Shown here: positions 1-64,000 of the stretch, piece by piece
Position numbering within the stretch: position 1 is the first letter of the stretch
How the letters are laid out: every line of letters begins with the position of its first letter
Source: Microthrixaceae bacterium
GTDB taxonomy: Bacteria > Actinomycetota > Acidimicrobiia > Acidimicrobiales > Acidimicrobilacustridaceae
NCBI GenBank assembly: GCA_947449015.1
Contig: CANFQA010000006.1
Span: 1 to 64,000 of the forward strand
DNA: 64,000 bases
Direction of reading: 5' to 3'
The notes under the pieces: model-generated
What the model was told of the DNA's origin: nothing
What the model saw: the letters and a program-made list of their open reading frames with translations, nothing else
Databases searched by the model: none
Program-made: the position numbers and the translations under genes

Positions 1-431
<431 letters not shown>

Positions 432-590
432 GATTTCAGTCGCAGCCCGAAGGCATTGACATCGATCATTAATAGAGAGCCGAGACAGAGGGGCTCACCT
501 CTGTGAATTCTCAGCTTTGGTGATATGCGGGTTAGGCACATCACCGGAATTGCATGGTGAACGATCACGACTCGTACACCTTCCCCACTG

Positions 591-627
591 GAGACCCGAA
601 GGCCTCACTCGAGACCCGAAGGTCTCG
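591..627 (-). repeat. Two tandem UUCG-tetraloop hairpins in the rrn leader
   Basis: Two near-identical 16-base units (591-606 and 611-626) each fold into a 6-bp stem closed by C(UUCG)G in the rRNA-sense transcript. The stems are GAGACC/GGUCUC, perfect and extendable to 7 bp at 610-627, and GAGGCC/GGUCUC with one G-U pair. C(UUCG)G loops are exceptionally stable. Their place between the boxA-like motif and 16S suggests a role in leader folding or maturation. Confidence 0.6.
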
Positions 628-702
628 CAAGAACTGAAAAGTTCCCGGTGAGCACAAGAAGGTGCCGGTTGCGGTGATCGCCCGCACTGGCTTTTTCGTC
701 CT

Positions 703-722
703 CTGTTCTGTTTTCAAGGAGC
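703..722 (-). promoter_or_regulatory. boxA-like antitermination/processing motif of the rrn leader
   Basis: The minus strand reads GTGCTCCTTGAAAACAGAAC followed by AG. This resembles the TGCTCTTT boxA core followed by the TTGAGAACTCAACAG motif that precedes actinobacterial 16S genes. In other bacteria the NusB-NusE complex binds boxA; nusB is also in this window (44724-45143). The assignment rests on similarity only. Confidence 0.5.
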
Positions 723-1005
723 ACCTACCCGATCATGTCGGGCCCGAGGAAGCGGGGCGAAAACGCCCGAGCCAGAACTCGGTGTGATGCGCCCGACCGA
801 CGAATCGACCAGGCGGTACCGCTTCCAGTGGGACCTTCTCGAAGGAAGGCCGCTTCAGGAGCGGATTGCCACCCTACCGGGCCTCCCACAAGTGCGCAAC
901 TCGGCGGGAAGCGGGCGGACCGGAAACCGGTTCGGCCGCAGCCCAGCAGGCTGCTTGCTCGGGGGGAGCCCCGCAACCGGCGAGGCCGGGGCGGGTGGAG
1001 GCGTC

Positions 1006-1035
1006 AACATAGACCAAGTGTGAACGGGGCGCAAA
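1006..1035 (-). promoter_or_regulatory. Candidate rrn promoter
   Basis: On the minus strand there is a TTTGCG (-35, 1030-1035), an 18-base spacer and a TATGTT (-10, 1006-1011). This would start the rRNA transcript near 999, just after tyrS ends at 1081. The match is moderate. Read-through from tyrS is also possible because I see no strong terminator between tyrS and this point. Confidence 0.35.
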
Positions 1036-1080
1036 CACCGTCTGGTCACGTTCTGTCTTCACCCAGGTGGGCGATTCACC

Positions 1081-2355
1081 TCAGTGCACGAAATGCAGAA
1101 GAAAACGCTGTTTCTTGCCGCGTCGGACCATCGCCCAGCCCGCAGCGAGCAAGTCACTCTCGGTAAGAAGTTGCCCGTCAACTATGACGGAGTCGTTGAG
1201 CGAAACACCACGCTGGGCCACTAGACGCCGCCCCTCCCCCTTCGAACTGACGATCCCGTGGGCCGCGAGAAGTTCGATGAGGTCTCGTCCGATGTCGTCA
1301 GATGCAAGCTCCGTGACCGGCAGGCTGGCGGCCAGTTGCACCCATTCGGCGTCCTCGAGCTCGGCGGCTGCTCGTGTGAAGCCCTGTGAAGCACCGGCTG
1401 CGCGGTCAGCTTCCTGTTCGCCGTGCACCAAGGCAGTGACCGATCGAGCCAGTTCCTGCTGGGCGAATCGTCGCTCGGGCGCTTGCGAGTGTTGGCTCAT
1501 GACCGATGCGATCTGCTCAAGTGGGAGCAGCGTGAGTTGCAGCAGGAATCGCTCGACATCGCGGTCATCGGTGTTGACGAAGTACTGGTAAAACGCGTAC
1601 GGCGTCGTTCGTTCGGCCGACAGCCACACTGCGCCATCCACTGACTTCCCAAACTTGGAACCATCTGCCTGGGTGATCAACGGGACGGTGAGGCCGTGGA
1701 CGTGGTTCCCCGAGGTGCGTCGAATCAAATCGATCCCCGCAGTGATATTTCCCCATTGATCGGAGCCGCCAACCTGGAGTTCGACATCGAGATGATCGCG
1801 GAGATGCTTGAAATCATTGGCCTGCAGCAGCATGTAACTGAACTCCGTGAAGGAGATGCCGGCGTCGCTCTCAACCCTGGTGCGCACCGAATCCTTGGCG
1901 AGCATGGTGTTGACCGTGATGTGTTTGCCGACATCGCGAAGGAACTCAAGGACACCAATGGGCGCAGTCCACTCGCGATTGTCGACCAGTCGCGCTTGGT
2001 TCGGGCCGTCGGAAAAATCAAGGAGACGCCGCAATTGCTCGGTAATGGCGCTCAGATTGGTGTCAAGGGTGGCTGAATCGAGCAATACCCGCTCAGTGGA
2101 ACGACCGCCGGGGTCGCCGATCATGCCCGTCGCACCTCCAGCAACAGCGACAGGTCGATGTCCGAACTGCTGGAATCGCCGCAGCAGAAGCAACGGCACG
2201 AGATTGCCCACATGAAGGCTGTCGGCAGTGGGATCGAAGCCCGCATAGACACCTGTGGCGCCCTGGGCCAGACGCGCACGGAGCGAATCAGAATCGGTGG
2301 AGTCGTGGATCAAGCCGCGGGCGGCAAGATCATCAAGGATGTCGGCAGTACTCAC
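1081..2355 (-). CDS. tyrS: Tyrosyl-tRNA synthetase
   Basis: Class I aminoacyl-tRNA synthetase that charges tRNA-Tyr in the cytoplasm. The HIGH-like motif is HVGN (about residues 48-51) and the KMSKS-like loop is KFGKS (about 234-238). The C-terminal 60 residues form an S4 RNA-binding domain. I chose the GTG start at 2355 (protein begins VSTADILDDL), which has GGAGAG about 11 bases upstream and gives 424 residues, normal for the family. A longer reading frame to 2547 would overlap the divergent gene at 2447 and adds unconserved sequence. It lies just upstream of the rRNA leader, in the same direction. Confidence 0.96.
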   Translation of the reverse strand: MSTADILDDLAARGLIHDSTDSDSLRARLAQGATGVYAGFDPTADSLHVGNLVPLLLLRRFQQFGHRPVAVAGGATGMIGDPGGRSTERVLLDSATLDTNLSAITEQLRRLLDFSDGPNQARLVDNREWTAPIGVLEFLRDVGKHITVNTMLAKDSVRTRVESDAGISFTEFSYMLLQANDFKHLRDHLDVELQVGGSDQWGNITAGIDLIRRTSGNHVHGLTVPLITQADGSKFGKSVDGAVWLSAERTTPYAFYQYFVNTDDRDVERFLLQLTLLPLEQIASVMSQHSQAPERRFAQQELARSVTALVHGEQEADRAAGASQGFTRAAAELEDAEWVQLAASLPVTELASDDIGRDLIELLAAHGIVSSKGEGRRLVAQRGVSLNDSVIVDGQLLTESDLLAAGWAMVRRGKKQRFLLHFVH

Positions 2356-2446
2356 AGTGGTCCACTCTCTCCGATCGGTGACCCATATTCCAACCCATTG
2401 CGCGCTTCGACTGGCGGATCGGCCGTCATCAGGCAACAGTGACCGC

Positions 2447-3007
2447 ATGGAGACGAGCGATCTGGACCTCGAGAGCGAGGATGCGCAGCCGTTGTCCTTC
2501 GGGAGTCGCGCCGCTCGGATACTCGCTCTGGCCGTGATGCTCTGCATCGCAGCCCTGTGGTCCTACACCCTGTGGGGACCCACAAAGAAGACCCCACCGG
2601 GCGTGTTGGCCAATCCCGCTTGGGCGGTACAGGCCCAGGCAACCTGCACGAAAGCTGCTGCCCTCATCGATGCATTGCCGGAGGCGTTCACTGCAACCGA
2701 TGCCGGATCTCGAGCACTCGTCATCACCCAGGCGAATACTGCACTGCGAACAATGCTCGACGAACTAACAGCGTCAGCTCCTGAGGTCGGTGCAAGCAAT
2801 GACGGCCGGATGATTGGGGAATGGTTGGCCGATTGGCGGACCTACCTTGGTGATCGCGAACGCTACGTGGATGCTCTCGGCGCCAACCCTGATGCTCGGT
2901 TTTATGTAACCGAAAAGGTCAAGGGCCAGCAGATCACCAAGCCCATCGACTTCTTCGCCACCTACAACGACATGCCGAACTGCGTAACGCCCGGAGACCT
3001 CGGCTAA
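2447..3007 (+). CDS. Conserved-type membrane-anchored protein of unknown function
   Basis: I do not recognise the family. The 186-residue protein has a short acidic cytoplasmic N-terminus, one membrane segment at about 25-43 and an extracytoplasmic domain of about 140 residues, with cysteines near 66 and close to the C-terminus that could pair. It resembles the small secreted or anchored proteins often annotated as hypothetical in Acidimicrobiia. The start ATG at 2447 is chosen because the frame upstream overlaps tyrS on the opposite strand. It is divergent from tyrS, and its stop codon interlocks with that of the convergent NUDIX gene. Confidence 0.75.
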   Translation: METSDLDLESEDAQPLSFGSRAARILALAVMLCIAALWSYTLWGPTKKTPPGVLANPAWAVQAQATCTKAAALIDALPEAFTATDAGSRALVITQANTALRTMLDELTASAPEVGASNDGRMIGEWLADWRTYLGDRERYVDALGANPDARFYVTEKVKGQQITKPIDFFATYNDMPNCVTPGDLG

Positions 3008-3615
3008 CGCAACTGCGCTTCGGGAAGTTGGCGCGCAATCGCGAGTCCGCTGCGGACTAGGCGCAGCACGCTCTCATCGACATCAAGATCGCCGAGTTCC
3101 TCAGTGGTCACCCACCGTAGGGATTCCGATTCGTGATTACCCACCGGAACGGAGCCATGTGGGGCGAGCACGAGGTGGCGGATGTCGTGATGGAGGTGCG
3201 GTGGTTCCGACGGCGGGCGTACCTCGTGGATGTCGAGATCGATCGCTTCGGGATGCACGCGTAAGCCGTGCAGTCCGGTCTCCTCAGTTGCCTCCCTCAG
3301 AGCGGTGATTGCCATCGTGGCTTCGCCGTCAGTGTGACCACCTGGCTGCAGCCACTTGCGTAATTTGGTGTGGAACAGCACCAAAACGCGTCCCGTGCGC
3401 TCTTCGACGACCAATGCCGAGCCAGTGAAGTGACCCTCGACGCATGTGCGATGGAGCGAATCAGGATGAGAGCGGGCGAAGTCCAGCATGGCCAGACGAA
3501 CAGCATCCTGCTGATCATCTCGTGGCCGGATCTCTTCGAGCACCTCAATGAGATCCGACAGTTCCGAGGTGGAGTGGAGATCAGGCGAATCAGCAGCGAA
3601 TAGCGGCGACATCAC
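3004..3615 (-). CDS. NUDIX hydrolase
   Basis: Hydrolase of nucleoside diphosphates linked to another moiety; the substrate is unknown. The Nudix box lies at about residues 92-115 and ends in REATEETGL, which supplies the metal-binding glutamates. The first canonical Glu of the box is displaced by one residue (GHTDGEA). A His-rich stretch (PPHLHHDIRH) follows. At 203 residues it has an N-terminal helical extension of about 50 residues. Its ATG overlaps the argH stop by 4 bases, so it is probably translated with argH at the end of the arginine cluster. Confidence 0.85.
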   Translation of the reverse strand: MMSPLFAADSPDLHSTSELSDLIEVLEEIRPRDDQQDAVRLAMLDFARSHPDSLHRTCVEGHFTGSALVVEERTGRVLVLFHTKLRKWLQPGGHTDGEATMAITALREATEETGLHGLRVHPEAIDLDIHEVRPPSEPPHLHHDIRHLVLAPHGSVPVGNHESESLRWVTTEELGDLDVDESVLRLVRSGLAIARQLPEAQLR

Positions 3616-4994
3616 GCCCCGATCCGCTCCTTGGCGGCGACCAACTGCTGTGCAAATGCCTCAAGCTGCGGCGCGACTGCAGCCGGACCAGCACCACCGG
3701 GCGTCGTGCGACGCTGCACGGCCACACCCCAGTCCAGTAGATGCAGCGCCGACTCGCCAAGGTCGTCAGACGCGCCTACGAGATCGCGCAGAGCAATGCC
3801 CTCATCGAGGCTTTTACGAACAAGCGCTCCGACAATTGCATGAGCGTCGCGGAACGGGACACCAGTGGCCACGAGATGCTCAGCAAGGTCGGTTGCCGCG
3901 CTGGTGGGTGCATCGGCCGCTTCGGACATGGCCGCGAGGTTGAAGATGGATGACCCCAGCAGCCCGGTCATCGCGGCAAGCGCGAGCGAGACCGTGTCGA
4001 GTGAATCGAACAGCGGCTCCTTGTCCTCTTGGAGGTCGCGGTTGTATGCCAGCGGAAGTCCCTTGAGCATGGCCAGCAGTCCGGTGAGGTTGCCGATGAG
4101 ACGGCCGGTCTTCCCGCGAGTCAGCTCGGCGATATCCGGGTTCTTCTTCTGCGGAAGCATCGAGGAGCCGGTGGAATAGGCATCATCGAGTCGGAGGAAA
4201 CCAAACTCATCGGTTGACCACAAGATGATCTCTTCAGCGAGCCGGGAGAGGTGCACGCCAATAAGGGCAAGGTCAAACAATGCCTCGGCAACAAAGTCCC
4301 GATCACTTACGGCATCGAGCGAGTTCGCAAAAACACCAGCGAACCCAAGATCAGCGGCGGTACCTGCCGGGTCGAGCGGCAATGATGAGCCAGCAAGTGC
4401 ACCGGCTCCGAGTGGCGAGATATCGAGTCGATCGATGGTGGAGTGCAAACGATCAAGGTCGCGCGACAACGCCCAACCGTGGGCCAGCAGATGATGCGCG
4501 AGCAGCACCGGCTGGGCACGCTGAAGGTGGGTGTATCCGGGAAGATACGCATCGCCCGCTGTCCGCGCACGATCGAGAAGTGTTTCCTGGAACACGACGA
4601 TGCGCGACGCGATGGCACCGAGTTCCCGCTTCGTGAACAGTCTCAGATCGGTGGCCACCTGGTCGTTGCGACTTCGACCAGTGTGGAGTTTTGCGCCAGC
4701 AGCACCGGCGAGCTCAGTCACCCGCCGCTCGACAGAGGTGTGGATGTCCTCGTCCGAAGCCACAAAGACAAACGTTCCCTGCGCGAGTTCCGACTCGACC
4801 GTGTCGAGCGCTGCGAGCACCGAATCGCGCTCGGCCTCAGTGAGGATGCCCGCTCGGCACAGCCCGCGCACATGCGCGCGCGATCCTGCAATGTCGTCGG
4901 AGGCAAGACGTTGATCGAACGGAAGACTGACGGTGAAAGCCATCAGTTCCTCCGCCGGCCCACTTTCGAACCGACCGTGCCAGAGCGTGCTCAT
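3612..4994 (-). CDS. argH: Argininosuccinate lyase
   Basis: Cleaves argininosuccinate to arginine and fumarate, the last step of arginine synthesis. It is a member of the fumarase/aspartase superfamily. Visible motifs are TGRSRNDQ (about 105-112), the catalytic-region GYTHLQ (about 153-158) and the signature loop GSSMLPQKKNPD (about 276-287), whose serine is the usual general base. The length of 460 residues is typical. It lies 4 bases after argG and overlaps the following NUDIX gene by 4 bases. Confidence 0.97.
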   Translation of the reverse strand: MSTLWHGRFESGPAEELMAFTVSLPFDQRLASDDIAGSRAHVRGLCRAGILTEAERDSVLAALDTVESELAQGTFVFVASDEDIHTSVERRVTELAGAAGAKLHTGRSRNDQVATDLRLFTKRELGAIASRIVVFQETLLDRARTAGDAYLPGYTHLQRAQPVLLAHHLLAHGWALSRDLDRLHSTIDRLDISPLGAGALAGSSLPLDPAGTAADLGFAGVFANSLDAVSDRDFVAEALFDLALIGVHLSRLAEEIILWSTDEFGFLRLDDAYSTGSSMLPQKKNPDIAELTRGKTGRLIGNLTGLLAMLKGLPLAYNRDLQEDKEPLFDSLDTVSLALAAMTGLLGSSIFNLAAMSEAADAPTSAATDLAEHLVATGVPFRDAHAIVGALVRKSLDEGIALRDLVGASDDLGESALHLLDWGVAVQRRTTPGGAGPAAVAPQLEAFAQQLVAAKERIGA

Positions 4995-4998
4995 TGCG

Positions 4999-6201
4999 TT
5001 ACTCCCCTGTCGTGCCCGAGGCAGATTGCTTGGCCGCCCAGGTCTGAATTCCGAGACCCCAGAGCTTCACGAAGCCCTCGGAATCGGCGTGGTTGAAGGT
5101 ATCTGCTGCGTCGTAGGTGGCCAGTCCATAGTCGTAGAGGCTGTGCGGACTGCGCCGACCGACGACGAAGCAACGACCCGGCTCGAGACGCAGTCGCACC
5201 TCGCCGGTGACGAACTGCTGCGTGGATTCGATGAACGCATCGAAGGCGTTCTTGAGCGGTGAGAACCACATGCCGTCGTAAACGAGATCGGCATAACGGC
5301 CCTCAAGCCGCTGCTTCTCGTGCATGACATCACGTTCAAGGGTGATCGACTCGAGATCCTGATGAGCGAGGATGAGCGCGAGCGCAGCGGGCGCTTCGTA
5401 GGTTTCGCGACTCTTGATGCCCACCCGGCGGTTCTCAACCATGTCGAGCCGGCCCCAGCCATAGGCGCCCACAGTGTCATTGAGCTCCACCACGAGTTCG
5501 TGCAAAGGCATGCTCCGACCATCGACAGAGATCGGAACACCGCGCTCGAAACCGATGGTGATCTCTTTCGCCTCCGAGGCCCGCACAGTGGTCATGCTCC
5601 ACACACCCTCGGGCGGACGTGCCCAGGGATCTTCCATCTCGCCACACTCGATGGCGCGACCCCAGAGGTTGTCGTCAATGGAATAGAGCTTTTCCTTTGT
5701 GGCCAGCACGGGAATGTCGTGCTGCTGGGCGTATTCGATGCTCATCTCGCGGGTCATTCCCCAGTTGCGAACAGGGGCGAGAATCTCGAGATCGGGGGCA
5801 AGGGCACGCGTCGCGACTTCGAAACGAACCTGGTCATTGCCCTTCCCGGTGCACCCGTGGGCCACTGCATCGGCACCGTGCGTCCGGGCCGCGGCGACGA
5901 GATGTCGCACGATTGTGGGCCGCGAAAGAGCGGACACCAGCGGGTACTTACCCTCGTAGAGCGCGTTCGCTTTCAACGAAGGAGTGAGGAAGTCGCGGGC
6001 GAACTCATCACGGCAATCCACCACGATTGCTTCGATGGCGCCCGCGGCGAAGGCCTTGGCCTGCAGTCCCTCCCAGTCGCCCTCCTGCCCGAGATTGCAC
6101 GCGACGGTGATGACCTCGACGCCGTAGTTCTCAATCATCCAACGGACGGCGACGGAGGTGTCGAGACCACCGCTATATGCCAGTACGACTCGTTGCGCCA
6201 T
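4999..6201 (-). CDS. argG: Argininosuccinate synthase
   Basis: ATP-dependent condensation of citrulline and aspartate to argininosuccinate. The P-loop of the N-type ATP pyrophosphatase family, AYSGGLDTS, is at residues 8-16. I place the start at the ATG at 6201 (MAQRVVLAYS), which has AAGGA 7 bases upstream; an ATG five codons earlier overlaps that ribosome-binding site. It gives 400 residues, the usual short bacterial form. A 77-base gap separates it from argR, so it may have its own promoter; I did not find a convincing ARG box there. Confidence 0.97.
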   Translation of the reverse strand: MAQRVVLAYSGGLDTSVAVRWMIENYGVEVITVACNLGQEGDWEGLQAKAFAAGAIEAIVVDCRDEFARDFLTPSLKANALYEGKYPLVSALSRPTIVRHLVAAARTHGADAVAHGCTGKGNDQVRFEVATRALAPDLEILAPVRNWGMTREMSIEYAQQHDIPVLATKEKLYSIDDNLWGRAIECGEMEDPWARPPEGVWSMTTVRASEAKEITIGFERGVPISVDGRSMPLHELVVELNDTVGAYGWGRLDMVENRRVGIKSRETYEAPAALALILAHQDLESITLERDVMHEKQRLEGRYADLVYDGMWFSPLKNAFDAFIESTQQFVTGEVRLRLEPGRCFVVGRRSPHSLYDYGLATYDAADTFNHADSEGFVKLWGLGIQTWAAKQSASGTTGE

Positions 6202-6278
6202 GTTCAGATCCTTCATGTAATGGGGGCGGATAATGCTGTGAGTAGGGGACGACTTTGGAATTGCGATGCTCTGAGGAG

Positions 6279-6767
6279 TCAGAGACCCGCGAGTTCGGAG
6301 AGCTGAGCGGCAAGCGCAGCACCTCCAAGATCGCTGGCGACCACGATGAAGATCGTGTCATCACCAGCGACGGTGCCGAGAACGCCGCGCAGACCGGAGC
6401 GATCGAGCGCAGAGGCGACCACATGCGCGGACCCCGGAGGGGTGCGGATGACGACGATGTTGTCGGAATGGGTGACCTCAACCACCCAGTCGCCAAAGAC
6501 CCGTCGAAGATGATCCTCGGGCGCCTGCTGCTGTTTCGGAAGCGCAGGGATTGCATATGCGGTGTCGCCTCCGGGCATTCTGACCTTGATGGCACCAAGA
6601 TCCTCGAGGTCGCGCGACACCGTGGCTTGGGTGGCGCTCACCCCCTCGGCGGCGAGCAGATCAACAAGTGCGGCCTGGTTCGCGACCGGCTGATTCTCGA
6701 TGATCTTGGCCACCAGATATTGACGCTGGGTCTTGCCGAGCTTGGAAGTCGTCGAACGATCAGTCAT
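6279..6767 (-). CDS. argR: Arginine repressor ArgR
   Basis: Arginine-responsive DNA-binding regulator. The N-terminal winged helix-turn-helix includes SATQATVSRDLEDLG (about residues 44-58). The C-terminal hexamerisation and arginine-binding domain contains PPGSAHVVASALDR and GTVAGDDTIFIV. At 162 residues it is normal in size. It overlaps argF by 4 bases, so the repressor is co-translated with the pathway it should control. A palindrome at 11997-12010, upstream of argC, is its likely operator. Confidence 0.95.
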   Translation of the reverse strand: MTDRSTTSKLGKTQRQYLVAKIIENQPVANQAALVDLLAAEGVSATQATVSRDLEDLGAIKVRMPGGDTAYAIPALPKQQQAPEDHLRRVFGDWVVEVTHSDNIVVIRTPPGSAHVVASALDRSGLRGVLGTVAGDDTIFIVVASDLGGAALAAQLSELAGL

Positions 6768-7663
6768 CGTTGCTCCATCAACCAGTGAAGTGCGCCACGA
6801 GCGGCATGCATCCGATTGGCCGCCTGTGCCCAGACACGACTGCGGGATCCTTCGAGCACCGCGTTCGTGACTTCTTCGTCACGATGCGCCGGAAGGCAAT
6901 GCAGGAACACTGAATCGGGAGCGGCGAGCGCCATGAGGTCATCGGTAACAGTGAATCCCGCAAACGCCGCTCGCCGCTGGATCGATTCGGCCTCCTGCCC
7001 CATCGAGGTCCAGACGTCGGTATAGACCGCATCGGCGCCCTGACAGGCCGCCATCGGATCATTTGTGCACTCGAGAGCAACACCAGCATCTTGAACCCTG
7101 GAAATGTCAGATGAAGACAGCTCGTAGCCGACTGGAGTTGCAACCCGTACCTGCATTCCGAGCATTCCGGTAGCCAGGGCGAGGCTTCGAGCGACATTGT
7201 TGCCGTCGCCGACATAGGTGACTGTGCGACCGGCGAGAGCGTCGATACCACCGAACTCCTGCGCGAGGGTGAGCACATCGGCGAGACCCTGCAGGGGATG
7301 CGCCTCGTCGGAGAGCATGTTGACGACTGGCACAGCGGAGACGGCAATAGCCCGTTCGAGTTTGGCGTGCTCAAACACTCTCGCTCCAATGATCGAGTGG
7401 TAACCCGCGAGCGTGCGAACCACATCCTCGACAGTTTCGCGGGTATCGAGTCCAACCTCATCAGGACGGATAGTGAGTGGATGGCCACCGAGCTGCACGA
7501 CAGCCATCTCCATCGAGTTACGGGTACGCGCAGATGGCTTCTCGAACAGCAGGGCGACACCCTGACCATCGAGCACCTTGGTGAGTTGCGCGTGTGTCCC
7601 CCGCTCAAGGATGTCGGTGAGTTCGCCAACAGACAGGTCGTCGATCTCCAGAAGATGTCTCAT
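6764..7663 (-). CDS. argF: Ornithine carbamoyltransferase
   Basis: Makes citrulline from ornithine and carbamoyl phosphate, linking to the carA/carB genes elsewhere in the window. The carbamoyl-phosphate loop is SARTR (44-48), with Ala in the place of the usual Thr. The ornithine-binding region has HPLQGLAD, and the signature HCLPAHR starts at 255. The 299-residue length is typical. ATGA overlaps join it to argD upstream and argR downstream. Confidence 0.96.
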   Translation of the reverse strand: MRHLLEIDDLSVGELTDILERGTHAQLTKVLDGQGVALLFEKPSARTRNSMEMAVVQLGGHPLTIRPDEVGLDTRETVEDVVRTLAGYHSIIGARVFEHAKLERAIAVSAVPVVNMLSDEAHPLQGLADVLTLAQEFGGIDALAGRTVTYVGDGNNVARSLALATGMLGMQVRVATPVGYELSSSDISRVQDAGVALECTNDPMAACQGADAVYTDVWTSMGQEAESIQRRAAFAGFTVTDDLMALAAPDSVFLHCLPAHRDEEVTNAVLEGSRSRVWAQAANRMHAARGALHWLMEQR

Positions 7664-8871
7664 GATGTGGCTCCATATTGGAGGAGAATCGCATGAAGGA
7701 TCGCCACGGCTTCATCGATCTCGGCTTCGGTGACGATAAGCGGCGGCGCGAACCGAATAGAGGTTGGTGACACCGCATTGACAATGAGCCCGGCAGTGAG
7801 CGCTTCGGCCACAACCAGCTTGGCGTCGATGCCATCGCCAAGCTGAGCGGCCAGCAACAGGCCGAGCCCACGTACTTCGACAACGCCAGGAAGTTGGCTC
7901 AACGCCGAGCGAAGGCGAGCTCCGGCATGTTCGGCTAGCTGCGGTGCGTTGTTACGCTCCATGATGGCGAGCGTGGCCCGTGCCGCCGAAGCCGCAAGCG
8001 GCTGACCGCCATAGGTGGTGCCGTGATCGCCGGCGGTGAACGCCTTGGCAACATCGCGCCGGGCCCAACATGCACCAATAGGCATACCGTTCCCGAGTGC
8101 CTTGGCAAGCATCACAACATCGGGCTCAATACCGAAGTGCTGGAATCCGAACCACTCGCCAGTACGCCCAAGGCCAGTCTGAATCTCGTCCACGATCATC
8201 AACAGTCCGTGCTCGTCACAGAGTCGCCGAACGCCCTCGAAGTACGCGGCGGTGGCGGGATTGACACCACCCTCACCTTGAATCGGTTCGAGCATGATCG
8301 CAATTACCGATGGATCGATGGCCGCTTCGAGCGCGTCGAGATCGTTCCACACCACATGGCGAAATCCCTCGGGTAGCGGTTGGAAGCCCTCCCATTTCGC
8401 CGGCTGCCCCGTAGCTGCCAACGCGCCGAGCGTGCGGCCGTGGAACGAGCCGTAGGCGCTGATGATTCCGTATCGACCGTGACCGCCGTAACGACGCGCC
8501 AACTTGATGGCACATTCCACCGCCTCAGCACCACTGTTGGTGAAGAAGACCTGGCCTCCCCCACCGAGCAGGCGGTCAATGGTGATGGCAACGTCAGCTC
8601 CCGGACTGGTGCCGAAGAGGTTGGACACGTGAACCAAGGTGCGTGCCTGTTCGGCGATCGCCTCGGCAATCTCGGCGTTGGCATGCCCGAGGCCGGTCAC
8701 AGCAATGCCGGAGAGAAAGTCGAGATATGACCGACCTTCACGATCAACAAGATGCACACCGGACCCACTGACGAACTGCACCGATGGCACGCCATAGGTA
8801 GGCATGAACGGACAGTGGTCGAGACCTACCGGTGCTCCCATGGCGACGGCATGAGCCGATTGCGTGGTCAC
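7660..8871 (-). CDS. argD: Acetylornithine aminotransferase
   Basis: PLP enzyme that converts N-acetylglutamate semialdehyde to N-acetylornithine. Motifs are EPIQGEGGV, IVDEIQTGLGRTG and the PLP lysine, K257 in VMLAKALGNG. At 403 residues it is a class III aminotransferase of usual size. It overlaps argB and argF by 4 bases each. Some family members also act in lysine synthesis; the sequence alone does not show whether this one does. Confidence 0.96.
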   Translation of the reverse strand: MTTQSAHAVAMGAPVGLDHCPFMPTYGVPSVQFVSGSGVHLVDREGRSYLDFLSGIAVTGLGHANAEIAEAIAEQARTLVHVSNLFGTSPGADVAITIDRLLGGGGQVFFTNSGAEAVECAIKLARRYGGHGRYGIISAYGSFHGRTLGALAATGQPAKWEGFQPLPEGFRHVVWNDLDALEAAIDPSVIAIMLEPIQGEGGVNPATAAYFEGVRRLCDEHGLLMIVDEIQTGLGRTGEWFGFQHFGIEPDVVMLAKALGNGMPIGACWARRDVAKAFTAGDHGTTYGGQPLAASAARATLAIMERNNAPQLAEHAGARLRSALSQLPGVVEVRGLGLLLAAQLGDGIDAKLVVAEALTAGLIVNAVSPTSIRFAPPLIVTEAEIDEAVAILHAILLQYGATS

Positions 8872-9776
8872 AGTGCGACCTCCGCGGTGGTCACCATCGT
8901 GCCGACGCCGGCATCAGTGAACAGTTCGAGGAGCACAACATGAGGAACCCGACCATCAAGAAGATGCGCAGCGCCCACTCCGGCTTCGAGCGCTTCGAGA
9001 CATGCATCAATCTTGGGGATCATTCCTCCGGACAGGACACCGTCGGAAATGAGTTGGGCGATCTCCATGTTGTCGGTCTGGGCAATCAGGCTTGCCGGAT
9101 CAGCGATGTCACGAAGAAGGCCGGCGATATCTGTGAGGTAGATGACCTTCTCGGCGTCCAGCGCACCAGCGAGCGCACCGGCAACGGTATCGGCATTGAT
9201 GTTGTAGGCCTGCCCCTCGAGATCCGCGCCGATGGTGGAGACGACCGGAATGAGGCTCTGTGCGAGCAGCGACTCGAGGATTGCGGGATTGATCTTCTTG
9301 ACGTCGCCGACAAATCCGAGCTCCGGATCACGGGCGTCGGCCTCGATGAGCCCGGCATCTTCCCCGGAAACGCCAACGGCGAGCGGACCGTGCGTGTTGA
9401 TTGACGCCACGATGTCCCGATTGACCTTGCCAACAAGCACCATGCGTGCCACGTCGAGAGTCTCGGCGTCGGTGACCCGGAGACCGTCTTTGAACTCGGA
9501 CTCCTTGCCGAGTTTCGAAAGAAGCTCGCCGATCTGGGGGCCGCCGCCGTGAACAACGACGACCTTGATGCCAACAGCATGCAGCAAAACGATGTCAGCC
9601 GCGAACGATGCGGCGAGCGCGTCGTCAGTCATGGCATTGCCGCCGAACTTGACCACAATTGTGCGACCCCAGAACCGACGAATGTACGGGAGGGCCTCGA
9701 TGAGCACCTCTGCGGCGGCGTACGCGTCACCAGTGGGAACCACAGCAACACTGGCCCCGGGCTTGATCTCACTCAT
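8868..9776 (-). CDS. argB: Acetylglutamate kinase
   Basis: Phosphorylates N-acetylglutamate; in many bacteria this is the arginine-inhibited step. The amino acid kinase fold is marked by VVKFGGNAM near residue 42-50 and VVHGGGPQIG further on, with a C-terminal GGMIPK motif. The N-terminal extension of about 35 residues before the fold matches the arginine-sensitive type, so feedback inhibition is inferred. It is 302 residues long and joined to argJ and argD by 4-base overlaps. Confidence 0.96.
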   Translation of the reverse strand: MSEIKPGASVAVVPTGDAYAAAEVLIEALPYIRRFWGRTIVVKFGGNAMTDDALAASFAADIVLLHAVGIKVVVVHGGGPQIGELLSKLGKESEFKDGLRVTDAETLDVARMVLVGKVNRDIVASINTHGPLAVGVSGEDAGLIEADARDPELGFVGDVKKINPAILESLLAQSLIPVVSTIGADLEGQAYNINADTVAGALAGALDAEKVIYLTDIAGLLRDIADPASLIAQTDNMEIAQLISDGVLSGGMIPKIDACLEALEAGVGAAHLLDGRVPHVVLLELFTDAGVGTMVTTAEVAL

Positions 9777-10936
9777 GAGGTCCCCATGTTCTCGTCGATG
9801 TATGCGTGGCTGAGGTCGTTGGTGAGGATGGTCGCCGCTCCTGCGCCGAGACCAAGATCAGCGACGATCTCCAAATGTCTTCCGCCCATATGCGCCGCCA
9901 CCGCGGCACTGTCATGGTCGGCGTCGATCGCGCCATCACAGACCGTGATGCCGCCGTAACTGACAGTGAGACGTGCGGGATCGAAATCAATGCCGCATGA
10001 ACCGAGATCACTGGCGATCCGACCCCAGTAGGGATCGCAGCCATACCAGGAGCACTTCACGAGATTGCTGCGCGACACATAACGAGCGCCGACGAGCGCC
10101 TGAGCCTCGTCGGTTGCGCCGGTGACCGAGAACCGAACGACCTTGGTGGCCCCTTCGGCATCACCGCACATCTGCTCGGCGAGACTCCGACACGCAGCGG
10201 CCACCGCCACCTCAAGTACCGACTGGTCGACCGGACCAGCAACACCACTGGCCAGAAGCAGCACCGTGTCATTGGTCGAGGTGCAGCCGTCGACATCGAG
10301 GATGTTGAACGAGTTCGCCACACCGGCGACGAGTGCGGCCTTGAGCTGTTCGGGCGTAGCAGCGGCGTCAGTAGTGAGTACCGCGAGCATCGTGGCCATG
10401 TTGGGCGACAGCATGGCTGCACCCTTGGCCATGCCTCCGACAGTAAATTCATCCCCGTCGATGACGACCTCTTTGGGATGGGTATCGGTGGTCATGATGG
10501 CGCCGGCGGCCGCCGCGGCTCCATCGGCTGAGAGCGCTTCGACAAGTGCTGGCAATGCAGCTTCGATGGTGGCGATGGGCATAGGGATGCCGATGAGTCC
10601 GGTGGAACACACCAACACCTGCTCGGCGTCGACCTCGAGGGCCGCGGCCACACCGGCACACATCGCTTGTGCATCGGCGAGACCCTGATCACCCGTTGCT
10701 GCGTTGGCGTTACCGCTGTTGAGCACAACCGCGACACTGTGGCCGCCAGTGGCCTCGAGATGGGCACGAGTGGTGATGACGGGGGCAGCGGTCATCTTGT
10801 TGCGGGTGAACACACCGGCTGATGGAACTGGCAGACCATCAGCAGTAGCGACCAGCGAAAGATCAGGGTTACCGGATGACTTGATACCTGCGGCGATTCC
10901 CGCGGCGACAAAGCCCTTGGCAGCAGTGACGCTCAT
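9773..10936 (-). CDS. argJ: Glutamate N-acetyltransferase / amino-acid acetyltransferase (ArgJ)
   Basis: Transfers the acetyl group from N-acetylornithine to glutamate, so the pathway runs as a cycle; bifunctional members also use acetyl-CoA. The protein cleaves itself before a threonine: the motif MLSPNMATMLA places the nucleophile at Thr182. The start is the ATG at 10936, which overlaps the argC stop (ATGA) and gives 387 residues; an upstream alternative at 10999 lies inside argC. No argA is seen in this window, consistent with ArgJ doing the first step. Confidence 0.95.
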   Translation of the reverse strand: MSVTAAKGFVAAGIAAGIKSSGNPDLSLVATADGLPVPSAGVFTRNKMTAAPVITTRAHLEATGGHSVAVVLNSGNANAATGDQGLADAQAMCAGVAAALEVDAEQVLVCSTGLIGIPMPIATIEAALPALVEALSADGAAAAAGAIMTTDTHPKEVVIDGDEFTVGGMAKGAAMLSPNMATMLAVLTTDAAATPEQLKAALVAGVANSFNILDVDGCTSTNDTVLLLASGVAGPVDQSVLEVAVAAACRSLAEQMCGDAEGATKVVRFSVTGATDEAQALVGARYVSRSNLVKCSWYGCDPYWGRIASDLGSCGIDFDPARLTVSYGGITVCDGAIDADHDSAAVAAHMGGRHLEIVADLGLGAGAATILTNDLSHAYIDENMGTS

Positions 10937-11976
10937 GGAAAGACCCCTACAGAAGACAGGCCGGTGCTCTCGGGCAGACCGGCGAGGATGTTGGCGCACT
11001 GCACGGCTTGGCCGGAGGCACCCTTGGTGAGATTGTCGATAGCAGCCAACGCCACGATGAGGCCGGTACGAGAATCGGACCGAACGGTGACATGCGCGGT
11101 ATTGGATCCAAGACAGGCCTTCGTCGATGGCGAGGAATCAGTGACAACGACGAACTGTTCATCGGCGTAGAACGACCGGTACAGACCGAGCGCCTCGTCA
11201 GTGGAGATCGATTTCACGGGCCGCAGATAACAGGTGGCAAGCATGCCCCTATTCATCGGAGCTAAGTGCGGTGTGAACAGCACCGAGACTGCCGAGGAAT
11301 CAACACCAGCAAGCCGGGCCACGCTCTGCTCGATCTCCGGGGTATGGCGATGCGTGAGCAGACCGTACGCGGTGAAGTCCTCGTCGACTGCGCAGAAGGT
11401 GGTGTTGGCTTTCGGCGGTCGACCGGCGCCGGAGACACCACTGACGGCGTTCACCACGATCGAGCCAGTGTCGACCAGCCCACTGGTGAGCAGCGGGGCC
11501 ATGGCCAGCGCCGCAGCAGTGGGATAACAACCCGGTGTCGCCACAGCTGCTGCGCCGACGAGTTGCTTGCGGAACAGTTCGGGGAGGCCGTAGACGAAAT
11601 CGCCGAGTAGTTCGGGCACCGCATGGGATTCGCCGTACCACTGCGGGTAGAGCGAGGAGTCACTCAACCTGAAATCGGCGGCAAGGTCGACCACCCACCG
11701 GACCTGCTGGCGCACCTCGACCATGAGGGCCTGCGATGCACCGTGAGGCAAACCAAAGAAGACCAGATCAACTCCAGCCAGCAGCGAGGGCTCATACGCG
11801 CTGAAGACTGTGTCTCCATAGGCGGCAGCGAGGCTGGGATAGAGCTCGGCCACCGCAACGCCGGCCTGGGAATCGCCGGTGGCGAAGGCCACCTCGAATT
11901 CAGGATGGGCGTAACAAAGCCGAAGAAGTTCCGCACCGGTGTAGCCCGATGCGCCGATGATGCCGACGGAGATCAC
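10933..11976 (-). CDS. argC: N-acetyl-gamma-glutamyl-phosphate reductase
   Basis: NADPH-dependent reduction of N-acetylglutamyl phosphate. The nucleotide-binding motif GASGYTGAELL is at 8-18, and the catalytic Cys150 is in ATPGCYPT. It is 347 residues long and the first gene of the arginine operon. The start codon is GTG at 11976. No Shine-Dalgarno sequence precedes it; instead a -10 box lies 6 bases upstream, so the mRNA is probably leaderless. The ARG-box palindrome overlaps the promoter. Confidence 0.96.
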   Translation of the reverse strand: MISVGIIGASGYTGAELLRLCYAHPEFEVAFATGDSQAGVAVAELYPSLAAAYGDTVFSAYEPSLLAGVDLVFFGLPHGASQALMVEVRQQVRWVVDLAADFRLSDSSLYPQWYGESHAVPELLGDFVYGLPELFRKQLVGAAAVATPGCYPTAAALAMAPLLTSGLVDTGSIVVNAVSGVSGAGRPPKANTTFCAVDEDFTAYGLLTHRHTPEIEQSVARLAGVDSSAVSVLFTPHLAPMNRGMLATCYLRPVKSISTDEALGLYRSFYADEQFVVVTDSSPSTKACLGSNTAHVTVRSDSRTGLIVALAAIDNLTKGASGQAVQCANILAGLPESTGLSSVGVFP

Positions 11977-11982
11977 CCGGAA

Positions 11983-12011
11983 AGACTACCGATGGATGCA
12001 TGAGTATGCAA
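11983..12011 (-). promoter_or_regulatory. argC promoter (leaderless)
   Basis: On the minus strand there is TTGCAT (12006-12011), a 17-base spacer and TAGTCT (11983-11988). The predicted +1 falls 6 bases on, at 11976, which is the first base of the GTG start codon. The geometry is that of actinobacterial leaderless promoters (TAnnnT, then 6-7 bases). The -35 hexamer lies inside the ARG-box palindrome. Confidence 0.65.
11997..12010. promoter_or_regulatory. ARG box (putative ArgR operator)
   Basis: Perfect inverted repeat TGCAT-GAGT-ATGCA. The E. coli half-site consensus is TGAAT-N4-ATTCA; one base per half-site differs, symmetrically. It covers the -35 and part of the spacer of the argC promoter, an ideal place for repression by the argR product encoded in the same operon. 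Confidence 0.65.
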
Positions 12012-12051
12012 GAACCCGCATGAAGTTTGGTTTCACCTCAAACCGGCGGAG

Positions 12052-14418
12052 TCAGCCCCGCAGGTTGGCCCCCAGCGTTGCAGCGGCCGCCACTGCCGCC
12101 GCGAGCACCCCGGCAACGTCATCATCGGTCAGGGTTCGCTCGGGCGACTGAAGACGCAGACGGTAGGCCAGCGAGCGGGAACCATCGGGGACGGTGCCTC
12201 CTCGGAACACATCGAACAGGTCGATGGCCACCAGAACCGAACCGGCGCTCGAGCGCAGCACATCGGTAAGCGAGGCCGCCGAGACGTTGTCAGGAGTTTC
12301 GAACGCGAGATCAAGGTCACTTGATGGATAGCGACTGATCGATCGGTACCGATGTTCACCATGGGGAAACGAAAGCAGTGCAGCAATATCGAGTTGCAAC
12401 CAGGCACTGCGCTCACGCACTCCGAACGCCTCAAGAACGAAGGGATCAATCTCGCCGACCTCGCCCACGAGGACTCCGTCAATGAGCAACTGCGCGCAGC
12501 GACCGGGATGAAGTCCCGGCGGAGCCGTCTGCTGATCAACCGTTATGGCCGGCAGACCAAGTGTCTGTTCGATCGCTGCGAGAACTTCGACTGCTGCAGG
12601 CGCCGAGTTGCCAGCGAGGATGACCGCGAGGTGTTCGCGCTCATCAGGCAGCGTTGCGCCGACACCGGGAAGACCGAACACACGGCCGAGTTCGAACAGC
12701 AACGCACCTTCGGTGCGATGCGACTCGTTGTAGGCGATGGCGCGAAGCAGTCCCGGGCGCAGCGAGGTGCGCAGAACGCTCTCCTCGGCAGCCAGTGGAT
12801 TGGTGAGTGTGACTGCCTCCGCGGGCAGGCCGGCACGAGCGAGATCACCTGGTGCCAAAAATGGCAGCGGCATTGCCTCATGAATACCAAGACCAACCAG
12901 AACCTGCCGCAACACCCGTCGATCACGCTGCAAGGGCGTGAGCGATCCCGTCTGGGTCGAGGTGGGAACCCGGTTGGCGATGCGGCTGTAGCCGTGGTGA
13001 CGGGCAATCTCTTCGATGATGTCGGTCTCGGTGGTGGTGTCGAGTCGGAACGATGGCACGGTGACGGACCACTCCCCCACCTGTCCGGCTGGCTCGACCA
13101 GAAACCCAATTGGCCGTAACAGCGATGCGATGTCCTCGGCGGCGAGTTCAGTTCCGAGCAGACGATTCACCCGACTGGTTCGAACGGTAACTGGTGATCG
13201 ATCAGGAAGCTGACCGTCGACAGTGACCGCTCCTTCAACCAAGCGCGCTCCCGATGGCGCCAGCAGCTCTGCGAGGCGACGTGCAGCAAGATCGAGAATC
13301 GCAAGATCCGTGCCCCGCTCGAAGCGGGCTGAGGCCTCAGAACGAAGCCCCATGAACTTGGAACTGCGAGCAATCGCCATCGGCTGCCACCATGCGCACT
13401 CAAGAAGAACAGTGGTCGTCGAGGCAGAAATTTCAGTAGAGGCTCCACCCATGACTCCGGCGATTCCGACCGGGACATCCTCAGCATTGGCGATGACGCC
13501 ATCGCGACCAGCGGTGAGGGTGCGTTCGGTTCCATCGAGCGTGGTGATCAACTCGCCATCGCGTGCCCAACGAACCTGCAAGGCGCCGCCAGGAAGGCTG
13601 GCGAGGTCGTAAGTGTGGTTGGGAACTCCGAGTTCCAACATGACGTAGTTGGATGCGTCGACCACATTGTTGATCGGACGCATTCCGAGTGCTGTGAGAC
13701 GGTCGGCAATGAATCGGGGCGACGGTTGGATGCTGATGCCTTCGATGACCCGTGCATGGAACCGACCACAAAGGTCGGGGTCACCGATGGCGACCGAAAT
13801 CCTCGACGGGGCATCACCGGCGATGACCTCGACGTTGGGCTCGGCAATAGCGAACGGCAATCCCAGCCGCGCAGCAAGATCGCGGGCAACGCCAGCAACC
13901 GACATGGCATCGGGTCGATTCGGGTTGATCTCAAGGTCGAAAAGAACATCCGGCACAATGCCCAACGCGTCGACGATGGCCGTGCCGAGGGCGAGCGATC
14001 CATCAAGCAACAGGATGCCCGAGTGATCGTCGCCAAGGCCAAGTTCGCGACCAGAACAAAGCATGCCGTTGGACCATTCGCCACGCATCTTGCGACGGGC
14101 GATCTCCATGCCGTCGGGCATTGTGGTTCCGAGCGTGGCCAGCGGCACGGTGTCGCCGACGCTGAGGTTGGTGGCACCACAGCAGATCTGCAGCGGCTCA
14201 CCATTGCCAGTGTCGACATCGACAAGTTGGATCTTGTCGGCGTCAGGATGACGACGCAGTTCAAGAACCTTGGCCACGATGATTCCGTCGAGCCCTTGTC
14301 CAATGTGCTCGATGGACTCCACGGCCATGCCGAGATCGCTCATGACATCGCCAAGCGCCACGGGATCATCACTGGGGAATGGCGCGAACTCCTGCAACCA
14401 CGAGAGAAGAACCTTCAT
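12052..14418 (-). CDS. pheT: Phenylalanyl-tRNA synthetase beta subunit
   Basis: Large subunit of the heterotetrameric class II PheRS. In order: an N-terminal EMAP-type tRNA-binding domain (about 40-150, with HPDADKIQLVDVD and NGMLCSGRELGL), the B3/B4 editing region, the B5 domain, the catalytic-like core and a C-terminal ferredoxin-fold anticodon-binding domain beginning near YRSISRYPSSDLDLAF. The length of 788 residues is normal. Its ATG overlaps the pheS stop by 4 bases, and argC promoter sequences begin just after its end. Confidence 0.96.
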   Translation of the reverse strand: MKVLLSWLQEFAPFPSDDPVALGDVMSDLGMAVESIEHIGQGLDGIIVAKVLELRRHPDADKIQLVDVDTGNGEPLQICCGATNLSVGDTVPLATLGTTMPDGMEIARRKMRGEWSNGMLCSGRELGLGDDHSGILLLDGSLALGTAIVDALGIVPDVLFDLEINPNRPDAMSVAGVARDLAARLGLPFAIAEPNVEVIAGDAPSRISVAIGDPDLCGRFHARVIEGISIQPSPRFIADRLTALGMRPINNVVDASNYVMLELGVPNHTYDLASLPGGALQVRWARDGELITTLDGTERTLTAGRDGVIANAEDVPVGIAGVMGGASTEISASTTTVLLECAWWQPMAIARSSKFMGLRSEASARFERGTDLAILDLAARRLAELLAPSGARLVEGAVTVDGQLPDRSPVTVRTSRVNRLLGTELAAEDIASLLRPIGFLVEPAGQVGEWSVTVPSFRLDTTTETDIIEEIARHHGYSRIANRVPTSTQTGSLTPLQRDRRVLRQVLVGLGIHEAMPLPFLAPGDLARAGLPAEAVTLTNPLAAEESVLRTSLRPGLLRAIAYNESHRTEGALLFELGRVFGLPGVGATLPDEREHLAVILAGNSAPAAVEVLAAIEQTLGLPAITVDQQTAPPGLHPGRCAQLLIDGVLVGEVGEIDPFVLEAFGVRERSAWLQLDIAALLSFPHGEHRYRSISRYPSSDLDLAFETPDNVSAASLTDVLRSSAGSVLVAIDLFDVFRGGTVPDGSRSLAYRLRLQSPERTLTDDDVAGVLAAAVAAAATLGANLRG

Positions 14419-15452
14419 GACGGGAACTGCTCCAGGAATCGGAGGTCGCCGGTGTACATCTCACGGATGTCATCGACGCCGTGGCGCATGAGCGCAAGGC
14501 GATCGAGGCCAAACCCAAAGGCGAAACCGGTCCACTCTTCGCCGTCGAGCCCCACATTGCGCAGAACATTGGGATGAACCATTCCGCATCCACCCAATTC
14601 GAGCCATCCGGTCTGCGAACAGGTTCGGCAACCCTTGCCCTCGCAGAACACGCAGTTGATGTCGTACTCAGCCGAAGGCTCGGTGAACGGGAAGTAGGAC
14701 GGCCGAAGTCGTGAATGAATGGATCCACCGAAGTAGGCGCTGGTGAAGGACTCGAGGGTGCCCGCCATATCAGCGAACGAGATCGCGCGGTCGATGACCA
14801 ATCCCTCAATCTGATGGAACACCGGCATGTGGGTGGCGTCCGCGGTGTCACGTCGGTACACCCGACCTGGCATGACGGCATAGATCGGAGGTGGAGTTTC
14901 GGTCATTACCCGGATCTGCACCGGCGAGGTATGGGTGCGCAGCAGCACAGTTTCAGGGTCGCCCAGATCGACATACAACGTGTCCCACATGCCGCGGGCA
15001 GGGTGGGCGGCTGGAATGTTGAGCGCCTCGAAGTTGTACCAGTCAGTCTCCACCTCGGGCCCTTCGGCAACCGTGAACCCCATGCCGACGAACACATCGA
15101 CAAGTCGATCCCAAGTCTGGGTGACGAGATGTGTGGTTCCCCGGGGGCGACTGGTGGTGATCTCGGTCAGATCGAGTCGCTCGGCGGCGATGGTGGCTGC
15201 CCGCTCCACCGATTCAAGTTCGAGACGACGCGTCTCTATGACCTGCTCGATGCTGGCACGAGCCACGTTGAGGGCAGCACCGACCTCGCGACGCCCGTCA
15301 GCGTCAAGCGCGCCAAGCCCTTTTTTCAGCTCGGTCAACGACCCCCGCTTACCCAGGAGGTCGGATTCGACGCCACGAAGTTGGTCGATCGTGGTCGCGG
15401 CGAGCACCAATGCCGGCGCTGCATCGCTAATTCGCGTGATGTCATCGATCAT
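14415..15452 (-). CDS. pheS: Phenylalanyl-tRNA synthetase alpha subunit
   Basis: Catalytic subunit of PheRS. An N-terminal coiled coil (about 10-90) is followed by the class II core: motif 2 around YRRDTADATHMPVFHQIEG and motif 3 around GFGLDRLALMRHG. I use the ATG at 15452 (MIDDITRISD, 345 residues). A TTG 13 codons upstream is possible but adds unconserved sequence. A four-cysteine cluster near 'CVFCEGKGCRTC' is present, as in many PheS proteins. It is 51 bases downstream of the methyltransferase gene. Confidence 0.95.
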   Translation of the reverse strand: MIDDITRISDAAPALVLAATTIDQLRGVESDLLGKRGSLTELKKGLGALDADGRREVGAALNVARASIEQVIETRRLELESVERAATIAAERLDLTEITTSRPRGTTHLVTQTWDRLVDVFVGMGFTVAEGPEVETDWYNFEALNIPAAHPARGMWDTLYVDLGDPETVLLRTHTSPVQIRVMTETPPPIYAVMPGRVYRRDTADATHMPVFHQIEGLVIDRAISFADMAGTLESFTSAYFGGSIHSRLRPSYFPFTEPSAEYDINCVFCEGKGCRTCSQTGWLELGGCGMVHPNVLRNVGLDGEEWTGFAFGFGLDRLALMRHGVDDIREMYTGDLRFLEQFPS

Positions 15453-15503
15453 GAGGTGGTGAGCCTGTCTCCCATGGACTGCTGCGTCCAATTCAATTCT
15501 GCG

Positions 15504-16340
15504 TCATAGCGCGCGTCGTTGACGGGACGCTTCGAACAGCACCACCGCGCCAGCGACCGCAGCATTGAGCGATTCAACCGATGTGGCAAGCGGGATCGTG
15601 AGGCTGAGGTCACTACTCGCCACGATTTCGGATGAAAGACCATGGGCTTCTGAGCCGATAAGAACAGCAATGGGTCCGGTGAGGTCGAGAACCTCAGGTG
15701 CCGCTCCATGCCCAGCCACCGTTGCAATGATCGATCGCCCGGAACTGCGCAACTCTGCGAGACACGCGTCGACGTCGGTGACCTCGGCAACAGGCAGCCG
15801 CACTAACGAACCTGCCGCCGCCCGCACAGCTTTGGGGCCGAATGCATCGGTCGAGGAACCAGCGAATACAACGCCAGCCGCCCCGGCCGCTTCCGCCGCC
15901 CGCACCAAGGTGCCGGCATTGCCCGGATCAGCAAGATCGATCAACACCAGCACCGGCCCTTCAGCAGCGGCAACCTCCGAAACTGTCCGGGTGCGGCGCG
16001 GAGCAACAGCCACCAATCCCTGGGGAGTGACCGTGTCGCTGACCGACTCGAGCACACCGTCGGCAAGCGCCCACACCGAAGCGCCACCGGCGGCGGCGAG
16101 ATCGACAGTACGCACGAGAGGGTCATCGTCACCCGATCGAGTAAAGGCATCGGCCCAGGTGCGGGCGTCGACATACAGCTCATCGACAACCAGCCCTCCG
16201 GCCAGCGCCTCGGCGAGGGCCACCGGACCTTCGATCACGAACTGACCCGCCTCAAGACGCGCCTTACGGCGCCCGGTGAGGCGCCGTAAGGCAGCAAGTC
16301 GTGGATTGTTCGCCGAGAGCGGCGTGGGTTCGACGGCCAC
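15504..16340 (-). CDS. SpoU/TrmH-family RNA 2'-O-methyltransferase (TsnR/RlmB type)
   Basis: SAM-dependent ribose methyltransferase of the SPOUT superfamily, probably acting on rRNA. An N-terminal L30e-like substrate-binding domain (RRKARLEAGQFVIEG, about 20-35) is followed by the knotted SpoU domain: LIDLADPGNAGTLVRAAEAAG, then VLIGSEAHGLS and the C-terminal IPLATSVESLNAAVA. I place the start at GTG 16340 (278 residues), 23 bases after rplT ends; the frame stays open into rplT. In mycobacteria the same slot between rplT and pheS carries tsnR. A perfect 13-bp inverted repeat lies in the first 30 codons. Confidence 0.88.
   Translation of the reverse strand: MAVEPTPLSANNPRLAALRRLTGRRKARLEAGQFVIEGPVALAEALAGGLVVDELYVDARTWADAFTRSGDDDPLVRTVDLAAAGGASVWALADGVLESVSDTVTPQGLVAVAPRRTRTVSEVAAAEGPVLVLIDLADPGNAGTLVRAAEAAGAAGVVFAGSSTDAFGPKAVRAAAGSLVRLPVAEVTDVDACLAELRSSGRSIIATVAGHGAAPEVLDLTGPIAVLIGSEAHGLSSEIVASSDLSLTIPLATSVESLNAAVAGAVVLFEASRQRRAL
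16261..16292. repeat. Perfect 13-bp inverted repeat inside the methyltransferase gene
   Basis: Arms at 16261-16273 and 16280-16292 (GCCTTACGGCGCC/GGCGCCGTAAGGC) with a 6-base loop. In the mRNA it gives a very strong hairpin about 48-80 bases after the proposed start codon. No U-tract follows, so it is not an intrinsic terminator. It could be an RNase III site, a decay barrier protecting the upstream infC-rpmI-rplT mRNA, or a translational control element. Confidence 0.8.
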
Positions 16341-16362
16341 CGAAGTGGTCGGAAGCCGTGGA

Positions 16363-16725
16363 TCAGGCGCTGGCCGATGCAGCGTTGGCCGCTTCGACAA
16401 GTGCCGTGAACGCTGCCGGGTCGGTGATGGCGAGATCGGAGAGGACCTTGCGGTCAACTTCGATGCCAGCATCCTTCAGGCCGGCGATGAACCGGGAATA
16501 CGTGGTGCCGTTGAGACGGCAAGCCGCGTTGATCCGCTGGATCCAAAGCTGACGGAACTCGCCCTTCTTGGCGCGACGGTCGCGGAACGCGTAGTTGAGC
16601 GAGTGCATGACCTGCTCATTGGCGGAGCGATACGAGCGGCTCTTGTTGCCGTAGTAGCCCTTGGCTCGCTCGAGTGTTGCTTTGTGGCGCTTCTTGGCGG
16701 TGACTGCACCTTTGACTCTGGCCAT
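16363..16725 (-). CDS. rplT: 50S ribosomal protein L20
   Basis: Early-assembly 23S rRNA-binding protein. It opens with [19 protein letters not shown] and contains the conserved core [19 protein letters not shown]. It is 120 residues long, the family length, with a short Ala/Ser tail. AAGGAG is placed 6 bases before the ATG. It follows rpmI after 82 bases and is the last gene of the infC-rpmI-rplT operon, which is autoregulated by L20 in other bacteria. Confidence 0.98.
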
Positions 16726-16807
16726 CGGTGTCTCCTTCCAGACGTTGGATCAATTCGATCCAGTGGGGTACGTGTGATCGGTGGCCGATGTGGTCGGCCG
16801 AGGTAAA

Positions 16808-17002
16808 TCAGATGCCGAGTTGGCGCTTGACGCGGGCGGCGTCGCCCTTGGCGAGCACGAAATCACCCTTGAGACGGCGCTTGCGTCCCGGGGACTTCTT
16901 CTCGAGGATGTGATTGAGGTTCGCGGAACGACGGGTCAACTTGCCCGTTCCTGTCACCTTGAAGCGCTTCTTGGCGCCACTGTGGGTCTTCATCTTCGGC
17001 AT
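16808..17002 (-). CDS. rpmI: 50S ribosomal protein L35
   Basis: Small basic ribosomal protein of 64 residues. The family signature [20 protein letters not shown] opens the protein. GGAG lies 7 bases before the ATG. It sits between infC and rplT in the universal order. Confidence 0.98.
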
Positions 17003-17045
17003 GGTGGTCTCCAGTGTGGATGCTCGCCGGGGCGAGTCCTGTGGT

Positions 17046-17783
17046 TCAGACTTCGGGTGAAGCCTCGGTTGTGTCTGTCGCTTCGATCGGTGCTGCGTCG
17101 ATCTGGGCGTCTTCGGGGGCTGCTACGTCAGTATCGGTGACCGCTACAGACGCTGCGGGCACTTCAGGTGCATCAGGTGCTTCGGCGAGGGATTCGTTCG
17201 ACGAAGGAGCAACGGCATCAGGCGTGGTCCGCTTCTTCTCTGCGGCGGCCTGGGCCTTCTTGTCGGGTCCAAGCACCATGGTCATGTTGCGACCATCGAG
17301 CCGGGGGTAGACCTCGACTTTGCCCACCTCGGTGACAGTTTCGGCAACCTGATCGAGGATCTTGCGTCCCAGTTCCGGATGCTGCATCTCACGGCCCCGG
17401 AACATGATGGTGATCTTCACCTTGTGGCCCTCGCCAAGAAACTCGGCGACTTTTTTGGTCTTGGTTCCGAAGTCGCCAGCGCCAATCTTGGGCCGGTACT
17501 TCATTTCCTTGACCACCACATTGGTGCTCTTCTTACGGGACTCCTTGGCTCGCTGCGCGGCCTCGTACTTGTACTTGCCGTAATCCATGATTCGGCAGAC
17601 CGGAGGGTTGGCTTTGTCGGCCACCTCCACGAGGTCGAGTTCGAGTTCCCTGGCCATTTCAAGGGCTTGGGACAAGGGTGTGATTCCGATCTGGGCGCCA
17701 TCGGCTCCGACCAACCGCACCTCGCGGGCGCGGATGCGATCGTTGATCCGTGGCTCGTCATTCGTGGCCGTTGCTATGGCCAA
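17046..17783 (-). CDS. infC: Translation initiation factor IF-3
   Basis: Binds the 30S subunit, checks start-codon selection and prevents subunit joining. The N-domain contains [16 protein letters not shown] and [25 protein letters not shown]; the C-domain contains [18 protein letters not shown] and [11 protein letters not shown]. An Ala/Glu/Asp-rich tail of about 65 residues follows the C-domain. The start codon is not canonical. TTG 17783 is used here but is only 3 bases after GAGGAG; an in-frame ATA at 17777 is 9 bases after it and could be the real start, in line with the rare start codons that let IF-3 control its own synthesis. Confidence 0.96.
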
Positions 17784-17794
17784 TCACTCCTCAT
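17774..17794 (-). CDS. Possible six-codon upstream ORF overlapping the infC start
   Basis: ATG at 17794 opens a frame of six codons (M-R-S-D-W-P) ending in TAG at 17774-17776. The stop overlaps the candidate ATA start of infC, and the infC Shine-Dalgarno sequence lies inside it. It may be chance, or it may couple or block infC initiation. Confidence 0.25.
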   Translation of the reverse strand: MRSDWP

Positions 17795-17957
17795 TCGTGC
17801 GAGTTCCTCTCTCGGCTGTTCGGGTGGGCAGTTGAAGCCGACGGACGAACGGCCAGAGCTCCACGAATGGGTCCCGGGTCATTGCTCGAGTCGACCTGAC
17901 GCACAGGCTGCGGGTGCAAGCACTCGCCGGTGGTGGCCAGGTGGGGGCGAACCCCGC

Positions 17958-17985
17958 TTCGGTTCAGTTGTGAGGGGCGTACGAT
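17958..17985 (+). promoter_or_regulatory. Candidate promoter for the DUF1844-like gene
   Basis: TTCGGT (17958-17963), a 16-base spacer and TACGAT (17980-17985) on the plus strand, about 70 bases before the ATG at 18058. A minus-strand -10 (TATCGT, 17981-17986) with TTCGCA 18 bases upstream overlaps it and could drive infC with a leader of about 190 bases. The 274-base divergent gap holds no gene that I can see. Confidence 0.35.
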
Positions 17986-18057
17986 ACCGATCTCGAGCCG
18001 GGAATGCGAACCCTGCCCCGGCGAGCCGGACTGAGACGTCACCTGAGGAGAACCGAA

Positions 18058-18501
18058 ATGAGCCTGTGGACACCTGATGGCGAGGTCCCCATGAACCGCC
18101 CCGGACAGGGTGGAACGGCTTCGGCCAACCCCCCGGAAGCGCCGGGAACCCCCGATCTCGATGACCTCTCCCCCGCTGAACAGGCCCAGATGGAGGCATT
18201 GATCGCGGAAATGGCCGAGACTCAGCGCCAGATCTTGGCCGCCCCCGCTGCTGTGGTGGTGGCCAACCATGCCATGGGGCTGTTCCAGTTGGCCGCATTG
18301 CACCTCAAGCAGAACCAGCCGGATCTCGCCGCCGCAAGGCTGGCCATCGACTCCATGGCCGGTCTGCTCGATGCCGCCGGAGTCCGCTTGGGCGAGGATG
18401 GCGAGACCCTTCGGGAGGCCCTGACCGAGGCTCAACGGGCCTATGTGGCTCGCAGCAGTGCCGCCGGCGACGATCCGAACCACGACCCTTCCGAGAACTG
18501 A
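18058..18501 (+). CDS. DUF1844-like protein
   Basis: A 147-residue soluble, acidic protein. After a Pro/Gly-rich N-terminus of about 30 residues, a helical region (about 40-125) contains the block VVVANHAMGLFQLAALHLKQ and DLAAARLAIDSMAGLLDAAG. This recalls the DUF1844 proteins that sit beside infC in streptomycetes. The function is unknown. The ATG at 18058 has GAGGAGA upstream; the frame is open 18 codons further, with no better start. It is divergent from infC and convergent with the ABC permease gene. Confidence 0.75.
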   Translation: MSLWTPDGEVPMNRPGQGGTASANPPEAPGTPDLDDLSPAEQAQMEALIAEMAETQRQILAAPAAVVVANHAMGLFQLAALHLKQNQPDLAAARLAIDSMAGLLDAAGVRLGEDGETLREALTEAQRAYVARSSAAGDDPNHDPSEN

Positions 18502-18535
18502 AGGCGACCCTGATCGACCGGTCGGCATCGGTGGA

Positions 18536-19339
18536 TCAATTACGAAGCGCTCGCCGGTCGAACCCAATGACGCCAACGAGGATCACCGCCAGAGCCATAC
18601 CCAGCAGCACCAGCGCGTACCACCAGGTGTACCCGGCCAGCAGTGGGCTGCCCGAGGTCGCGTACCAAAACGGCGAGAGCAATCTTGCCGGACGCAACGC
18701 ATCGACGAGCTGTGCGAGAGAACTGGCGAGATAGGCGACCGCAGCAACCGAACCCGCCACCGCCAACGCCCGGCCCCGCGATCCGCTCAGAGCTCCGACG
18801 ACAAGCGCCAACCAACCAAACACGATGCCGAGCAGAACCACACCCGCAACCGTGCCCAGAAGATTGATGAGCGACAGTTTCAGCGAGACGATCGGATCCA
18901 TTGCAAGCAGCGACACCAGGGTCACCAGTCCAAAGGCAAGCGCAAGCACCACGATGAGGGCAGCACTCTCAAGGAGCACCCGCCGACGACGCACCGGATG
19001 GGCGAGCACAAGATCGAGCAAACCGCGCTCTTCCGCCCCAGCGATGATCGCTCCGCCAGCGCCCACGGTGAGCATCAGAACGAGCAAGGGAATGACGAAA
19101 CCGAACAATTCGCCTGCGAGATATCCGGACCCTGAGCTGAAGTCCATATCGGAGACACCGAAGATAGCGAGGACGTTCTTCGGGTACTGCTCGACGAGCT
19201 GGGAGATGCCCGATGCGTTGCGGATGGTCGGGTACATCATCGAAACGATGACGATCCATGCGGCCACTCCGACCGACCACCACATCAGTGACTTCCGACG
19301 GTCACGAAGCTCCTGGGTGAACACCGGAAAACGACTCAT
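18536..19339 (-). CDS. ABC-2 type transporter permease
   Basis: Integral membrane protein of 267 residues with about six membrane segments, the first at about 20-40. It has a large extracytoplasmic loop after it (about 45-80) and the conserved cytoplasmic stretch EERGLLDLVLAHPVRRRRVL that typically contacts the ATPase. Its ATG overlaps the ATPase stop by 4 bases, so the two form one transporter. The substrate cannot be read from sequence; this subfamily often exports drugs, lipids or peptides. Confidence 0.88.
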   Translation of the reverse strand: MSRFPVFTQELRDRRKSLMWWSVGVAAWIVIVSMMYPTIRNASGISQLVEQYPKNVLAIFGVSDMDFSSGSGYLAGELFGFVIPLLVLMLTVGAGGAIIAGAEERGLLDLVLAHPVRRRRVLLESAALIVVLALAFGLVTLVSLLAMDPIVSLKLSLINLLGTVAGVVLLGIVFGWLALVVGALSGSRGRALAVAGSVAAVAYLASSLAQLVDALRPARLLSPFWYATSGSPLLAGYTWWYALVLLGMALAVILVGVIGFDRRALRN

Positions 19340-20244
19340 CTCCGATCCTCGCTTCCGCGATACAGGGCAAGGAACACCTCATCAAGATCGGCTGCCCGAC
19401 TGAGCAGATCGATGACCTCGAGCCCCGCCAACGCAGCGATGACTGGTTCGAATGAGCCGCGAACGGCGAAAAGCACCTGATCACCTCGTACCTGCATTTC
19501 AGAAACCGCATCGATCGAACCGAGACGATTCTGAGCAGCAAAGACGTCACCTACGACGAGAGTCACACGCCGCAGGCCGCGTTGGCGCAATGCCTCGACT
19601 GTCTCCACCGTGACGATCCGACCCTCGCGGATGATCCCCACCCGATCGGCGACATGCTGCACTTCATCGAGAGAATGCGAGGAGAGAAAAACACTGTGAC
19701 CGCGGTCAACATGTTCTCGAACAAGCCGATGGAACTCGTCCTGCACCAAGGGGTCGAGACCTGTGGTTGGCTCGTCGAGGATCACCAGTTCGGGGTCGTG
19801 TTGGAAGGCCTGAACCAGACCGATCTTCTGACGATTGCCCTTGGACAGTTGACGCACCGGTCGATCGAGTTCGACACCGAAGCGGTCGACCAGTTCATTG
19901 CGGCGGCGCGATGCGTTACCCCTGCGAAGAGAGGCGAGCCAATCAAGCGCTTCGCGCCCCGTGAGCTGACCCGGCACCACAAACTCACCGGGCAGATACC
20001 CGCATCGATTTCGAATCTCCAGCGAATCAACCACGCTGTCGAGACCGAGTACCGAAGCGCTGCCACCCGTGGGACGCAGCAGATCGAGAAGAGTTCGGAT
20101 CGCGGTGGTCTTGCCTGCACCGTTGGGCCCCAGAAAGCCGAAAACTTCGCCTCTCGGAACTTCGATGGTGACATCGTTGATGCCGCGGCCATGGCGGTAG
20201 GCGACGGTGAGCGACTCCGTTCGCACCGCCGCCGTTGGGGTCAT
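19336..20244 (-). CDS. ABC transporter ATP-binding protein
   Basis: CcmA/NatA-type ATPase. Walker A is GPNGAGKTT (about 39-47), the signature is LSKGNRQKIGL, Walker B is LVILDEPTTGLDP, and the switch His is in FLSSHSLDEV. The C-terminal 80 residues after the nucleotide-binding domain are the usual extension of drug/antibiotic exporter ATPases. It is 302 residues long, overlaps the cold-shock-like gene and the permease by 4 bases each, and is therefore probably expressed from the hisG promoter. Confidence 0.92.
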   Translation of the reverse strand: MTPTAAVRTESLTVAYRHGRGINDVTIEVPRGEVFGFLGPNGAGKTTAIRTLLDLLRPTGGSASVLGLDSVVDSLEIRNRCGYLPGEFVVPGQLTGREALDWLASLRRGNASRRRNELVDRFGVELDRPVRQLSKGNRQKIGLVQAFQHDPELVILDEPTTGLDPLVQDEFHRLVREHVDRGHSVFLSSHSLDEVQHVADRVGIIREGRIVTVETVEALRQRGLRRVTLVVGDVFAAQNRLGSIDAVSEMQVRGDQVLFAVRGSFEPVIAALAGLEVIDLLSRAADLDEVFLALYRGSEDRR

Positions 20245-20486
20245 CGGTCGATGACCACCGGCCGCAGGTCACAGGCCTCCCACCGGCCCAGGCGACCGGC
20301 AATGACCTGCCAGCTCACCGCCGCTCCCACGTCGATCCGACGGGTTCCATCGGCGATGTTGGCGCAGTGGAACGGGTAGTGCACACCCGAGTCCGAGACG
20401 ACCTCACCGAGACCGCGAGGATCATCGAATTGCACGACCACACCCGTGCAGCTGCCCAATGGCACACCGACGGGCTGGGCGCTCAT
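20241..20486 (-). CDS. Cold-shock-domain-like small protein
   Basis: An 81-residue protein resembling a single OB-fold cold-shock domain: GVVVQFDDPRGLGEVV (RNP1-like region) and GVHYPFHCANIADG (RNP2-like region), then VGAAVSWQVIAGRLGRWEA. The aromatic RNA-binding residues of classical Csp proteins are only partly kept, so nucleic-acid binding is an inference. The start overlaps the hisG stop by one base (TGATG), and its own stop overlaps the ABC ATPase start, so it is locked into that operon. Confidence 0.72.
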   Translation of the reverse strand: MSAQPVGVPLGSCTGVVVQFDDPRGLGEVVSDSGVHYPFHCANIADGTRRIDVGAAVSWQVIAGRLGRWEACDLRPVVIDR

Positions 20487-21361
20487 CAGGGAACAATCTT
20501 GGAGATGGGAAGTTCGATGATGTCGGTGGCACCGGCATCCGATAGCGCTGGGATAAGCACGTTGATGCGCTTCTTCTCGACGACGGTTTCGACGGCATAA
20601 CCGGCACCGCCGTAGAGCTCGTTCACCGTGGGCGACTTCATCGACGGAAGCAGTTCGATAACTGCGCCGAGACGATCAGCAGGAACGTTCAGTTTGACCA
20701 ACACCTTGCCCCGTGCGTCAAGCACCCCCTCGAGCAGTGTCCGGATCTGGCTCATTGCGTGTGCCTTAGCGGGATCGGCAAACGAGGTTGGGTTGGCGAT
20801 GAGTTCGGTGTAGGAAACCAGGATCGTGTCGATGATCTTGAGCCCTGCAGCGCGAAGCGCGCTGCCTGTCTCAGTGATGTCCACAACGCAGTCAACGATG
20901 TCTGGCACCTTGGCCTCGGTGGCGCCATAGGAGAGTTTGATGTCTGCGGGAATACCACGACTGGCGAAGAACCGTCGAGTGAGCTCGGGGTACTCGCTCG
21001 AGACCCGGACACCGTGCGGCAGATCGGCAACACTCTGGGCCGGAGAGTCTTCGGGGACAGCAACGATGATGCGCACGGGATTGCTGGTCACCTTGGAGTA
21101 GCGCAGTTCACCCAGTGAGTGAACCTCACTCTCGGTCTCTTCGATCCAGTCACGGCCGGTAATGCCCATATCGAACAAGCCGTCGGCGACGTACATGGGG
21201 ATCTCCTGCGGACGCAGGATGCGCACCTCGGCAATTCGGGGATCGTCGATGGTGGCTTTGTATTGCACGGCAGAGTTCCGTGAAACCTTCAGATCCGCGG
21301 CTTCGAAGAGTTCGAGCGTTGCCTTTTCAAGCGAACCCTTGGGGAGAACAAGCTTCAACAT
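20486..21361 (-). CDS. hisG: ATP phosphoribosyltransferase (long form)
   Basis: First step of histidine synthesis, condensing ATP with PRPP. The catalytic part has the DIVDCVVDITETGSALRAAGL signature. The 291-residue length includes the C-terminal ACT-like domain (about 215-291) that confers histidine feedback inhibition and removes the need for HisZ. The ATG at 21361 lacks a Shine-Dalgarno sequence but has TAGGTT 6 bases upstream, suggesting a leaderless transcript. No other his gene is nearby; hisS at 59933-61240 is the tRNA synthetase. Confidence 0.96.
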   Translation of the reverse strand: MLKLVLPKGSLEKATLELFEAADLKVSRNSAVQYKATIDDPRIAEVRILRPQEIPMYVADGLFDMGITGRDWIEETESEVHSLGELRYSKVTSNPVRIIVAVPEDSPAQSVADLPHGVRVSSEYPELTRRFFASRGIPADIKLSYGATEAKVPDIVDCVVDITETGSALRAAGLKIIDTILVSYTELIANPTSFADPAKAHAMSQIRTLLEGVLDARGKVLVKLNVPADRLGAVIELLPSMKSPTVNELYGGAGYAVETVVEKKRINVLIPALSDAGATDIIELPISKIVP

Positions 21362-21432
21362 GGCGCCAACCTACCGCCTCCGTCCTGCCAACTCCGAACG
21401 AGTTCGCCGGGTCCACCCCATAGGATGCTGAA
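21362..21432. promoter_or_regulatory. Divergent leaderless promoters, hisG / VIT1-like gene
   Basis: The 71-base gap carries a minus-strand -10, TAGGTT (21368-21373), exactly 6 bases before the hisG ATG. It also carries a plus-strand -10, TAGGAT (21421-21426), exactly 6 bases before the GTG at 21433. Neither gene has a recognisable Shine-Dalgarno sequence. The -35 boxes are poor. Confidence 0.55.
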
Positions 21433-22128
21433 GTGGCACGTCACAAGGAACGACATCTCAGTCACCGGGCCGGCTGGCTTCGGGCCTCGGTACTGGGAGC
21501 CAACGACGGCATCATCTCAACCGCGGCGCTGATCCTTGGCGTCGCCGCCTCCGATGCCTCGCGCTCTGCAGTGCTCACCGCCGGGATTGCCGGGCTGACC
21601 GCTGGCTCCATGGCCATGGGGCTCGGCGAATATGTCTCGGTCAGTTCTCAGCGCGACACCGAACGAGCTGACATTGCCAAGGAGATCTGGGAACTCGAGC
21701 ACACCCCGGAGCGCGAACTCGCCGAGCTCACTGCGATCTATCAGGAGCGTGGCCTCAGCCATGAGCTCGCCCGAAAGGTCGCGATCGAACTCACCGAGCA
21801 TGACGCGCTAGCAACGCATCTCACCGAGGAACTTGGCATCACCGAAGAGACTCTCGCACGGCCACTTCAAGCTGCTGCAACGTCGATGCTTTCATTCGCC
21901 GTGGGCGCCGCGCTCCCATTGATCGCCGCGGCGATCGCCGCTCAGGGCAGCCGCATCATCGCCACACTGCTTGTTTCCCTCGTGGCACTCATTGCCCTCG
22001 GCATCGCTGGTGCTCGAGTCGGCGGCGCCGCACCGCTGCGGCCCACGCTGCGCGTCGTTCTCGGTGGTGCCGTTGCTATGGCGGTCACCATGGCAATCGG
22101 CAAGCTGCTCGGTACTGCTGTCGCCTAA
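21433..22128 (+). CDS. VIT1/CCC1-family membrane protein
   Basis: Probable Fe2+/Mn2+ transporter-like protein of 231 residues. The N-terminal segment RHKERHLSHRAGWLRASVLGANDGIIST is the family hallmark. Two membrane segments (about 28-70), a charged cytoplasmic metal-binding-type domain rich in Glu (about 75-145), and three C-terminal membrane segments follow. The start is GTG 21433, with a -10 box 6 bases before it. It is convergent with ribH, and the two stop codons interlock. Metal specificity is inferred from the family. Confidence 0.9.
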   Translation: MARHKERHLSHRAGWLRASVLGANDGIISTAALILGVAASDASRSAVLTAGIAGLTAGSMAMGLGEYVSVSSQRDTERADIAKEIWELEHTPERELAELTAIYQERGLSHELARKVAIELTEHDALATHLTEELGITEETLARPLQAAATSMLSFAVGAALPLIAAAIAAQGSRIIATLLVSLVALIALGIAGARVGGAAPLRPTLRVVLGGAVAMAVTMAIGKLLGTAVA

Positions 22129-22622
22129 GCCTGCTCGTCGTTCTCGAGACGGCGCAGCAGATTGACCATCTCGATTGCGGTTCGCACCGATTCCTCACCC
22201 TTGTTGTCCTCATCGCTCGACCGGGCAAGCGCCTGCTCGAGGTTCTCGGTGGTGAGCACGCCGAAAATAACTGGCGATCCGGTGGTGAGTTGCACATCCT
22301 GAATGCCTCGAGCGCATTCCCCGGCAACGAAGTCGTAGTGCGAGGTTTCACCCCGGATAACCGCGCCGAGGCACACAACAGCATCGGCGTGACCGTTTTC
22401 GATCAGCGCAAGGGCGGCCATGGGGACCTCATAGGCGCCCGGAACCCACACGATGGTGACATCGGCCTCGGCGACACCATGCACCGCCAGCGCGTTCTCG
22501 GCTCCCTCAAGCAAGCGGTTGGTGATGTGGTCGTTGAACCGTCCACACACCAGAGCGATCCTCATACCCGTTCCATCGACGTCGCCGGACACAGAGTTGG
22601 CGGCCTTGAAATTCGATGACAT
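22125..22622 (-). CDS. ribH: 6,7-dimethyl-8-ribityllumazine synthase
   Basis: Penultimate step of riboflavin synthesis, joining the DHBP-derived 4-carbon unit to the pyrimidine. Motifs are VPGAYEVP (about 60-67), GAVIRGETSHYDFV, PVIFGVLTTEN and the C-terminal NKGEES. It is 165 residues long. The ATG overlaps the ribBA stop by one base (TGATG). It is the last gene of the rib operon. Confidence 0.96.
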   Translation of the reverse strand: MSSNFKAANSVSGDVDGTGMRIALVCGRFNDHITNRLLEGAENALAVHGVAEADVTIVWVPGAYEVPMAALALIENGHADAVVCLGAVIRGETSHYDFVAGECARGIQDVQLTTGSPVIFGVLTTENLEQALARSSDEDNKGEESVRTAIEMVNLLRRLENDEQA

Positions 22623-23860
22623 CAGTCGAGCCCTTCCAGCATGTGGCCCATCTTTTCGCGCTTGGTGCGCAAATAGGCGATGTTCTCGGGATTGGGAATG
22701 GACTCCAACGGCACACGCTCGACGATGTCGAGACCGAAGCCCTCGAGTCCGCCGTACTTCGCCGGGTTGTTGGTCATGTACCGCATGGTGGTGATCCCGA
22801 GGTCGACAAGGATCTGCGCACCAATGCCGTATTCGCGACTGTCGATGGGCAGGCCGAGCGCCACATTGGCCTCAACGGTGTCATGGCCCTCGTCCTGGAG
22901 CGAATAGGCGCGGATCTTGTGTCCGATTCCGATGCCCCGACCTTCATGTCCGCGCAGGTACACGACCACGCCGAGTCCCTCATCAGCGATGCGTTCCATG
23001 GCCTTGTCGAGCTGGATACCGCAGTCGCAGCGCAGCGAACCAAAGACGTCGCCGGTGAGGCATTCGGAATGCACACGCACCAGCACGTTCTGCTCACCCT
23101 GCACCGCACCGCGCACCATGGCGATGTGCTGCTCGCCATCGAGCAGCGACTCGTAGACATAACAGGTGAAGTCGCCCCATTGGGTAGGAATGCGCGCCTC
23201 AGAGACACGCTTGACGAGCTTCTCGTGCTGACGGCGATAGCGAATGAGTGACGCAATGGAGATGAGCAGAAGGTCGTGCTTCTTACAGAACTCAACCAGG
23301 TCAGGCACTCGGGCCATCGTGCCGTCATCGTTGACGATCTCACACAGCACACCCGATGGAGCCATGCCTGCCATGCGAGCAAGATCCACGGCTGCCTCAG
23401 TGTGGCCGGCCCGCTTGAGCACACCACCCTCGGCGTAGCGCAACGGGAAGATGTGGCCGGGACGAGCAAGATCGCCGGGACGGGTGGTCGGATCAATCAG
23501 AGCCTGAATCGTGGCAGCGCGATCAGCGGCAGAAATGCCGGTCGAGGTGCCATGGCGATAATCAACGCTGAAGGTGAACGCCGTCCGTTGGGCCTCAGTG
23601 TTGTCACGCACCATGAGCGGAATCTCGAGTTCGTCGAGACGCTCGCCGGTGAGCGGGGTGCAAATAACACCGGAGGTGTGTCGCACGAAGAACGCAATGC
23701 TTTCGGCAGTAGCCGACTCGGCCGCCATGATGAGGTCACCCTCATTTTCGCGATCCTCATCATCGACCACCACGACGATCTCACCGCGGGCAATGGCGGC
23801 CACCGCGTCGGGAATGCTGGCGAAATGATCCGAGTATTCGGAACGTTCTGAAGGGGTCAT
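22622..23860 (-). CDS. ribBA: Bifunctional DHBP synthase / GTP cyclohydrolase II
   Basis: The N-terminal half (about 1-215) is 3,4-dihydroxy-2-butanone-4-phosphate synthase, with VVDDEDRENEGDLIMAA and RAGHTEAAVDLARMAG. The C-terminal half is GTP cyclohydrolase II, with RVHSECLTGDVFGSLRCDCG (the zinc cysteines) and RGHEGRGIGIGHKIRAY. The 412 residues equal the sum of both domains. It overlaps ribE by 4 bases and ribH by 1 base. Confidence 0.97.
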   Translation of the reverse strand: MTPSERSEYSDHFASIPDAVAAIARGEIVVVVDDEDRENEGDLIMAAESATAESIAFFVRHTSGVICTPLTGERLDELEIPLMVRDNTEAQRTAFTFSVDYRHGTSTGISAADRAATIQALIDPTTRPGDLARPGHIFPLRYAEGGVLKRAGHTEAAVDLARMAGMAPSGVLCEIVNDDGTMARVPDLVEFCKKHDLLLISIASLIRYRRQHEKLVKRVSEARIPTQWGDFTCYVYESLLDGEQHIAMVRGAVQGEQNVLVRVHSECLTGDVFGSLRCDCGIQLDKAMERIADEGLGVVVYLRGHEGRGIGIGHKIRAYSLQDEGHDTVEANVALGLPIDSREYGIGAQILVDLGITTMRYMTNNPAKYGGLEGFGLDIVERVPLESIPNPENIAYLRTKREKMGHMLEGLD

Positions 23861-24474
23861 CGGGCCTCCTGGGGCCGTGGGGGGAATGAGCGGGCCAGCT
23901 CTGCGAGCTGCCCTTCGAGAAGCTTTTCGGTGTACTTGGCCATCACATCGACTTCGAGATTCACGGTCGAACCCGGGCCCTTGGCCCCAAGCGTGGTGAC
24001 CGAAGCGGTATGGGGAATGACGGCGACAGTGAAGCTGTCCTCATCGGGCACCACCACGGTGAGCGAGACACCATCGACAGTGATGGAACCTTTCTCGACG
24101 ATGTAGCGCATGAGATGGCTCGGCACGCGCACACGCAGATCGGGAACTCCATCGACAATCTCGCCGACAGCATCAACATGGCCCTGGACGAGATGTCCGC
24201 CGAGACGGTCCTCAAGACGGACTGGACGCTCGAGATTGACCGGATCGCCAGCGTGAAGGGCACCCAGCACCGTGCGGGCGTAGGTCTCGTCGCTCACGTC
24301 GGCCTCCCACCAACCGGCCTCGGCATCGAAGGCGACGATGGTGAGGCAACAGCCGTTGACTGCAGTGGAATCGCCGATGCCAGCACCCGCGAGAACCTTG
24401 CGCGCGCCAATGCGCAGACGCGAGCCCTCACGGGAGATGACAGAGCCAAGTTCTTCGACGATTCCAGTGAACAT
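23857..24474 (-). CDS. ribE: Riboflavin synthase alpha chain
   Basis: Dismutates two 6,7-dimethyl-8-ribityllumazine molecules into riboflavin. The protein starts MFTGIVEELG, and two lumazine-binding barrels follow (about 1-95 and 96-195), with VNGCCLTI in the first and SITVDGVSLTVV in the second. It is 205 residues long. GAAGGT is placed before the ATG, 1 base after ribD ends. Confidence 0.96.
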   Translation of the reverse strand: MFTGIVEELGSVISREGSRLRIGARKVLAGAGIGDSTAVNGCCLTIVAFDAEAGWWEADVSDETYARTVLGALHAGDPVNLERPVRLEDRLGGHLVQGHVDAVGEIVDGVPDLRVRVPSHLMRYIVEKGSITVDGVSLTVVVPDEDSFTVAVIPHTASVTTLGAKGPGSTVNLEVDVMAKYTEKLLEGQLAELARSFPPRPQEAR

Positions 24475-24475
24475 G

Positions 24476-25462
24476 TCACATACCTTCCAGATCCAGCCTC
24501 AGATCGTCGCCCAACCGGCGCATCTCCACAATTCGGCCGCGCCGCAGCGATTCGATCGAGGCAGCCCCAGCTCCGGCGAACAAGGGAACGCCATCGTTGC
24601 CGCCAAACAGCGCAGGGGCCAGATACAGCACGTAACGGTCGACGAGGCCAGCGCTGTGAAATGCCGCAGAAACTGTGGCTCCCCCCTCCACCATGAGCTG
24701 CAGGATGCCTCTGGACCCGAGATCATCGAGGACATCGCCGAGATCGCCCCCAACCTCAAGGCAGGGATGGATTGCCGCATCGGCCGCAGCAGCACCGAGC
24801 ACCACCCGGAGAGGTTCGGTGTCGTCAGGTCCGCGTTCGCCCTCGGGCAGGCGCACGGTGAGCCTCGGATTATCGGCCCTCACGGTTGCTGCCCCGACCA
24901 AGATGGCGTCGCTGTCAGCCCGGAGGCGATGGGCGTCGACACGTGCCGCTTCACCAGTGATCCACTGCGAGGAACCATCGGGCGCTGCAGTGCGACCATC
25001 GAGGGTGGCGGCCAGTTTCAGCACCACAAACGGGCGGCCGGTGCGGCGGTGATGAAGGTACGCAGCGAGTTGGGCCTCGACGGCCTCGGCACAGATGCCG
25101 ACTTCCACCTCGATACCCGCAGCCCGGAGGCGCTCGAGGCCTTCGCCTGCGACCAAGGGGTCAGGATCGGCCACGGCCACAACAACCCGGGCCACTCCCG
25201 CGGCAATCACGGCATCAGCACAGGGGGCAGTGGCCCCATGATGCGAGCAAGGTTCGAGGGTGACATACAAGGTGGAGCCGACTGCGGCTTGCCCAGCTGC
25301 GGCGAGAGCGACAACTTCGGCGTGTGCCCCGGCCCGACCATCGGTGGCACCGGTGAACCCGGGATGCTCAGGCGAATCAGCAGGCACCACGACAGCGCCA
25401 ACCCACGGCCGGGGGGCGACCCGACGGCGTGCGGCGGCAGCGGCCTCAATGGCCTGACCCAT
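24476..25462 (-). CDS. ribD: Bifunctional riboflavin deaminase/reductase
   Basis: The N-terminal zinc deaminase domain shows HAEV (His47-Glu49) and PCSHHGATAPC (Cys72, Cys81). The C-terminal reductase domain begins near GRPFVVLKLAATLDGR and includes LMVEGGATVSAAF. At 328 residues it is slightly short at the N-terminus; the ATG at 25462 is the first usable codon after an in-frame stop. It is the first rib gene. The 92-base gap upstream is too short for an FMN riboswitch, and none is visible. Confidence 0.94.
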   Translation of the reverse strand: MGQAIEAAAAARRRVAPRPWVGAVVVPADSPEHPGFTGATDGRAGAHAEVVALAAAGQAAVGSTLYVTLEPCSHHGATAPCADAVIAAGVARVVVAVADPDPLVAGEGLERLRAAGIEVEVGICAEAVEAQLAAYLHHRRTGRPFVVLKLAATLDGRTAAPDGSSQWITGEAARVDAHRLRADSDAILVGAATVRADNPRLTVRLPEGERGPDDTEPLRVVLGAAAADAAIHPCLEVGGDLGDVLDDLGSRGILQLMVEGGATVSAAFHSAGLVDRYVLYLAPALFGGNDGVPLFAGAGAASIESLRRGRIVEMRRLGDDLRLDLEGM

Positions 25463-25554
25463 ACGGGCCTCGTCGATCGGGATGCTCGAGATGGTCTGAA
25501 GGTATCAGCACCATGCGCCGAAGCTCCGGCCCGAGATCGCCGACGCCGATGCTC

Positions 25555-26046
25555 TTAGTCGCCGGCGAGGAGTCTGATGGCGTGCGGGATCACATCGAGC
25601 ACAGCCTCGAGGCATTCGATGGCGCCGCCAGTGGATCCGGGAGTGTTGATGATGAGTGCAGCCCCGCGTGTTCCCGCCTGTCCTCGTGACAAACGCCCCA
25701 GGGGGTTCACAGCCCTCATGGCCTCGGCGAGGCCGGGGGCCTGACGATCCAGGATCACAACGGTGCCCTCGGGGGTGAGATCCCGGGGACCAAAGCCGGT
25801 GCCACCAGTGGTGATAACGAGCCCGTTGAATCCCATGGCCAGTTCGACCAAGGCCTCACCCACGGTCTCGCGACCATCGGCCACCACCCGGTGATCAGAA
25901 ACAGTGAATCCAGCCTCAATCAGGCGTGCGACCAGCGCTGCTCCAGAACGGTCCTCACGGGTGCCGGCCACGACACCATCGGAAACGGTGAGCACCTTGG
26001 CAACCAAACCGGCTGAAGGCGTGGTGGTGGCGGCGTGGTCGGTCAT
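25555..26046 (-). CDS. MoaB/Mog-family molybdenum cofactor protein
   Basis: Molybdopterin adenylyltransferase-like fold. ALLVTVSD-type start is seen as KVLTVSDGVVAGTREDRSG (about 17-35), then the key TTGGTGFGPRDLTPE loop that binds molybdopterin, and a C-terminal INTPGSTGGAIECLEAV. It is 163 residues long. The gene could be moaB or mog; sequence alone does not decide. It is the last gene of def-fmt-rsmB, overlapping rsmB by 4 bases. No other Mo-cofactor gene lies nearby. Confidence 0.9.
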   Translation of the reverse strand: MTDHAATTTPSAGLVAKVLTVSDGVVAGTREDRSGAALVARLIEAGFTVSDHRVVADGRETVGEALVELAMGFNGLVITTGGTGFGPRDLTPEGTVVILDRQAPGLAEAMRAVNPLGRLSRGQAGTRGAALIINTPGSTGGAIECLEAVLDVIPHAIRLLAGD

Positions 26047-27284
26047 GACAAGGAGTTTGGCGCGTCAGACGGCCCGGGTACACGCAGACGCAGGATGTAC
26101 ATGCCGTCGGTATCGGCGCTTTGGGGCAGTAGCAACGCCCCACGACCCAGCGGCGTCCAGACACCGCCGGGAGCGGGTAGGGCTTCGATTTCGGGGAACT
26201 GTTCGCCGATCCACATATCAATGTCAAGAGACTCTGCACGAGAGAGCGTGCACACGCTGAAGATGAGTTCACCACCGGGTCGCAGCATCGTGATTGCGGA
26301 TTCGATGAGACGCCGTTGCAGTGCGCCAAGCGCGTCAATATCGCCCGGCGTGATTCGCCAGCGGGCATCGGGGCGCCGCCGAAGCGCACCGAGACCAGAG
26401 CAGGGCGCATCGAGCAGCACCTTGTCGAAGATGCCGGGACGAATCGGCAACGAGGTGCCGTCAGCGACGAGCACCATGAATGAATCAGCACTCAGTTGCA
26501 ATCGGCGCGCGTTTTCAACGACGAGTCCCACTCGGCCTGCACGCACATCAGAAGCCACGACTCTGGCCCCGGCCGCAGCGAGCGCGGTGGCTTTGCCTCC
26601 CGGTGCGGCACACATATCAAGGATGAGATCACCAATATCGACCCCGACAGCCTCGACGATCCATTGGGAACCAAGATCCTGCACGTAGCCGTCTTCACGA
26701 ACGCTCGAGGTGGCTGCTGCATTCATGGCCTCAAGCGCTGCAAGCGCCGTTTCGGACCCGAGGTCCTCCGAGAGACGCTCGATGATCCAATCGGGTTGGC
26801 TGAGTCGCACCGCATCGGAGGGCCAAGTGACGGGCAACGAGGTGGCGACTTTGCGAAGAACTGCATTGCAAAGACCGCTCAGACGACGCGGCGCAGCTTC
26901 GACAGTGGCACCCACCGCGGCATGCGCAGGTGTGGCGAGAAACGCGAGTTGGAATGCACCGATGCGAAGCCATGCCCGTGCAGTGACATCGATGCGTTCC
27001 GGATCAGGAAGGAAACGATCCACCAACCAGTCGCAGGATCGACACATTCGTGTTGTGCCGTAGACCAGCTCGGTGACAAATGCCCGATCGCGTTGATCCA
27101 GCGAGCTGCGCGAGAGCAATGTCGGGAGAATCAAGTTGGCATAGGCCCCTTCGGCATCGATACGCACGAGCGCGTCGACCGCGAGCTGCCGAGCAGCCAC
27201 ACCAGGAGCGGATCGGCCTTTCGGACCGGATGACGCGTCAGTGCGCGGATCGGATCCGCGCTGGGGACGACGTGGTTCGCTCAT
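26043..27284 (-). CDS. rsmB: 16S rRNA m5C methyltransferase, RsmB/Sun family
   Basis: An N-terminal NusB-like RNA-binding domain (about 27-150, with VAARQLAVDALVRID and LCNAVLRKV) is followed by a Rossmann methyltransferase: CAAPGGK at 225-231, Cys295 in DAPCSG, and the second cysteine Cys345 in SVCTLS. The roughly 60-residue segment that normally lies between the two (with a PVTLRVN-type motif) is missing: EAMNAAATSS runs directly into the VQDLGSQW segment. The rest is intact and in frame, so it is probably active or subfamily-specific. It overlaps fmt and moaB by 4 bases. Confidence 0.9.
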   Translation of the reverse strand: MSEPRRPQRGSDPRTDASSGPKGRSAPGVAARQLAVDALVRIDAEGAYANLILPTLLSRSSLDQRDRAFVTELVYGTTRMCRSCDWLVDRFLPDPERIDVTARAWLRIGAFQLAFLATPAHAAVGATVEAAPRRLSGLCNAVLRKVATSLPVTWPSDAVRLSQPDWIIERLSEDLGSETALAALEAMNAAATSSVREDGYVQDLGSQWIVEAVGVDIGDLILDMCAAPGGKATALAAAGARVVASDVRAGRVGLVVENARRLQLSADSFMVLVADGTSLPIRPGIFDKVLLDAPCSGLGALRRRPDARWRITPGDIDALGALQRRLIESAITMLRPGGELIFSVCTLSRAESLDIDMWIGEQFPEIEALPAPGGVWTPLGRGALLLPQSADTDGMYILRLRVPGPSDAPNSLS

Positions 27285-28177
27285 TGGCCAAGCCGATCTT
27301 CAGTGGTGGGTTGCGCGCCATTACGCCATTCGGTCGCGGTCACCCGACCGCGACCTTCGATCTGGACCTCGAGCAACTCCAGGGCGCCATCGGCCGTGCC
27401 CACGACAACGCCGTCAATGCAACCGGAGGTGAGATCGGTGCGCGGCAGTACCCGAGCCGACCACACCTTCAGGCGGCGACCGCGGAAGGTGGTCCACGCC
27501 CCACCCAAACGAATAACTCGCGACATCACCTGTGCGCTGGCGTTCCAATCGAGTTCGAGTTCGCTGGGAGCGATCTTGGCGGCATGCAGCGGTTCGCCCA
27601 TCTGCGGTTGCGGCTCGCCGAACTCATCAGTGAGGGCACGCAACACCATCGCGGTTCCAAGATCAACGAGACGGGATCGCAATGTGTCGAGTGTGTCGTC
27701 TTCGGCGATATCAACCTCGACAACATCGAAGATGTCACCAGTGTCGAGCCCTTCAGCAACCTCCATCAGGCAGACCCCAGTGCGCGAATCGCCCGCAAGT
27801 AGGGCCCGCTCCACCGGTGCCGCTCCTCGCCAGCGCGGCAGCAGCGAGAAGTGCAGATTGACCATAGGTACTCGCTCGAGCAGTGAGGTCGGAATGATGC
27901 GGCCGTAGGCCACGACCACGGCGAGATCAATGTCGAACTCCCGTAACTGCTCAAGATCCTCGGTGACATGCAGGCCCCGCGCTACTGCGGCGGACTTCAC
28001 TGGACTCGGCGAAAGTGCGCCACCGCGACCGCGTCGACGATCAGGGCGTGACACCACCACAGGAATCTCGAACCCCGCGTCATGCAAAGCGACCAGCGTT
28101 GGCACTGCGACCTCAGGGGTGCCGAGGTACGCGATACGTCTGATGTTCGGGCCGGGACGGGCGATGGTAGAAGTCAA
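27281..28177 (-). CDS. fmt: Methionyl-tRNA formyltransferase
   Basis: Formylates initiator Met-tRNA using 10-formyl-THF. The N-terminal hydrolase-like domain shows YLGTPEVAVPTL and the catalytic loop NLHFSLLPRWRGAAP (Asn107, His109), with Asp in GLDTGDI. The C-terminal domain (about 205-298) binds tRNA. It is 298 residues long. It lies 5 bases after def, its functional partner, and overlaps rsmB by 4 bases. Confidence 0.96.
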   Translation of the reverse strand: MTSTIARPGPNIRRIAYLGTPEVAVPTLVALHDAGFEIPVVVSRPDRRRGRGGALSPSPVKSAAVARGLHVTEDLEQLREFDIDLAVVVAYGRIIPTSLLERVPMVNLHFSLLPRWRGAAPVERALLAGDSRTGVCLMEVAEGLDTGDIFDVVEVDIAEDDTLDTLRSRLVDLGTAMVLRALTDEFGEPQPQMGEPLHAAKIAPSELELDWNASAQVMSRVIRLGGAWTTFRGRRLKVWSARVLPRTDLTSGCIDGVVVGTADGALELLEVQIEGRGRVTATEWRNGAQPTTEDRLGQ

Positions 28178-28182
28178 CGCGT

Positions 28183-28722
28183 TCAGATGAGGCGGAGTCG
28201 GCCCGGAGCAATGTCAGGTTCGGGCGGAGCGAGGTGACGCATGCGCAGATCGCTCAACGCCCGCCGCGCTTCTTTGCGCTGCTCATCGGTGAGGTGCTCG
28301 ATAAGCAGTACGCCATCGAGGTGATCGATCTCGTGCTGAAACACCCGACAGGCAAAATCATCGAGCTCGAGATCGAGCTCGTTGCCCTCCAGGTCGTACC
28401 CCTTCACGTGGATTTCCGCAGGTCGAACGATCTCCCAATGCAGACCAGGCACCGACAGGCAGCCCTCAACGAACTCAGCCTCTCCCCTGCTCTCAACGAT
28501 GGTTGGGTTGATGATGACGCCGGGGTCATCATCATGATCGAACACGAAGAAACGCTTCTGCACCCCAACCTGCGGGGCGGCCAGACCAACCCCGGGAGCG
28601 TCGTACATCGTGACGAACATGTCGTCGACGAGCTTGACGAACGAGCCGTCGACACGGTCGACGTCGGACGCCCGCTGCTTGAGGACGGGATCACCAATGA
28701 TGCGGATGACATGAGGAGCCAC
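28183..28722 (-). CDS. def: Peptide deformylase
   Basis: Removes the formyl group from nascent proteins. The three motifs are GVGLAAPQVG (44-53), EGCLS (86-90, metal Cys88) and HEIDH (130-134), all complete. It is 179 residues long. It starts with GTG 28722 without a Shine-Dalgarno sequence, but TACCCT lies exactly 6 bases upstream, pointing to a leaderless mRNA. First gene of def-fmt-rsmB-moaB; divergent from the methyltransferase gene at 28745. Confidence 0.96.
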   Translation of the reverse strand: MAPHVIRIIGDPVLKQRASDVDRVDGSFVKLVDDMFVTMYDAPGVGLAAPQVGVQKRFFVFDHDDDPGVIINPTIVESRGEAEFVEGCLSVPGLHWEIVRPAEIHVKGYDLEGNELDLELDDFACRVFQHEIDHLDGVLLIEHLTDEQRKEARRALSDLRMRHLAPPEPDIAPGRLRLI

Positions 28723-28744
28723 AACCCAAGGGTAGCGTCGAGAC
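28723..28744. promoter_or_regulatory. 22-bp head-to-head leaderless promoter, def / methyltransferase
   Basis: Two -10 boxes share a TA dinucleotide: TACCCT for def (28729-28734, minus) and TAGCGT for the methyltransferase (28733-28738, plus). Each is exactly 6 bases from a GTG start codon. Transcription in the two directions should therefore be mutually exclusive at any moment. Confidence 0.6.
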
Positions 28745-29392
28745 GTGTCCGGCCGATCCTCCCACTACTTCTCCCGGGATCCGCAGGTCTCTTCCCGCCG
28801 TCGACAGGTCGAGTTATCGCTGCCCGATTGTGATCTGCGGCTCACCACCGATGCCGGCGTGTTTTCCGCGGAACGGGTTGATGCCGGCACTCGCCTGCTG
28901 CTTCAGGAAGGTCCCCTCCCTACGCCCGAGATGCGAACTCTCTGCGATGTCGGATGCGGATATGGACCCATTGCCCTCACGCTGGCCCATCGGGCGCCAA
29001 CCGCCGCGGTCTGGGCGGTCGATGTCAACGAACGCGCCGTTGGACTGTGCGAAGAGAACGCCGCGGCCAACAGCCTCGACAACATCCGTCCGGTTGTCGT
29101 GGACGCCGATGGTTCGCCGGTGGCCGGAGCTCCAGACAACATGGGTGACCTTCCCGCGGTTCGGTTCGACGGAATCTGGTCGAACCCGCCCATCCGGATC
29201 GGCAAGCCAGCACTTCACGCTCTGCTCACTACTTGGCTCGACCGACTCTCTCCCGACGGTCACGCGTGGCTTGTCGTACAGCGACATCTGGGAGCGGACT
29301 CACTCGCGGACTGGCTCCAGCAACAGGGTTGGGCCACAGAGCGACTCATGTCACGAGCCGGCTACCGGCTCCTGGAGGTGGCCCCACGATGA
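28745..29392 (+). CDS. Class I SAM-dependent methyltransferase, RsmC-like small-domain type
   Basis: A 215-residue protein with the MTS domain. The N-terminal HYFSRDPQVSSRRRQVEL is followed by GVFSAERVDAGTRLLL, SAM-binding DVGCGYGPIALTLA (about 68-81), AVDVNERAV and the catalytic SNPPIRIG. The NPP motif implies N-methylation of a base, as in RsmC (16S G1207), but the target is not proven. Start GTG 28745 has TAGCGT 6 bases before it. The stop overlaps the next gene's ATG (ATGA). Confidence 0.88.
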   Translation: MSGRSSHYFSRDPQVSSRRRQVELSLPDCDLRLTTDAGVFSAERVDAGTRLLLQEGPLPTPEMRTLCDVGCGYGPIALTLAHRAPTAAVWAVDVNERAVGLCEENAAANSLDNIRPVVVDADGSPVAGAPDNMGDLPAVRFDGIWSNPPIRIGKPALHALLTTWLDRLSPDGHAWLVVQRHLGADSLADWLQQQGWATERLMSRAGYRLLEVAPR

Positions 29393-29919
29393 CCAGATCA
29401 CTCGGCGGAACCGAACTCAAGCGTCTGCACCGCGACTGGAGGCGGCGCAATGAGACCCGTCTCGCCCTCTTCCTTGATGGTGTGCAGAACCCGTTCAACG
29501 TTGGTGCGATCATGCGCACCGCCGCTGCATATTCGGTGGAACACATCTGGATGGTCGGAGGACCTTCACCTGATGACACGAAGGTCAACAAGACCGCGCT
29601 CGGATCGCAAAAGTTCCTGACCTGGACCGCCTGCGAAACCTCAGCTGACGCGATCAGCGACATCCGCTCAAAGGGTTATCGCATCATCGGTGTGGAACTG
29701 GCCGAGGGGGCACTTCCGCTCCACGAGCTCGATCTCAGCGGCGACATCTGCTTGGCGCTGGGCCATGAGGATCGTGGCCTCTCCAAGGACCTGCTGGCCG
29801 ATAACGATGGGCTCGGATACATCCCCCAGCTGGGACGGATCGGTTCACTCAATGTCGGCACTGCTGCAGCCATCGCCTGTTACGAAACTCGCCGTACCGG
29901 GTGGACTGCCCAGCGTTAG
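29389..29919 (+). CDS. TrmH/SpoU-family RNA methyltransferase
   Basis: A single-domain SPOUT 2'-O-methyltransferase of 176 residues. Motif 1 is FLDGVQNPFNVGAIMRTAAA (about 28-47), motif 2 is LALGHEDRGLS and motif 3 is IPQLGRIGSLNVGTAAAIA. It resembles tRNA Gm18 methyltransferases, but the substrate is uncertain. The ATG at 29389 overlaps the preceding methyltransferase by 4 bases. It converges on priA with a 24-base gap in which I see no clear terminator. Confidence 0.88.
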   Translation: MTRSLGGTELKRLHRDWRRRNETRLALFLDGVQNPFNVGAIMRTAAAYSVEHIWMVGGPSPDDTKVNKTALGSQKFLTWTACETSADAISDIRSKGYRIIGVELAEGALPLHELDLSGDICLALGHEDRGLSKDLLADNDGLGYIPQLGRIGSLNVGTAAAIACYETRRTGWTAQR

Positions 29920-29943
29920 ACCCGCAGCGTTCGACCAGCAGCT

Positions 29944-31800
29944 TTAGACGCGCAGGGGGTCCATCTCGATGCGGAGCCGACCAGCAGGACGGGGAACTGA
30001 GGCGATCACATCGCATAACGTCTGATGATCATCTGCCCGCAGTAACCATCGGCCATCGGAAGGTCCGAGCACCTCGATCGCCGATTGCGTGCCCAGCGCC
30101 GCGATCCATGCTGGCGCCGATACGCCGGAGACTGCAGCCATCGCGCGATAGGGCGGCAGACGCAACATTTTTCGGCGTTCATCGTCTGAGGCCGCCAGTC
30201 GGGATGGGTCGGCATGAAGCGCAGACTGCACGACCTCATGATCCGGAAGTCGGGTCTGGATGAGCAAACGCCCACCGCGCTCGCGCGCTCCGAGCAGTCG
30301 TGCCGCCCTGACCAACAGCGCAAGCGCCTCCTCGGACGCGCGGTATCGAGCAGCGAGCAGTTCCTGATCGAAGTCAAGGAAGGCGACAACCGCGGCTTCG
30401 TTGATCTGATGCAACGCCGCTTCGGTGCCGATGATCACACGGGCGCCAGTTCCGCCGAGCGACAGATCAGAGTCGCCGGTGAGATCGGAAACTGGTTCGC
30501 GGACCAGCGCTTCGAGTTCTTCGCGAACTCGGGTCACACCGGCTCGCAGATTGCGCATCTTCGTAGTTCCACAGTTCGTGCAGATAAGCGGTCGAACCGA
30601 GGCGCAACTCCCGCACACGAGAACACCCTCGTCGCTCTGTGTCACCGATGCCTGACAGCGCTCACAGGTAGCCAGCGCACCGCATCCGGCGCAGCCAAGC
30701 AATCGTGAGCGCCCTTTGCGATTGAGGATGCAGACCACCCGACCCTCACCGCGCAGCGCGGCAACAAACTTTTCGCTGAAGAGGCCCTCTCCTGGTGGGG
30801 CGTCACGGCGATCGACAACATCGACCATGGGCCAACCGCTGCGCTCGGCGGCTCTTGAAGGAACCAATACGGGGCCGAGTTGGCGGGCCTCTGACGATGG
30901 CATCGGCGACACCAGCACACAGGGCGCCCCGGCGCGGCGAGCACGCTCAATGGCGACATCGCGTGCATGCCATGTCGGGGCCTGCTCCTGTTGCAGCGAC
31001 TCATCGTGTTCATCGAGAACCACAACGGTTGCCACCTCCGCAATGGGAGCCCACGCGGCCGCCCGTGTGCCGAAGACGCACACCGACCCGGCCCTCGCCC
31101 CGGCCCAGTCATCAGGCAACAGTGCCACCTCAACACCGGCGCGACGCATTCGCATCGAGAGTCGCCTCATCGTTGCCGCCGATGGTCCGATGACGAGAAG
31201 AGGACCTCGTGCAGCAGCGCTCACGAGCAGTGGATGAACATCGCTGGTTGGTGGCAATCGGATTGTGGAAACCGGGAGATTGAACGCCTCTCGGGCGAGT
31301 CCAGTCAGCTCATCAGATGCAACGGTGACCGGCACTGGTGCCGGCCGAACGTCTCGCCGGGGCACTGCCCGGACCACTCGTGGTGGTGAGGCGGTTCGTA
31401 ACACAGTGGCGGTACGACCAGCCCACCGCCATGCGGCCCACTGTGCAAGTTCGAGCACGGAAGATGGTGGACCCCAGCCTGAGACACCAGCGATCGATTG
31501 GAGGGTGAGCGAGGGATCTGGATCGACATCAACCTCGACAATCCAACCTCCCACCCGGCGACCATGGAGCGGAATACGAACCATCGTGCCGACGCGTATC
31601 TGATCGCAAAGTGAGGCCGGAACCGTGTAGTCAAAGAGTCGATCAATGGCTGGCTGATCAGGGCGCACCCGCACGACTAATTCCGTCACTGCAGCGCGCG
31701 GAATTGATTCTGTGCTCGACGAACGGGGACGCGCAGCATTGACCGGAACGACCGGATCGTCCCCGAAATCAAACGCCGATTGTTCAGGACGGGCGGGCAC
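29944..31800 (-). CDS. priA: Primosomal protein PriA, degenerate helicase
   Basis: Replication restart protein of 618 residues. The N-terminal 3'-DNA-binding domain (about 35-130) is followed by a helicase-like core. Walker A is lost (LLVIGPSAATMRRL instead of GxGKT), and the DEEH box reads LDEHD. The eight-cysteine zinc region (about 375-420) is complete: CAGCGALATCERC, then CGSC and CTNCG. Actinobacterial PriA proteins commonly lack the ATPase motifs, so this is probably a structural restart factor. GTG start at 31800, 27 bases after metK. Confidence 0.92.
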   Translation of the reverse strand: MPARPEQSAFDFGDDPVVPVNAARPRSSSTESIPRAAVTELVVRVRPDQPAIDRLFDYTVPASLCDQIRVGTMVRIPLHGRRVGGWIVEVDVDPDPSLTLQSIAGVSGWGPPSSVLELAQWAAWRWAGRTATVLRTASPPRVVRAVPRRDVRPAPVPVTVASDELTGLAREAFNLPVSTIRLPPTSDVHPLLVSAAARGPLLVIGPSAATMRRLSMRMRRAGVEVALLPDDWAGARAGSVCVFGTRAAAWAPIAEVATVVVLDEHDESLQQEQAPTWHARDVAIERARRAGAPCVLVSPMPSSEARQLGPVLVPSRAAERSGWPMVDVVDRRDAPPGEGLFSEKFVAALRGEGRVVCILNRKGRSRLLGCAGCGALATCERCQASVTQSDEGVLVCGSCASVRPLICTNCGTTKMRNLRAGVTRVREELEALVREPVSDLTGDSDLSLGGTGARVIIGTEAALHQINEAAVVAFLDFDQELLAARYRASEEALALLVRAARLLGARERGGRLLIQTRLPDHEVVQSALHADPSRLAASDDERRKMLRLPPYRAMAAVSGVSAPAWIAALGTQSAIEVLGPSDGRWLLRADDHQTLCDVIASVPRPAGRLRIEMDPLRV

Positions 31801-31827
31801 CGATGCGCCGCCTTCCGCCGATGATCC

Positions 31828-33021
31828 TTAGAGGCCGAGCTCGGACTTGAGGTCGCCGACCCGATCGGTGCGCTCCCAAGTGAATCCAGGACCGGTGCGA
31901 CCGAAGTGACCATAGGCCGCGGTTGCTTTGTAGATCGGCTGACGAAGTTCGAGGTCGCGGATGATGGCGGCGGGACGCAAATCGAACACGTTGCGCACCG
32001 CGGTAGCGATGGCATCAGGATCGACATGGGCGGTTCCGAAGGTCTCAACCATGATCGAAACGGGGTGCGCAACACCAATGGCATAGGCAACCTGCACCTC
32101 GCAGCGCTCCGCGGCACCGGCTGCGACCACGTTCTTTGCGACCCATCGAGCGGCGTACGCAGCCGAACGGTCAACCTTCGATGGATCCTTGCCCGAAAAT
32201 GCGCCGCCACCGTGACGAGCCATGCCGCCATAGGTGTCAACGATGATCTTTCGACCAGTGAGACCTGCGTCGCCCACCGGACCACCGATCACAAAACGAC
32301 CTGTCGGATTAACGAGCACCTCGAAATCGTCATCGGCGAACTGAGCGGGAACAACTGGACGGATCACATGTTCGATGAGATCGGGGCGGATGTCGTCGTC
32401 ACGATCGATGCCATCGTTGTGCTGTGTGGAAATGAGGACGGTACGAAGTCGAACCGGACGACCATCGACGTAATCGAAGGTGACCTGGGTCTTGCCGTCG
32501 GGACGCAAATACGGAACTGTTCCGGCCTTGCGGACCTCGGCGAGACGTTCCGCCATTCGGTGTGCCAGTTGGATTGGCAACGGCATGAGCACGTCAGTCT
32601 CGGTGCAGGCGTAGCCGAACATCATTCCCTGATCGCCCGCGCCCTGCTTGTTGAGGATGTCCTCACCTGAGGTGCCGGAACGAACTTCTTCGGAATCGTC
32701 GACGCCCTGTGCGATGTCCTTCGACTGTGCGTCGAGCGACACCATGACACCAACCGTCTCACCGTCGTATCCGTAGGACTCGCGGTCGTAGCCGATGCCC
32801 TTGATGGTCTCGCGCACGATGCCGGGAATATCGACCCAACCAGTGGTGGTGATCTCACCAGCAACAACAGCAAGACCGGTGGTGACGAGGGTCTCGCACG
32901 CAACCCGACTCATTGGATCCTGCGCCAGCATGGCATCGAGGATGGCGTCGGAGATCTGGTCGGCGACCTTGTCGGGATGACCCTCTGTCACCGATTCCGA
33001 GGTGAATGTCCAACTGCTCAC
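31828..33021 (-). CDS. metK: S-adenosylmethionine synthetase
   Basis: Makes SAM from methionine and ATP. Motifs are [13 protein letters not shown] (about 13-25), [12 protein letters not shown] and the phosphate loop [19 protein letters not shown]. At 397 residues it has the family length. The GTG start at 33021 has AAGGAG 6 bases upstream. It supplies SAM to the several methyltransferases in this window. The 46-base gap upstream is too short to hold a SAM riboswitch. Confidence 0.97.
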
Positions 33022-33067
33022 TGGAGGCTCCTTGTCGCCTTGTCAGGCATGCTTGTTCGAGGGTTCG

Positions 33068-34279
33068 TCACACCGACGCGCGGAGTGCGGCGATGCTGTC
33101 GAGGATGGCGCGGGCAATAGTCCGCTTGTCGCTCAGGGGAACATCTTGGTGCATGCCATCGGCGCGGATGAGCACCACCGCATTGGTGTCGTGCTCAAAT
33201 CCGCATCTGGCGGCGCCAACGTCATTGGCGACGATGAGATCAAGGCGTTTTCGAGCCAGTTTTGCCTTGGCATTGTCGACGACATCGTCGGTCTCAGCGG
33301 CGAATCCCACCAGCACCTGCCCGGCGGGCTTGCGCTCGCCCAGGTCGACAAGAAAGTCATGCGTGGGTTCAAGCAGGATCTGTGGGCTGCCACCTTCACC
33401 GAACTCATTTTTTTTGAGCTTCCGATCGACAACCACCGCCGGTCGGAAATCGGCAACTGCAGCTGCCATCACGATGACATCCTGCTCGGCGGCGATGGGC
33501 ATCACGGCTGCTTCCATCTCCGCGGCACTTGACACTCGGATGACCTGCGCTCCGGGCGGAGTCGGTCGGTCAACAGTGGTGACCAGCGTGACCAGCGCAC
33601 CACGAGAAGCAGCCTCGTCCGCCACTGCATGGCCCTGCTTGCCAGAAGAACGGTTGGTAATGACCCGCACCGAGTCGATGGCTTCACGGGTTCCCCCGGC
33701 AGTGACCAGAACACGCACCCCGGCGAGATCCTGTTCGGCGGCAAGGATGCGCTCGACCTCGGCAAGAATGGTTTCGGGTTCGGCAAGGCGACCGGTACCA
33801 ACATCACCACCGGCGAGTCGACCCTCGGCCGGCGGAACGATGATGACGCCTCGGCTGCGCAGCAGTTCAAGGTTGTCCTGAACTGCTGGGTGTTCCCACA
33901 TCTCGGTATGCATTGCCGGGCACACGATGACCGGAGCCCTCGTGGCGATCAGCGTGGCGGTGAGGAGATCATCGGAGAGACCATGCGCGTAGGCGGCGAT
34001 TGATCGAGCGGTGGCCGGAGCCACCACAATGAGATCGGCACCCTGCCCCAGTCGGGTGTGCGGGATCGGCGATTCCTCCTCCCACAGCGAGGTCTGAACT
34101 CGTTCAGAGGCCAAGGCCGAGAAGGTTGTTTCACCCACGAAATGCAGCGCCCCTTCGGTGAGGATCGGGGCTACATGCGCGCCGGCATCCACCAGACGCC
34201 GGCACAGTTCGATTGCTTTGTAGGCGGCAATGCCACCGGTGACGCCGAGAACGATGCGGCGGCCCTGGAGCGTGGTCAT
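33068..34279 (-). CDS. coaBC: Bifunctional phosphopantothenoylcysteine decarboxylase/synthetase
   Basis: Two steps of coenzyme A synthesis. The N-terminal flavoprotein CoaC (about 1-185) has GVTGGIAAYKA, the catalytic His74 in SPIPHTRLG and PAMHTEMW (121-128; Asn in E. coli is His here). The flap segment reads LAGGDVGTGR, without the cysteine found in E. coli Dfp. CoaB (about 186-403) has VLVTAGGTREAIDSVR and AAAVADFRP. Start ATG 34279 (403 residues) is chosen because the frame upstream runs through rpoZ. An A8 run (33408-33415) encodes the lysine-rich KLKKN. Confidence 0.94.
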   Translation of the reverse strand: MTTLQGRRIVLGVTGGIAAYKAIELCRRLVDAGAHVAPILTEGALHFVGETTFSALASERVQTSLWEEESPIPHTRLGQGADLIVVAPATARSIAAYAHGLSDDLLTATLIATRAPVIVCPAMHTEMWEHPAVQDNLELLRSRGVIIVPPAEGRLAGGDVGTGRLAEPETILAEVERILAAEQDLAGVRVLVTAGGTREAIDSVRVITNRSSGKQGHAVADEAASRGALVTLVTTVDRPTPPGAQVIRVSSAAEMEAAVMPIAAEQDVIVMAAAVADFRPAVVVDRKLKKNEFGEGGSPQILLEPTHDFLVDLGERKPAGQVLVGFAAETDDVVDNAKAKLARKRLDLIVANDVGAARCGFEHDTNAVVLIRADGMHQDVPLSDKRTIARAILDSIAALRASV

Positions 34280-34313
34280 GTCGTCAGAGTGGTTCGACGC
34301 GAGCGCCGATGAA

Positions 34314-34640
34314 TCACTCGGCCTCGGCGCCGTCGGAAGCGTCGTCCGATGCGTCACTCGCGATGGCGAGTTCCGCGTCAGCTTCGTCAGCCACCTCAAT
34401 GCGCACCGGGATGATCTTGTCAGCAGCGATCTCTTCGAATGCGATCGACAGAGGCTTGCGGGCCGCAGAGGTGACCTGCGGGGGAACGTTGGAACCCATT
34501 CCCTCGCCCAACTGGTTGAAGTACGCGTTGATCTGGCGGGCACGCTGAGCGCCAAGAGAGACCAGCGTGAACCGTGAGTCGACCTTGGAAAGGAGTTCCT
34601 CGATCCGGGGATTGACCATGGAGTCGGAGATCTGGGCCAC
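34314..34640 (-). CDS. rpoZ: RNA polymerase omega subunit
   Basis: Small RNAP subunit that helps fold beta'. MVNPRIEELLSKVDSRFTLV and the hallmark RARQINAYFNQLGEG are present. A Glu/Asp/Ala-rich tail of about 30 residues ends the protein. The GTG at 34640 is chosen because AAAGG lies 8 bases upstream; a GTG three codons earlier overlaps that site. The result is 108 residues. It lies between gmk and coaBC, the usual actinobacterial order gmk-rpoZ-coaBC-metK-priA. Confidence 0.94.
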   Translation of the reverse strand: MAQISDSMVNPRIEELLSKVDSRFTLVSLGAQRARQINAYFNQLGEGMGSNVPPQVTSAARKPLSIAFEEIAADKIIPVRIEVADEADAELAIASDASDDASDGAEAE

Positions 34641-34748
34641 AGAACACACCTTTGAGGAAATGCCCCCTGGAGAAGGGGAACGCGTAGCGGGGATCGAGAT
34701 GATCAGCCCGTCGTGAAGCCCTGCAACACTAGCAGCGGAAGCAGAAAA

Positions 34749-35294
34749 TCAGCCAAGAGCAGCCGAGCGAGCCTCAATGATGAGCTCCTGGCAGCGAATC
34801 ACGGTGCGATCCAGATCATCATTGATGATGCAGATCGCCCCCAGTCGGCGGCCTTCAGCCAGCTCGCCCTGGGCCACTGCGATGCGTCGCTCAGCCTGCT
34901 CAGGAGGATCTCCACGACCACGAAGGCGTTCGGCCTGCACCTCGGCTGAGGGCGGTTCGAGCAGGATGAACAGCGCATCGGGCGCTCGCTCGAGCACCTG
35001 TGCCGCCCCCTGCACGTCAATCTCCAGCACCACATCTCGATCATCGCCGGCTTCGGGCCACGGGGTTCCGTAGAGGTTGCCGAGGAATTCGGCGTATTCC
35101 AGGAACCCATCAGCGCCGACCCGTGCCTCGAACTCGTCTCGGGATACGTAGGTGTAGGCGTCATCGGACTCGCCAGGCCGTTGGGTTCGCGTGGTCCAGC
35201 TACGCGAGAGCCAAAGACGGGGATCCTCAGCGACGAGCCGAGCCACCACGGTTCCCTTCCCGACCCCACCTGGTCCACACATCACAACGATCAC
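34749..35294 (-). CDS. gmk: Guanylate kinase
   Basis: Phosphorylates GMP to GDP. The P-loop GPGGVGKGT is at 7-15, and the GMP-binding part contains SRSWTTRTQRPGE and FLEYAEFLGNLYGTP, with ILLEPPS later. It is 181 residues long. The GTG start is at 35294, 25 bases after mihF. The 108 bases between gmk and the rpoZ start contain a small GC-rich hairpin (CCCC/GGGG) but no gene. Confidence 0.95.
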   Translation of the reverse strand: MIVVMCGPGGVGKGTVVARLVAEDPRLWLSRSWTTRTQRPGESDDAYTYVSRDEFEARVGADGFLEYAEFLGNLYGTPWPEAGDDRDVVLEIDVQGAAQVLERAPDALFILLEPPSAEVQAERLRGRGDPPEQAERRIAVAQGELAEGRRLGAICIINDDLDRTVIRCQELIIEARSAALG

Positions 35295-35319
35295 GACGCG
35301 TCAGCCCCTGGAATCCTGA

Positions 35320-35637
35320 TCAGTCGCCGAAGGCTGCCAACAACGACCGCCGCTGCTGCTCGCCAAGACCGCGAAGACGACGAGTATCGGCAATCCCGAT
35401 CTCGACCATCGTGCGTCGTGCTTTGACCTTGCCGACTCCCGGCAGCGATTCAATGATGGCCAGCGCCTTTATCCCGCCGACCATTTCGTCAGTTTCGGCC
35501 TCAAGAAGAACCTGCCGAAGTGAGATGGCCCCGGCCTTCAGGCGCTCTTTGATCTCGGCCCGTGCCCGTCTGACCTCAGCGGCCTTCGCCAATGCAGCGG
35601 TTCGCTGCTCGGGGGTAAGAGACGGGGGCTGCGGCAT
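35320..35637 (-). CDS. mihF: Actinobacterial integration host factor
   Basis: Small basic DNA-binding protein of 105 residues with an N-terminal helix (SLTPEQRTAALAKAAEVRRARAE split across about 6-28) and a helix-two-turn-helix region LESLPGVGKVKARRTM-type (seen as IESLPGVGKVKARRTM), then IADTRRLRGLG. It is unrelated to E. coli IHF; in mycobacteria it shapes the nucleoid. The ATG at 35637 has no Shine-Dalgarno sequence but has TAAGGT 6 bases before it (35644-35649), indicating a leaderless mRNA. Confidence 0.93.
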   Translation of the reverse strand: MPQPPSLTPEQRTAALAKAAEVRRARAEIKERLKAGAISLRQVLLEAETDEMVGGIKALAIIESLPGVGKVKARRTMVEIGIADTRRLRGLGEQQRRSLLAAFGD

Positions 35638-35643
35638 GGGGAG

Positions 35644-35649
35644 ACCTTA
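35644..35649 (-). promoter_or_regulatory. mihF -10 box (leaderless)
   Basis: TAAGGT on the minus strand, 6 bases before the mihF ATG. A weak -35 (TGATGG) is 18 bases further upstream. It separates mihF-gmk-rpoZ and following genes from the end of the pyr operon. Confidence 0.5.
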
Positions 35650-35689
35650 GTGCCATGTCACCGAGGACCATCAGGGCGACGAGGCTTGA

Positions 35690-36406
35690 TCAGGAACTGG
35701 CGGCCACCTCGGCAGCGATTGCGGCAGCGGCGGCACGAGGATCATCGGCGGCGGTCACAGCCCGGCCGATCACGAGAAGTCCAGCACCGGCAGCGATTGC
35801 TGTGGTCGGTGTTGCCGGACGGGCCTGATCATCAGCCCCCACGCCGGCAGGTCGTATTCCGGGCACAACGGTGAACAGCCCCGGACCTCGCGAGGTGACT
35901 GCACCCAGATCACTTGCTGCGCAGACCACGCCAGGACAACCGGCGCCTCGAGCAATATCGATACGAGCCTCGAGAGCAGCGGGATCAGCCGCTTCACTGG
36001 TGAGAACCGTGATGCCAAGGCACGTTGGAACCGCCAATCCGGCAGCTCGTGCGCCATCGGTGAATCCTTCAACACCGGCAGCGAGGTGGTCGACTCCGGC
36101 CCGCGTATGCACAGTCAAATAGGAGGCTCCGAGCGAACCCATGACCCGAGCCGCTTTACGCACGGTGGTGGGGATGTCAAGGAGTTTGAGATCAGCGAAG
36201 ACAGCGAAACCTTCATCGATCATCGCTTCAACAGCTTCTGGTCCGGCGGCGCTGAACAGTTCGAGCCCGACCTTCGCCACTCCGAACCATGGCGCAAGCA
36301 AGCGTGCAAGTCGCTTCGCTTCAACGATGTCGTCGACATCGAGCGCAAGTGCAAGTCGTGATCGCACCGATTCCGGTGCCCCATCAGCGAAGGCTTCACT
36401 TGCCAT
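35690..36406 (-). CDS. pyrF: Orotidine-5'-phosphate decarboxylase
   Basis: Final step to UMP. The catalytic signature DLKLLDIPTTV (about 73-83) identifies the short type-1 enzyme, and a phosphate-binding GIRPAGVGADDQ with VIGRAVTAADDP is near the C-terminus. It is 238 residues long. AAAGGGG is 6 bases before the ATG at 36406. It overlaps the end of pyrD by 11 bases and closes the pyrimidine operon. Confidence 0.94.
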   Translation of the reverse strand: MASEAFADGAPESVRSRLALALDVDDIVEAKRLARLLAPWFGVAKVGLELFSAAGPEAVEAMIDEGFAVFADLKLLDIPTTVRKAARVMGSLGASYLTVHTRAGVDHLAAGVEGFTDGARAAGLAVPTCLGITVLTSEAADPAALEARIDIARGAGCPGVVCAASDLGAVTSRGPGLFTVVPGIRPAGVGADDQARPATPTTAIAAGAGLLVIGRAVTAADDPRAAAAAIAAEVAASS

Positions 36407-37330
36407 GAACGGCCCCTTTCAGTTCGGCAATCGAAACGACGCCGTGGTCACAGCACCAACGGTCGAGTTCATCAAGAACCCGACCAACACTGCGTGGATC
36501 AGCGAAGCTGGCGGTGCCGACCTGAACAGCCGAGGCACCGGCCATGATGAGTTCCACGGCATCGACACCGCGGGCAACTCCGCCGACTCCGACGATCGGG
36601 AGTTCGGGCAAAGCGGCATGCACATCGTGAACAGCACGAACAGCGACGGGATGGATTGCCGGTCCTGACAGTCCCCCTCCCCCGCCACCGAGGCGGCGAG
36701 TGCGGGTCTCCACATCGATTGCCATTCCCAGGACCGTGTTAATCAGCGTGACGGCTTCGGCCCCAGCAGTTGCGGCGGCCTCGGCGATTGATGCGAGATC
36801 GGCAACGTTGGGGCTGAGCTTCGCCCACATTGGCAGGCCACAGATTGAGGCCGCTTCGATGGCTTCGGATGTGGAAGCAGGCGAATGAGCGAACATGCGA
36901 TTGCGGTCATGATGATTGGGACACGAGATGTTGACCTCGACGGCAATGACGCCTTCGGGGGCGCCGGCGAGCATGGCCGCAGCACGGGCGTAGTCCTCAA
37001 CGGTGGTTCCCCAGATGCTCGCAACCACACGCGCGCCGGTGGCTAGCACCGCCGGCAATTCGTGTTCCAGCCAGGCAGTGACACCCGGGCCCTGCAGACC
37101 GACGCTGTTGATCATTCCCGCTGGAGTCTCATGCACGCGTGGCGCTGGATTACCCGGCCACGGTTCAGCCGACAACGACTTGACCACCACTGCGCCCAAG
37201 GAGCTGAGATCAACAAAGGCGCGGAGTTCGTCGCCGTGCCCGGCGGTTCCCGAAGCCGTCATGATCGGATTAGCCAGAACGACACTGCCGACCGTGGTCG
37301 ACAGATCGACATCGGAACGGCGACGCGGGC

Positions 37331-37334
<4 letters not shown>
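36396..37334 (-). CDS. pyrD: Dihydroorotate dehydrogenase, class 1B type
   Basis: Oxidises dihydroorotate to orotate using FMN. The catalytic base is Cys138 in VNISCPN, the mark of class 1 enzymes. [24 protein letters not shown] lies towards the C-terminus. At 312 residues it matches the PyrDB subunit, which normally works with the iron-sulfur flavoprotein PyrK and NAD. No pyrK is present in this operon. Its ATG overlaps carB by 4 bases. Confidence 0.93.
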
Positions 37335-40629
<3,295 letters not shown>

Positions 40630-40630
<1 letters not shown>

Positions 40631-41745
40631 CAGCTGCGACCCTTCGTGAAGTCGGTCATAAGTTCGTCGAACATGGTGAACAGGTAGGCAGCATCGTGTG
40701 GTCCGGGACCTGCCTCAGGGTGGTACTGCACGCTGAACGCTGGGAGATCAAGACTGCGAAGTCCTTCAACCACGCCATCGTTGAGATTGCGGTGCGTCAC
40801 CTCAACTGAACGTCCGAGCGACCCATCGTCGACGGCGTAGTTGTGGTTCTGACTGGTGATCTCCACGGTGCCGGTGTCGAGACGACGAACCGGATGGTTG
40901 CCGCCGTGGTGACCGAACGGGAGCTTGTAGGTCTCTGCGCCAAGAGCGGTGGCCAGAAGTTGATGGCCAAGGCAGATTCCGAAGATCGGAACCTCGCCAA
41001 GCATCGCCTCGATGGTGCCAGGAAGTCCTGTGACCGCAGCAGGATCGCCGGGGCCATTGGAAAGAAACACCCCATCGGGCTGCCGAGCGAGCACATCAGC
41101 AGCGGAGGTTCCAGCAGGGACCACCTCGACAGTGGCGATCCCGGAGAGGTGTCGAAGGATCGTGGTCTTGATGCCGAAATCGAAGGCCACCACCCGTCGG
41201 GGTGCGCGCTGCGCGGGTCCGATATAGGCAACCTCATAGGCCGAATCACAACTGACCTGACGGGCAAGATCGGCCCCGGAAGTTCCCGGTTCGGCCTGGG
41301 CCGCCGCATGCAGGGTGGCAGCAGAGGCGGTACCGAATGCCCCGGGCATAGAACCGGCGTCGCGGATGTGACGAGTGAGGCGGCGCGTGTCGATGCCCCC
41401 AATGCCGGGAACACCCATTGACCGGAGATACGCATCGAGATCTGTTTCGGAACGCCAGTTGCTGTGCCGCCGAGCGAGCTCGCGAACAATGACTCCGCGG
41501 GCACGTGGTCGGGCGGCTTCATTATCGAGCGATGTCACTCCGTAGTTGCCGATATGGGGATAGGTGAAGGTGATCATCTGTCCGGCGTAGGACGGATCAG
41601 TAATGATCTCCTGGTAACCGGTGAGGGCGGTGTTGAACACAACCTCGCCGGTTGCCACGCCATCGGGTGACTCGGCACCGAATGCCTCACCCTCAAACAC
41701 TGTGCCGTCAGCGAGCACCAGCTGTGCTTCGCGGATCGCGCTCAT
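40630..41745 (-). CDS. carA: Carbamoyl-phosphate synthase small subunit
   Basis: Glutaminase subunit that channels ammonia to CarB. The N-terminal CarA domain contains [21 protein letters not shown] (interrupting residues omitted here), and the class I glutaminase contains [10 protein letters not shown] with the catalytic cysteine and [13 protein letters not shown] with His and Glu. The ATG at 41745 (371 residues) has AAAGG about 8 bases upstream; the longer frame overlaps pyrC. ATGA overlap with pyrC, TGATG overlap with carB. Confidence 0.96.
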
Positions 41746-43067
41746 CGTTGTGCCTTTCCATTTCGGACCATTGGGACTCCGCACAGAAGTGTGTGGCGAA
41801 CTCGACCGTGCACCACACGACCGGCATAGGGCGTGTTGTGACTGCGACTGGCCAGTAGTGACGGGTCGACGGTCCACTCCTGGGCGGGATCGAACACGAC
41901 CAGATGCGCCGGTTCGCCGACTTCGATCGGTCGACCGTGAACATCATCAATACCGGCGATGCTCGCTGGTTGCCAGGACATCAGCGCCAGGAGTTCACTA
42001 AGCGTGACGACCCCTGGCTCGACAAGTTCGGTGATGCCGAGCGCAAGAGCCGTCTCGAGACCGAGCATGCCGCAGGGAGCATGATCGAACGGTGCTTCCT
42101 TCACGTCCGCGGTATGCGGCGCATGATCTGTGGCGATTGCGTCGATGGTTCCATCTGCCAATCCGGCTTTGACGGCTGCAACGTCGTGTGCGGAACGCAG
42201 CGGCGGATTGACCTTGAACACCGGGTCGTAGCTGGCCACCTCAGCGTGAGTCAGCGTGAAGTGATGCGGTGTTGCCTCTGCAGTGACGGGAAGGCCCTTG
42301 GCCTTTGCCTCACGTACGAGGGCAACTGCACCCGCCGTGGAGAGGTGCTGAAGATGCACCCGCGCTCCGGTGAGGCGGGCCAGAGCGATATCACGGAAGA
42401 CCATGAGCTCCTCCGCCTCGGCGGGGATACCCGCGATACCGAGACGACTCGACCATTCCCCTTCGTGCATATGACCGCCCTCACTGAGGGCTTCGACCTC
42501 GCAATGCTGCGCGAGTGTGACCGGAATCGCCAAGCCGGAGGCGTACTCGAGCGCGCGTCGCATCAGGCGATCGTCCTGCACCCCGCAACCGTCATCCGTG
42601 AACATACGCACACCCAACGCCGCCATCTCGGCCATGGGTGCCAGCGTTTGGCCCTTGCGATCGACAGTGATGGCGCCCGCCACTCGAACATCGCAGAGAC
42701 CAGCAGCGACACCGGCATCGAGGACCTGTCGCACGACTGCTGCGCTATCGATGGTCGGTTCGGTGTTGGGCATGGCGACAATGGCGGTGTACCCACCAAG
42801 GGAGGCAGCGCGACTTCCCGTTTCAACGGTCTCGGCTTCCTCGCGGCCCGGCTCGCGCAGATGGGTGTGGATGTCGACGAGCCCGGGCGCGATGACACAG
42901 CCCGTTGCGTCGAGTTCACCGGCGTCATCGAGTCCCAGATCAGACAGGTCGAGACCTTCGGCCACTGCAACGATCACACCATCGGGCGAAATGGCCACAT
43001 CGGCAGTTCGCTCGCCGTTGCGATCAATGACGCGACCTCCACGGATGATCCAACCTGAACCGCTCAC
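41742..43067 (-). CDS. pyrC: Dihydroorotase
   Basis: Cyclises carbamoyl aspartate to dihydroorotate. It is a type I amidohydrolase with the metal motif [10 protein letters not shown] (about 65-74), AMPNTEPT and the catalytic TDHAPH near the C-terminal third. I chose GTG 43067 (441 residues) because AAAGG lies 5 bases before it and the N-terminus then matches the family. An ATG at 43109 overlaps the end of pyrB and adds an unconserved segment. Overlaps carA by 4 bases. Confidence 0.94.
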
Positions 43068-43101
43068 TGTTCCCTTTCGTCCAACGTCTCCATCATTCGA
43101 A

Positions 43102-44085
43102 TCAACCATCGAGTTCGCCGCCCCAGGCAGTGCCGCTACCCAAGAGCAGGAACAACACCGCCATGCGCACAGCGACCCCGTTTCGCACCTGATCAATAAT
43201 CACGGCATTCGGACGCTCGGCCACCTCGGCGGCAATCTCGACTCCGCGGTTCATTGGACCAGGATGCATGATCAGCGTGTGGTCACCGAGTCGATCCGCT
43301 CGTTCATCGGTCAATCCGAACAGCGCGGTGTATTCGCGCAGCGAGGGAATGAGCGCCTCGTTCATGCGTTCACGTTGCATCCGCAGCAAGTAGCAAACAT
43401 CGAGCTCGGGCAGGATGGCATCGAGATCATGGGAGACCTTGACCGGCCAACCCTCAAGCGAGGGAGGCAGAAGTGTGGGCGGTGCCACGACCGTGACATC
43501 AGCGCCAAGGGCCGTGAAGGCTGCGATGTTCGAACGAGCAACCCTGGAGTGTTTGATGTCGCCCACAATTGCAATTCGACGACCTCGCATATCGCCCAGA
43601 TGCTCACGGATCGTGTAGCAATCCAGAAGAGCTTGGGTCGGGTGCTCGTGCCAACCATCGCCGGCGTTGATCACAGCAGAACTTGCCCATTGGGCGATCT
43701 GACGCGGCACACCGGCGGAAGCATGCCGAACGACGATGGCGTCGACGCCCATTGCTTCGATGGTTTCGATGGTGTCTCGCAGCGATTCACCCTTTTTGAC
43801 CGAGGAGGTTCCGACGCTGAAGTTCATGGTGTCGGCCGACAGTCGTTTGGCCGCGGTCTCAAAACTCAGTCGGGTGCGGGTGCTGTCCTCGAAGAACAGC
43901 GAAACCACAGTGCGACCCCGCAGGGCTGGAACTTTTGGAATCGCCCGCTCGCTCACCTCAACGAAGGAGTCAGTGAGAGTCATGACCTCCTCGATGCCAG
44001 CGGCGATATCAGGACCAAGGTCGCTGATCGCCAACAGATTGCGCATCTCACCATGACGATGCGAGGCAGCAGTCTGGCGGCTCAC
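43102..44085 (-). CDS. pyrB: Aspartate carbamoyltransferase catalytic subunit
   Basis: Joins carbamoyl phosphate and aspartate, the committed step. The carbamoyl-phosphate loop STRTR (68-72) is intact, followed by [22 protein letters not shown]-type sequence, and [11 protein letters not shown] near the C-terminus. It is 327 residues long. No regulatory pyrI is seen, as is usual when pyrR is present. Its ATG overlaps the pyrR stop by 4 bases. Confidence 0.96.
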
Positions 44086-44582
44086 TTGACCATCTCCCCG
44101 AGGTCCACGCCCTCATCGTGGACGTCGACTGCCTCGTCCCGGCGGGTCGGCAGATTCTTGCCAACGAAGTCCGGACGTATCGGCAGTTCGCGATGTCCTC
44201 GATCGATCATGACTGCGAGCTGCACCTGTCGAGCCCGGCCGTGGTCACCGAGTGCGTCCAGCGCCGCCCTAATCGTGCGACCGGTGAACAGAACATCATC
44301 AACCAGCACCACGGTGCGGCCGGTGAGCTCAACCGGGATGTCGGTGACAGTCTCCGGCAGCACCGGTCGAAGACCGATGTCGTCACGGTAGAACGCCACA
44401 TCGACACAACCCACGGGCACCTCGATGCCTTCGATCTGAGCGAGAGCCGCGGTCAAGCGCTCGGCCAGTGGCACACCGCCGGTCTGCAGTCCAATGATGA
44501 CCACATCATCGAGGCCATGGTTCCGCTCAATGATCTCGTGAGCCATGCGCCATGTGGCTCGCTGCATGTCTTCTGCCGACAT
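44082..44582 (-). CDS. pyrR: PyrR, pyrimidine operon regulator / uracil phosphoribosyltransferase
   Basis: RNA-binding regulator that senses UMP and controls the pyr operon. The PRPP-binding motif is [13 protein letters not shown], and [19 protein letters not shown] is the C-terminal family block. I place the start at ATG 44582 ([11 protein letters not shown], 166 residues). The frame extends to a TTG at 44648, but that stretch contains the hairpin and T-tract of an intrinsic terminator, so it is better read as an untranslated leader. No strong Shine-Dalgarno sequence precedes this ATG, so the start remains somewhat open. Confidence 0.92.
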
Positions 44583-44600
44583 CACCCGAGTCCGGGCAAC

Positions 44601-44623
44601 AAAAACGCCTCCATAGGGAGGCG
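44601..44623 (-). terminator. pyr attenuator terminator
   Basis: On the minus strand a perfect 7-bp stem CGCCTCC/GGAGGCG (arms 44617-44623 and 44606-44612) with a 4-base loop is followed at once by TTTTT (44601-44605). It is a textbook Rho-independent terminator placed about 20 bases before the pyrR ATG. Confidence 0.8.
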
Positions 44624-44640
44624 TGAGTCGTCGTTCGCGT

Positions 44641-44661
44641 TCAGCCAAGAAAATCAGCCAC
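44641..44661 (-). CDS. Possible pyr leader peptide (six codons)
   Basis: AGGAGG (44672-44677), 10 bases of spacer, then GTG-GCT-GAT-TTT-CTT-GGC-TGA (M-A-D-F-L-G). It lies between the PyrR-binding hairpin and the terminator. The ribosome-binding site overlaps the PyrR hairpin, so translation could be under PyrR control. It is too short for statistical support. Confidence 0.3.
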
Positions 44662-44674
44662 GTGCGTAGTTCCT

Positions 44675-44700
44675 CCTGTCCGTGCGAGCCTCACAGGACT
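44675..44700 (-). promoter_or_regulatory. PyrR-binding hairpin in the pyr leader RNA
   Basis: The minus strand reads AGTCCTGTGAGGCT, an exact match to the PyrR-binding-loop consensus ARUCCNGNGAGGYU known from Bacillus. It is followed by CGCACGGACAGG, which pairs back (CCUGU with ACAGG). The 3' arm overlaps the AGGAGG that could act as the antiterminator arm or as a ribosome-binding site. It should bind the product of the adjacent pyrR gene when UMP is high. Confidence 0.8.
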
Positions 44701-44720
44701 CGCTTCACGGTCAGATTCCG

Positions 44721-44726
44721 ACTCTA
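44721..44726 (-). promoter_or_regulatory. Candidate -10 box of the pyr operon
   Basis: TAGAGT on the minus strand overlaps the nusB stop codon. It would start the transcript near 44714, giving a leader of about 130 bases that contains the PyrR hairpin and terminator. No good -35 is seen at 16-19 bases. Confidence 0.35.
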
Positions 44727-45143
44727 GCGCACCGCAGCGGCGATCGCCGAAAGAACTCCGTTGACGAACCGACCGCTGTCGTCAGTGGAGTATCGAGTCG
44801 CAAGTTCGACCGCCTCGGAGATCACTGCGCCGGTGGGGACGTCGGGGCGAAAGGCGAGTTCGTAGGTGGCAAGGCGCAGGATTGCCCGATCAAGTGCGGG
44901 CATCCGATCCAGTTCCCAGTTACGGGCGTGGTCGACGATCAGCGCGTCAATAACCGGGCCCTGCTCGGCAACGCCAGTGACAAGCTCGATGGCGAACAGG
45001 TCGGGTTCGAGGGGAAGTCCGGCGAGCACAGCCTCAGACCCTTCGCTTTTCATCTCGGATTCATAGATGAGGTGGAATGCCCGCTCACGGGCTTCGCGGC
45101 GACCGCCCGGGAGCGCATCGACGGGTTCGTACTCGGAGGTCAC
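44724..45143 (-). CDS. nusB: Transcription antitermination factor NusB
   Basis: All-helical RNA-binding protein of 139 residues that binds rrn boxA with NusE. Conserved parts are GRREARERAFHLIYESE (about 14-30), LDRAILRLATYELAF and the C-terminal VNGVLSAIA. ATGA overlap with efp. The gene order aroC-K-B-Q-pepQ-efp-nusB followed by pyrR is typical of high-GC Gram-positives. Confidence 0.94.
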   Translation of the reverse strand: MTSEYEPVDALPGGRREARERAFHLIYESEMKSEGSEAVLAGLPLEPDLFAIELVTGVAEQGPVIDALIVDHARNWELDRMPALDRAILRLATYELAFRPDVPTGAVISEAVELATRYSTDDSGRFVNGVLSAIAAAVR

Positions 45144-45703
45144 GCTCGGGTGATGTAGTCGCCGGTGCGGGTGTCGACCCGAACACGCTCACCAGGACCA
45201 ACGAACAGCGGCACCTGGATAACAAGACCGGTCTCCAGCGTGGCTGGCTTGCGAGCACCGGACACGCGGTCGCCCTGAATGCCCGGCTCAGTTTCGGCAA
45301 TGGTGAGTTCCACCGCTGCAGGCAGCTCGACCCCGACGATCTCGTCGCCGAACATCTTGAGGATTGCTTCCGCGTTTTCGATGAGGTAGTCGGCAGCGGA
45401 CCCAAGCGATGCCGGCTCAACGTTGAGCTGGTCATAGGTGGTGCTGTCCATGAACACATAGTCGTCGCCGGCGCGGTAGAGGAACTGCATCTCGCGCTTA
45501 TCGATCATGGCTCGCTCGACCTTTTCGCCAGCGCGGAATGTGCGATCGCTGTTGGCCCCATTGCGAACGTTTCGCAGCGTGGTGCGCACGAACGCACCAC
45601 CCTTGCCCGGCTTCACATGCTGGAACTCCACAACCTCGAACAGCCCGTCATCGAGATTGAGGGCCATTCCATTCTTCAGATCGTTGGTGGTGATGGTGGG
45701 CAT
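45140..45703 (-). CDS. efp: Elongation factor P
   Basis: Relieves ribosome stalling at polyproline. Three OB-like domains over 187 residues. The loop KPGKGGAF carries Lys34, the usual modified or unmodified tip residue; actinobacteria generally lack the EpmAB modification, and no epm gene is nearby. C-terminal signature GERVRVDTRTGDYITRA. GAGGAAG precedes the ATG. Confidence 0.96.
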   Translation of the reverse strand: MPTITTNDLKNGMALNLDDGLFEVVEFQHVKPGKGGAFVRTTLRNVRNGANSDRTFRAGEKVERAMIDKREMQFLYRAGDDYVFMDSTTYDQLNVEPASLGSAADYLIENAEAILKMFGDEIVGVELPAAVELTIAETEPGIQGDRVSGARKPATLETGLVIQVPLFVGPGERVRVDTRTGDYITRA

Positions 45704-45728
45704 GGGTTCTTCCTCGTTGGCAATCGGC

Positions 45729-46880
45729 TCAGGCGGGCCGAGGACGCGTGGTCAGCGTCGGATCTTTCGTGCTGTGGGTGAGGGGACGACATCCCTCGGC
45801 AGTGACGACGACGGTGTCTTCGACGCGGACACCGCCGTGTTCGGGCAGGTAAACCCCCGGTTCGACGGTGACGACATCGCCGATGACGAGCGTAGCATCG
45901 CTCGTGGAACCCACTCCGGGGGCCTCATGGATGTCGAGTCCCACACCATGACCGGTGCCATGACTGAATGCATCGGCCCAACCAGCGTGTTCGATCACCG
46001 AGCGACACACCGCGTCGACCTCGCGAGCGGCGACGCCGGGCCGCACCGCTGCGACACCTGCAGCTTGCGCCCGAGTGACGACATCGAGCATGCGTTGCGC
46101 TGTTGGTGAGACATCGCCCACGGCAATGGTGCGGGTCATATCTGAGCAGTATCCGTCGATGACTGCACCAAAATCGATCACGACGAGATCACCGAATTCG
46201 ATCGATCTCGATGAAGGCCGCGCATGCGGGCGCGCACCATTTGGTCCGGAAGCGACGATGGTTTCGAAACTCGGGCGCGTTGCACCGAGAGTGCGCATTG
46301 TCATATCGAGTTCACGGGCGAACTCCATCTCGGTCGGTCGTTCGAGGAGTCGGGGGCGCATCTTGGCCAGCGCAGCATCAGCGATCTCTGCGGCCAGTTC
46401 GATTCGCACAAGTTCGGCAGGCTCCTTGACCCTCCGCAGGCCCTCAACCAAACCCACCGTAGGGATCAGCAGGCGGCCGGCGAACCACTCGGATTCGTAT
46501 CGGCGCTGGGTCGACCATGTGATGTGCTCAGCCTCCAGACCAACACGACGCGACTCCCCCACTGCCGACACGATGAGGTCGCGTTGCGCGGTTGAGGAGA
46601 TCTGAACTCGAGCGCCGGCGCCGGAACGGGCGATCTGATCGGCGGCCTGCTCGCGATAACGACCATCAGAGATAAGGAAGAAATCCTCGGCGGTGACCAC
46701 AACGATCCCCGCTGATCCAGTGAATCCCGTGAGATAGCGGATGTTGGCGGGAGCACTCACGATGAGCGCGTCGATCTGAGCAGCGTCGAATGACGCGCGA
46801 AGCCGCGGCAACCGGTTCGCGACCTCGATCGGTTGCAGGCCGGCTAGACGGACTTCGATGGTGTCGACCTCGGTGGTCAT
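45729..46880 (-). CDS. pepQ: Xaa-Pro peptidase, M24 family
   Basis: Metallopeptidase that removes residues next to proline. The N-terminal creatinase-like domain (about 20-140) contains IRYLTGFTGSAGI. The pita-bread domain has the metal ligands in VIDFGAVIDGYCSDMTRT, GHGVGLDIHEAP and VEPGVYLPEHGGVRVEDT. Start ATG 46880 gives 383 residues and lies 4 bases after aroQ; the frame continues upstream through aroQ but is not conserved. Whether it is an aminopeptidase or a dipeptidase cannot be told from sequence. Confidence 0.93.
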   Translation of the reverse strand: MTTEVDTIEVRLAGLQPIEVANRLPRLRASFDAAQIDALIVSAPANIRYLTGFTGSAGIVVVTAEDFFLISDGRYREQAADQIARSGAGARVQISSTAQRDLIVSAVGESRRVGLEAEHITWSTQRRYESEWFAGRLLIPTVGLVEGLRRVKEPAELVRIELAAEIADAALAKMRPRLLERPTEMEFARELDMTMRTLGATRPSFETIVASGPNGARPHARPSSRSIEFGDLVVIDFGAVIDGYCSDMTRTIAVGDVSPTAQRMLDVVTRAQAAGVAAVRPGVAAREVDAVCRSVIEHAGWADAFSHGTGHGVGLDIHEAPGVGSTSDATLVIGDVVTVEPGVYLPEHGGVRVEDTVVVTAEGCRPLTHSTKDPTLTTRPRPA

Positions 46881-46884
46881 GTGA

Positions 46885-47343
46885 TCATGACGGTGAGACA
46901 CCGAGCAGTCGGGCCACAGCCTCAACTGCCAGGCGATATCCGTCACCGCCGAAACCGGAGATGGTGCCGGTGGCCACCGGCGCGACAACAGACGTGCGTC
47001 GCCATGGCTCGCGAGCATCAGGATTGGAGAGGTGGAGTTCGACAACGGGGCCATCGAATGCCGCGAGGGCGTCGTGAATAGCCCAGGAATAGTGAGTGAA
47101 CGCGCCAGGGTTGATGATGATGGCGGCGCATCGCCGTCGAGCCCCATGAATGGCCTCGACCAGATCAACCTCAGCGTTTGACTGCAGATCTTCGATGCGC
47201 AGCCCAAGCGGGGCCGCAGTCGTTCGCGCTGTTTCGACGTGGTCGGCCAGGGTCTCGGTGCCATAGATCGCCGGTTCGCGATCGCCCAGCAGATTCAGAT
47301 TGACGCCCGAGAGAAGCAGGACGAGTGTCGGATCTGCGGTCAT
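46885..47343 (-). CDS. aroQ: 3-dehydroquinate dehydratase, type II
   Basis: Third shikimate-pathway step. Small dodecameric form of 152 residues: LLSGVNLNLLGDREPAIYG (about 10-28, with the catalytic Tyr), NPGAFTHYSWAIHDAL and VELHLSNPDAREPWRR. It overlaps aroB by 4 bases. Confidence 0.96.
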   Translation of the reverse strand: MTADPTLVLLLSGVNLNLLGDREPAIYGTETLADHVETARTTAAPLGLRIEDLQSNAEVDLVEAIHGARRRCAAIIINPGAFTHYSWAIHDALAAFDGPVVELHLSNPDAREPWRRTSVVAPVATGTISGFGGDGYRLAVEAVARLLGVSPS

Positions 47344-48359
47344 GGTCGGTCTCCTTGGGAACGAATGGCGTCGATGGCCGCTGCGATGACTTCGGTGTCG
47401 ACTCCGGTAACCGATTCAACTCCATCGGGGCCATCGAGGACGAAGGTAATTCCGTCGAGCGCCTTTTTGTCACGGCCCATGAGCTCAATGAGCTCTGACG
47501 TTGCGAGGCCTTGCGGCAGACTGCCCGGCAGGTCGTAGGCAGCAACAACACGCCGATGCTCTGCAACCCGTTGCGCGTCGATGCGGCCAAGGCGCACGGC
47601 CAATTCGGCGGCGAAAATTAGGCCGACGGCGACAGCCTCGCCATGACGAAGCCCGTGGTCACCAGCGATCTCGATGGCATGCCCGAGCGTATGGCCGTAG
47701 TTGAGGATGGCCCGTCGACCGCTCTCCCGCTCGTCACCGGCGACGACCTCTGCCTTAATGGCCACGCAGGCCGCTACTTGCTGTGCCAGCGGAAGCGCGT
47801 CGAGTTCACCGCCGCCGAGGAAGTGATACTTGGCGAGTTCACCCTGACCGCTGCGGAATTCGCGCGGCGGAAGTGTTGCCAGCAGCTCGGTATCGCAAAG
47901 AACAGCCGAGGGCTGCCAGAACGCTCCGACCAGGTTCTTGCCTTCGGGAAGATTGACTCCGGTCTTCCCGCCGATGGCGGCATCGATTTGCCCGAGCAAT
48001 GTGGTGGAGACGTGCACCACGGCAACACCGCGGTGGTACACAGCAGCGGCGAATCCGGCGGTATCGGTGACGATGCCACCACCAACAGCGACGACGCAGT
48101 CAGAGCGAGTGAGGCCCCACTGAGAGAACTGACTGCACAGGGACTCGACGGTCGCCATGCTCTTCGAGGACTCGCCGTCGGGCATTTCGAATACTCGGTG
48201 CTCACGGCCTGGATCAACCGTGACACCAATGCCGGATTGGGTTACCACTGCAACGCGCTTCGCACTCTGAGGAACAACACGGGCGAGTTCGTGACGCGCC
48301 CCGTCACCCACAAGTACTTCGTAGGGGTTCTGGGCGAGCGGAACAGGAATAACGATCAT
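47340..48359 (-). CDS. aroB: 3-dehydroquinate synthase
   Basis: Second shikimate-pathway step, NAD- and metal-dependent. The DGESSKS nucleotide-binding region (about 62-68), GGGIVTDTAGFAAAVYHRG and the metal-ligand region YGHTLGHAIE are present. It is 339 residues long. It overlaps aroK and aroQ by 4 bases. Confidence 0.95.
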   Translation of the reverse strand: MIVIPVPLAQNPYEVLVGDGARHELARVVPQSAKRVAVVTQSGIGVTVDPGREHRVFEMPDGESSKSMATVESLCSQFSQWGLTRSDCVVAVGGGIVTDTAGFAAAVYHRGVAVVHVSTTLLGQIDAAIGGKTGVNLPEGKNLVGAFWQPSAVLCDTELLATLPPREFRSGQGELAKYHFLGGGELDALPLAQQVAACVAIKAEVVAGDERESGRRAILNYGHTLGHAIEIAGDHGLRHGEAVAVGLIFAAELAVRLGRIDAQRVAEHRRVVAAYDLPGSLPQGLATSELIELMGRDKKALDGITFVLDGPDGVESVTGVDTEVIAAAIDAIRSQGDRP

Positions 48360-48901
48360 GAAACGACTGCCTCCCTGTCGGCGACCACGGCGAGGATCTC
48401 GGCAAGGGCATCGTCGAAACGCTGTGCAGTGTCGACAGTGACATCAGCAACTTCGGCGTAGAGGGGCTCTCGATCGCGTTCCATGGAACGCAATGTTCCC
48501 TCAGCATCCTCGGCGAGAGCAGGACGATGTGAGCCGTTGACGACTCGTGAAAGCAGGACCTCGACCGGTGCCCGCAACCACACAACGGTGCCCGCATGGG
48601 CCAGCGCATCGCGGTTCTCCTGACGAAGCACGATGCCGCCCGCTGCCGCGATGACTGACGGCTCAGTGCGATCAAGCAGGTCAGCCAGAACCGATACTTC
48701 GAGATCACGGAACATCGACTCGCCATCGGTAGCGAAGATTTCGGGGATGGTTCGACTGGTGCGCTGCACGATTTCGGCGTCGGTGTCGAGGACGGGACGA
48801 CGCAAAGACCTTCCAACGCGCTTGGCAAGGCTGGATTTTCCGACGCCCATCATTCCGACGAGCACCACATGGCGAGGGACCGGCGCTGCGGTCATGTTCA
48901 C
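48356..48901 (-). CDS. aroK: Shikimate kinase
   Basis: Phosphorylates shikimate. The P-loop GMMGVGKSS is at 16-24, DTDAEIVQRTSRTIPEIF binds shikimate and VIAAAGGIVLRQEN follows; the lid has RPALAEDAEGTLRSM. It is 181 residues long. 4-base overlaps with aroC and aroB. Confidence 0.95.
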   Translation of the reverse strand: MNMTAAPVPRHVVLVGMMGVGKSSLAKRVGRSLRRPVLDTDAEIVQRTSRTIPEIFATDGESMFRDLEVSVLADLLDRTEPSVIAAAGGIVLRQENRDALAHAGTVVWLRAPVEVLLSRVVNGSHRPALAEDAEGTLRSMERDREPLYAEVADVTVDTAQRFDDALAEILAVVADREAVVS

Positions 48902-50154
48902 GGTGTGGTTGGGGCGTCGTCGGCGAATGCCTGCTGGGCGTCCCAGTTGAGCGGTGCCGACGCGACGGAGTCGCTGGCGTCGAGACGTGAGGTTTGGTCG
49001 CGCACCTGGGCTGCATAGGTGTCGTGGTTACGCACGAACTCCCCGAGCGAATCACCACCGAACTTGCGCAGGGCTTCGTCGGCAAGCACCAGCGCAGCCA
49101 TGGCTTCGGCCACAACACCCATCGCGGGCACGGCCGTGACATCGGTTCGTTCCTTGAACGAAACCGTGGAGTCCTTGGTGGCGGTATCAACTGTGGCCAG
49201 TACGGGCTTATTAAGTGTGGCCAGTGGCTTCATGGCCACATGGGCGACGATGACTTCCCCAGTGGACATGCCGCCTTCGATCCCGCCTGCGTTCGTGGTG
49301 AGACGGCGGTACTCCCCGGTGGCGGCATCGAAGGTGATGGCGTCATGAGCTTGGGACCCGGGACGACCGGCCACATCGAACCCATCGCCGATCTCGACTC
49401 CCTTGACCGCCTGGATCGACAGCAGCGCCTGAGCCAAGCGTCCATCGAGACGACGATCCCAGTGCACGTGCGAACCCAGTCCGATGGGTACGCCATAGGC
49501 GAGCACCTCAACCACGCCACCAAGCGAATCGCCGGCCTTCTGCGCTGCCTTGATGGAAGCGATCATCTCGGCCTCGGCGGCAGGGTCGGTGCAACGCACC
49601 TCGGACTCGTCGACCGCAGCGAGGGCATCAGCCTCCGGTCGAGAAGCTTCTGCAGCTCGAACAGCACCGAGTTGGACCACATGGGAACCAATAGCGACGC
49701 CAAGATGGCTCAGCAGCGCCTTGGCGACTGCGCCAGCGGCGACACGGGCAGCAGTCTCTCGGGCTGAGGCTCGTTCGAGCACGTTGCGGGCATCATCGAA
49801 TGCGTACTTCTGCATCCCCGTGAGATCAGCATGTCCGGGACGAGGCGTCGTCAACTTCTGGGATGTGGCCCCCGGGTGCGGAGACATCTCCTCGGTCCAC
49901 TTGCGCTCCCACTCGCTGTTGCCAATCTCAATGGCGACAGGCGAACCGAGAGTGAGCCCATGGCGCACACCGGAGAGGATGGTTACCTCATCGGCTTCGA
50001 ACTTCATTCGGGGACCGCGGCCGTATCCCAATCGTCGACGACCAAGGTCGCGATTGAGGTCCTCGATGGTAAGAGGAAGCCCGGCGGGCAGCCCCTCGAG
50101 GATTACGACAAGGGCCTTGCCATGGGATTCACCAGCGGTCAGGTAGCGCAGCAC
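48898..50154 (-). CDS. aroC: Chorismate synthase
   Basis: Last step to chorismate, FMN-dependent. The opening LRYLTAGESHGKALVVILEG and the RRRLGYGRGPRMKFE, RPGHADLTGMQKY and ARETAARVAAGA blocks are diagnostic. At 418 residues it carries a C-terminal tail of about 30. The GTG start at 50154 is preceded by TAGATT exactly 6 bases upstream and no Shine-Dalgarno sequence, so it is probably leaderless. It heads aroC-K-B-Q-pepQ-efp-nusB. Confidence 0.96.
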   Translation of the reverse strand: MLRYLTAGESHGKALVVILEGLPAGLPLTIEDLNRDLGRRRLGYGRGPRMKFEADEVTILSGVRHGLTLGSPVAIEIGNSEWERKWTEEMSPHPGATSQKLTTPRPGHADLTGMQKYAFDDARNVLERASARETAARVAAGAVAKALLSHLGVAIGSHVVQLGAVRAAEASRPEADALAAVDESEVRCTDPAAEAEMIASIKAAQKAGDSLGGVVEVLAYGVPIGLGSHVHWDRRLDGRLAQALLSIQAVKGVEIGDGFDVAGRPGSQAHDAITFDAATGEYRRLTTNAGGIEGGMSTGEVIVAHVAMKPLATLNKPVLATVDTATKDSTVSFKERTDVTAVPAMGVVAEAMAALVLADEALRKFGGDSLGEFVRNHDTYAAQVRDQTSRLDASDSVASAPLNWDAQQAFADDAPTTP

Positions 50155-50160
50155 CGGGCC

Positions 50161-50218
50161 AATCTACCGGCAGGAGGGGTCCTGCCCGAAGACAGTTCCC
50201 TTGCTGGCCCGACAAGGG
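50161..50218 (-). promoter_or_regulatory. aroC promoter with two inverted repeats
   Basis: TAGATT (50161-50166) is the -10, with TTCGGG 18 bases upstream (50185-50190). A perfect 7-bp inverted repeat GGCAGGA-GGGG-TCCTGCC (50169-50186) fills the spacer and touches the -35. A second repeat CCCTTG-N9-CAAGGG lies at 50198-50218. They look like operator sites for an unidentified regulator. The rest of the 137-base gap (to 50291) holds a direct repeat (GGACTC units near 50264-50278) and no gene. Confidence 0.45.
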
Positions 50219-50291
50219 GCACAGGCGCCATGGAGAGGCAAGGTCCGCAGGTCCCGGGGAAGGACTCGGGACTCGACGCCGAGCACAACGC

Positions 50292-50990
50292 TCAGCGCTG
50301 GAGGATGGTGGAACTGGCGAGCAGGGCGATCATGGTTCCGATGGCGAGAAACGGTCCGAACGGAAACGGGTGATTACTTCCACGACGCACAAGGATCACT
50401 AGTCCGGCGATCGTTCCAATAGCGAAGCCGACAACCATCGCCCACAGGACGAGAACGACAGAGTCCATCAGCGTCGAACTCGATGCCCCGAGGAACAGAC
50501 CCAGCAGCGCGGCAAGTTTCACGTCGCCGAAACCCATTCCACGGGGCGAGACGAGGTGAGCAACCAACAATGTGCCGAAGAAGACCAGCGCCCCGCAGAT
50601 GGCGAATCGAATCCTCTCTGGGTGACCATCGATGAGTTCAATCGCCGAGATCCAGACAATGGAGATGCACAACATCGGCAGAACGATCCGGTCGGGAAGC
50701 CGATAGGTGACTGTGTCAATGACGGCTAACGCCACAAGCACCGCGTACAACGTGAGCATGCCGATGAGAAGACCAAAGGATGAATGTTCGAACCGCAGGG
50801 TGATCAGTACGAATCCCAAACTGACCAGGATCTGTGTGAGCACTCGACGTCGAGTCAACCTTCCCAATTCGAACGGTCGCAGAAGCGGCTCACCTGTTGG
50901 CCCTCGATCGATCAGGACTTCGGCAAACCAGCCAGCGGGAATGCTGAGCACCACAGCGAGCAGAAGCCGCCAGGTGATCACGTCAGTCAA
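50292..50990 (-). CDS. Prepilin peptidase-like A24 membrane protease
   Basis: Aspartyl protease of the type IV prepilin peptidase family, with 6-7 membrane segments in 232 residues. The first catalytic Asp is D92 in AVIDTVTYRLPD; the second is D156 in GMGFGDVK. The N-terminal cytoplasmic methyltransferase domain with its CxxC pairs is absent, so it probably only cleaves. No pilin or secretion gene is in the window. It overlaps aroE by 8 bases at the end of alaS-ruvX-mltG-aroE. Confidence 0.88.
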   Translation of the reverse strand: MTDVITWRLLLAVVLSIPAGWFAEVLIDRGPTGEPLLRPFELGRLTRRRVLTQILVSLGFVLITLRFEHSSFGLLIGMLTLYAVLVALAVIDTVTYRLPDRIVLPMLCISIVWISAIELIDGHPERIRFAICGALVFFGTLLVAHLVSPRGMGFGDVKLAALLGLFLGASSSTLMDSVVLVLWAMVVGFAIGTIAGLVILVRRGSNHPFPFGPFLAIGTMIALLASSTILQR

Positions 50991-51843
50991 CCAGCGATGC
51001 GGAGACCGCTGCAGTCATGGCCTCAATCGGTGCGGCCTGACCGGTCCAGAGCGTGAACGCGATCGCAGCCTGATGGGTGAGCATTGCAACACCATTTGCA
51101 GTTCGCGCCCCGCGGGCCTGCGCGTGGGCCAGCAGCGGCGTGAGCAGAGGTCGGTACACGATGTCGACAACTGTGTGATGGTTACCAATGAGCTCCAGAT
51201 CGAACGGAAACTCAGCGGCTTCGCCATCGGTGGCCGAGGTGCTCATACCCACCGAGGTTGCATTGACGATGAGATCGCTCTCGGCGATCACTGATGCCTC
51301 GGGGCCGCCAGATACCACGAGTGCGACCTCGCCGAACAGCTCCGCGGCCTGTTGCGCGCGTTCCGCTGTTCGATTGATAACTGCAATCTGAGAGGCACCG
51401 CTGCGTGCAAGTGCCAGTCCAATGGAACGCGCCGCGCCGCCTGCGCCAAGCACCACGCAACGACGACCTCGCGGATCGAATCCGAGTTCGGCATCAATTG
51501 CGGCGATGAAACCGTCGCCGTCGGTGTTGTGACCGATGAGGCGGCCGCCATCATTGACCACACAGTTGACGGCACGAAGCGCCGCTGCGTCCGGCGAGAG
51601 TTCATCGCACGCAGCGGCGGCGGCCTCCTTATGCGGCATTGTGACCGAGAGACCGGCGATACCAAGCGTGCGCATTGCTTCGAGCGCTTCGGCAGTGTGG
51701 CCCGCACCAACCTCGAGCGCGACGTAGACCCAGTCGAGGTCAAGTGCTGCGAAGGCGGTGTTATGCAGAAGTGGTGACAGCGAATGACGAACGGGGTCAC
51801 CAATGACTGCAGCGAGCCGTGTGGATCCGGTGGGCTGGCTCAT
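50983..51843 (-). CDS. aroE: Shikimate dehydrogenase
   Basis: NADPH-dependent reduction of 3-dehydroshikimate. Substrate-binding SLSPLLHNTAF (about 17-27) and VTMPHKEAA with the catalytic Lys, then NTDGDGF, and the nucleotide-binding VLGAGGAARSIG. It is 286 residues long. Its start overlaps the mltG stop by one base. Separated from the other aro genes by its own operon. Confidence 0.95.
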   Translation of the reverse strand: MSQPTGSTRLAAVIGDPVRHSLSPLLHNTAFAALDLDWVYVALEVGAGHTAEALEAMRTLGIAGLSVTMPHKEAAAAACDELSPDAAALRAVNCVVNDGGRLIGHNTDGDGFIAAIDAELGFDPRGRRCVVLGAGGAARSIGLALARSGASQIAVINRTAERAQQAAELFGEVALVVSGGPEASVIAESDLIVNATSVGMSTSATDGEAAEFPFDLELIGNHHTVVDIVYRPLLTPLLAHAQARGARTANGVAMLTHQAAIAFTLWTGQAAPIEAMTAAVSASLVD

Positions 51844-53048
51844 CAGAACACTCCCCGCGCCTTGGCATCGTTGACGGCGCGCTGGAAGTCAGCGGCATTG
51901 TTCGTGAAGTAGTGATGTCCGTCGGTGTCGGTAAGCACGTAGTACAGCCAATCACCCGGAGTCGGGTTCAGCGCAGCGTGAATGGAGTCTTGTCCCGGCG
52001 AGTTGATAGGTGTGGGGGGAAGGCCGTTTTTGAGCCGAGTGTTGTAGGGCGAATCCACCTTGAGATCGGAATTCGTGAGCGAGGTCTTGCGCTTCTGCAG
52101 GGCATAGAGCACCGACGCGTCAATGCCGAGCATTTCTCCTCGAGCCATGCGGTTGTAAATCACGCGGGCGATCTTGGCCCGATCCTCGGGAACCTTGGCT
52201 TCGGACTCCACAAGCGAAGCCACGATGAGCGCCTGGTAGGGCGTGATCGTGGTTCGGCCTGCCACTCCGGCGAGCTTGGTCGACGCATCGGGCAGACCTT
52301 CGGCGGCGCTCACACGGTCAAACGCCGTGATCATCTGGTCGAGGATCTTCTGAGCGTTCCCCACATCGGTCTGAGCCACCTCGTACTTCGCGGGGAACAG
52401 GAACCCTTCGAGGTTGGTCGAAGACTTCGGCTGCAAAGTGGGATGGGTCGATCCCATCGCTGCATCGAGCGTGGCCGCTTCGATGGTGGGGAAGGTTTGG
52501 ACAATGAGCGCCTTGGTTTCGGAGACCCATAGACCTTCACGCACGAGGAAGCTCACGGTCTTCGGTGGAGCCGGGCCCTTTTCAAGCGCGCTGATGACTG
52601 CGCCCATCGACGAGTGCAGTCGCAATCCGTCGTAGTCACCCGCCTGGAACGGACCGCCGCCGTTGATCTTGAGGTACCAGCCAAACACGGTGGCGCTCGT
52701 AATGATGCCCTGCTGCTCAAGTGAGCGACCTACATCTGCGGAGGTGGAACCCTTCGGGATGGTGAATCCGACTGGCTCACCGGCGGACCCGGGGTTGACC
52801 TGTGCGTTGACCCAATACCCGAGGCCAATCAGAACCACCAACGTTGCGGCAACGCACCCGAGGAGAATCCGGCGACGCGAACCGCGTCGCTTGCCATCAT
52901 CAGAGGTTTCGAGAGGAAGCGCTTCGGTGCCAGTAACTGGAACGGCGGTGGCAGCGAACCTCACCCCACCAGGTTCTGGCGCACTGGTCGAAGGGCGCGG
53001 TTCAGGCTCCAGTCCGAGAAGCTCAAAGGGATCAGGGAGGTCCGGCAC
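51843..53048 (-). CDS. mltG: Endolytic murein transglycosylase MltG
   Basis: Membrane-anchored enzyme that ends glycan strands during cell-wall growth. A Pro/Glu-rich cytoplasmic tail (about 1-57) is followed by a membrane segment (about 60-82), a LysM-like region with IPKGSTSADVGRSLEQQG and the YceG catalytic domain with ASLVESEAKVPEDRAKIARV (Glu after LV is the catalytic candidate) and YNTRLKNGLPPTPI. It is 401 residues long. It lies 6 bases after ruvX. Confidence 0.94.
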   Translation of the reverse strand: MPDLPDPFELLGLEPEPRPSTSAPEPGGVRFAATAVPVTGTEALPLETSDDGKRRGSRRRILLGCVAATLVVLIGLGYWVNAQVNPGSAGEPVGFTIPKGSTSADVGRSLEQQGIITSATVFGWYLKINGGGPFQAGDYDGLRLHSSMGAVISALEKGPAPPKTVSFLVREGLWVSETKALIVQTFPTIEAATLDAAMGSTHPTLQPKSSTNLEGFLFPAKYEVAQTDVGNAQKILDQMITAFDRVSAAEGLPDASTKLAGVAGRTTITPYQALIVASLVESEAKVPEDRAKIARVIYNRMARGEMLGIDASVLYALQKRKTSLTNSDLKVDSPYNTRLKNGLPPTPINSPGQDSIHAALNPTPGDWLYYVLTDTDGHHYFTNNAADFQRAVNDAKARGVF

Positions 53049-53054
53049 GATCAG

Positions 53055-53480
53055 TCACTCACTCGGGGGTTCGGAGGCTCGGGAGTCGAGCCAGGCCTGC
53101 AGCAGCACCGCTGCCGCCACCTTGTCGACGACCTGACGACGGGATCGACCCCCCACGCCTCCTTCCTGCAGGAGTCGGTGGGCAGTAACCGTTGTCAGGC
53201 GTTCATCGTAGAGTTCGATGGGCAGCAAAGTGGTGGCACGAAGGATCTCAACCTCTTCGACAATGCCCTCAGCGGCGGGACCAACCGTGCCATCGAGCGA
53301 ATACGGCATGCCGACCACGAGGAGGTCGACCTCCCACTCCCCTGCGAGTTCCAGGAGGCGACGGTGATCCCGGGAGCGGTCACCGGAACGCTCAACAGTG
53401 TCGATCGGTGATGCCACTGTGCCCGATGACACCGCCACACCAATGCGCTTGCTGCCGAGATCGATGCCGAGCGCTCGCAC
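53055..53480 (-). CDS. ruvX: Putative pre-16S rRNA nuclease / Holliday-junction resolvase-like protein
   Basis: YqgF-family RNase H-fold nuclease of 141 residues. The acidic residues lie in LGIDLGSKRIGVA (about 4-16), in VVGMPYSLDG and in YDERLTT. It is required for 16S 5'-end processing in E. coli. It lies 3 bases after alaS, the common alaS-ruvX-mltG-aroE order in Gram-positives. Confidence 0.93.
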   Translation of the reverse strand: MRALGIDLGSKRIGVAVSSGTVASPIDTVERSGDRSRDHRRLLELAGEWEVDLLVVGMPYSLDGTVGPAAEGIVEEVEILRATTLLPIELYDERLTTVTAHRLLQEGGVGGRSRRQVVDKVAAAVLLQAWLDSRASEPPSE

Positions 53481-53483
53481 AGC

Positions 53484-56060
53484 TCAGCTGAGTCCGGCAG
53501 CCGACCGGGCCAGATCCAGGGCTTCGTCGAGCGCAGATGGGTCTTTCCCGCCCGCCACCGCCAGATCCGCGCTCTTGCCGCCGCCACCCTTGACCGCTTT
53601 CGCGGCATCGGCGATGAGTTCAGAGGCGTTGAACCCAGACTCGGCGGTGACCGCTGCCACGATGGTGACGCCACCGGCCTCCGGAGCCGAACCCAGCACG
53701 ACGGCTCGGATACCGGCATGGTCACGCACAGCTACTGCAAGGTCGCGCACTCCATCGCGGTCCAGACCATCAACGCGAGCGATGACCACCCCATCGACGG
53801 CTGCAGCGACGAGTTCTCCAGAGCGTCCGGCCGCAGCGGCACGTTCGAGTTCACGCACTCTGGTTCGGAGTTCTTTCACTTCGGCAACGCGTCGCTCAAC
53901 TGCGTCGACGAGTTCGTCGGTGGAAACACCGAGTGCATCAGTGGCGGCCCGAATACGTTCCTCATCAGCTCGCAGACGCTCGAGTGGACCGGTTCCCGAT
54001 ACCGCTTCGATGCGACGGATATTGGAGCCGATCGAAGCCTCACTGATGATCTTGACCGGACCGATGTCGCCGAGTGCGCGCACATGGGTTCCGCCACACA
54101 GTTCGATGGAATGCGGACCAGCTTCGAGCACCTTGACCACGTCGCCGTACTTGTCGCCGAAGAACGCGATGGCGCCCAACTTTTCCGCTTCGACTTTCGT
54201 GGTCTCGAAATGCCGGGCCGGAGCGTTCGCCAGAATGTCAGAGGCGACGAGGTCCTCAATGCGACGGATCTCATCATCGGTCAGCGACTCGTAGTGGCTG
54301 AAGTCGAATCGCAGTCGGTCGGGAGCAACCTGTGAACCCTGCTGCTTGACGTGATCGCCCAGCACTTCACGCAACGCCCAGTGGAGCAAATGGGTGGCGG
54401 TGTGATTACGCCGGATGGCGTCACGCCGGGCTCCATCAATGGCAGCGGTGACGGTCTGGCCGACTTCGAACTCACCATCGAACTGTCCAACTACATGACG
54501 AACGACGCCAGGAGCGCCATAGAGCGTGTCGATGACATGGGCCCGACCAGTGGGCGAACGAATGATTCCGGTGTCACCGATCTGCCCACCCGACTCGGCG
54601 TAGAACGGGGTGCGATCAAGCACGATTCCGTCATCGGTGAGACCAAGCACAACCGCTTCGATTTCGTAGGTATCGGCGCCGACGAATTGTGTGGCCCCAG
54701 ACTGCTCAGCGATCGTGGCAAACAGCGAGTCGCCCTCGGCCCCGCCGCCTTTACGAGCTTCCTTGGCCCGACGACGTTGCTCGGCCATCTCCACGTCGAA
54801 GCCGGCCTGATCAACATCATGGCCTCTTTCCAGCGCGATCTCGCGGGTGAGCTCAAGCGGGAAGCCGTGGGTGTCGTGGAGCAGGAACGTCACCGAGCCA
54901 CCGATATCTGCGCCTTCATCGAGTTTGTCGAGTTCCGCGTCGAGAAGCGCTGTGCCGGAACGCAGGGTGGAGCGGAATCGTTCTTCCTCGCGAGCAACGA
55001 CATTGCGAACGAAGTCGTGCTGTTTGATGAGATCGGGGTAGGCATCGCCCATGATCTCCACAGTGGTGTCGACCAGTTCAGGCGTGACGAGCTCACCAAC
55101 TTCAAGCAGATAGGCCTCACGCACAGCACGTCGAATGATGCGGCGCAGCACGTATCCCCGTCCCTCATTGCTGGGAAAGACACCGTCGCTCACGAGAAAA
55201 CTCATGGTGCGAGCATGCTCAGCGAGGATACGAAGCGAGATATCGGAGCGATCGTCAGCACCCAAGCGACGCCCGGTGAGTTGCTGCGCCCGATCGACAA
55301 GCGGGGCCAGCACGTCGGTTTCGAACACGGTGTCGACACCCTGCAACACCCCAAGGATGCGCTCAAGGCCTGCACCGGTATCGATGTTGCGCTTCGGAAG
55401 CTCGGTGTCGACGCCTTCGACATCACGGGAGTACTGCATGAACACGAGGTTCCAGATCTCGAGGAAACGTTCGTCACCACCAAGCGCCGGACCACCTTCG
55501 GGGCCGTACGCGGCTCCCTTGTCGACGTAGATCTCTGAACAAGGACCACAGGGTCCGGGAGGACCGCCCGGTGGGCCCCACCAATTATCGGCATCGAGCC
55601 GCTGGATGCGATCAGGGTTGACTCCAACGACATCTCGCCAGATCTCAGCGGCTTCATCGTCGCTGACATGGCAGGTAATCCAAAGTCGGTCGGGATCGAG
55701 ACCGAAGAGATTTGTGACCATGTCCCAAGCCATAGGAATGGCCTCATGCTTGAAGTAGTCACCGAAACTGAAGTTGCCGAGCATCTCGAAGAAACTCAGG
55801 TGGCGAGCGTCGCGGCCCACCTCTTCGAGATCGCTATCTTTGCCGCCGGCGCGCACACACTTCTGCACGGTGGTAGCCCGCGAGAACGGTGGTTGCTCCT
55901 CGCCGAGGAAGTACGGCTTGAACGGCACCATGCCGGCAACGGTGAACAGAAGGTCGGGATCATGCGGAATGAGACTCCCCGACGGCACGACGGTGTGACC
56001 GCGCTGCTCGAAGAAGCCGAGGAATGCGCGTCGGAGTTCGTTGGCGGAAGTCGGAGCCAT
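53484..56060 (-). CDS. alaS: Alanyl-tRNA synthetase
   Basis: Class II synthetase for tRNA-Ala. Domains in order: catalytic core (1-about 240, starting with ELRRAFLGFFEQRGHTVVPS), tRNA-recognition helical domain, editing domain with HTATHLL and the CGGTH zinc motif (about 570-680), and C-terminal coiled coil plus DHHA1 domain (about 720-858). It is 858 residues long. A -10-like TAGGCT ends 9 bases before the ATG, so the transcript leader may be very short. Confidence 0.97.
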   Translation of the reverse strand: MAPTSANELRRAFLGFFEQRGHTVVPSGSLIPHDPDLLFTVAGMVPFKPYFLGEEQPPFSRATTVQKCVRAGGKDSDLEEVGRDARHLSFFEMLGNFSFGDYFKHEAIPMAWDMVTNLFGLDPDRLWITCHVSDDEAAEIWRDVVGVNPDRIQRLDADNWWGPPGGPPGPCGPCSEIYVDKGAAYGPEGGPALGGDERFLEIWNLVFMQYSRDVEGVDTELPKRNIDTGAGLERILGVLQGVDTVFETDVLAPLVDRAQQLTGRRLGADDRSDISLRILAEHARTMSFLVSDGVFPSNEGRGYVLRRIIRRAVREAYLLEVGELVTPELVDTTVEIMGDAYPDLIKQHDFVRNVVAREEERFRSTLRSGTALLDAELDKLDEGADIGGSVTFLLHDTHGFPLELTREIALERGHDVDQAGFDVEMAEQRRRAKEARKGGGAEGDSLFATIAEQSGATQFVGADTYEIEAVVLGLTDDGIVLDRTPFYAESGGQIGDTGIIRSPTGRAHVIDTLYGAPGVVRHVVGQFDGEFEVGQTVTAAIDGARRDAIRRNHTATHLLHWALREVLGDHVKQQGSQVAPDRLRFDFSHYESLTDDEIRRIEDLVASDILANAPARHFETTKVEAEKLGAIAFFGDKYGDVVKVLEAGPHSIELCGGTHVRALGDIGPVKIISEASIGSNIRRIEAVSGTGPLERLRADEERIRAATDALGVSTDELVDAVERRVAEVKELRTRVRELERAAAAGRSGELVAAAVDGVVIARVDGLDRDGVRDLAVAVRDHAGIRAVVLGSAPEAGGVTIVAAVTAESGFNASELIADAAKAVKGGGGKSADLAVAGGKDPSALDEALDLARSAAGLS

Positions 56061-56079
56061 GGTGTGAGCAGCCTACAGA

Positions 56080-56367
56080 TCAGTTGAGGCCGGCTCGTTC
56101 GAGCTGGCGTCGCAGGAGCGCTTCGGCTTCCCTGCGGGTTCGCCGAGTCTCGGCGACGGTGGTGCGCCACTCATCAATGGTGCTGCTTGCCTGATCAGCG
56201 ATCCCACGCACCTCGCTATCGGCCCGTCGAACCACCCGGGCCGCTGCGTCCTGGACTGAATCGGGCACATGGCGCCGGGCGAGCTGCCGGGCACGGACAT
56301 AACCCACCACCGTTCCCGAGGCGCCGAGCGCAGCGCCCATAGCGAACCAGCGCGCACGACCGAACAT
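56080..56367 (-). CDS. Small membrane-associated protein, unknown
   Basis: A 95-residue protein with a hydrophobic N-terminal segment (about 6-24, alanine/glycine-rich) and a charged helical tail rich in Arg, Glu and Ala that could form a coiled coil (about 40-92). I do not recognise the family. It overlaps the DUF948-type gene by one base and sits between rarA and alaS, so it is probably co-expressed with them. Confidence 0.7.
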   Translation of the reverse strand: MFGRARWFAMGAALGASGTVVGYVRARQLARRHVPDSVQDAAARVVRRADSEVRGIADQASSTIDEWRTTVAETRRTRREAEALLRRQLERAGLN

Positions 56368-56801
56368 CAGCCAGCCCTGCGCGATCGGCGACGGCCGCGT
56401 GCCCGGGCAACATCATCGGCGGGTTCAAGAGCGAGAGGAGCGACCGATTCGATCCTGGTGCGATTGGCAAGCCGTCGGGCGGTCCGATCGGTGGCCACCG
56501 ATGCTGACGCAAGCTTGACCAATGGATTACGCATGACCAACCAGGCAAGCCGTGAGGTCGCCTCAACACGGGCCCCCACTTCCTCTGCAGTGTCGAGCAA
56601 GGAGTCGACGCGGGCAATCTCGCCATTTGCAGCAGCAACTGTGGCCCGCAATTCAGCGATGGCCGGAAGGGTCTGACGACGCATGTCCTCAACGGTCTCG
56701 CGAAGTGATCGCAGCGTCACAATCAGCGACTGGACCGCCATGGCAACAACCACGAGTCCGACGACGGCCACAACGATGAGGACCACCGCGAGCGCGTTCA
56801 T
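56367..56801 (-). CDS. DUF948-type membrane-anchored protein
   Basis: A 144-residue protein: one N-terminal membrane segment (about 3-28), then a long amphipathic helix (about 30-95) with spaced hydrophobic residues as in DUF948 proteins, and an Arg-rich C-terminus. In Gram-positives such genes commonly lie between rarA and alaS; the role is unknown. 4-base overlap with rarA. Confidence 0.78.
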   Translation of the reverse strand: MNALAVVLIVVAVVGLVVVAMAVQSLIVTLRSLRETVEDMRRQTLPAIAELRATVAAANGEIARVDSLLDTAEEVGARVEATSRLAWLVMRNPLVKLASASVATDRTARRLANRTRIESVAPLALEPADDVARARGRRRSRRAG

Positions 56802-58159
56802 GTCTGACTCGGTTCAGTGGAGTCGGCATCGGTTCGTTCACGCTGGGCCATCCGAGTGCGCACTCTTTCCTCCGCTCCATGGGTCGATGGTTCGTAATAA
56901 ACCCGCCCCTCGAGTTCGGCCGGTCGGTACTGCTGGTCGACCCAACCTTCAGGATGGTCATGAGGGTAGTCGTAGCCCTGCCCGTGACCGAGTGACTTGG
57001 CTCCTTGATAATGGCCATCGCGAAGGTGCACCGGCACTTCCCCACCTGCCACGTCGCGCACATCGGAAACTGCTTTGCCCAGTGCCACGGTGACCCGGTT
57101 GGACTTCGGCGCCGAGGCCAGATGCACAACCGCATGAGCCAGATTCAATTGGGCCTCGGGCAGCCCCACGAATTCCACCGCCCGGGCCGCAGCATCGGCA
57201 ACGACGAGCGAGAGCGAATCCGCCATGCCGATGTCCTCGCTGGCAAGGATGACGAGACGTCGAGCGATGAATCGAGCGTCCTCCCCCGCTTCGAGCATGC
57301 GGGCCAGCCAGTAGAGGCTGGCATCAGGATCTGAGCCGCGGATGCTTTTGATAAACGCCGAGATGACGTCGTAGTGATCATCACGTCCGTAGCGCAGGGC
57401 TTTGGTGCCGAGCGCCGCTTCGATGTCATCGATCCGGACTCGAACCGACTCATCCACAATGCGCCCAGTGCCATCACGCACAGCATCGGGATGTTCGTGG
57501 GCGATCGCGACGGCGACTTCGAGGCTTGTGAGCACATGGCGCCCGTCGCCGTTGGATCGCTCGACGAGCAGCGCAAGGGCATCATCGTCGATGGCCGCAC
57601 CTTCGGCCGTAACACCACGTCGGGCAAGTTCGGCACACGCGTCAGGCGACAGCGGCTCAAGACGGAACAGTGTCGACCGGCTGAGCAGGGGCGGGTTGAC
57701 CTCGAAGTAGGGGTTCTCCGTGGTTGCCCCGATAAGGACAAGCAGACCACTCTCCACCGATGGCAGCAGTGCGTCCTGCTGAGCTTTGTTGAAACGATGC
57801 ACCTCGTCGAGAAACAGGATGGTTCCCTGACCTCGCTGACCGAGACGATCGGTGGCCCGAGCTGAAACCTCTCGCACATCTTTGACAGTGGCGGTGACGG
57901 CCGAGAGTTGCTCAAAAGCTTTCGCGGTGGTGTTGGCGATGAGCTGCGAAAGCGAGGTCTTGCCGGTGCCCGGGGGTCCCCACAGGATGACCGATGACAA
58001 TCGATCGGCCTCGATGAGCGCTCGCAATGGACGGCCCTTGCCAAGTAGATGATCCTGGCCCACGATCTCGTCGAGCGATTTCGGTCGTAACCGGGCGGCC
58101 AGAGGCGCCTGACGGGTGAGCCGGTCCTCAGCGGCGGCGGCGAACAGATCCTCGGCCAT
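56798..58159 (-). CDS. rarA: Replication-associated recombination protein RarA (MgsA)
   Basis: AAA+ ATPase acting at stalled forks. Walker A is GPPGTGKTSL (about 61-70), Walker B is ILFLDEVHRFNK, sensor 1 is IGATTENPYFEVN, and the C-terminal tetramerisation region contains YDVISAFIKSIRGSDPDAS and the HPEGWVDQQYRP-type end. It is 453 residues long. The ATG at 58159 has TAGCCT 6 bases before it (58166-58171) and no Shine-Dalgarno sequence: probably leaderless. Confidence 0.95.
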   Translation of the reverse strand: MAEDLFAAAAEDRLTRQAPLAARLRPKSLDEIVGQDHLLGKGRPLRALIEADRLSSVILWGPPGTGKTSLSQLIANTTAKAFEQLSAVTATVKDVREVSARATDRLGQRGQGTILFLDEVHRFNKAQQDALLPSVESGLLVLIGATTENPYFEVNPPLLSRSTLFRLEPLSPDACAELARRGVTAEGAAIDDDALALLVERSNGDGRHVLTSLEVAVAIAHEHPDAVRDGTGRIVDESVRVRIDDIEAALGTKALRYGRDDHYDVISAFIKSIRGSDPDASLYWLARMLEAGEDARFIARRLVILASEDIGMADSLSLVVADAAARAVEFVGLPEAQLNLAHAVVHLASAPKSNRVTVALGKAVSDVRDVAGGEVPVHLRDGHYQGAKSLGHGQGYDYPHDHPEGWVDQQYRPAELEGRVYYEPSTHGAEERVRTRMAQRERTDADSTEPSQT

Positions 58160-58165
58160 CGACCG

Positions 58166-58171
58166 AGGCTA
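58166..58171 (-). promoter_or_regulatory. rarA -10 box (leaderless)
   Basis: TAGCCT on the minus strand, exactly 6 bases from the rarA ATG, in the 25-base gap after aspS. Confidence 0.45.
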
Positions 58172-58184
58172 GCGCCGTGATACG

Positions 58185-59936
58185 TCAGTCCTTCTTGGGC
58201 GGAAGAACCCGAAGCCCCAGTTCCTCGAGTTGGGCGGCGTCGATCGTCGAGGGCGCATGGGTCAGCGGATCGTGACCGGACTGAGTCTTCGGGAAGGCGA
58301 TGACCTCACGGATGTTCTCCTCCCCGGCAAGCAGGGCGACAAGACGATCGATGCCGAACGCAAACCCGGCGTGCGGGGGTGCGCCGAATCGGAACGCATC
58401 AAGGAGGAATCCGAACTTCTCCTGTGCTTCTTCAGCTTCGATACCGAGTAGCGAGAACATTCGCTTCTGAATGTCACCGCGATGGATACGAACGCTTCCC
58501 GAACCGAGTTCCCAGCCGTTGAGTACGAGGTCATAGGCCTGCGAGCGCACCTTGAGCAGATCTCGTGGATCGCCGGAGTCAAGTAATTCGACATCCTCGG
58601 CATGCGGCATCGTGAACGGATGGTGAGCCGGAATCGGATTGTTGTTGTCGTCGAGTGCCTCGAACAATGGGAAATCCACGACCCACAGGAACTGAAGTCC
58701 GCCATCGGTGACCGGCGGACGACCCAACTCGAGGCGCAATAGTCCGAGAACATGGCACACCGCGTGGCGCTCATCGGCGACAAGCAGAATGAGATCACCC
58801 TCGACGGATTCAGTGGTGGCGACGAGACCGGCAAGTTCCTCAGGAGACAGGAACTTCGCAACAGGCGAATCAAGTTCACCCTCGGCGCGCACTCGCATCC
58901 AGACCAGACCCTTCGCACCCCAGCGCTTTGCGCGTTCGGTGAGGTCATCGAGACGTGATCGTGTGAACTCGGCACCACCAGGCACTCGAATGCCCTTCAC
59001 GCAGGATGCCTTGAATGCATTGAATTCGGTGTTGGCGAACACAGGGGTGAGTTCGATCAGTTCCATGCCGAAACGCGTATCGGGTTTGTCGGAACCGAAA
59101 CGCTCCTGGGCTTCATGCCAGGTCATGCGAGGAACCTCGGGAAGTTCCTGACCAGTGACCTCACGAACTGCCGCTGCAACGGCCACGGAAATGAATGCGA
59201 GGACTTCTTCCTGGGTAACGAAACTGGCCTCGGTGTCGAGCTGCATGAACTCGAACTGGCGGTCTGCCCGAAGATCCTCATCGCGCAGGCATCTGGCGAT
59301 CTGGTAGTAGCGATCAATGCCACCCACCATGCACAACTGCTTGAACAACTGGGGACTCTGTGGAAGGGCGTAGAAGCTTCCTGGTGTCAGACGGCTAGGA
59401 ACCACGAAGTCCCGAGCGCCTTCGGGGGTTGAGGCGATCAGCATCGGGGTTTCAATTTCGACGAATCCCTGATCGTCCATGGCTCGACGCAGTGACGCAT
59501 TGACCTTGGAGCGAATGCGCAGGTTGCGCTGCATGCGGTCGGTTCGAAGATCAACATATCGATGAGCGAGCCGCACCATCTCGTCAACCTCAACCCGCTC
59601 GTCGAGTTGGAACGGCGGCGGTTCCGCGATATTGAGAATCTCGACTTCGCACTCGCCCAGCTCGACAGCACCGGTGCCGAGGTTGGGGTTCACTGTGCCC
59701 TCGGGACGGGCACGCACCACACCGGTGATACGCACGACGAACTCACTGCGGAGGACATGAGCGCCGTCGACTACACACTGAATGAGGCCAGTGTGATCAC
59801 GCAGATCAATGAACGCCAGATGCTCGCCGTGTTCACGTCGGCGTGCCACCCAACCGCAGACGGCGACTCGTCGATCGATATCGGCGACGCTGAGCGTTCC
59901 GCAGTGATCAGAACGCATGGGCAGGGAATCGGTCAC
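58185..59936 (-). CDS. aspS: Aspartyl-tRNA synthetase
   Basis: Class II synthetase, bacterial type. N-terminal OB-fold anticodon domain (about 1-110; GWVARRREHGEHLAFIDLRD), catalytic core with motif 2 (YQIARCLRDEDLRADRQ), an inserted GAD domain (about 285-420) and motif 3 (FGIDRLVALLAGEENIRE). It is 583 residues long. Whether it also charges tRNA-Asn is not decided here: no asnS or gatCAB is in the window. Its ATG overlaps hisS by 4 bases. Confidence 0.96.
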   Translation of the reverse strand: MTDSLPMRSDHCGTLSVADIDRRVAVCGWVARRREHGEHLAFIDLRDHTGLIQCVVDGAHVLRSEFVVRITGVVRARPEGTVNPNLGTGAVELGECEVEILNIAEPPPFQLDERVEVDEMVRLAHRYVDLRTDRMQRNLRIRSKVNASLRRAMDDQGFVEIETPMLIASTPEGARDFVVPSRLTPGSFYALPQSPQLFKQLCMVGGIDRYYQIARCLRDEDLRADRQFEFMQLDTEASFVTQEEVLAFISVAVAAAVREVTGQELPEVPRMTWHEAQERFGSDKPDTRFGMELIELTPVFANTEFNAFKASCVKGIRVPGGAEFTRSRLDDLTERAKRWGAKGLVWMRVRAEGELDSPVAKFLSPEELAGLVATTESVEGDLILLVADERHAVCHVLGLLRLELGRPPVTDGGLQFLWVVDFPLFEALDDNNNPIPAHHPFTMPHAEDVELLDSGDPRDLLKVRSQAYDLVLNGWELGSGSVRIHRGDIQKRMFSLLGIEAEEAQEKFGFLLDAFRFGAPPHAGFAFGIDRLVALLAGEENIREVIAFPKTQSGHDPLTHAPSTIDAAQLEELGLRVLPPKKD

Positions 59937-61240
59937 GGGAGGTCCTCGGACGTCTGGGGGGCTGGGATGGAGAGCAGTGCGGTGAGTTCGTCAACTATCC
60001 GAGCTCGTTCAACGGTGATCTGGGGCCGATCCTCGCGCAGGGGGCGCAGCGTGACGACTCCCGCTTCGAGCTCATCGCTCCCGATAATGAGAGCGACGCG
60101 GGCTCCGGACCGATCGGCGGACTTCATCTGCGACTTCATCGATCGGCCATCAAATGCCCGCTCAGCGCTGAAACCGGACCGACGTAGTTCCACGGTGAGG
60201 TCGCGAGCTGCGGCACCGCCGGTGGTATCAAGCACATACACATCGACAGTTGCGGCGGGAGCATCAAGAACGCCTTCTGCGTCGCAGGTGAGCAGCACAC
60301 GCTCAATGCCAGTGCCGAATCCGATTCCTGCAGTAGGCGGGCCGCCCAGAGATTCGACGAGCCCGTCGTAGCGACCGCCGCCACCGATGGTGGACTGCGC
60401 CGCATCGAGGGCATGGCTGATGAACTCGAAGGTTGTATGCGTGTAGTAGTCCAACCCACGGACCAATCGAGGTTCGACCCGGTAGGGAATGCCAAGCGAA
60501 TCAAGCCCGGCCCGGACCCGTTCGAAATGAGCGGCGGCATCCGACGAGAGGTGATCGGTGATCCGCGGCGCGTCACCGATTGCGGCGATGGTGATCGGTC
60601 GCTTCGAGTCGAGCACTCGCATTGGATGGTCGGCGACCTTCTCGGCATCGGCCGGATCCAGGTGATCGATCCGCTCTTCCAACCACTTCTGAATCGACGC
60701 GATGTAGGTTCGACGATCCTCAGCGGTTCCCATTGAGTTGATGACAAGTTCGACGCGACGAAGGCCCAGCGCGGCGTAGAAGTCCCACAGCAGCGCGATG
60801 ACCTCTACGTCGAGGTCAGGATCAGATGATCCGAGAGCTTCGATTCCAAGTTGATGGTGCTGACGAAACCGCCCAGCCTGCGGACGTTCGTAACGAAAGC
60901 TCGGCGCCGCGTACCAGACCTTCCATGGGGTGGTCGGGTGATGTTGCACAAAGGCCCGGGCCACCGAGGCGGTTCCTTCGGGCCGAAGGGCGAGATGACG
61001 GTTCCCCTTGTCGAGGAAGTCATACATCTCTTTGCGGACGACATCAGTGCCTTCCCCCACCCGGGAGAACACACCAATTTCCTCGAACATCGGACTTTGG
61101 AGGAACCCGTAGCCGGCTCGACCCACCATCGTGGCGAAGTTGGCCACAAGGGCCTGCCAGTGCGCGGACGCCGGCGGCAGCACATCGTGGGTCCCCACGG
61201 GCGCCTTGAACGGCTCGATACGCGCAGAGGACTCGGACAC
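59933..61240 (-). CDS. hisS: Histidyl-tRNA synthetase
   Basis: Class II synthetase. The N-terminal APVGTHDVLPP, motif 2 region RYERPQAGRFRQHHQ, the histidine-binding GLDYYTHTTFEF and GGGRYDGLVESLGGP, and a C-terminal anticodon domain (about 335-430) are visible. The start is GTG 61240 (435 residues); the frame runs 100 codons further upstream but is unconserved. TAGGCT lies 8 bases before the GTG and no clear Shine-Dalgarno sequence is seen, so a leaderless or near-leaderless mRNA is likely. Confidence 0.96.
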   Translation of the reverse strand: MSESSARIEPFKAPVGTHDVLPPASAHWQALVANFATMVGRAGYGFLQSPMFEEIGVFSRVGEGTDVVRKEMYDFLDKGNRHLALRPEGTASVARAFVQHHPTTPWKVWYAAPSFRYERPQAGRFRQHHQLGIEALGSSDPDLDVEVIALLWDFYAALGLRRVELVINSMGTAEDRRTYIASIQKWLEERIDHLDPADAEKVADHPMRVLDSKRPITIAAIGDAPRITDHLSSDAAAHFERVRAGLDSLGIPYRVEPRLVRGLDYYTHTTFEFISHALDAAQSTIGGGGRYDGLVESLGGPPTAGIGFGTGIERVLLTCDAEGVLDAPAATVDVYVLDTTGGAAARDLTVELRRSGFSAERAFDGRSMKSQMKSADRSGARVALIIGSDELEAGVVTLRPLREDRPQITVERARIVDELTALLSIPAPQTSEDLP

Positions 61241-61310
61241 GACGCAGGAGCCTACCGGTGACCGATCTCGCCTCGCGAACCGATTGCGATCGACGACCCG
61301 AACAACGGGG

Positions 61311-61976
61311 TCACGCAGGTGGTGGCGCGGCTCCGATGGCATGCGCCACCAAATCAGCCAGCGCGTATTGCCCCTGTCCCTGCAGATGGAGCCCGTCACC
61401 CGCGGTGTAGCCCGGCGTGCCCGCGATCGCAGCCCAGTCAATGACCGCAAGATTCGGATACCGAGATGGCAGTGCCTTGATGGCATCGTTGGCCTGGTTG
61501 ATCTCACCGACCCATGGCACACAGGTCGACCACACAATGCGATCGGCACCGTGGAGCATGGCGATCAGCTTGTCCGCGGCCGCCCCGTAGTCGCCGCCGT
61601 ACCAGTTGGTGCAGAGATGCACGACCACCACCCGGCCAAGGTTGCCGCCCTTTGCGGCAACGATGTCGAGCCCTTGGTCCATGCGCCGACTGACCTTGGC
61701 GTCGAGGGTGACCTGCCAGCCCGCCAATTGCTGGTTGATGACGTACTGGGTGCCGAGAATGACCGAATCGCCAAGGATGTAGACCGTGTTGCTGCCCGGC
61801 GGGAGCGGCAGATCAATGGATGGGATCGTCGTCGTGGTCGTCGGCGGCAAGGTCGTCGTCGGAGCATCGGTGGCGACCGAAGAAGAGGCTGTCGCGTCAG
61901 TGCAGGCCGCGAGAAGCAGCACCAATCCGAGAATCACTGCACCGGTGCGCAGTTTCGGCAGCGATGGACTCGTCAT
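61311..61976 (-). CDS. SGNH-hydrolase-like lipoprotein
   Basis: Exported lipoprotein of 221 residues. The signal peptide ends in the lipobox LLAAC (cysteine near 25), followed by a Thr/Pro-rich linker (about 30-60). The SGNH fold shows the nucleophile loop YILGDSVILG (Ser about 71) and a C-terminal GDGLHLQGQG with the Asp-His pair. This resembles the extracellular SGNH domain of OatA-type acetyltransferases; esterase or acetyl-transfer activity on a surface sugar is an inference. TAGCGT lies 8 bases before the ATG. Confidence 0.82.
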   Translation of the reverse strand: MTSPSLPKLRTGAVILGLVLLLAACTDATASSSVATDAPTTTLPPTTTTTIPSIDLPLPPGSNTVYILGDSVILGTQYVINQQLAGWQVTLDAKVSRRMDQGLDIVAAKGGNLGRVVVVHLCTNWYGGDYGAAADKLIAMLHGADRIVWSTCVPWVGEINQANDAIKALPSRYPNLAVIDWAAIAGTPGYTAGDGLHLQGQGQYALADLVAHAIGAAPPPA

Positions 61977-62069
61977 GATCTGAAACGCTAGTGGCGATGG
62001 CCACCGGTTCCGATTTGGGCGAGGTCACGTTTGGCGAAAAGCCGTCAATCCGAAGCCAATGAGGCAGCC

Positions 62070-62792
62070 TCAGCCAGTGAAACTGGGGACCACAGGCTCA
62101 GGTGACGGACCAGGCGTCGGAGTGGTCTCGACAGCCGTGAATGTGGCTGAGGTAGCACTGCTCGGCAATCCGAGTGTGCTGTTGATGGTCGCCGCATTCG
62201 CGGTGCTGCATTCGGCGATCGCGGCGGCAGCGGGGAACGACAACGGTCCGACTGGGTCAGAACCCACGATTACTGGAACGGTGAACCCCGTCGCAGTGGT
62301 CGTACCCGTCAACGGCGAGCCAGAAAACGCCGAACCCGACGGGTTGCCGGTTGACGAGGTCATTGTCATCTCGCCGAGCGGACATGTAGCGGTGAGGAGC
62401 GGAACCTCGAGGGTTCCACCGAAGGTCGTGGTGATCGTGGCTGCACCAGTGACCGGATCAATGAACCCGGAGGCGTCTCCGATCTGGCTGAGCGTGAAGA
62501 TCGCTTGCGGGCCGCTGACTGGCCCACGATCGAACGATGGGATCAGAAACTGCCCATCAGTGAATGCCCCCGTGACTGAGTCGATGGTGGCGGTGAAGGT
62601 CGAGCCAGCAGGCAAGGTAAGCCCAGGCGGAGGGCCGACCTCAATGCTGCCGCTCAGGGAAAAGGTACGAACCACGCCCGTGGCACCGCTCGAAGGCGCC
62701 CCGAAGGCCAACGCAGAGGCGACAACTGTCACGACGAGCAGCGAAGCAGAAGCAACTCGACGAATGGTCCGGAGCACGGCGGTTTGGGGCAT
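62070..62792 (-). CDS. Secreted protein of unknown function
   Basis: A 240-residue exported protein. The signal peptide (about 1-37) ends near SSGATG. The mature part is rich in Thr, Ser, Gly and Pro, predicted all-beta, with two cysteines (about 133 and 192) that may form a disulfide, and ends in a Pro/Thr-rich tail. I do not recognise a family. It starts 3 bases after the RelA stop, but a TACGCT 7 bases before its ATG may give it its own promoter. The 93 bases between it and the SGNH gene hold nothing obvious. Confidence 0.72.
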   Translation of the reverse strand: MPQTAVLRTIRRVASASLLVVTVVASALAFGAPSSGATGVVRTFSLSGSIEVGPPPGLTLPAGSTFTATIDSVTGAFTDGQFLIPSFDRGPVSGPQAIFTLSQIGDASGFIDPVTGAATITTTFGGTLEVPLLTATCPLGEMTMTSSTGNPSGSAFSGSPLTGTTTATGFTVPVIVGSDPVGPLSFPAAAAIAECSTANAATINSTLGLPSSATSATFTAVETTPTPGPSPEPVVPSFTG

Positions 62793-62795
62793 AGC

Positions 62796-64000
62796 TCAGA
62801 GCGTATCGGCCAGTTCCTCGCTGCGCTCTACTTCGTTCTTGCCAGGCAGCACGCGATACGCGTCATAGATGCCATCGATCTGCTTGATCGAACTGAGGAG
62901 TCGGTCGAGATGGGAAACCTCACCGAGTTCGAAGTCAAACCGCATCTTCGAGATTCGGTCAGCCCCGGTAATGGTGTTGCAGGCGACGATATTGACGTGA
63001 TGATCGGCGAGCGATGCCGAGACATCACGCAGGAGCCGCGAGCGATCGAGCGCCTTGACTTCAATCGAGGCGATGAACACAGCAGCAATATCGGTATCCC
63101 ACTCGACATCAATAAGCCGGTCACCCTGAGCATCCGCAAGCGAGACCGCATTGGCGCAATCCGAACGATGAACCGAAACACCGCGACCGCGGGTAACAAA
63201 ACCCATGATCTCGTCGCCTGGAACCGGTGTGCAGCAGCGCGACAAGCGGACCATGACATCGTCGAGCCCCTCGACGTGCACTCCTGAGGTGCTCCCGGAA
63301 GCTTGTCGCGAACGTTGCGCGGCACGAACTGTTGTCGGCAGATGGTCCTCGCTGTCGGCGCCGGCATCCTCAAGTTGTCGACGCGCCCGTTCCGCAACCG
63401 ATTCAGCAGACACCTGACCAGTGCCGATGGCGGCATGCAGTGCTGCAAGATCGGGATACTTCAGTTCGACAGCAACATCAGCCAACAATTTGGACTGCTG
63501 GATCTTCTGCACCGGAAGACCTTCGCGACGCAATGCCTTGATGAGGTCATCGCTTCCGTTCTCAATCGCGTCCTCGCGCCCTATGCGCGAATGCCAGGCT
63601 CGGATGCGGTTGGTAGCGCGTTGGGTGCGCACGAAACCAAGCCAATCCACCGATGGACCGGAGCCTCCAACCTTTGAGGTGAAAATCTCAACGGAATCCC
63701 CGGACTGCAGTTCACTGTCGAGGGCAACAAGGCGGCCGTTCACTCGAGCGCCAATACACGAGTGCCCGACTTCGGTATGGATCGCGTACGCGAAATCAAT
63801 AGTGCTCGCGCCCTTTGGCAGGGTGATAACACGGCCCTTTGGCGTAAATACGAAGACCTCATCTTGTTCGAGATCGATCTTGAGGTTGGCCATGAACTCG
63901 TCAGGATCGGAGGTCTCCTGTTGCCAGTCGACGATCCGGTTAAGCCAGGCGAGATCAGCGGAACTCTCGTGATTGTCCTTGTAGTTCCAATGCGCCGCAA
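62796..64000 (-). CDS. relA: RelA/SpoT (p)ppGpp synthetase/hydrolase, C-terminal part (runs off right edge)
   Basis: The regulatory half of the stringent-response enzyme. At the right edge the frame reads AAHWNYKDN and DLAWLNRIVDWQQE, so it is open and the N-terminal HD and synthetase domains lie beyond 64000. In order: the TGS domain (DEVFVFTPKGRVITLPKGAS), helical domain, the zinc-finger/RIS region with CCTPVPGDEIMGFVTRGRG and HRSDC, and a C-terminal ACT domain. An ATG at 63893 is internal, not the start. Confidence 0.96.
   Translation of the reverse strand, partial: AAHWNYKDNHESSADLAWLNRIVDWQQETSDPDEFMANLKIDLEQDEVFVFTPKGRVITLPKGASTIDFAYAIHTEVGHSCIGARVNGRLVALDSELQSGDSVEIFTSKVGGSGPSVDWLGFVRTQRATNRIRAWHSRIGREDAIENGSDDLIKALRREGLPVQKIQQSKLLADVAVELKYPDLAALHAAIGTGQVSAESVAERARRQLEDAGADSEDHLPTTVRAAQRSRQASGSTSGVHVEGLDDVMVRLSRCCTPVPGDEIMGFVTRGRGVSVHRSDCANAVSLADAQGDRLIDVEWDTDIAAVFIASIEVKALDRSRLLRDVSASLADHHVNIVACNTITGADRISKMRFDFELGEVSHLDRLLSSIKQIDGIYDAYRVLPGKNEVERSEELADTL

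Follow-up and report, generated by a model that had tools for sequence, protein, structure and literature searches.

The hairpin between malE and malF is a dispersed REP element, and the known control sites of ribosomal protein L20 lie upstream of infC or of rpmI-rplT. In differentially decaying operons of E. coli, protective hairpins without a U-tract have been mapped by Term-seq (Dar and Sorek 2018, PMC5927463); according to excerpts of that report, 17 of 26 lie inside the downstream ORF, 107±56 nt in, and the wobble positions of such ORF-embedded hairpins are conserved. In the same excerpts the intergenic malE-malF hairpin stands between a stabilised upstream gene and the genes downstream of it; other SRPS stem-loops are placed likewise. 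Streptomyces clavuligerus, a GC-rich actinobacterium, has HS-U-lack TEPs or I-shaped terminators, described in excerpts of PMC8269248 as GC stems behind which the next 8 nt hold fewer than 3 U. A reference title in PMC3997798 speaks of L20 attenuation in the infC operon of B. subtilis.

The hairpin described here, which lies between rplT and the genes downstream of it in an operon of Actinomycetota, resembles each of these systems in part. It shares with malE-malF and the SRPS stem-loops its place behind a gene that would be stabilised, yet it is single-copy and lies in coding sequence. It shares with the Streptomyces ends a GC stem that few uridines follow, but is found within an ORF. It belongs to another phylum than the E. 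coli hairpins, lies nearer to the start codon and is kept by compensatory change across many families. The E. coli and Streptomyces ends were mapped, whereas this stem is known from sequence. With L20-dependent control of infC-rpmI-rplT it has the ribosomal-protein genes in common; however, it follows rplT and no Rfam family reaches its gathering score at the site, the window containing a 16S rRNA match only. A literature survey, mostly shallow and with subscription papers thinly covered, took in the enzyme and its target, the binding of proteins to their own mRNA, RNA structures within coding regions, the junctions rplT-pheS and rplT-tsnR, transcript ends in Streptomyces, programmed decay, RNA processing in mycobacteria and RNA motifs of Acidimicrobiia, and in it the element is not named.

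The window, by which we mean the whole stretch of DNA analysed, comprises 64,000 nt (contig CANFQA010000006.1, 1-64,000, assembly GCA_947449015.1) of a Microthrixaceae bacterium (Acidimicrobiales; Acidimicrobilacustridaceae). Its minus strand carries the gene order infC-rpmI-rplT-(rlmP-like)-pheS-pheT: infC (IF3) at 17046-17783 and pheS at 14415-15491, the exact starts of which are not settled, rpmI (L35) at 16808-17002, rplT (L20) at 16363-16725, the rlmP-like gene at 15504-16340 and pheT at 12052-14418. The rlmP-like gene, predicted to encode a SpoU/TrmH-family rRNA 2'-O-methyltransferase, has an inferred GTG start at 16340, and same-genus loci have an in-frame start at a matching distance. 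Its product contains an MRM3-like substrate-binding domain (PF22435) and a SpoU domain (PF00588), and its best solved relative by profile match is 7qiu (1.6e-53), which a table in PMC12123411 gives as B. subtilis RlmP, responsible for Gm2553 in the 23S A-loop. Judged from these matches the host gene is an RlmP/MRM3-type SPOUT methyltransferase, here named rlmP-like, with a putative target base.

The initial annotation had pointed to a perfect 13-bp inverted repeat with a 6-base spacer at 16261-16292, in coding sequence near the start of the SpoU methyltransferase gene, about 70 bases after rplT and, having no U-tract, not a terminator. The repeat, its place and the lack of a U-tract were borne out. 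The arms (16261-16273 and 16280-16292) are 100% complementary, with 13 perfect pairs and 6 nt between them; the stem begins 70 nt past the rplT stop, which ends at 16363 on the minus strand, and given the GTG start it occupies nt 49-80 (codons 17-27) of the rlmP-like CDS. As transcribed from the minus strand, the 5' arm GCCUUACGGCGCC (16280-16292) holds codons A-L-R-R-L, the six-base loop UCACCG (16274-16279) has inner bases that differ between species and an outer U·G able to close a 4-nt loop, and the 3' arm GGCGCCGUAAGGC (16261-16273) holds codons G-R-R-K, the region as a whole encoding A-L-R-R-L-T-G-R-R-K. In the left arm one leucine is encoded by TTA, a codon that occurs just 3 times among the 197 leucine codons of the six genes. 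No uridine tract follows the stem: GCGCGUCU comes next, the 3' flank GCGCGTCT (16253-16260, minus strand) is without a U-tract, and GCGCGT is common in this flank among orthologs. A scan of 15400-18000 for intrinsic terminators gave none at the site, the GC hairpin here having no T-run.

The folding energy of the hairpin as sense RNA is -28.0 kcal/mol, and none of the 15,989 minus-strand 44-nt windows (step 4, 64 kb) is more stable than those that cover the stem. The next most stable local structures on this strand, at 26137-26180 and 51577-51620, each lie within a long minus-strand ORF. A dispersed palindromic repeat of the REP/BIME/MITE kind was rejected, the stem sequence having a single match in its own genome. 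CC1840, the best permissive Rfam match, scores 30 bits against a cut-off of 50 and appears to reflect a general resemblance among hairpins. Another hairpin, nested and with a GUAA loop (GCGCC-GUAA-GGCGC), seen by eye in the genus, is not general and was dropped.

Could such a stem have arisen by chance, or from the protein code? No other perfect hairpin of the window is as long, the next having 10 bp, and the longest in order-3 Markov surrogates of the window (n=40) had 12; extrapolation from the surrogate counts gives a 13-bp stem a chance of about 1% per window. By length alone the stem exceeds chance moderately, and in a genome of 2.4 Mb one such stem would cause little surprise. Furthermore, the codons of R-R-L-x-G-R-R pair automatically at first and second positions, and therefore the RRLxGRR motif and codon usage alone predict 6.7 of 10 core pairs in hairpin-bearing loci. 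The earlier statement that the stem is unlikely from codon choice alone thus held in part: given amino acids and codon usage, 10 core pairs have p ~0.009 for the window's sequence, but the motif already supplies most of them. The same test over 97 hairpin-bearing sequences yields a median p of ~0.009 and at most 0.10. Given that the motif predicts most core pairs, the stem of a single genome is weak evidence, and it is the comparison across species that decides.

Among 143 distinct orthologs the number of core pairs is bimodal: 89 have 10/10 and 8 have 9/10, while the other 46 have 0-8 with a mean of 4.85, against 4.78 expected from codons. "Hairpin-bearing" here denotes at least 9/10 core pairs, by which the mean of 9.92 in that class is partly a matter of construction, and one locus (L196) is hairpin-bearing by pair number alone. 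The ortholog sets are enriched for hairpin-bearing loci, model matches having been fetched, and their ratios are not prevalences.

Covariance model R1 and alignment A2 were built on 41 distinct cores, out of 93 distinct orthologs, with at least 11/13 pairs (48 rows). Under the fixed structure 96.1% of the 533 cells of A2 are paired, a value raised by construction as rows were selected for pairing. Six pairs show two-sided changes in the 41 rows, which 5 of 500 shuffles reach, and covariation is 0.317, compared with 0.135±0.012 in shuffled alignments (0/500 reach the observed value) and with no more than 0.106 after sliding of the 3' side. Examples of two-sided change are TTA..TAAG, CTA..TAGG, CTT..AAGG, CTG..CAGG or CAGT, and GTG..CACC; at two arginines the linked changes are synonymous (CGG/CGC to CGA/CGT and CGC/CGG). 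On a tree of 156 proteins, 95 of them hairpin-bearing, built without the stem codons, changes on the left fall together with those on the right: left, right and joint changes number 9, 10 and 11 for pair k=8, 5, 7 and 7 for k=10, 7, 12 and 14 for k=5, and 6, 4 and 6 for k=2. Summed over these four pairs, independent contrasts on starred branches give about 10.8 that agree, 0 that conflict and 3.1 that show no difference; no single pair among them reaches 0.05, and for the outermost pairs, k=11 and k=12, linkage on the tree is not convincing. G·U appeared 28 times, against 4 times for A·C (pairs 1-11, 95 rows), counts that carry a small bias since G·U was scored as a pair and A·C was not. This preference for G·U indicates that it is the sense RNA that matters, not the DNA or an antisense RNA.

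Aligning homologous genes at synonymous sites, the check proposed in the initial annotation, also speaks for the stem, which besides the linked arginine changes shows a peak of synonymous conservation of the rlmP-like gene. In 9-codon windows the top nine start at codons 15-23, out of 261 windows in the genus (17 loci) and of 241 in the family (26 loci). Codons 1-10 of the gene (16300-16340, minus strand) form a second such peak in genus and family and hold a small CGCCG-CTCT-CGGCG hairpin. On this comparative evidence, selection acts on the sense-mRNA hairpin, compensatory changes having preserved its pairing across 14 family groups within a single order of actinobacteria, and the hairpin very likely has a function at the RNA level.

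Absence from close relatives, named beforehand as the observation that would speak against the stem, is not what we find. By model score the stem is kept in 19 of the 21 genomes of the genus, the gene being truncated at a contig end in the remaining two, and all same-genus orthologs that reach the site have it at the same codons. The covariance model matches 42 of 61 relatives at E<=0.001, and 39 genomes, the window's own included, have one match each above 41 bits; relatives with the stem include Microthrixaceae, Ca. Microthrix and Ilumatobacteraceae MAGs. In the order sample it matches 92 of 397 genomes at E<=0.001 and 73 at 40 bits or more. All 73 of the latter were inspected, and 72 lie at homologous rlmP codons, in 14 family codes; the stem of G066 has two core mismatches. 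The remaining match, in G110 (41.3 bits), is outside rlmP, beside an ORF that we take to be nth-like, hence 40 bits is not a perfect threshold. Outside the order no sampled genome reaches 40 bits, the highest match there, in a phylum sample of 396 genomes that includes some from the order, being 34.6 bits. The stem-to-rplT-stop distance varies from 27 to 132 nt across loci, as do loop and flanks; the codon register of the stem is invariant. Ten of 183 loci were not anchored: three (L020, L023, L100) in which the gene is truncated or its start not alignable, and seven model matches (27-41 bits) whose surroundings hold no rlmP match, L166 being the one inspected. In genus g2 a close pair of genomes, G021 (L184) and G032 (L025), differ, one having the stem and the other not. 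Four loci (L035, L036, L042, L066) are titled Bifidobacterium breve, titles that look wrong; in the first three rlmP resembles that of the window's genus, stem included. Since 324 of the 397 order genomes have no match of 40 bits or more, under strict filters by which weak matches are lost, and the stem trait changes 24 times on the tree, the stem is dispensable or replaceable.

What then might the hairpin do? We propose, at a probability of about one half, that it is an ORF-embedded, RNase-resistant 3'-boundary hairpin, acting in cis to insulate the infC-rpmI-rplT mRNA from rlmP-pheST. The downstream part of the message (rlmP-pheS-pheT) would be cleaved or incompletely synthesised, 3'-5' exonucleases would halt at the stem, and the infC-rpmI-rplT part would outlive the rest, so that the output of ribosomal proteins would be separated from methyltransferase and tRNA synthetase production. 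We infer rplT to be the stabilised gene, the hairpin bounding the 3' part of its mRNA; 70 nt past the rplT stop may be far enough that terminating ribosomes do not open the stem. The proposal draws on the likeness to the E. coli protective hairpins: pairing matters and the loop does not, and an unusually stable stem lies past the rplT stop, without a uridine tract and inside the next ORF. Against it, an exact codon register is needless for a pure 3'-boundary element, though the protein motif may explain it. Against it stand also the many genomes of the order below 40 bits, the frequent changes of the trait on the tree, the unconvincing linkage of the outermost pairs, and, as given below, the stem-less loci that have no other long stem at the junction and the few junction stems with 4-5 T behind them. 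The stem probably arose at the R-R-L-x-G-R-R codons because these are already almost self-complementary. Of the four roles suggested in the initial annotation (RNase III cut, mRNA stabilisation, restriction of translation, binding by the encoded methyltransferase), stabilisation of the infC-rpmI-rplT mRNA fits best, hairpins after rplT recurring across lineages and some apparently preceding rlmP; the annotation's interpretation is partly supported.

These other hairpins were sought at loci without the standard stem. In 58 of them the junction is more stable than its shuffles by -4.1 kcal/mol, against -0.5 for a control region, the shuffles being dinucleotide-based and not codon-preserving. Another perfect stem of at least 10 pairs lies within 250 nt of the rplT stop in 19 of 106 loci without the standard stem (the other 87 have none at the junction), compared with 4/93 after rlmP (Fisher p=0.003), 1/74 before rplT (p=0.0002), 3/106 inside rplT, and 0/106 and 3/106 in two later stretches (p=2e-6 and 0.0005). 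Related rows among the 19 reduce the number of independent cases, the 57 loci called noncanonical include some outside the order, and a phylum sample of 49 includes four order members (L208, L209, L211, L212). These other stems sit at places non-homologous to the standard stem. One, AAGGCCCGCTC..GAGCGGGCCTT, lies 27 nt further in at L044, L048 and L057, beside another stem at L047, and with one G·U at L055; others measure 13 bp (L087), 17 bp (L220) and 15 bp (L211, of family f7, whose other genomes have the standard stem). In 18 of the 19 the next 8 nt hold at most 3 T; among hairpin-bearing loci, the 8 nt behind the best junction stem hold 4-5 T in 8 of 79 cases. At L211, L240, L244, L255 and L259 the stem precedes the alignment-inferred rlmP start, which suggests that rplT, and not the beginning of rlmP, is what the loci have in common. 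In L211 (G161) the perfect hairpin spans 34-67 nt past the rplT stop and appears intergenic, the standard coding stem is missing, and repeated GTGTTTCG-like units follow. At L105, an Actinophytocola MAG, an 18-pair hairpin (17 Watson-Crick) lies 14 nt past the rplT stop, between rplT and rlmP. We tentatively suggest, as a possibility that stands below the boundary proposal itself, that a phylum-wide need to separate rplT from rlmP-pheST has been met repeatedly by newly arisen U-poor hairpins, which in the course of divergence shifted from intergenic space into the rlmP ORF or back; the junction would then be a series of independently evolved mRNA boundary elements.

The best surviving alternative, itself doubtful, is that the stem throttles translation, stopping ribosomes ~8-12 codons into rlmP. 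The start site would then be blocked by the paused ribosome, and little methyltransferase would be made even though its gene follows a ribosomal-protein gene. Where the usual start codon is present the stem mostly begins 37-49 nt after it, and in many relatives the usual start is missing and a CTG overlaps the rplT stop, as would suit a preference for low output; yet the protein itself also constrains the length of the N-terminus, several stem-less orthologs have similar spacing, and the hairpins before the inferred rlmP start in other lineages do not fit. As to these unusual starts, no ATG, GTG or TTG lies between rplT stop and stem in L054, L058, L065, L067, L068, L073, L080, L113, L115, L116, L122 and others, where the rlmP frame has CTG over the rplT TGA (CTGA), suggestive of a CTG start coupled to rplT termination. 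The overlap also occurs in stem-less orthologs (L084, L097, L185, L192, L193). A programmed -1 frameshift from rplT into rlmP, considered since many lineages have rlmP in that frame with CTG over the stop, was rejected: the phases number 50, 16 and 32 in 98 hairpin-bearing loci, and the stem is at least 27 nt away.

It is unlikely that RNase III, or another double-strand-specific endonuclease, cuts the stem and thereby separates the rplT and rlmP-pheST messages. A double-strand enzyme would indeed require pairing and leave loop and variable pairs free, and the element is single-copy at an operon joint, but for RNase III to cut efficiently a duplex of 13-15 bp is short. Slightly less likely still is that the stem, as a U-less (I-shaped) terminator or an attenuator, reduces read-through into rlmP-pheST, as intrinsic termination without a U-run is contested, this stem has none, and ribosomes on rlmP would counter termination; a strong GC hairpin after a ribosomal-protein gene would suit it nonetheless, and in Streptomyces 353 of 1,427 mapped ends are structured and U-lacking according to excerpts of PMC8269248.

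That the methyltransferase represses itself by binding this hairpin of its message, a mimic of its 23S rRNA target, is very improbable, and with it the binding proposed in the initial annotation is disfavoured. The element does sit in the enzyme's own early ORF, but loop bases and variable stem pairs are exchangeable, nothing sequence-specific being kept beyond what the protein code fixes. The A-loop string CUGUUCG is found in the loop of only 1 of 41 rows (L029), for the relative RlmR a 59-mer of H90-H92 served as substrate, and other lineages have unlike hairpins; a 23S rRNA match for comparison with the hairpin was absent from the own assembly. Last, an absence of any RNA function, the stem following merely from many arginines and GC-rich codons or being a protein-bound DNA palindrome, is least likely of all and in the main already refuted: the DNA is a palindrome and the motif accounts for many pairs, but covariation, the split of orthologs into 97 of 143 with 9-10 core pairs and a rest at codon expectation, and the excess of G·U over A·C, which argues against action at the DNA level, all oppose it.

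The case therefore presents an RNA structure kept by compensation through many families inside an ORF of a translation operon, where the protein code itself favours the stem. It is marked by this deep conservation by compensation and, suggestively, by the relocation pattern at the junction. If the hairpin is indeed an mRNA boundary, programmed operon decay, mapped in enterobacteria, would extend to little-cultured Actinomycetota, and the presence, loss and relocation of the stem would become predictions that can be read from sequence.
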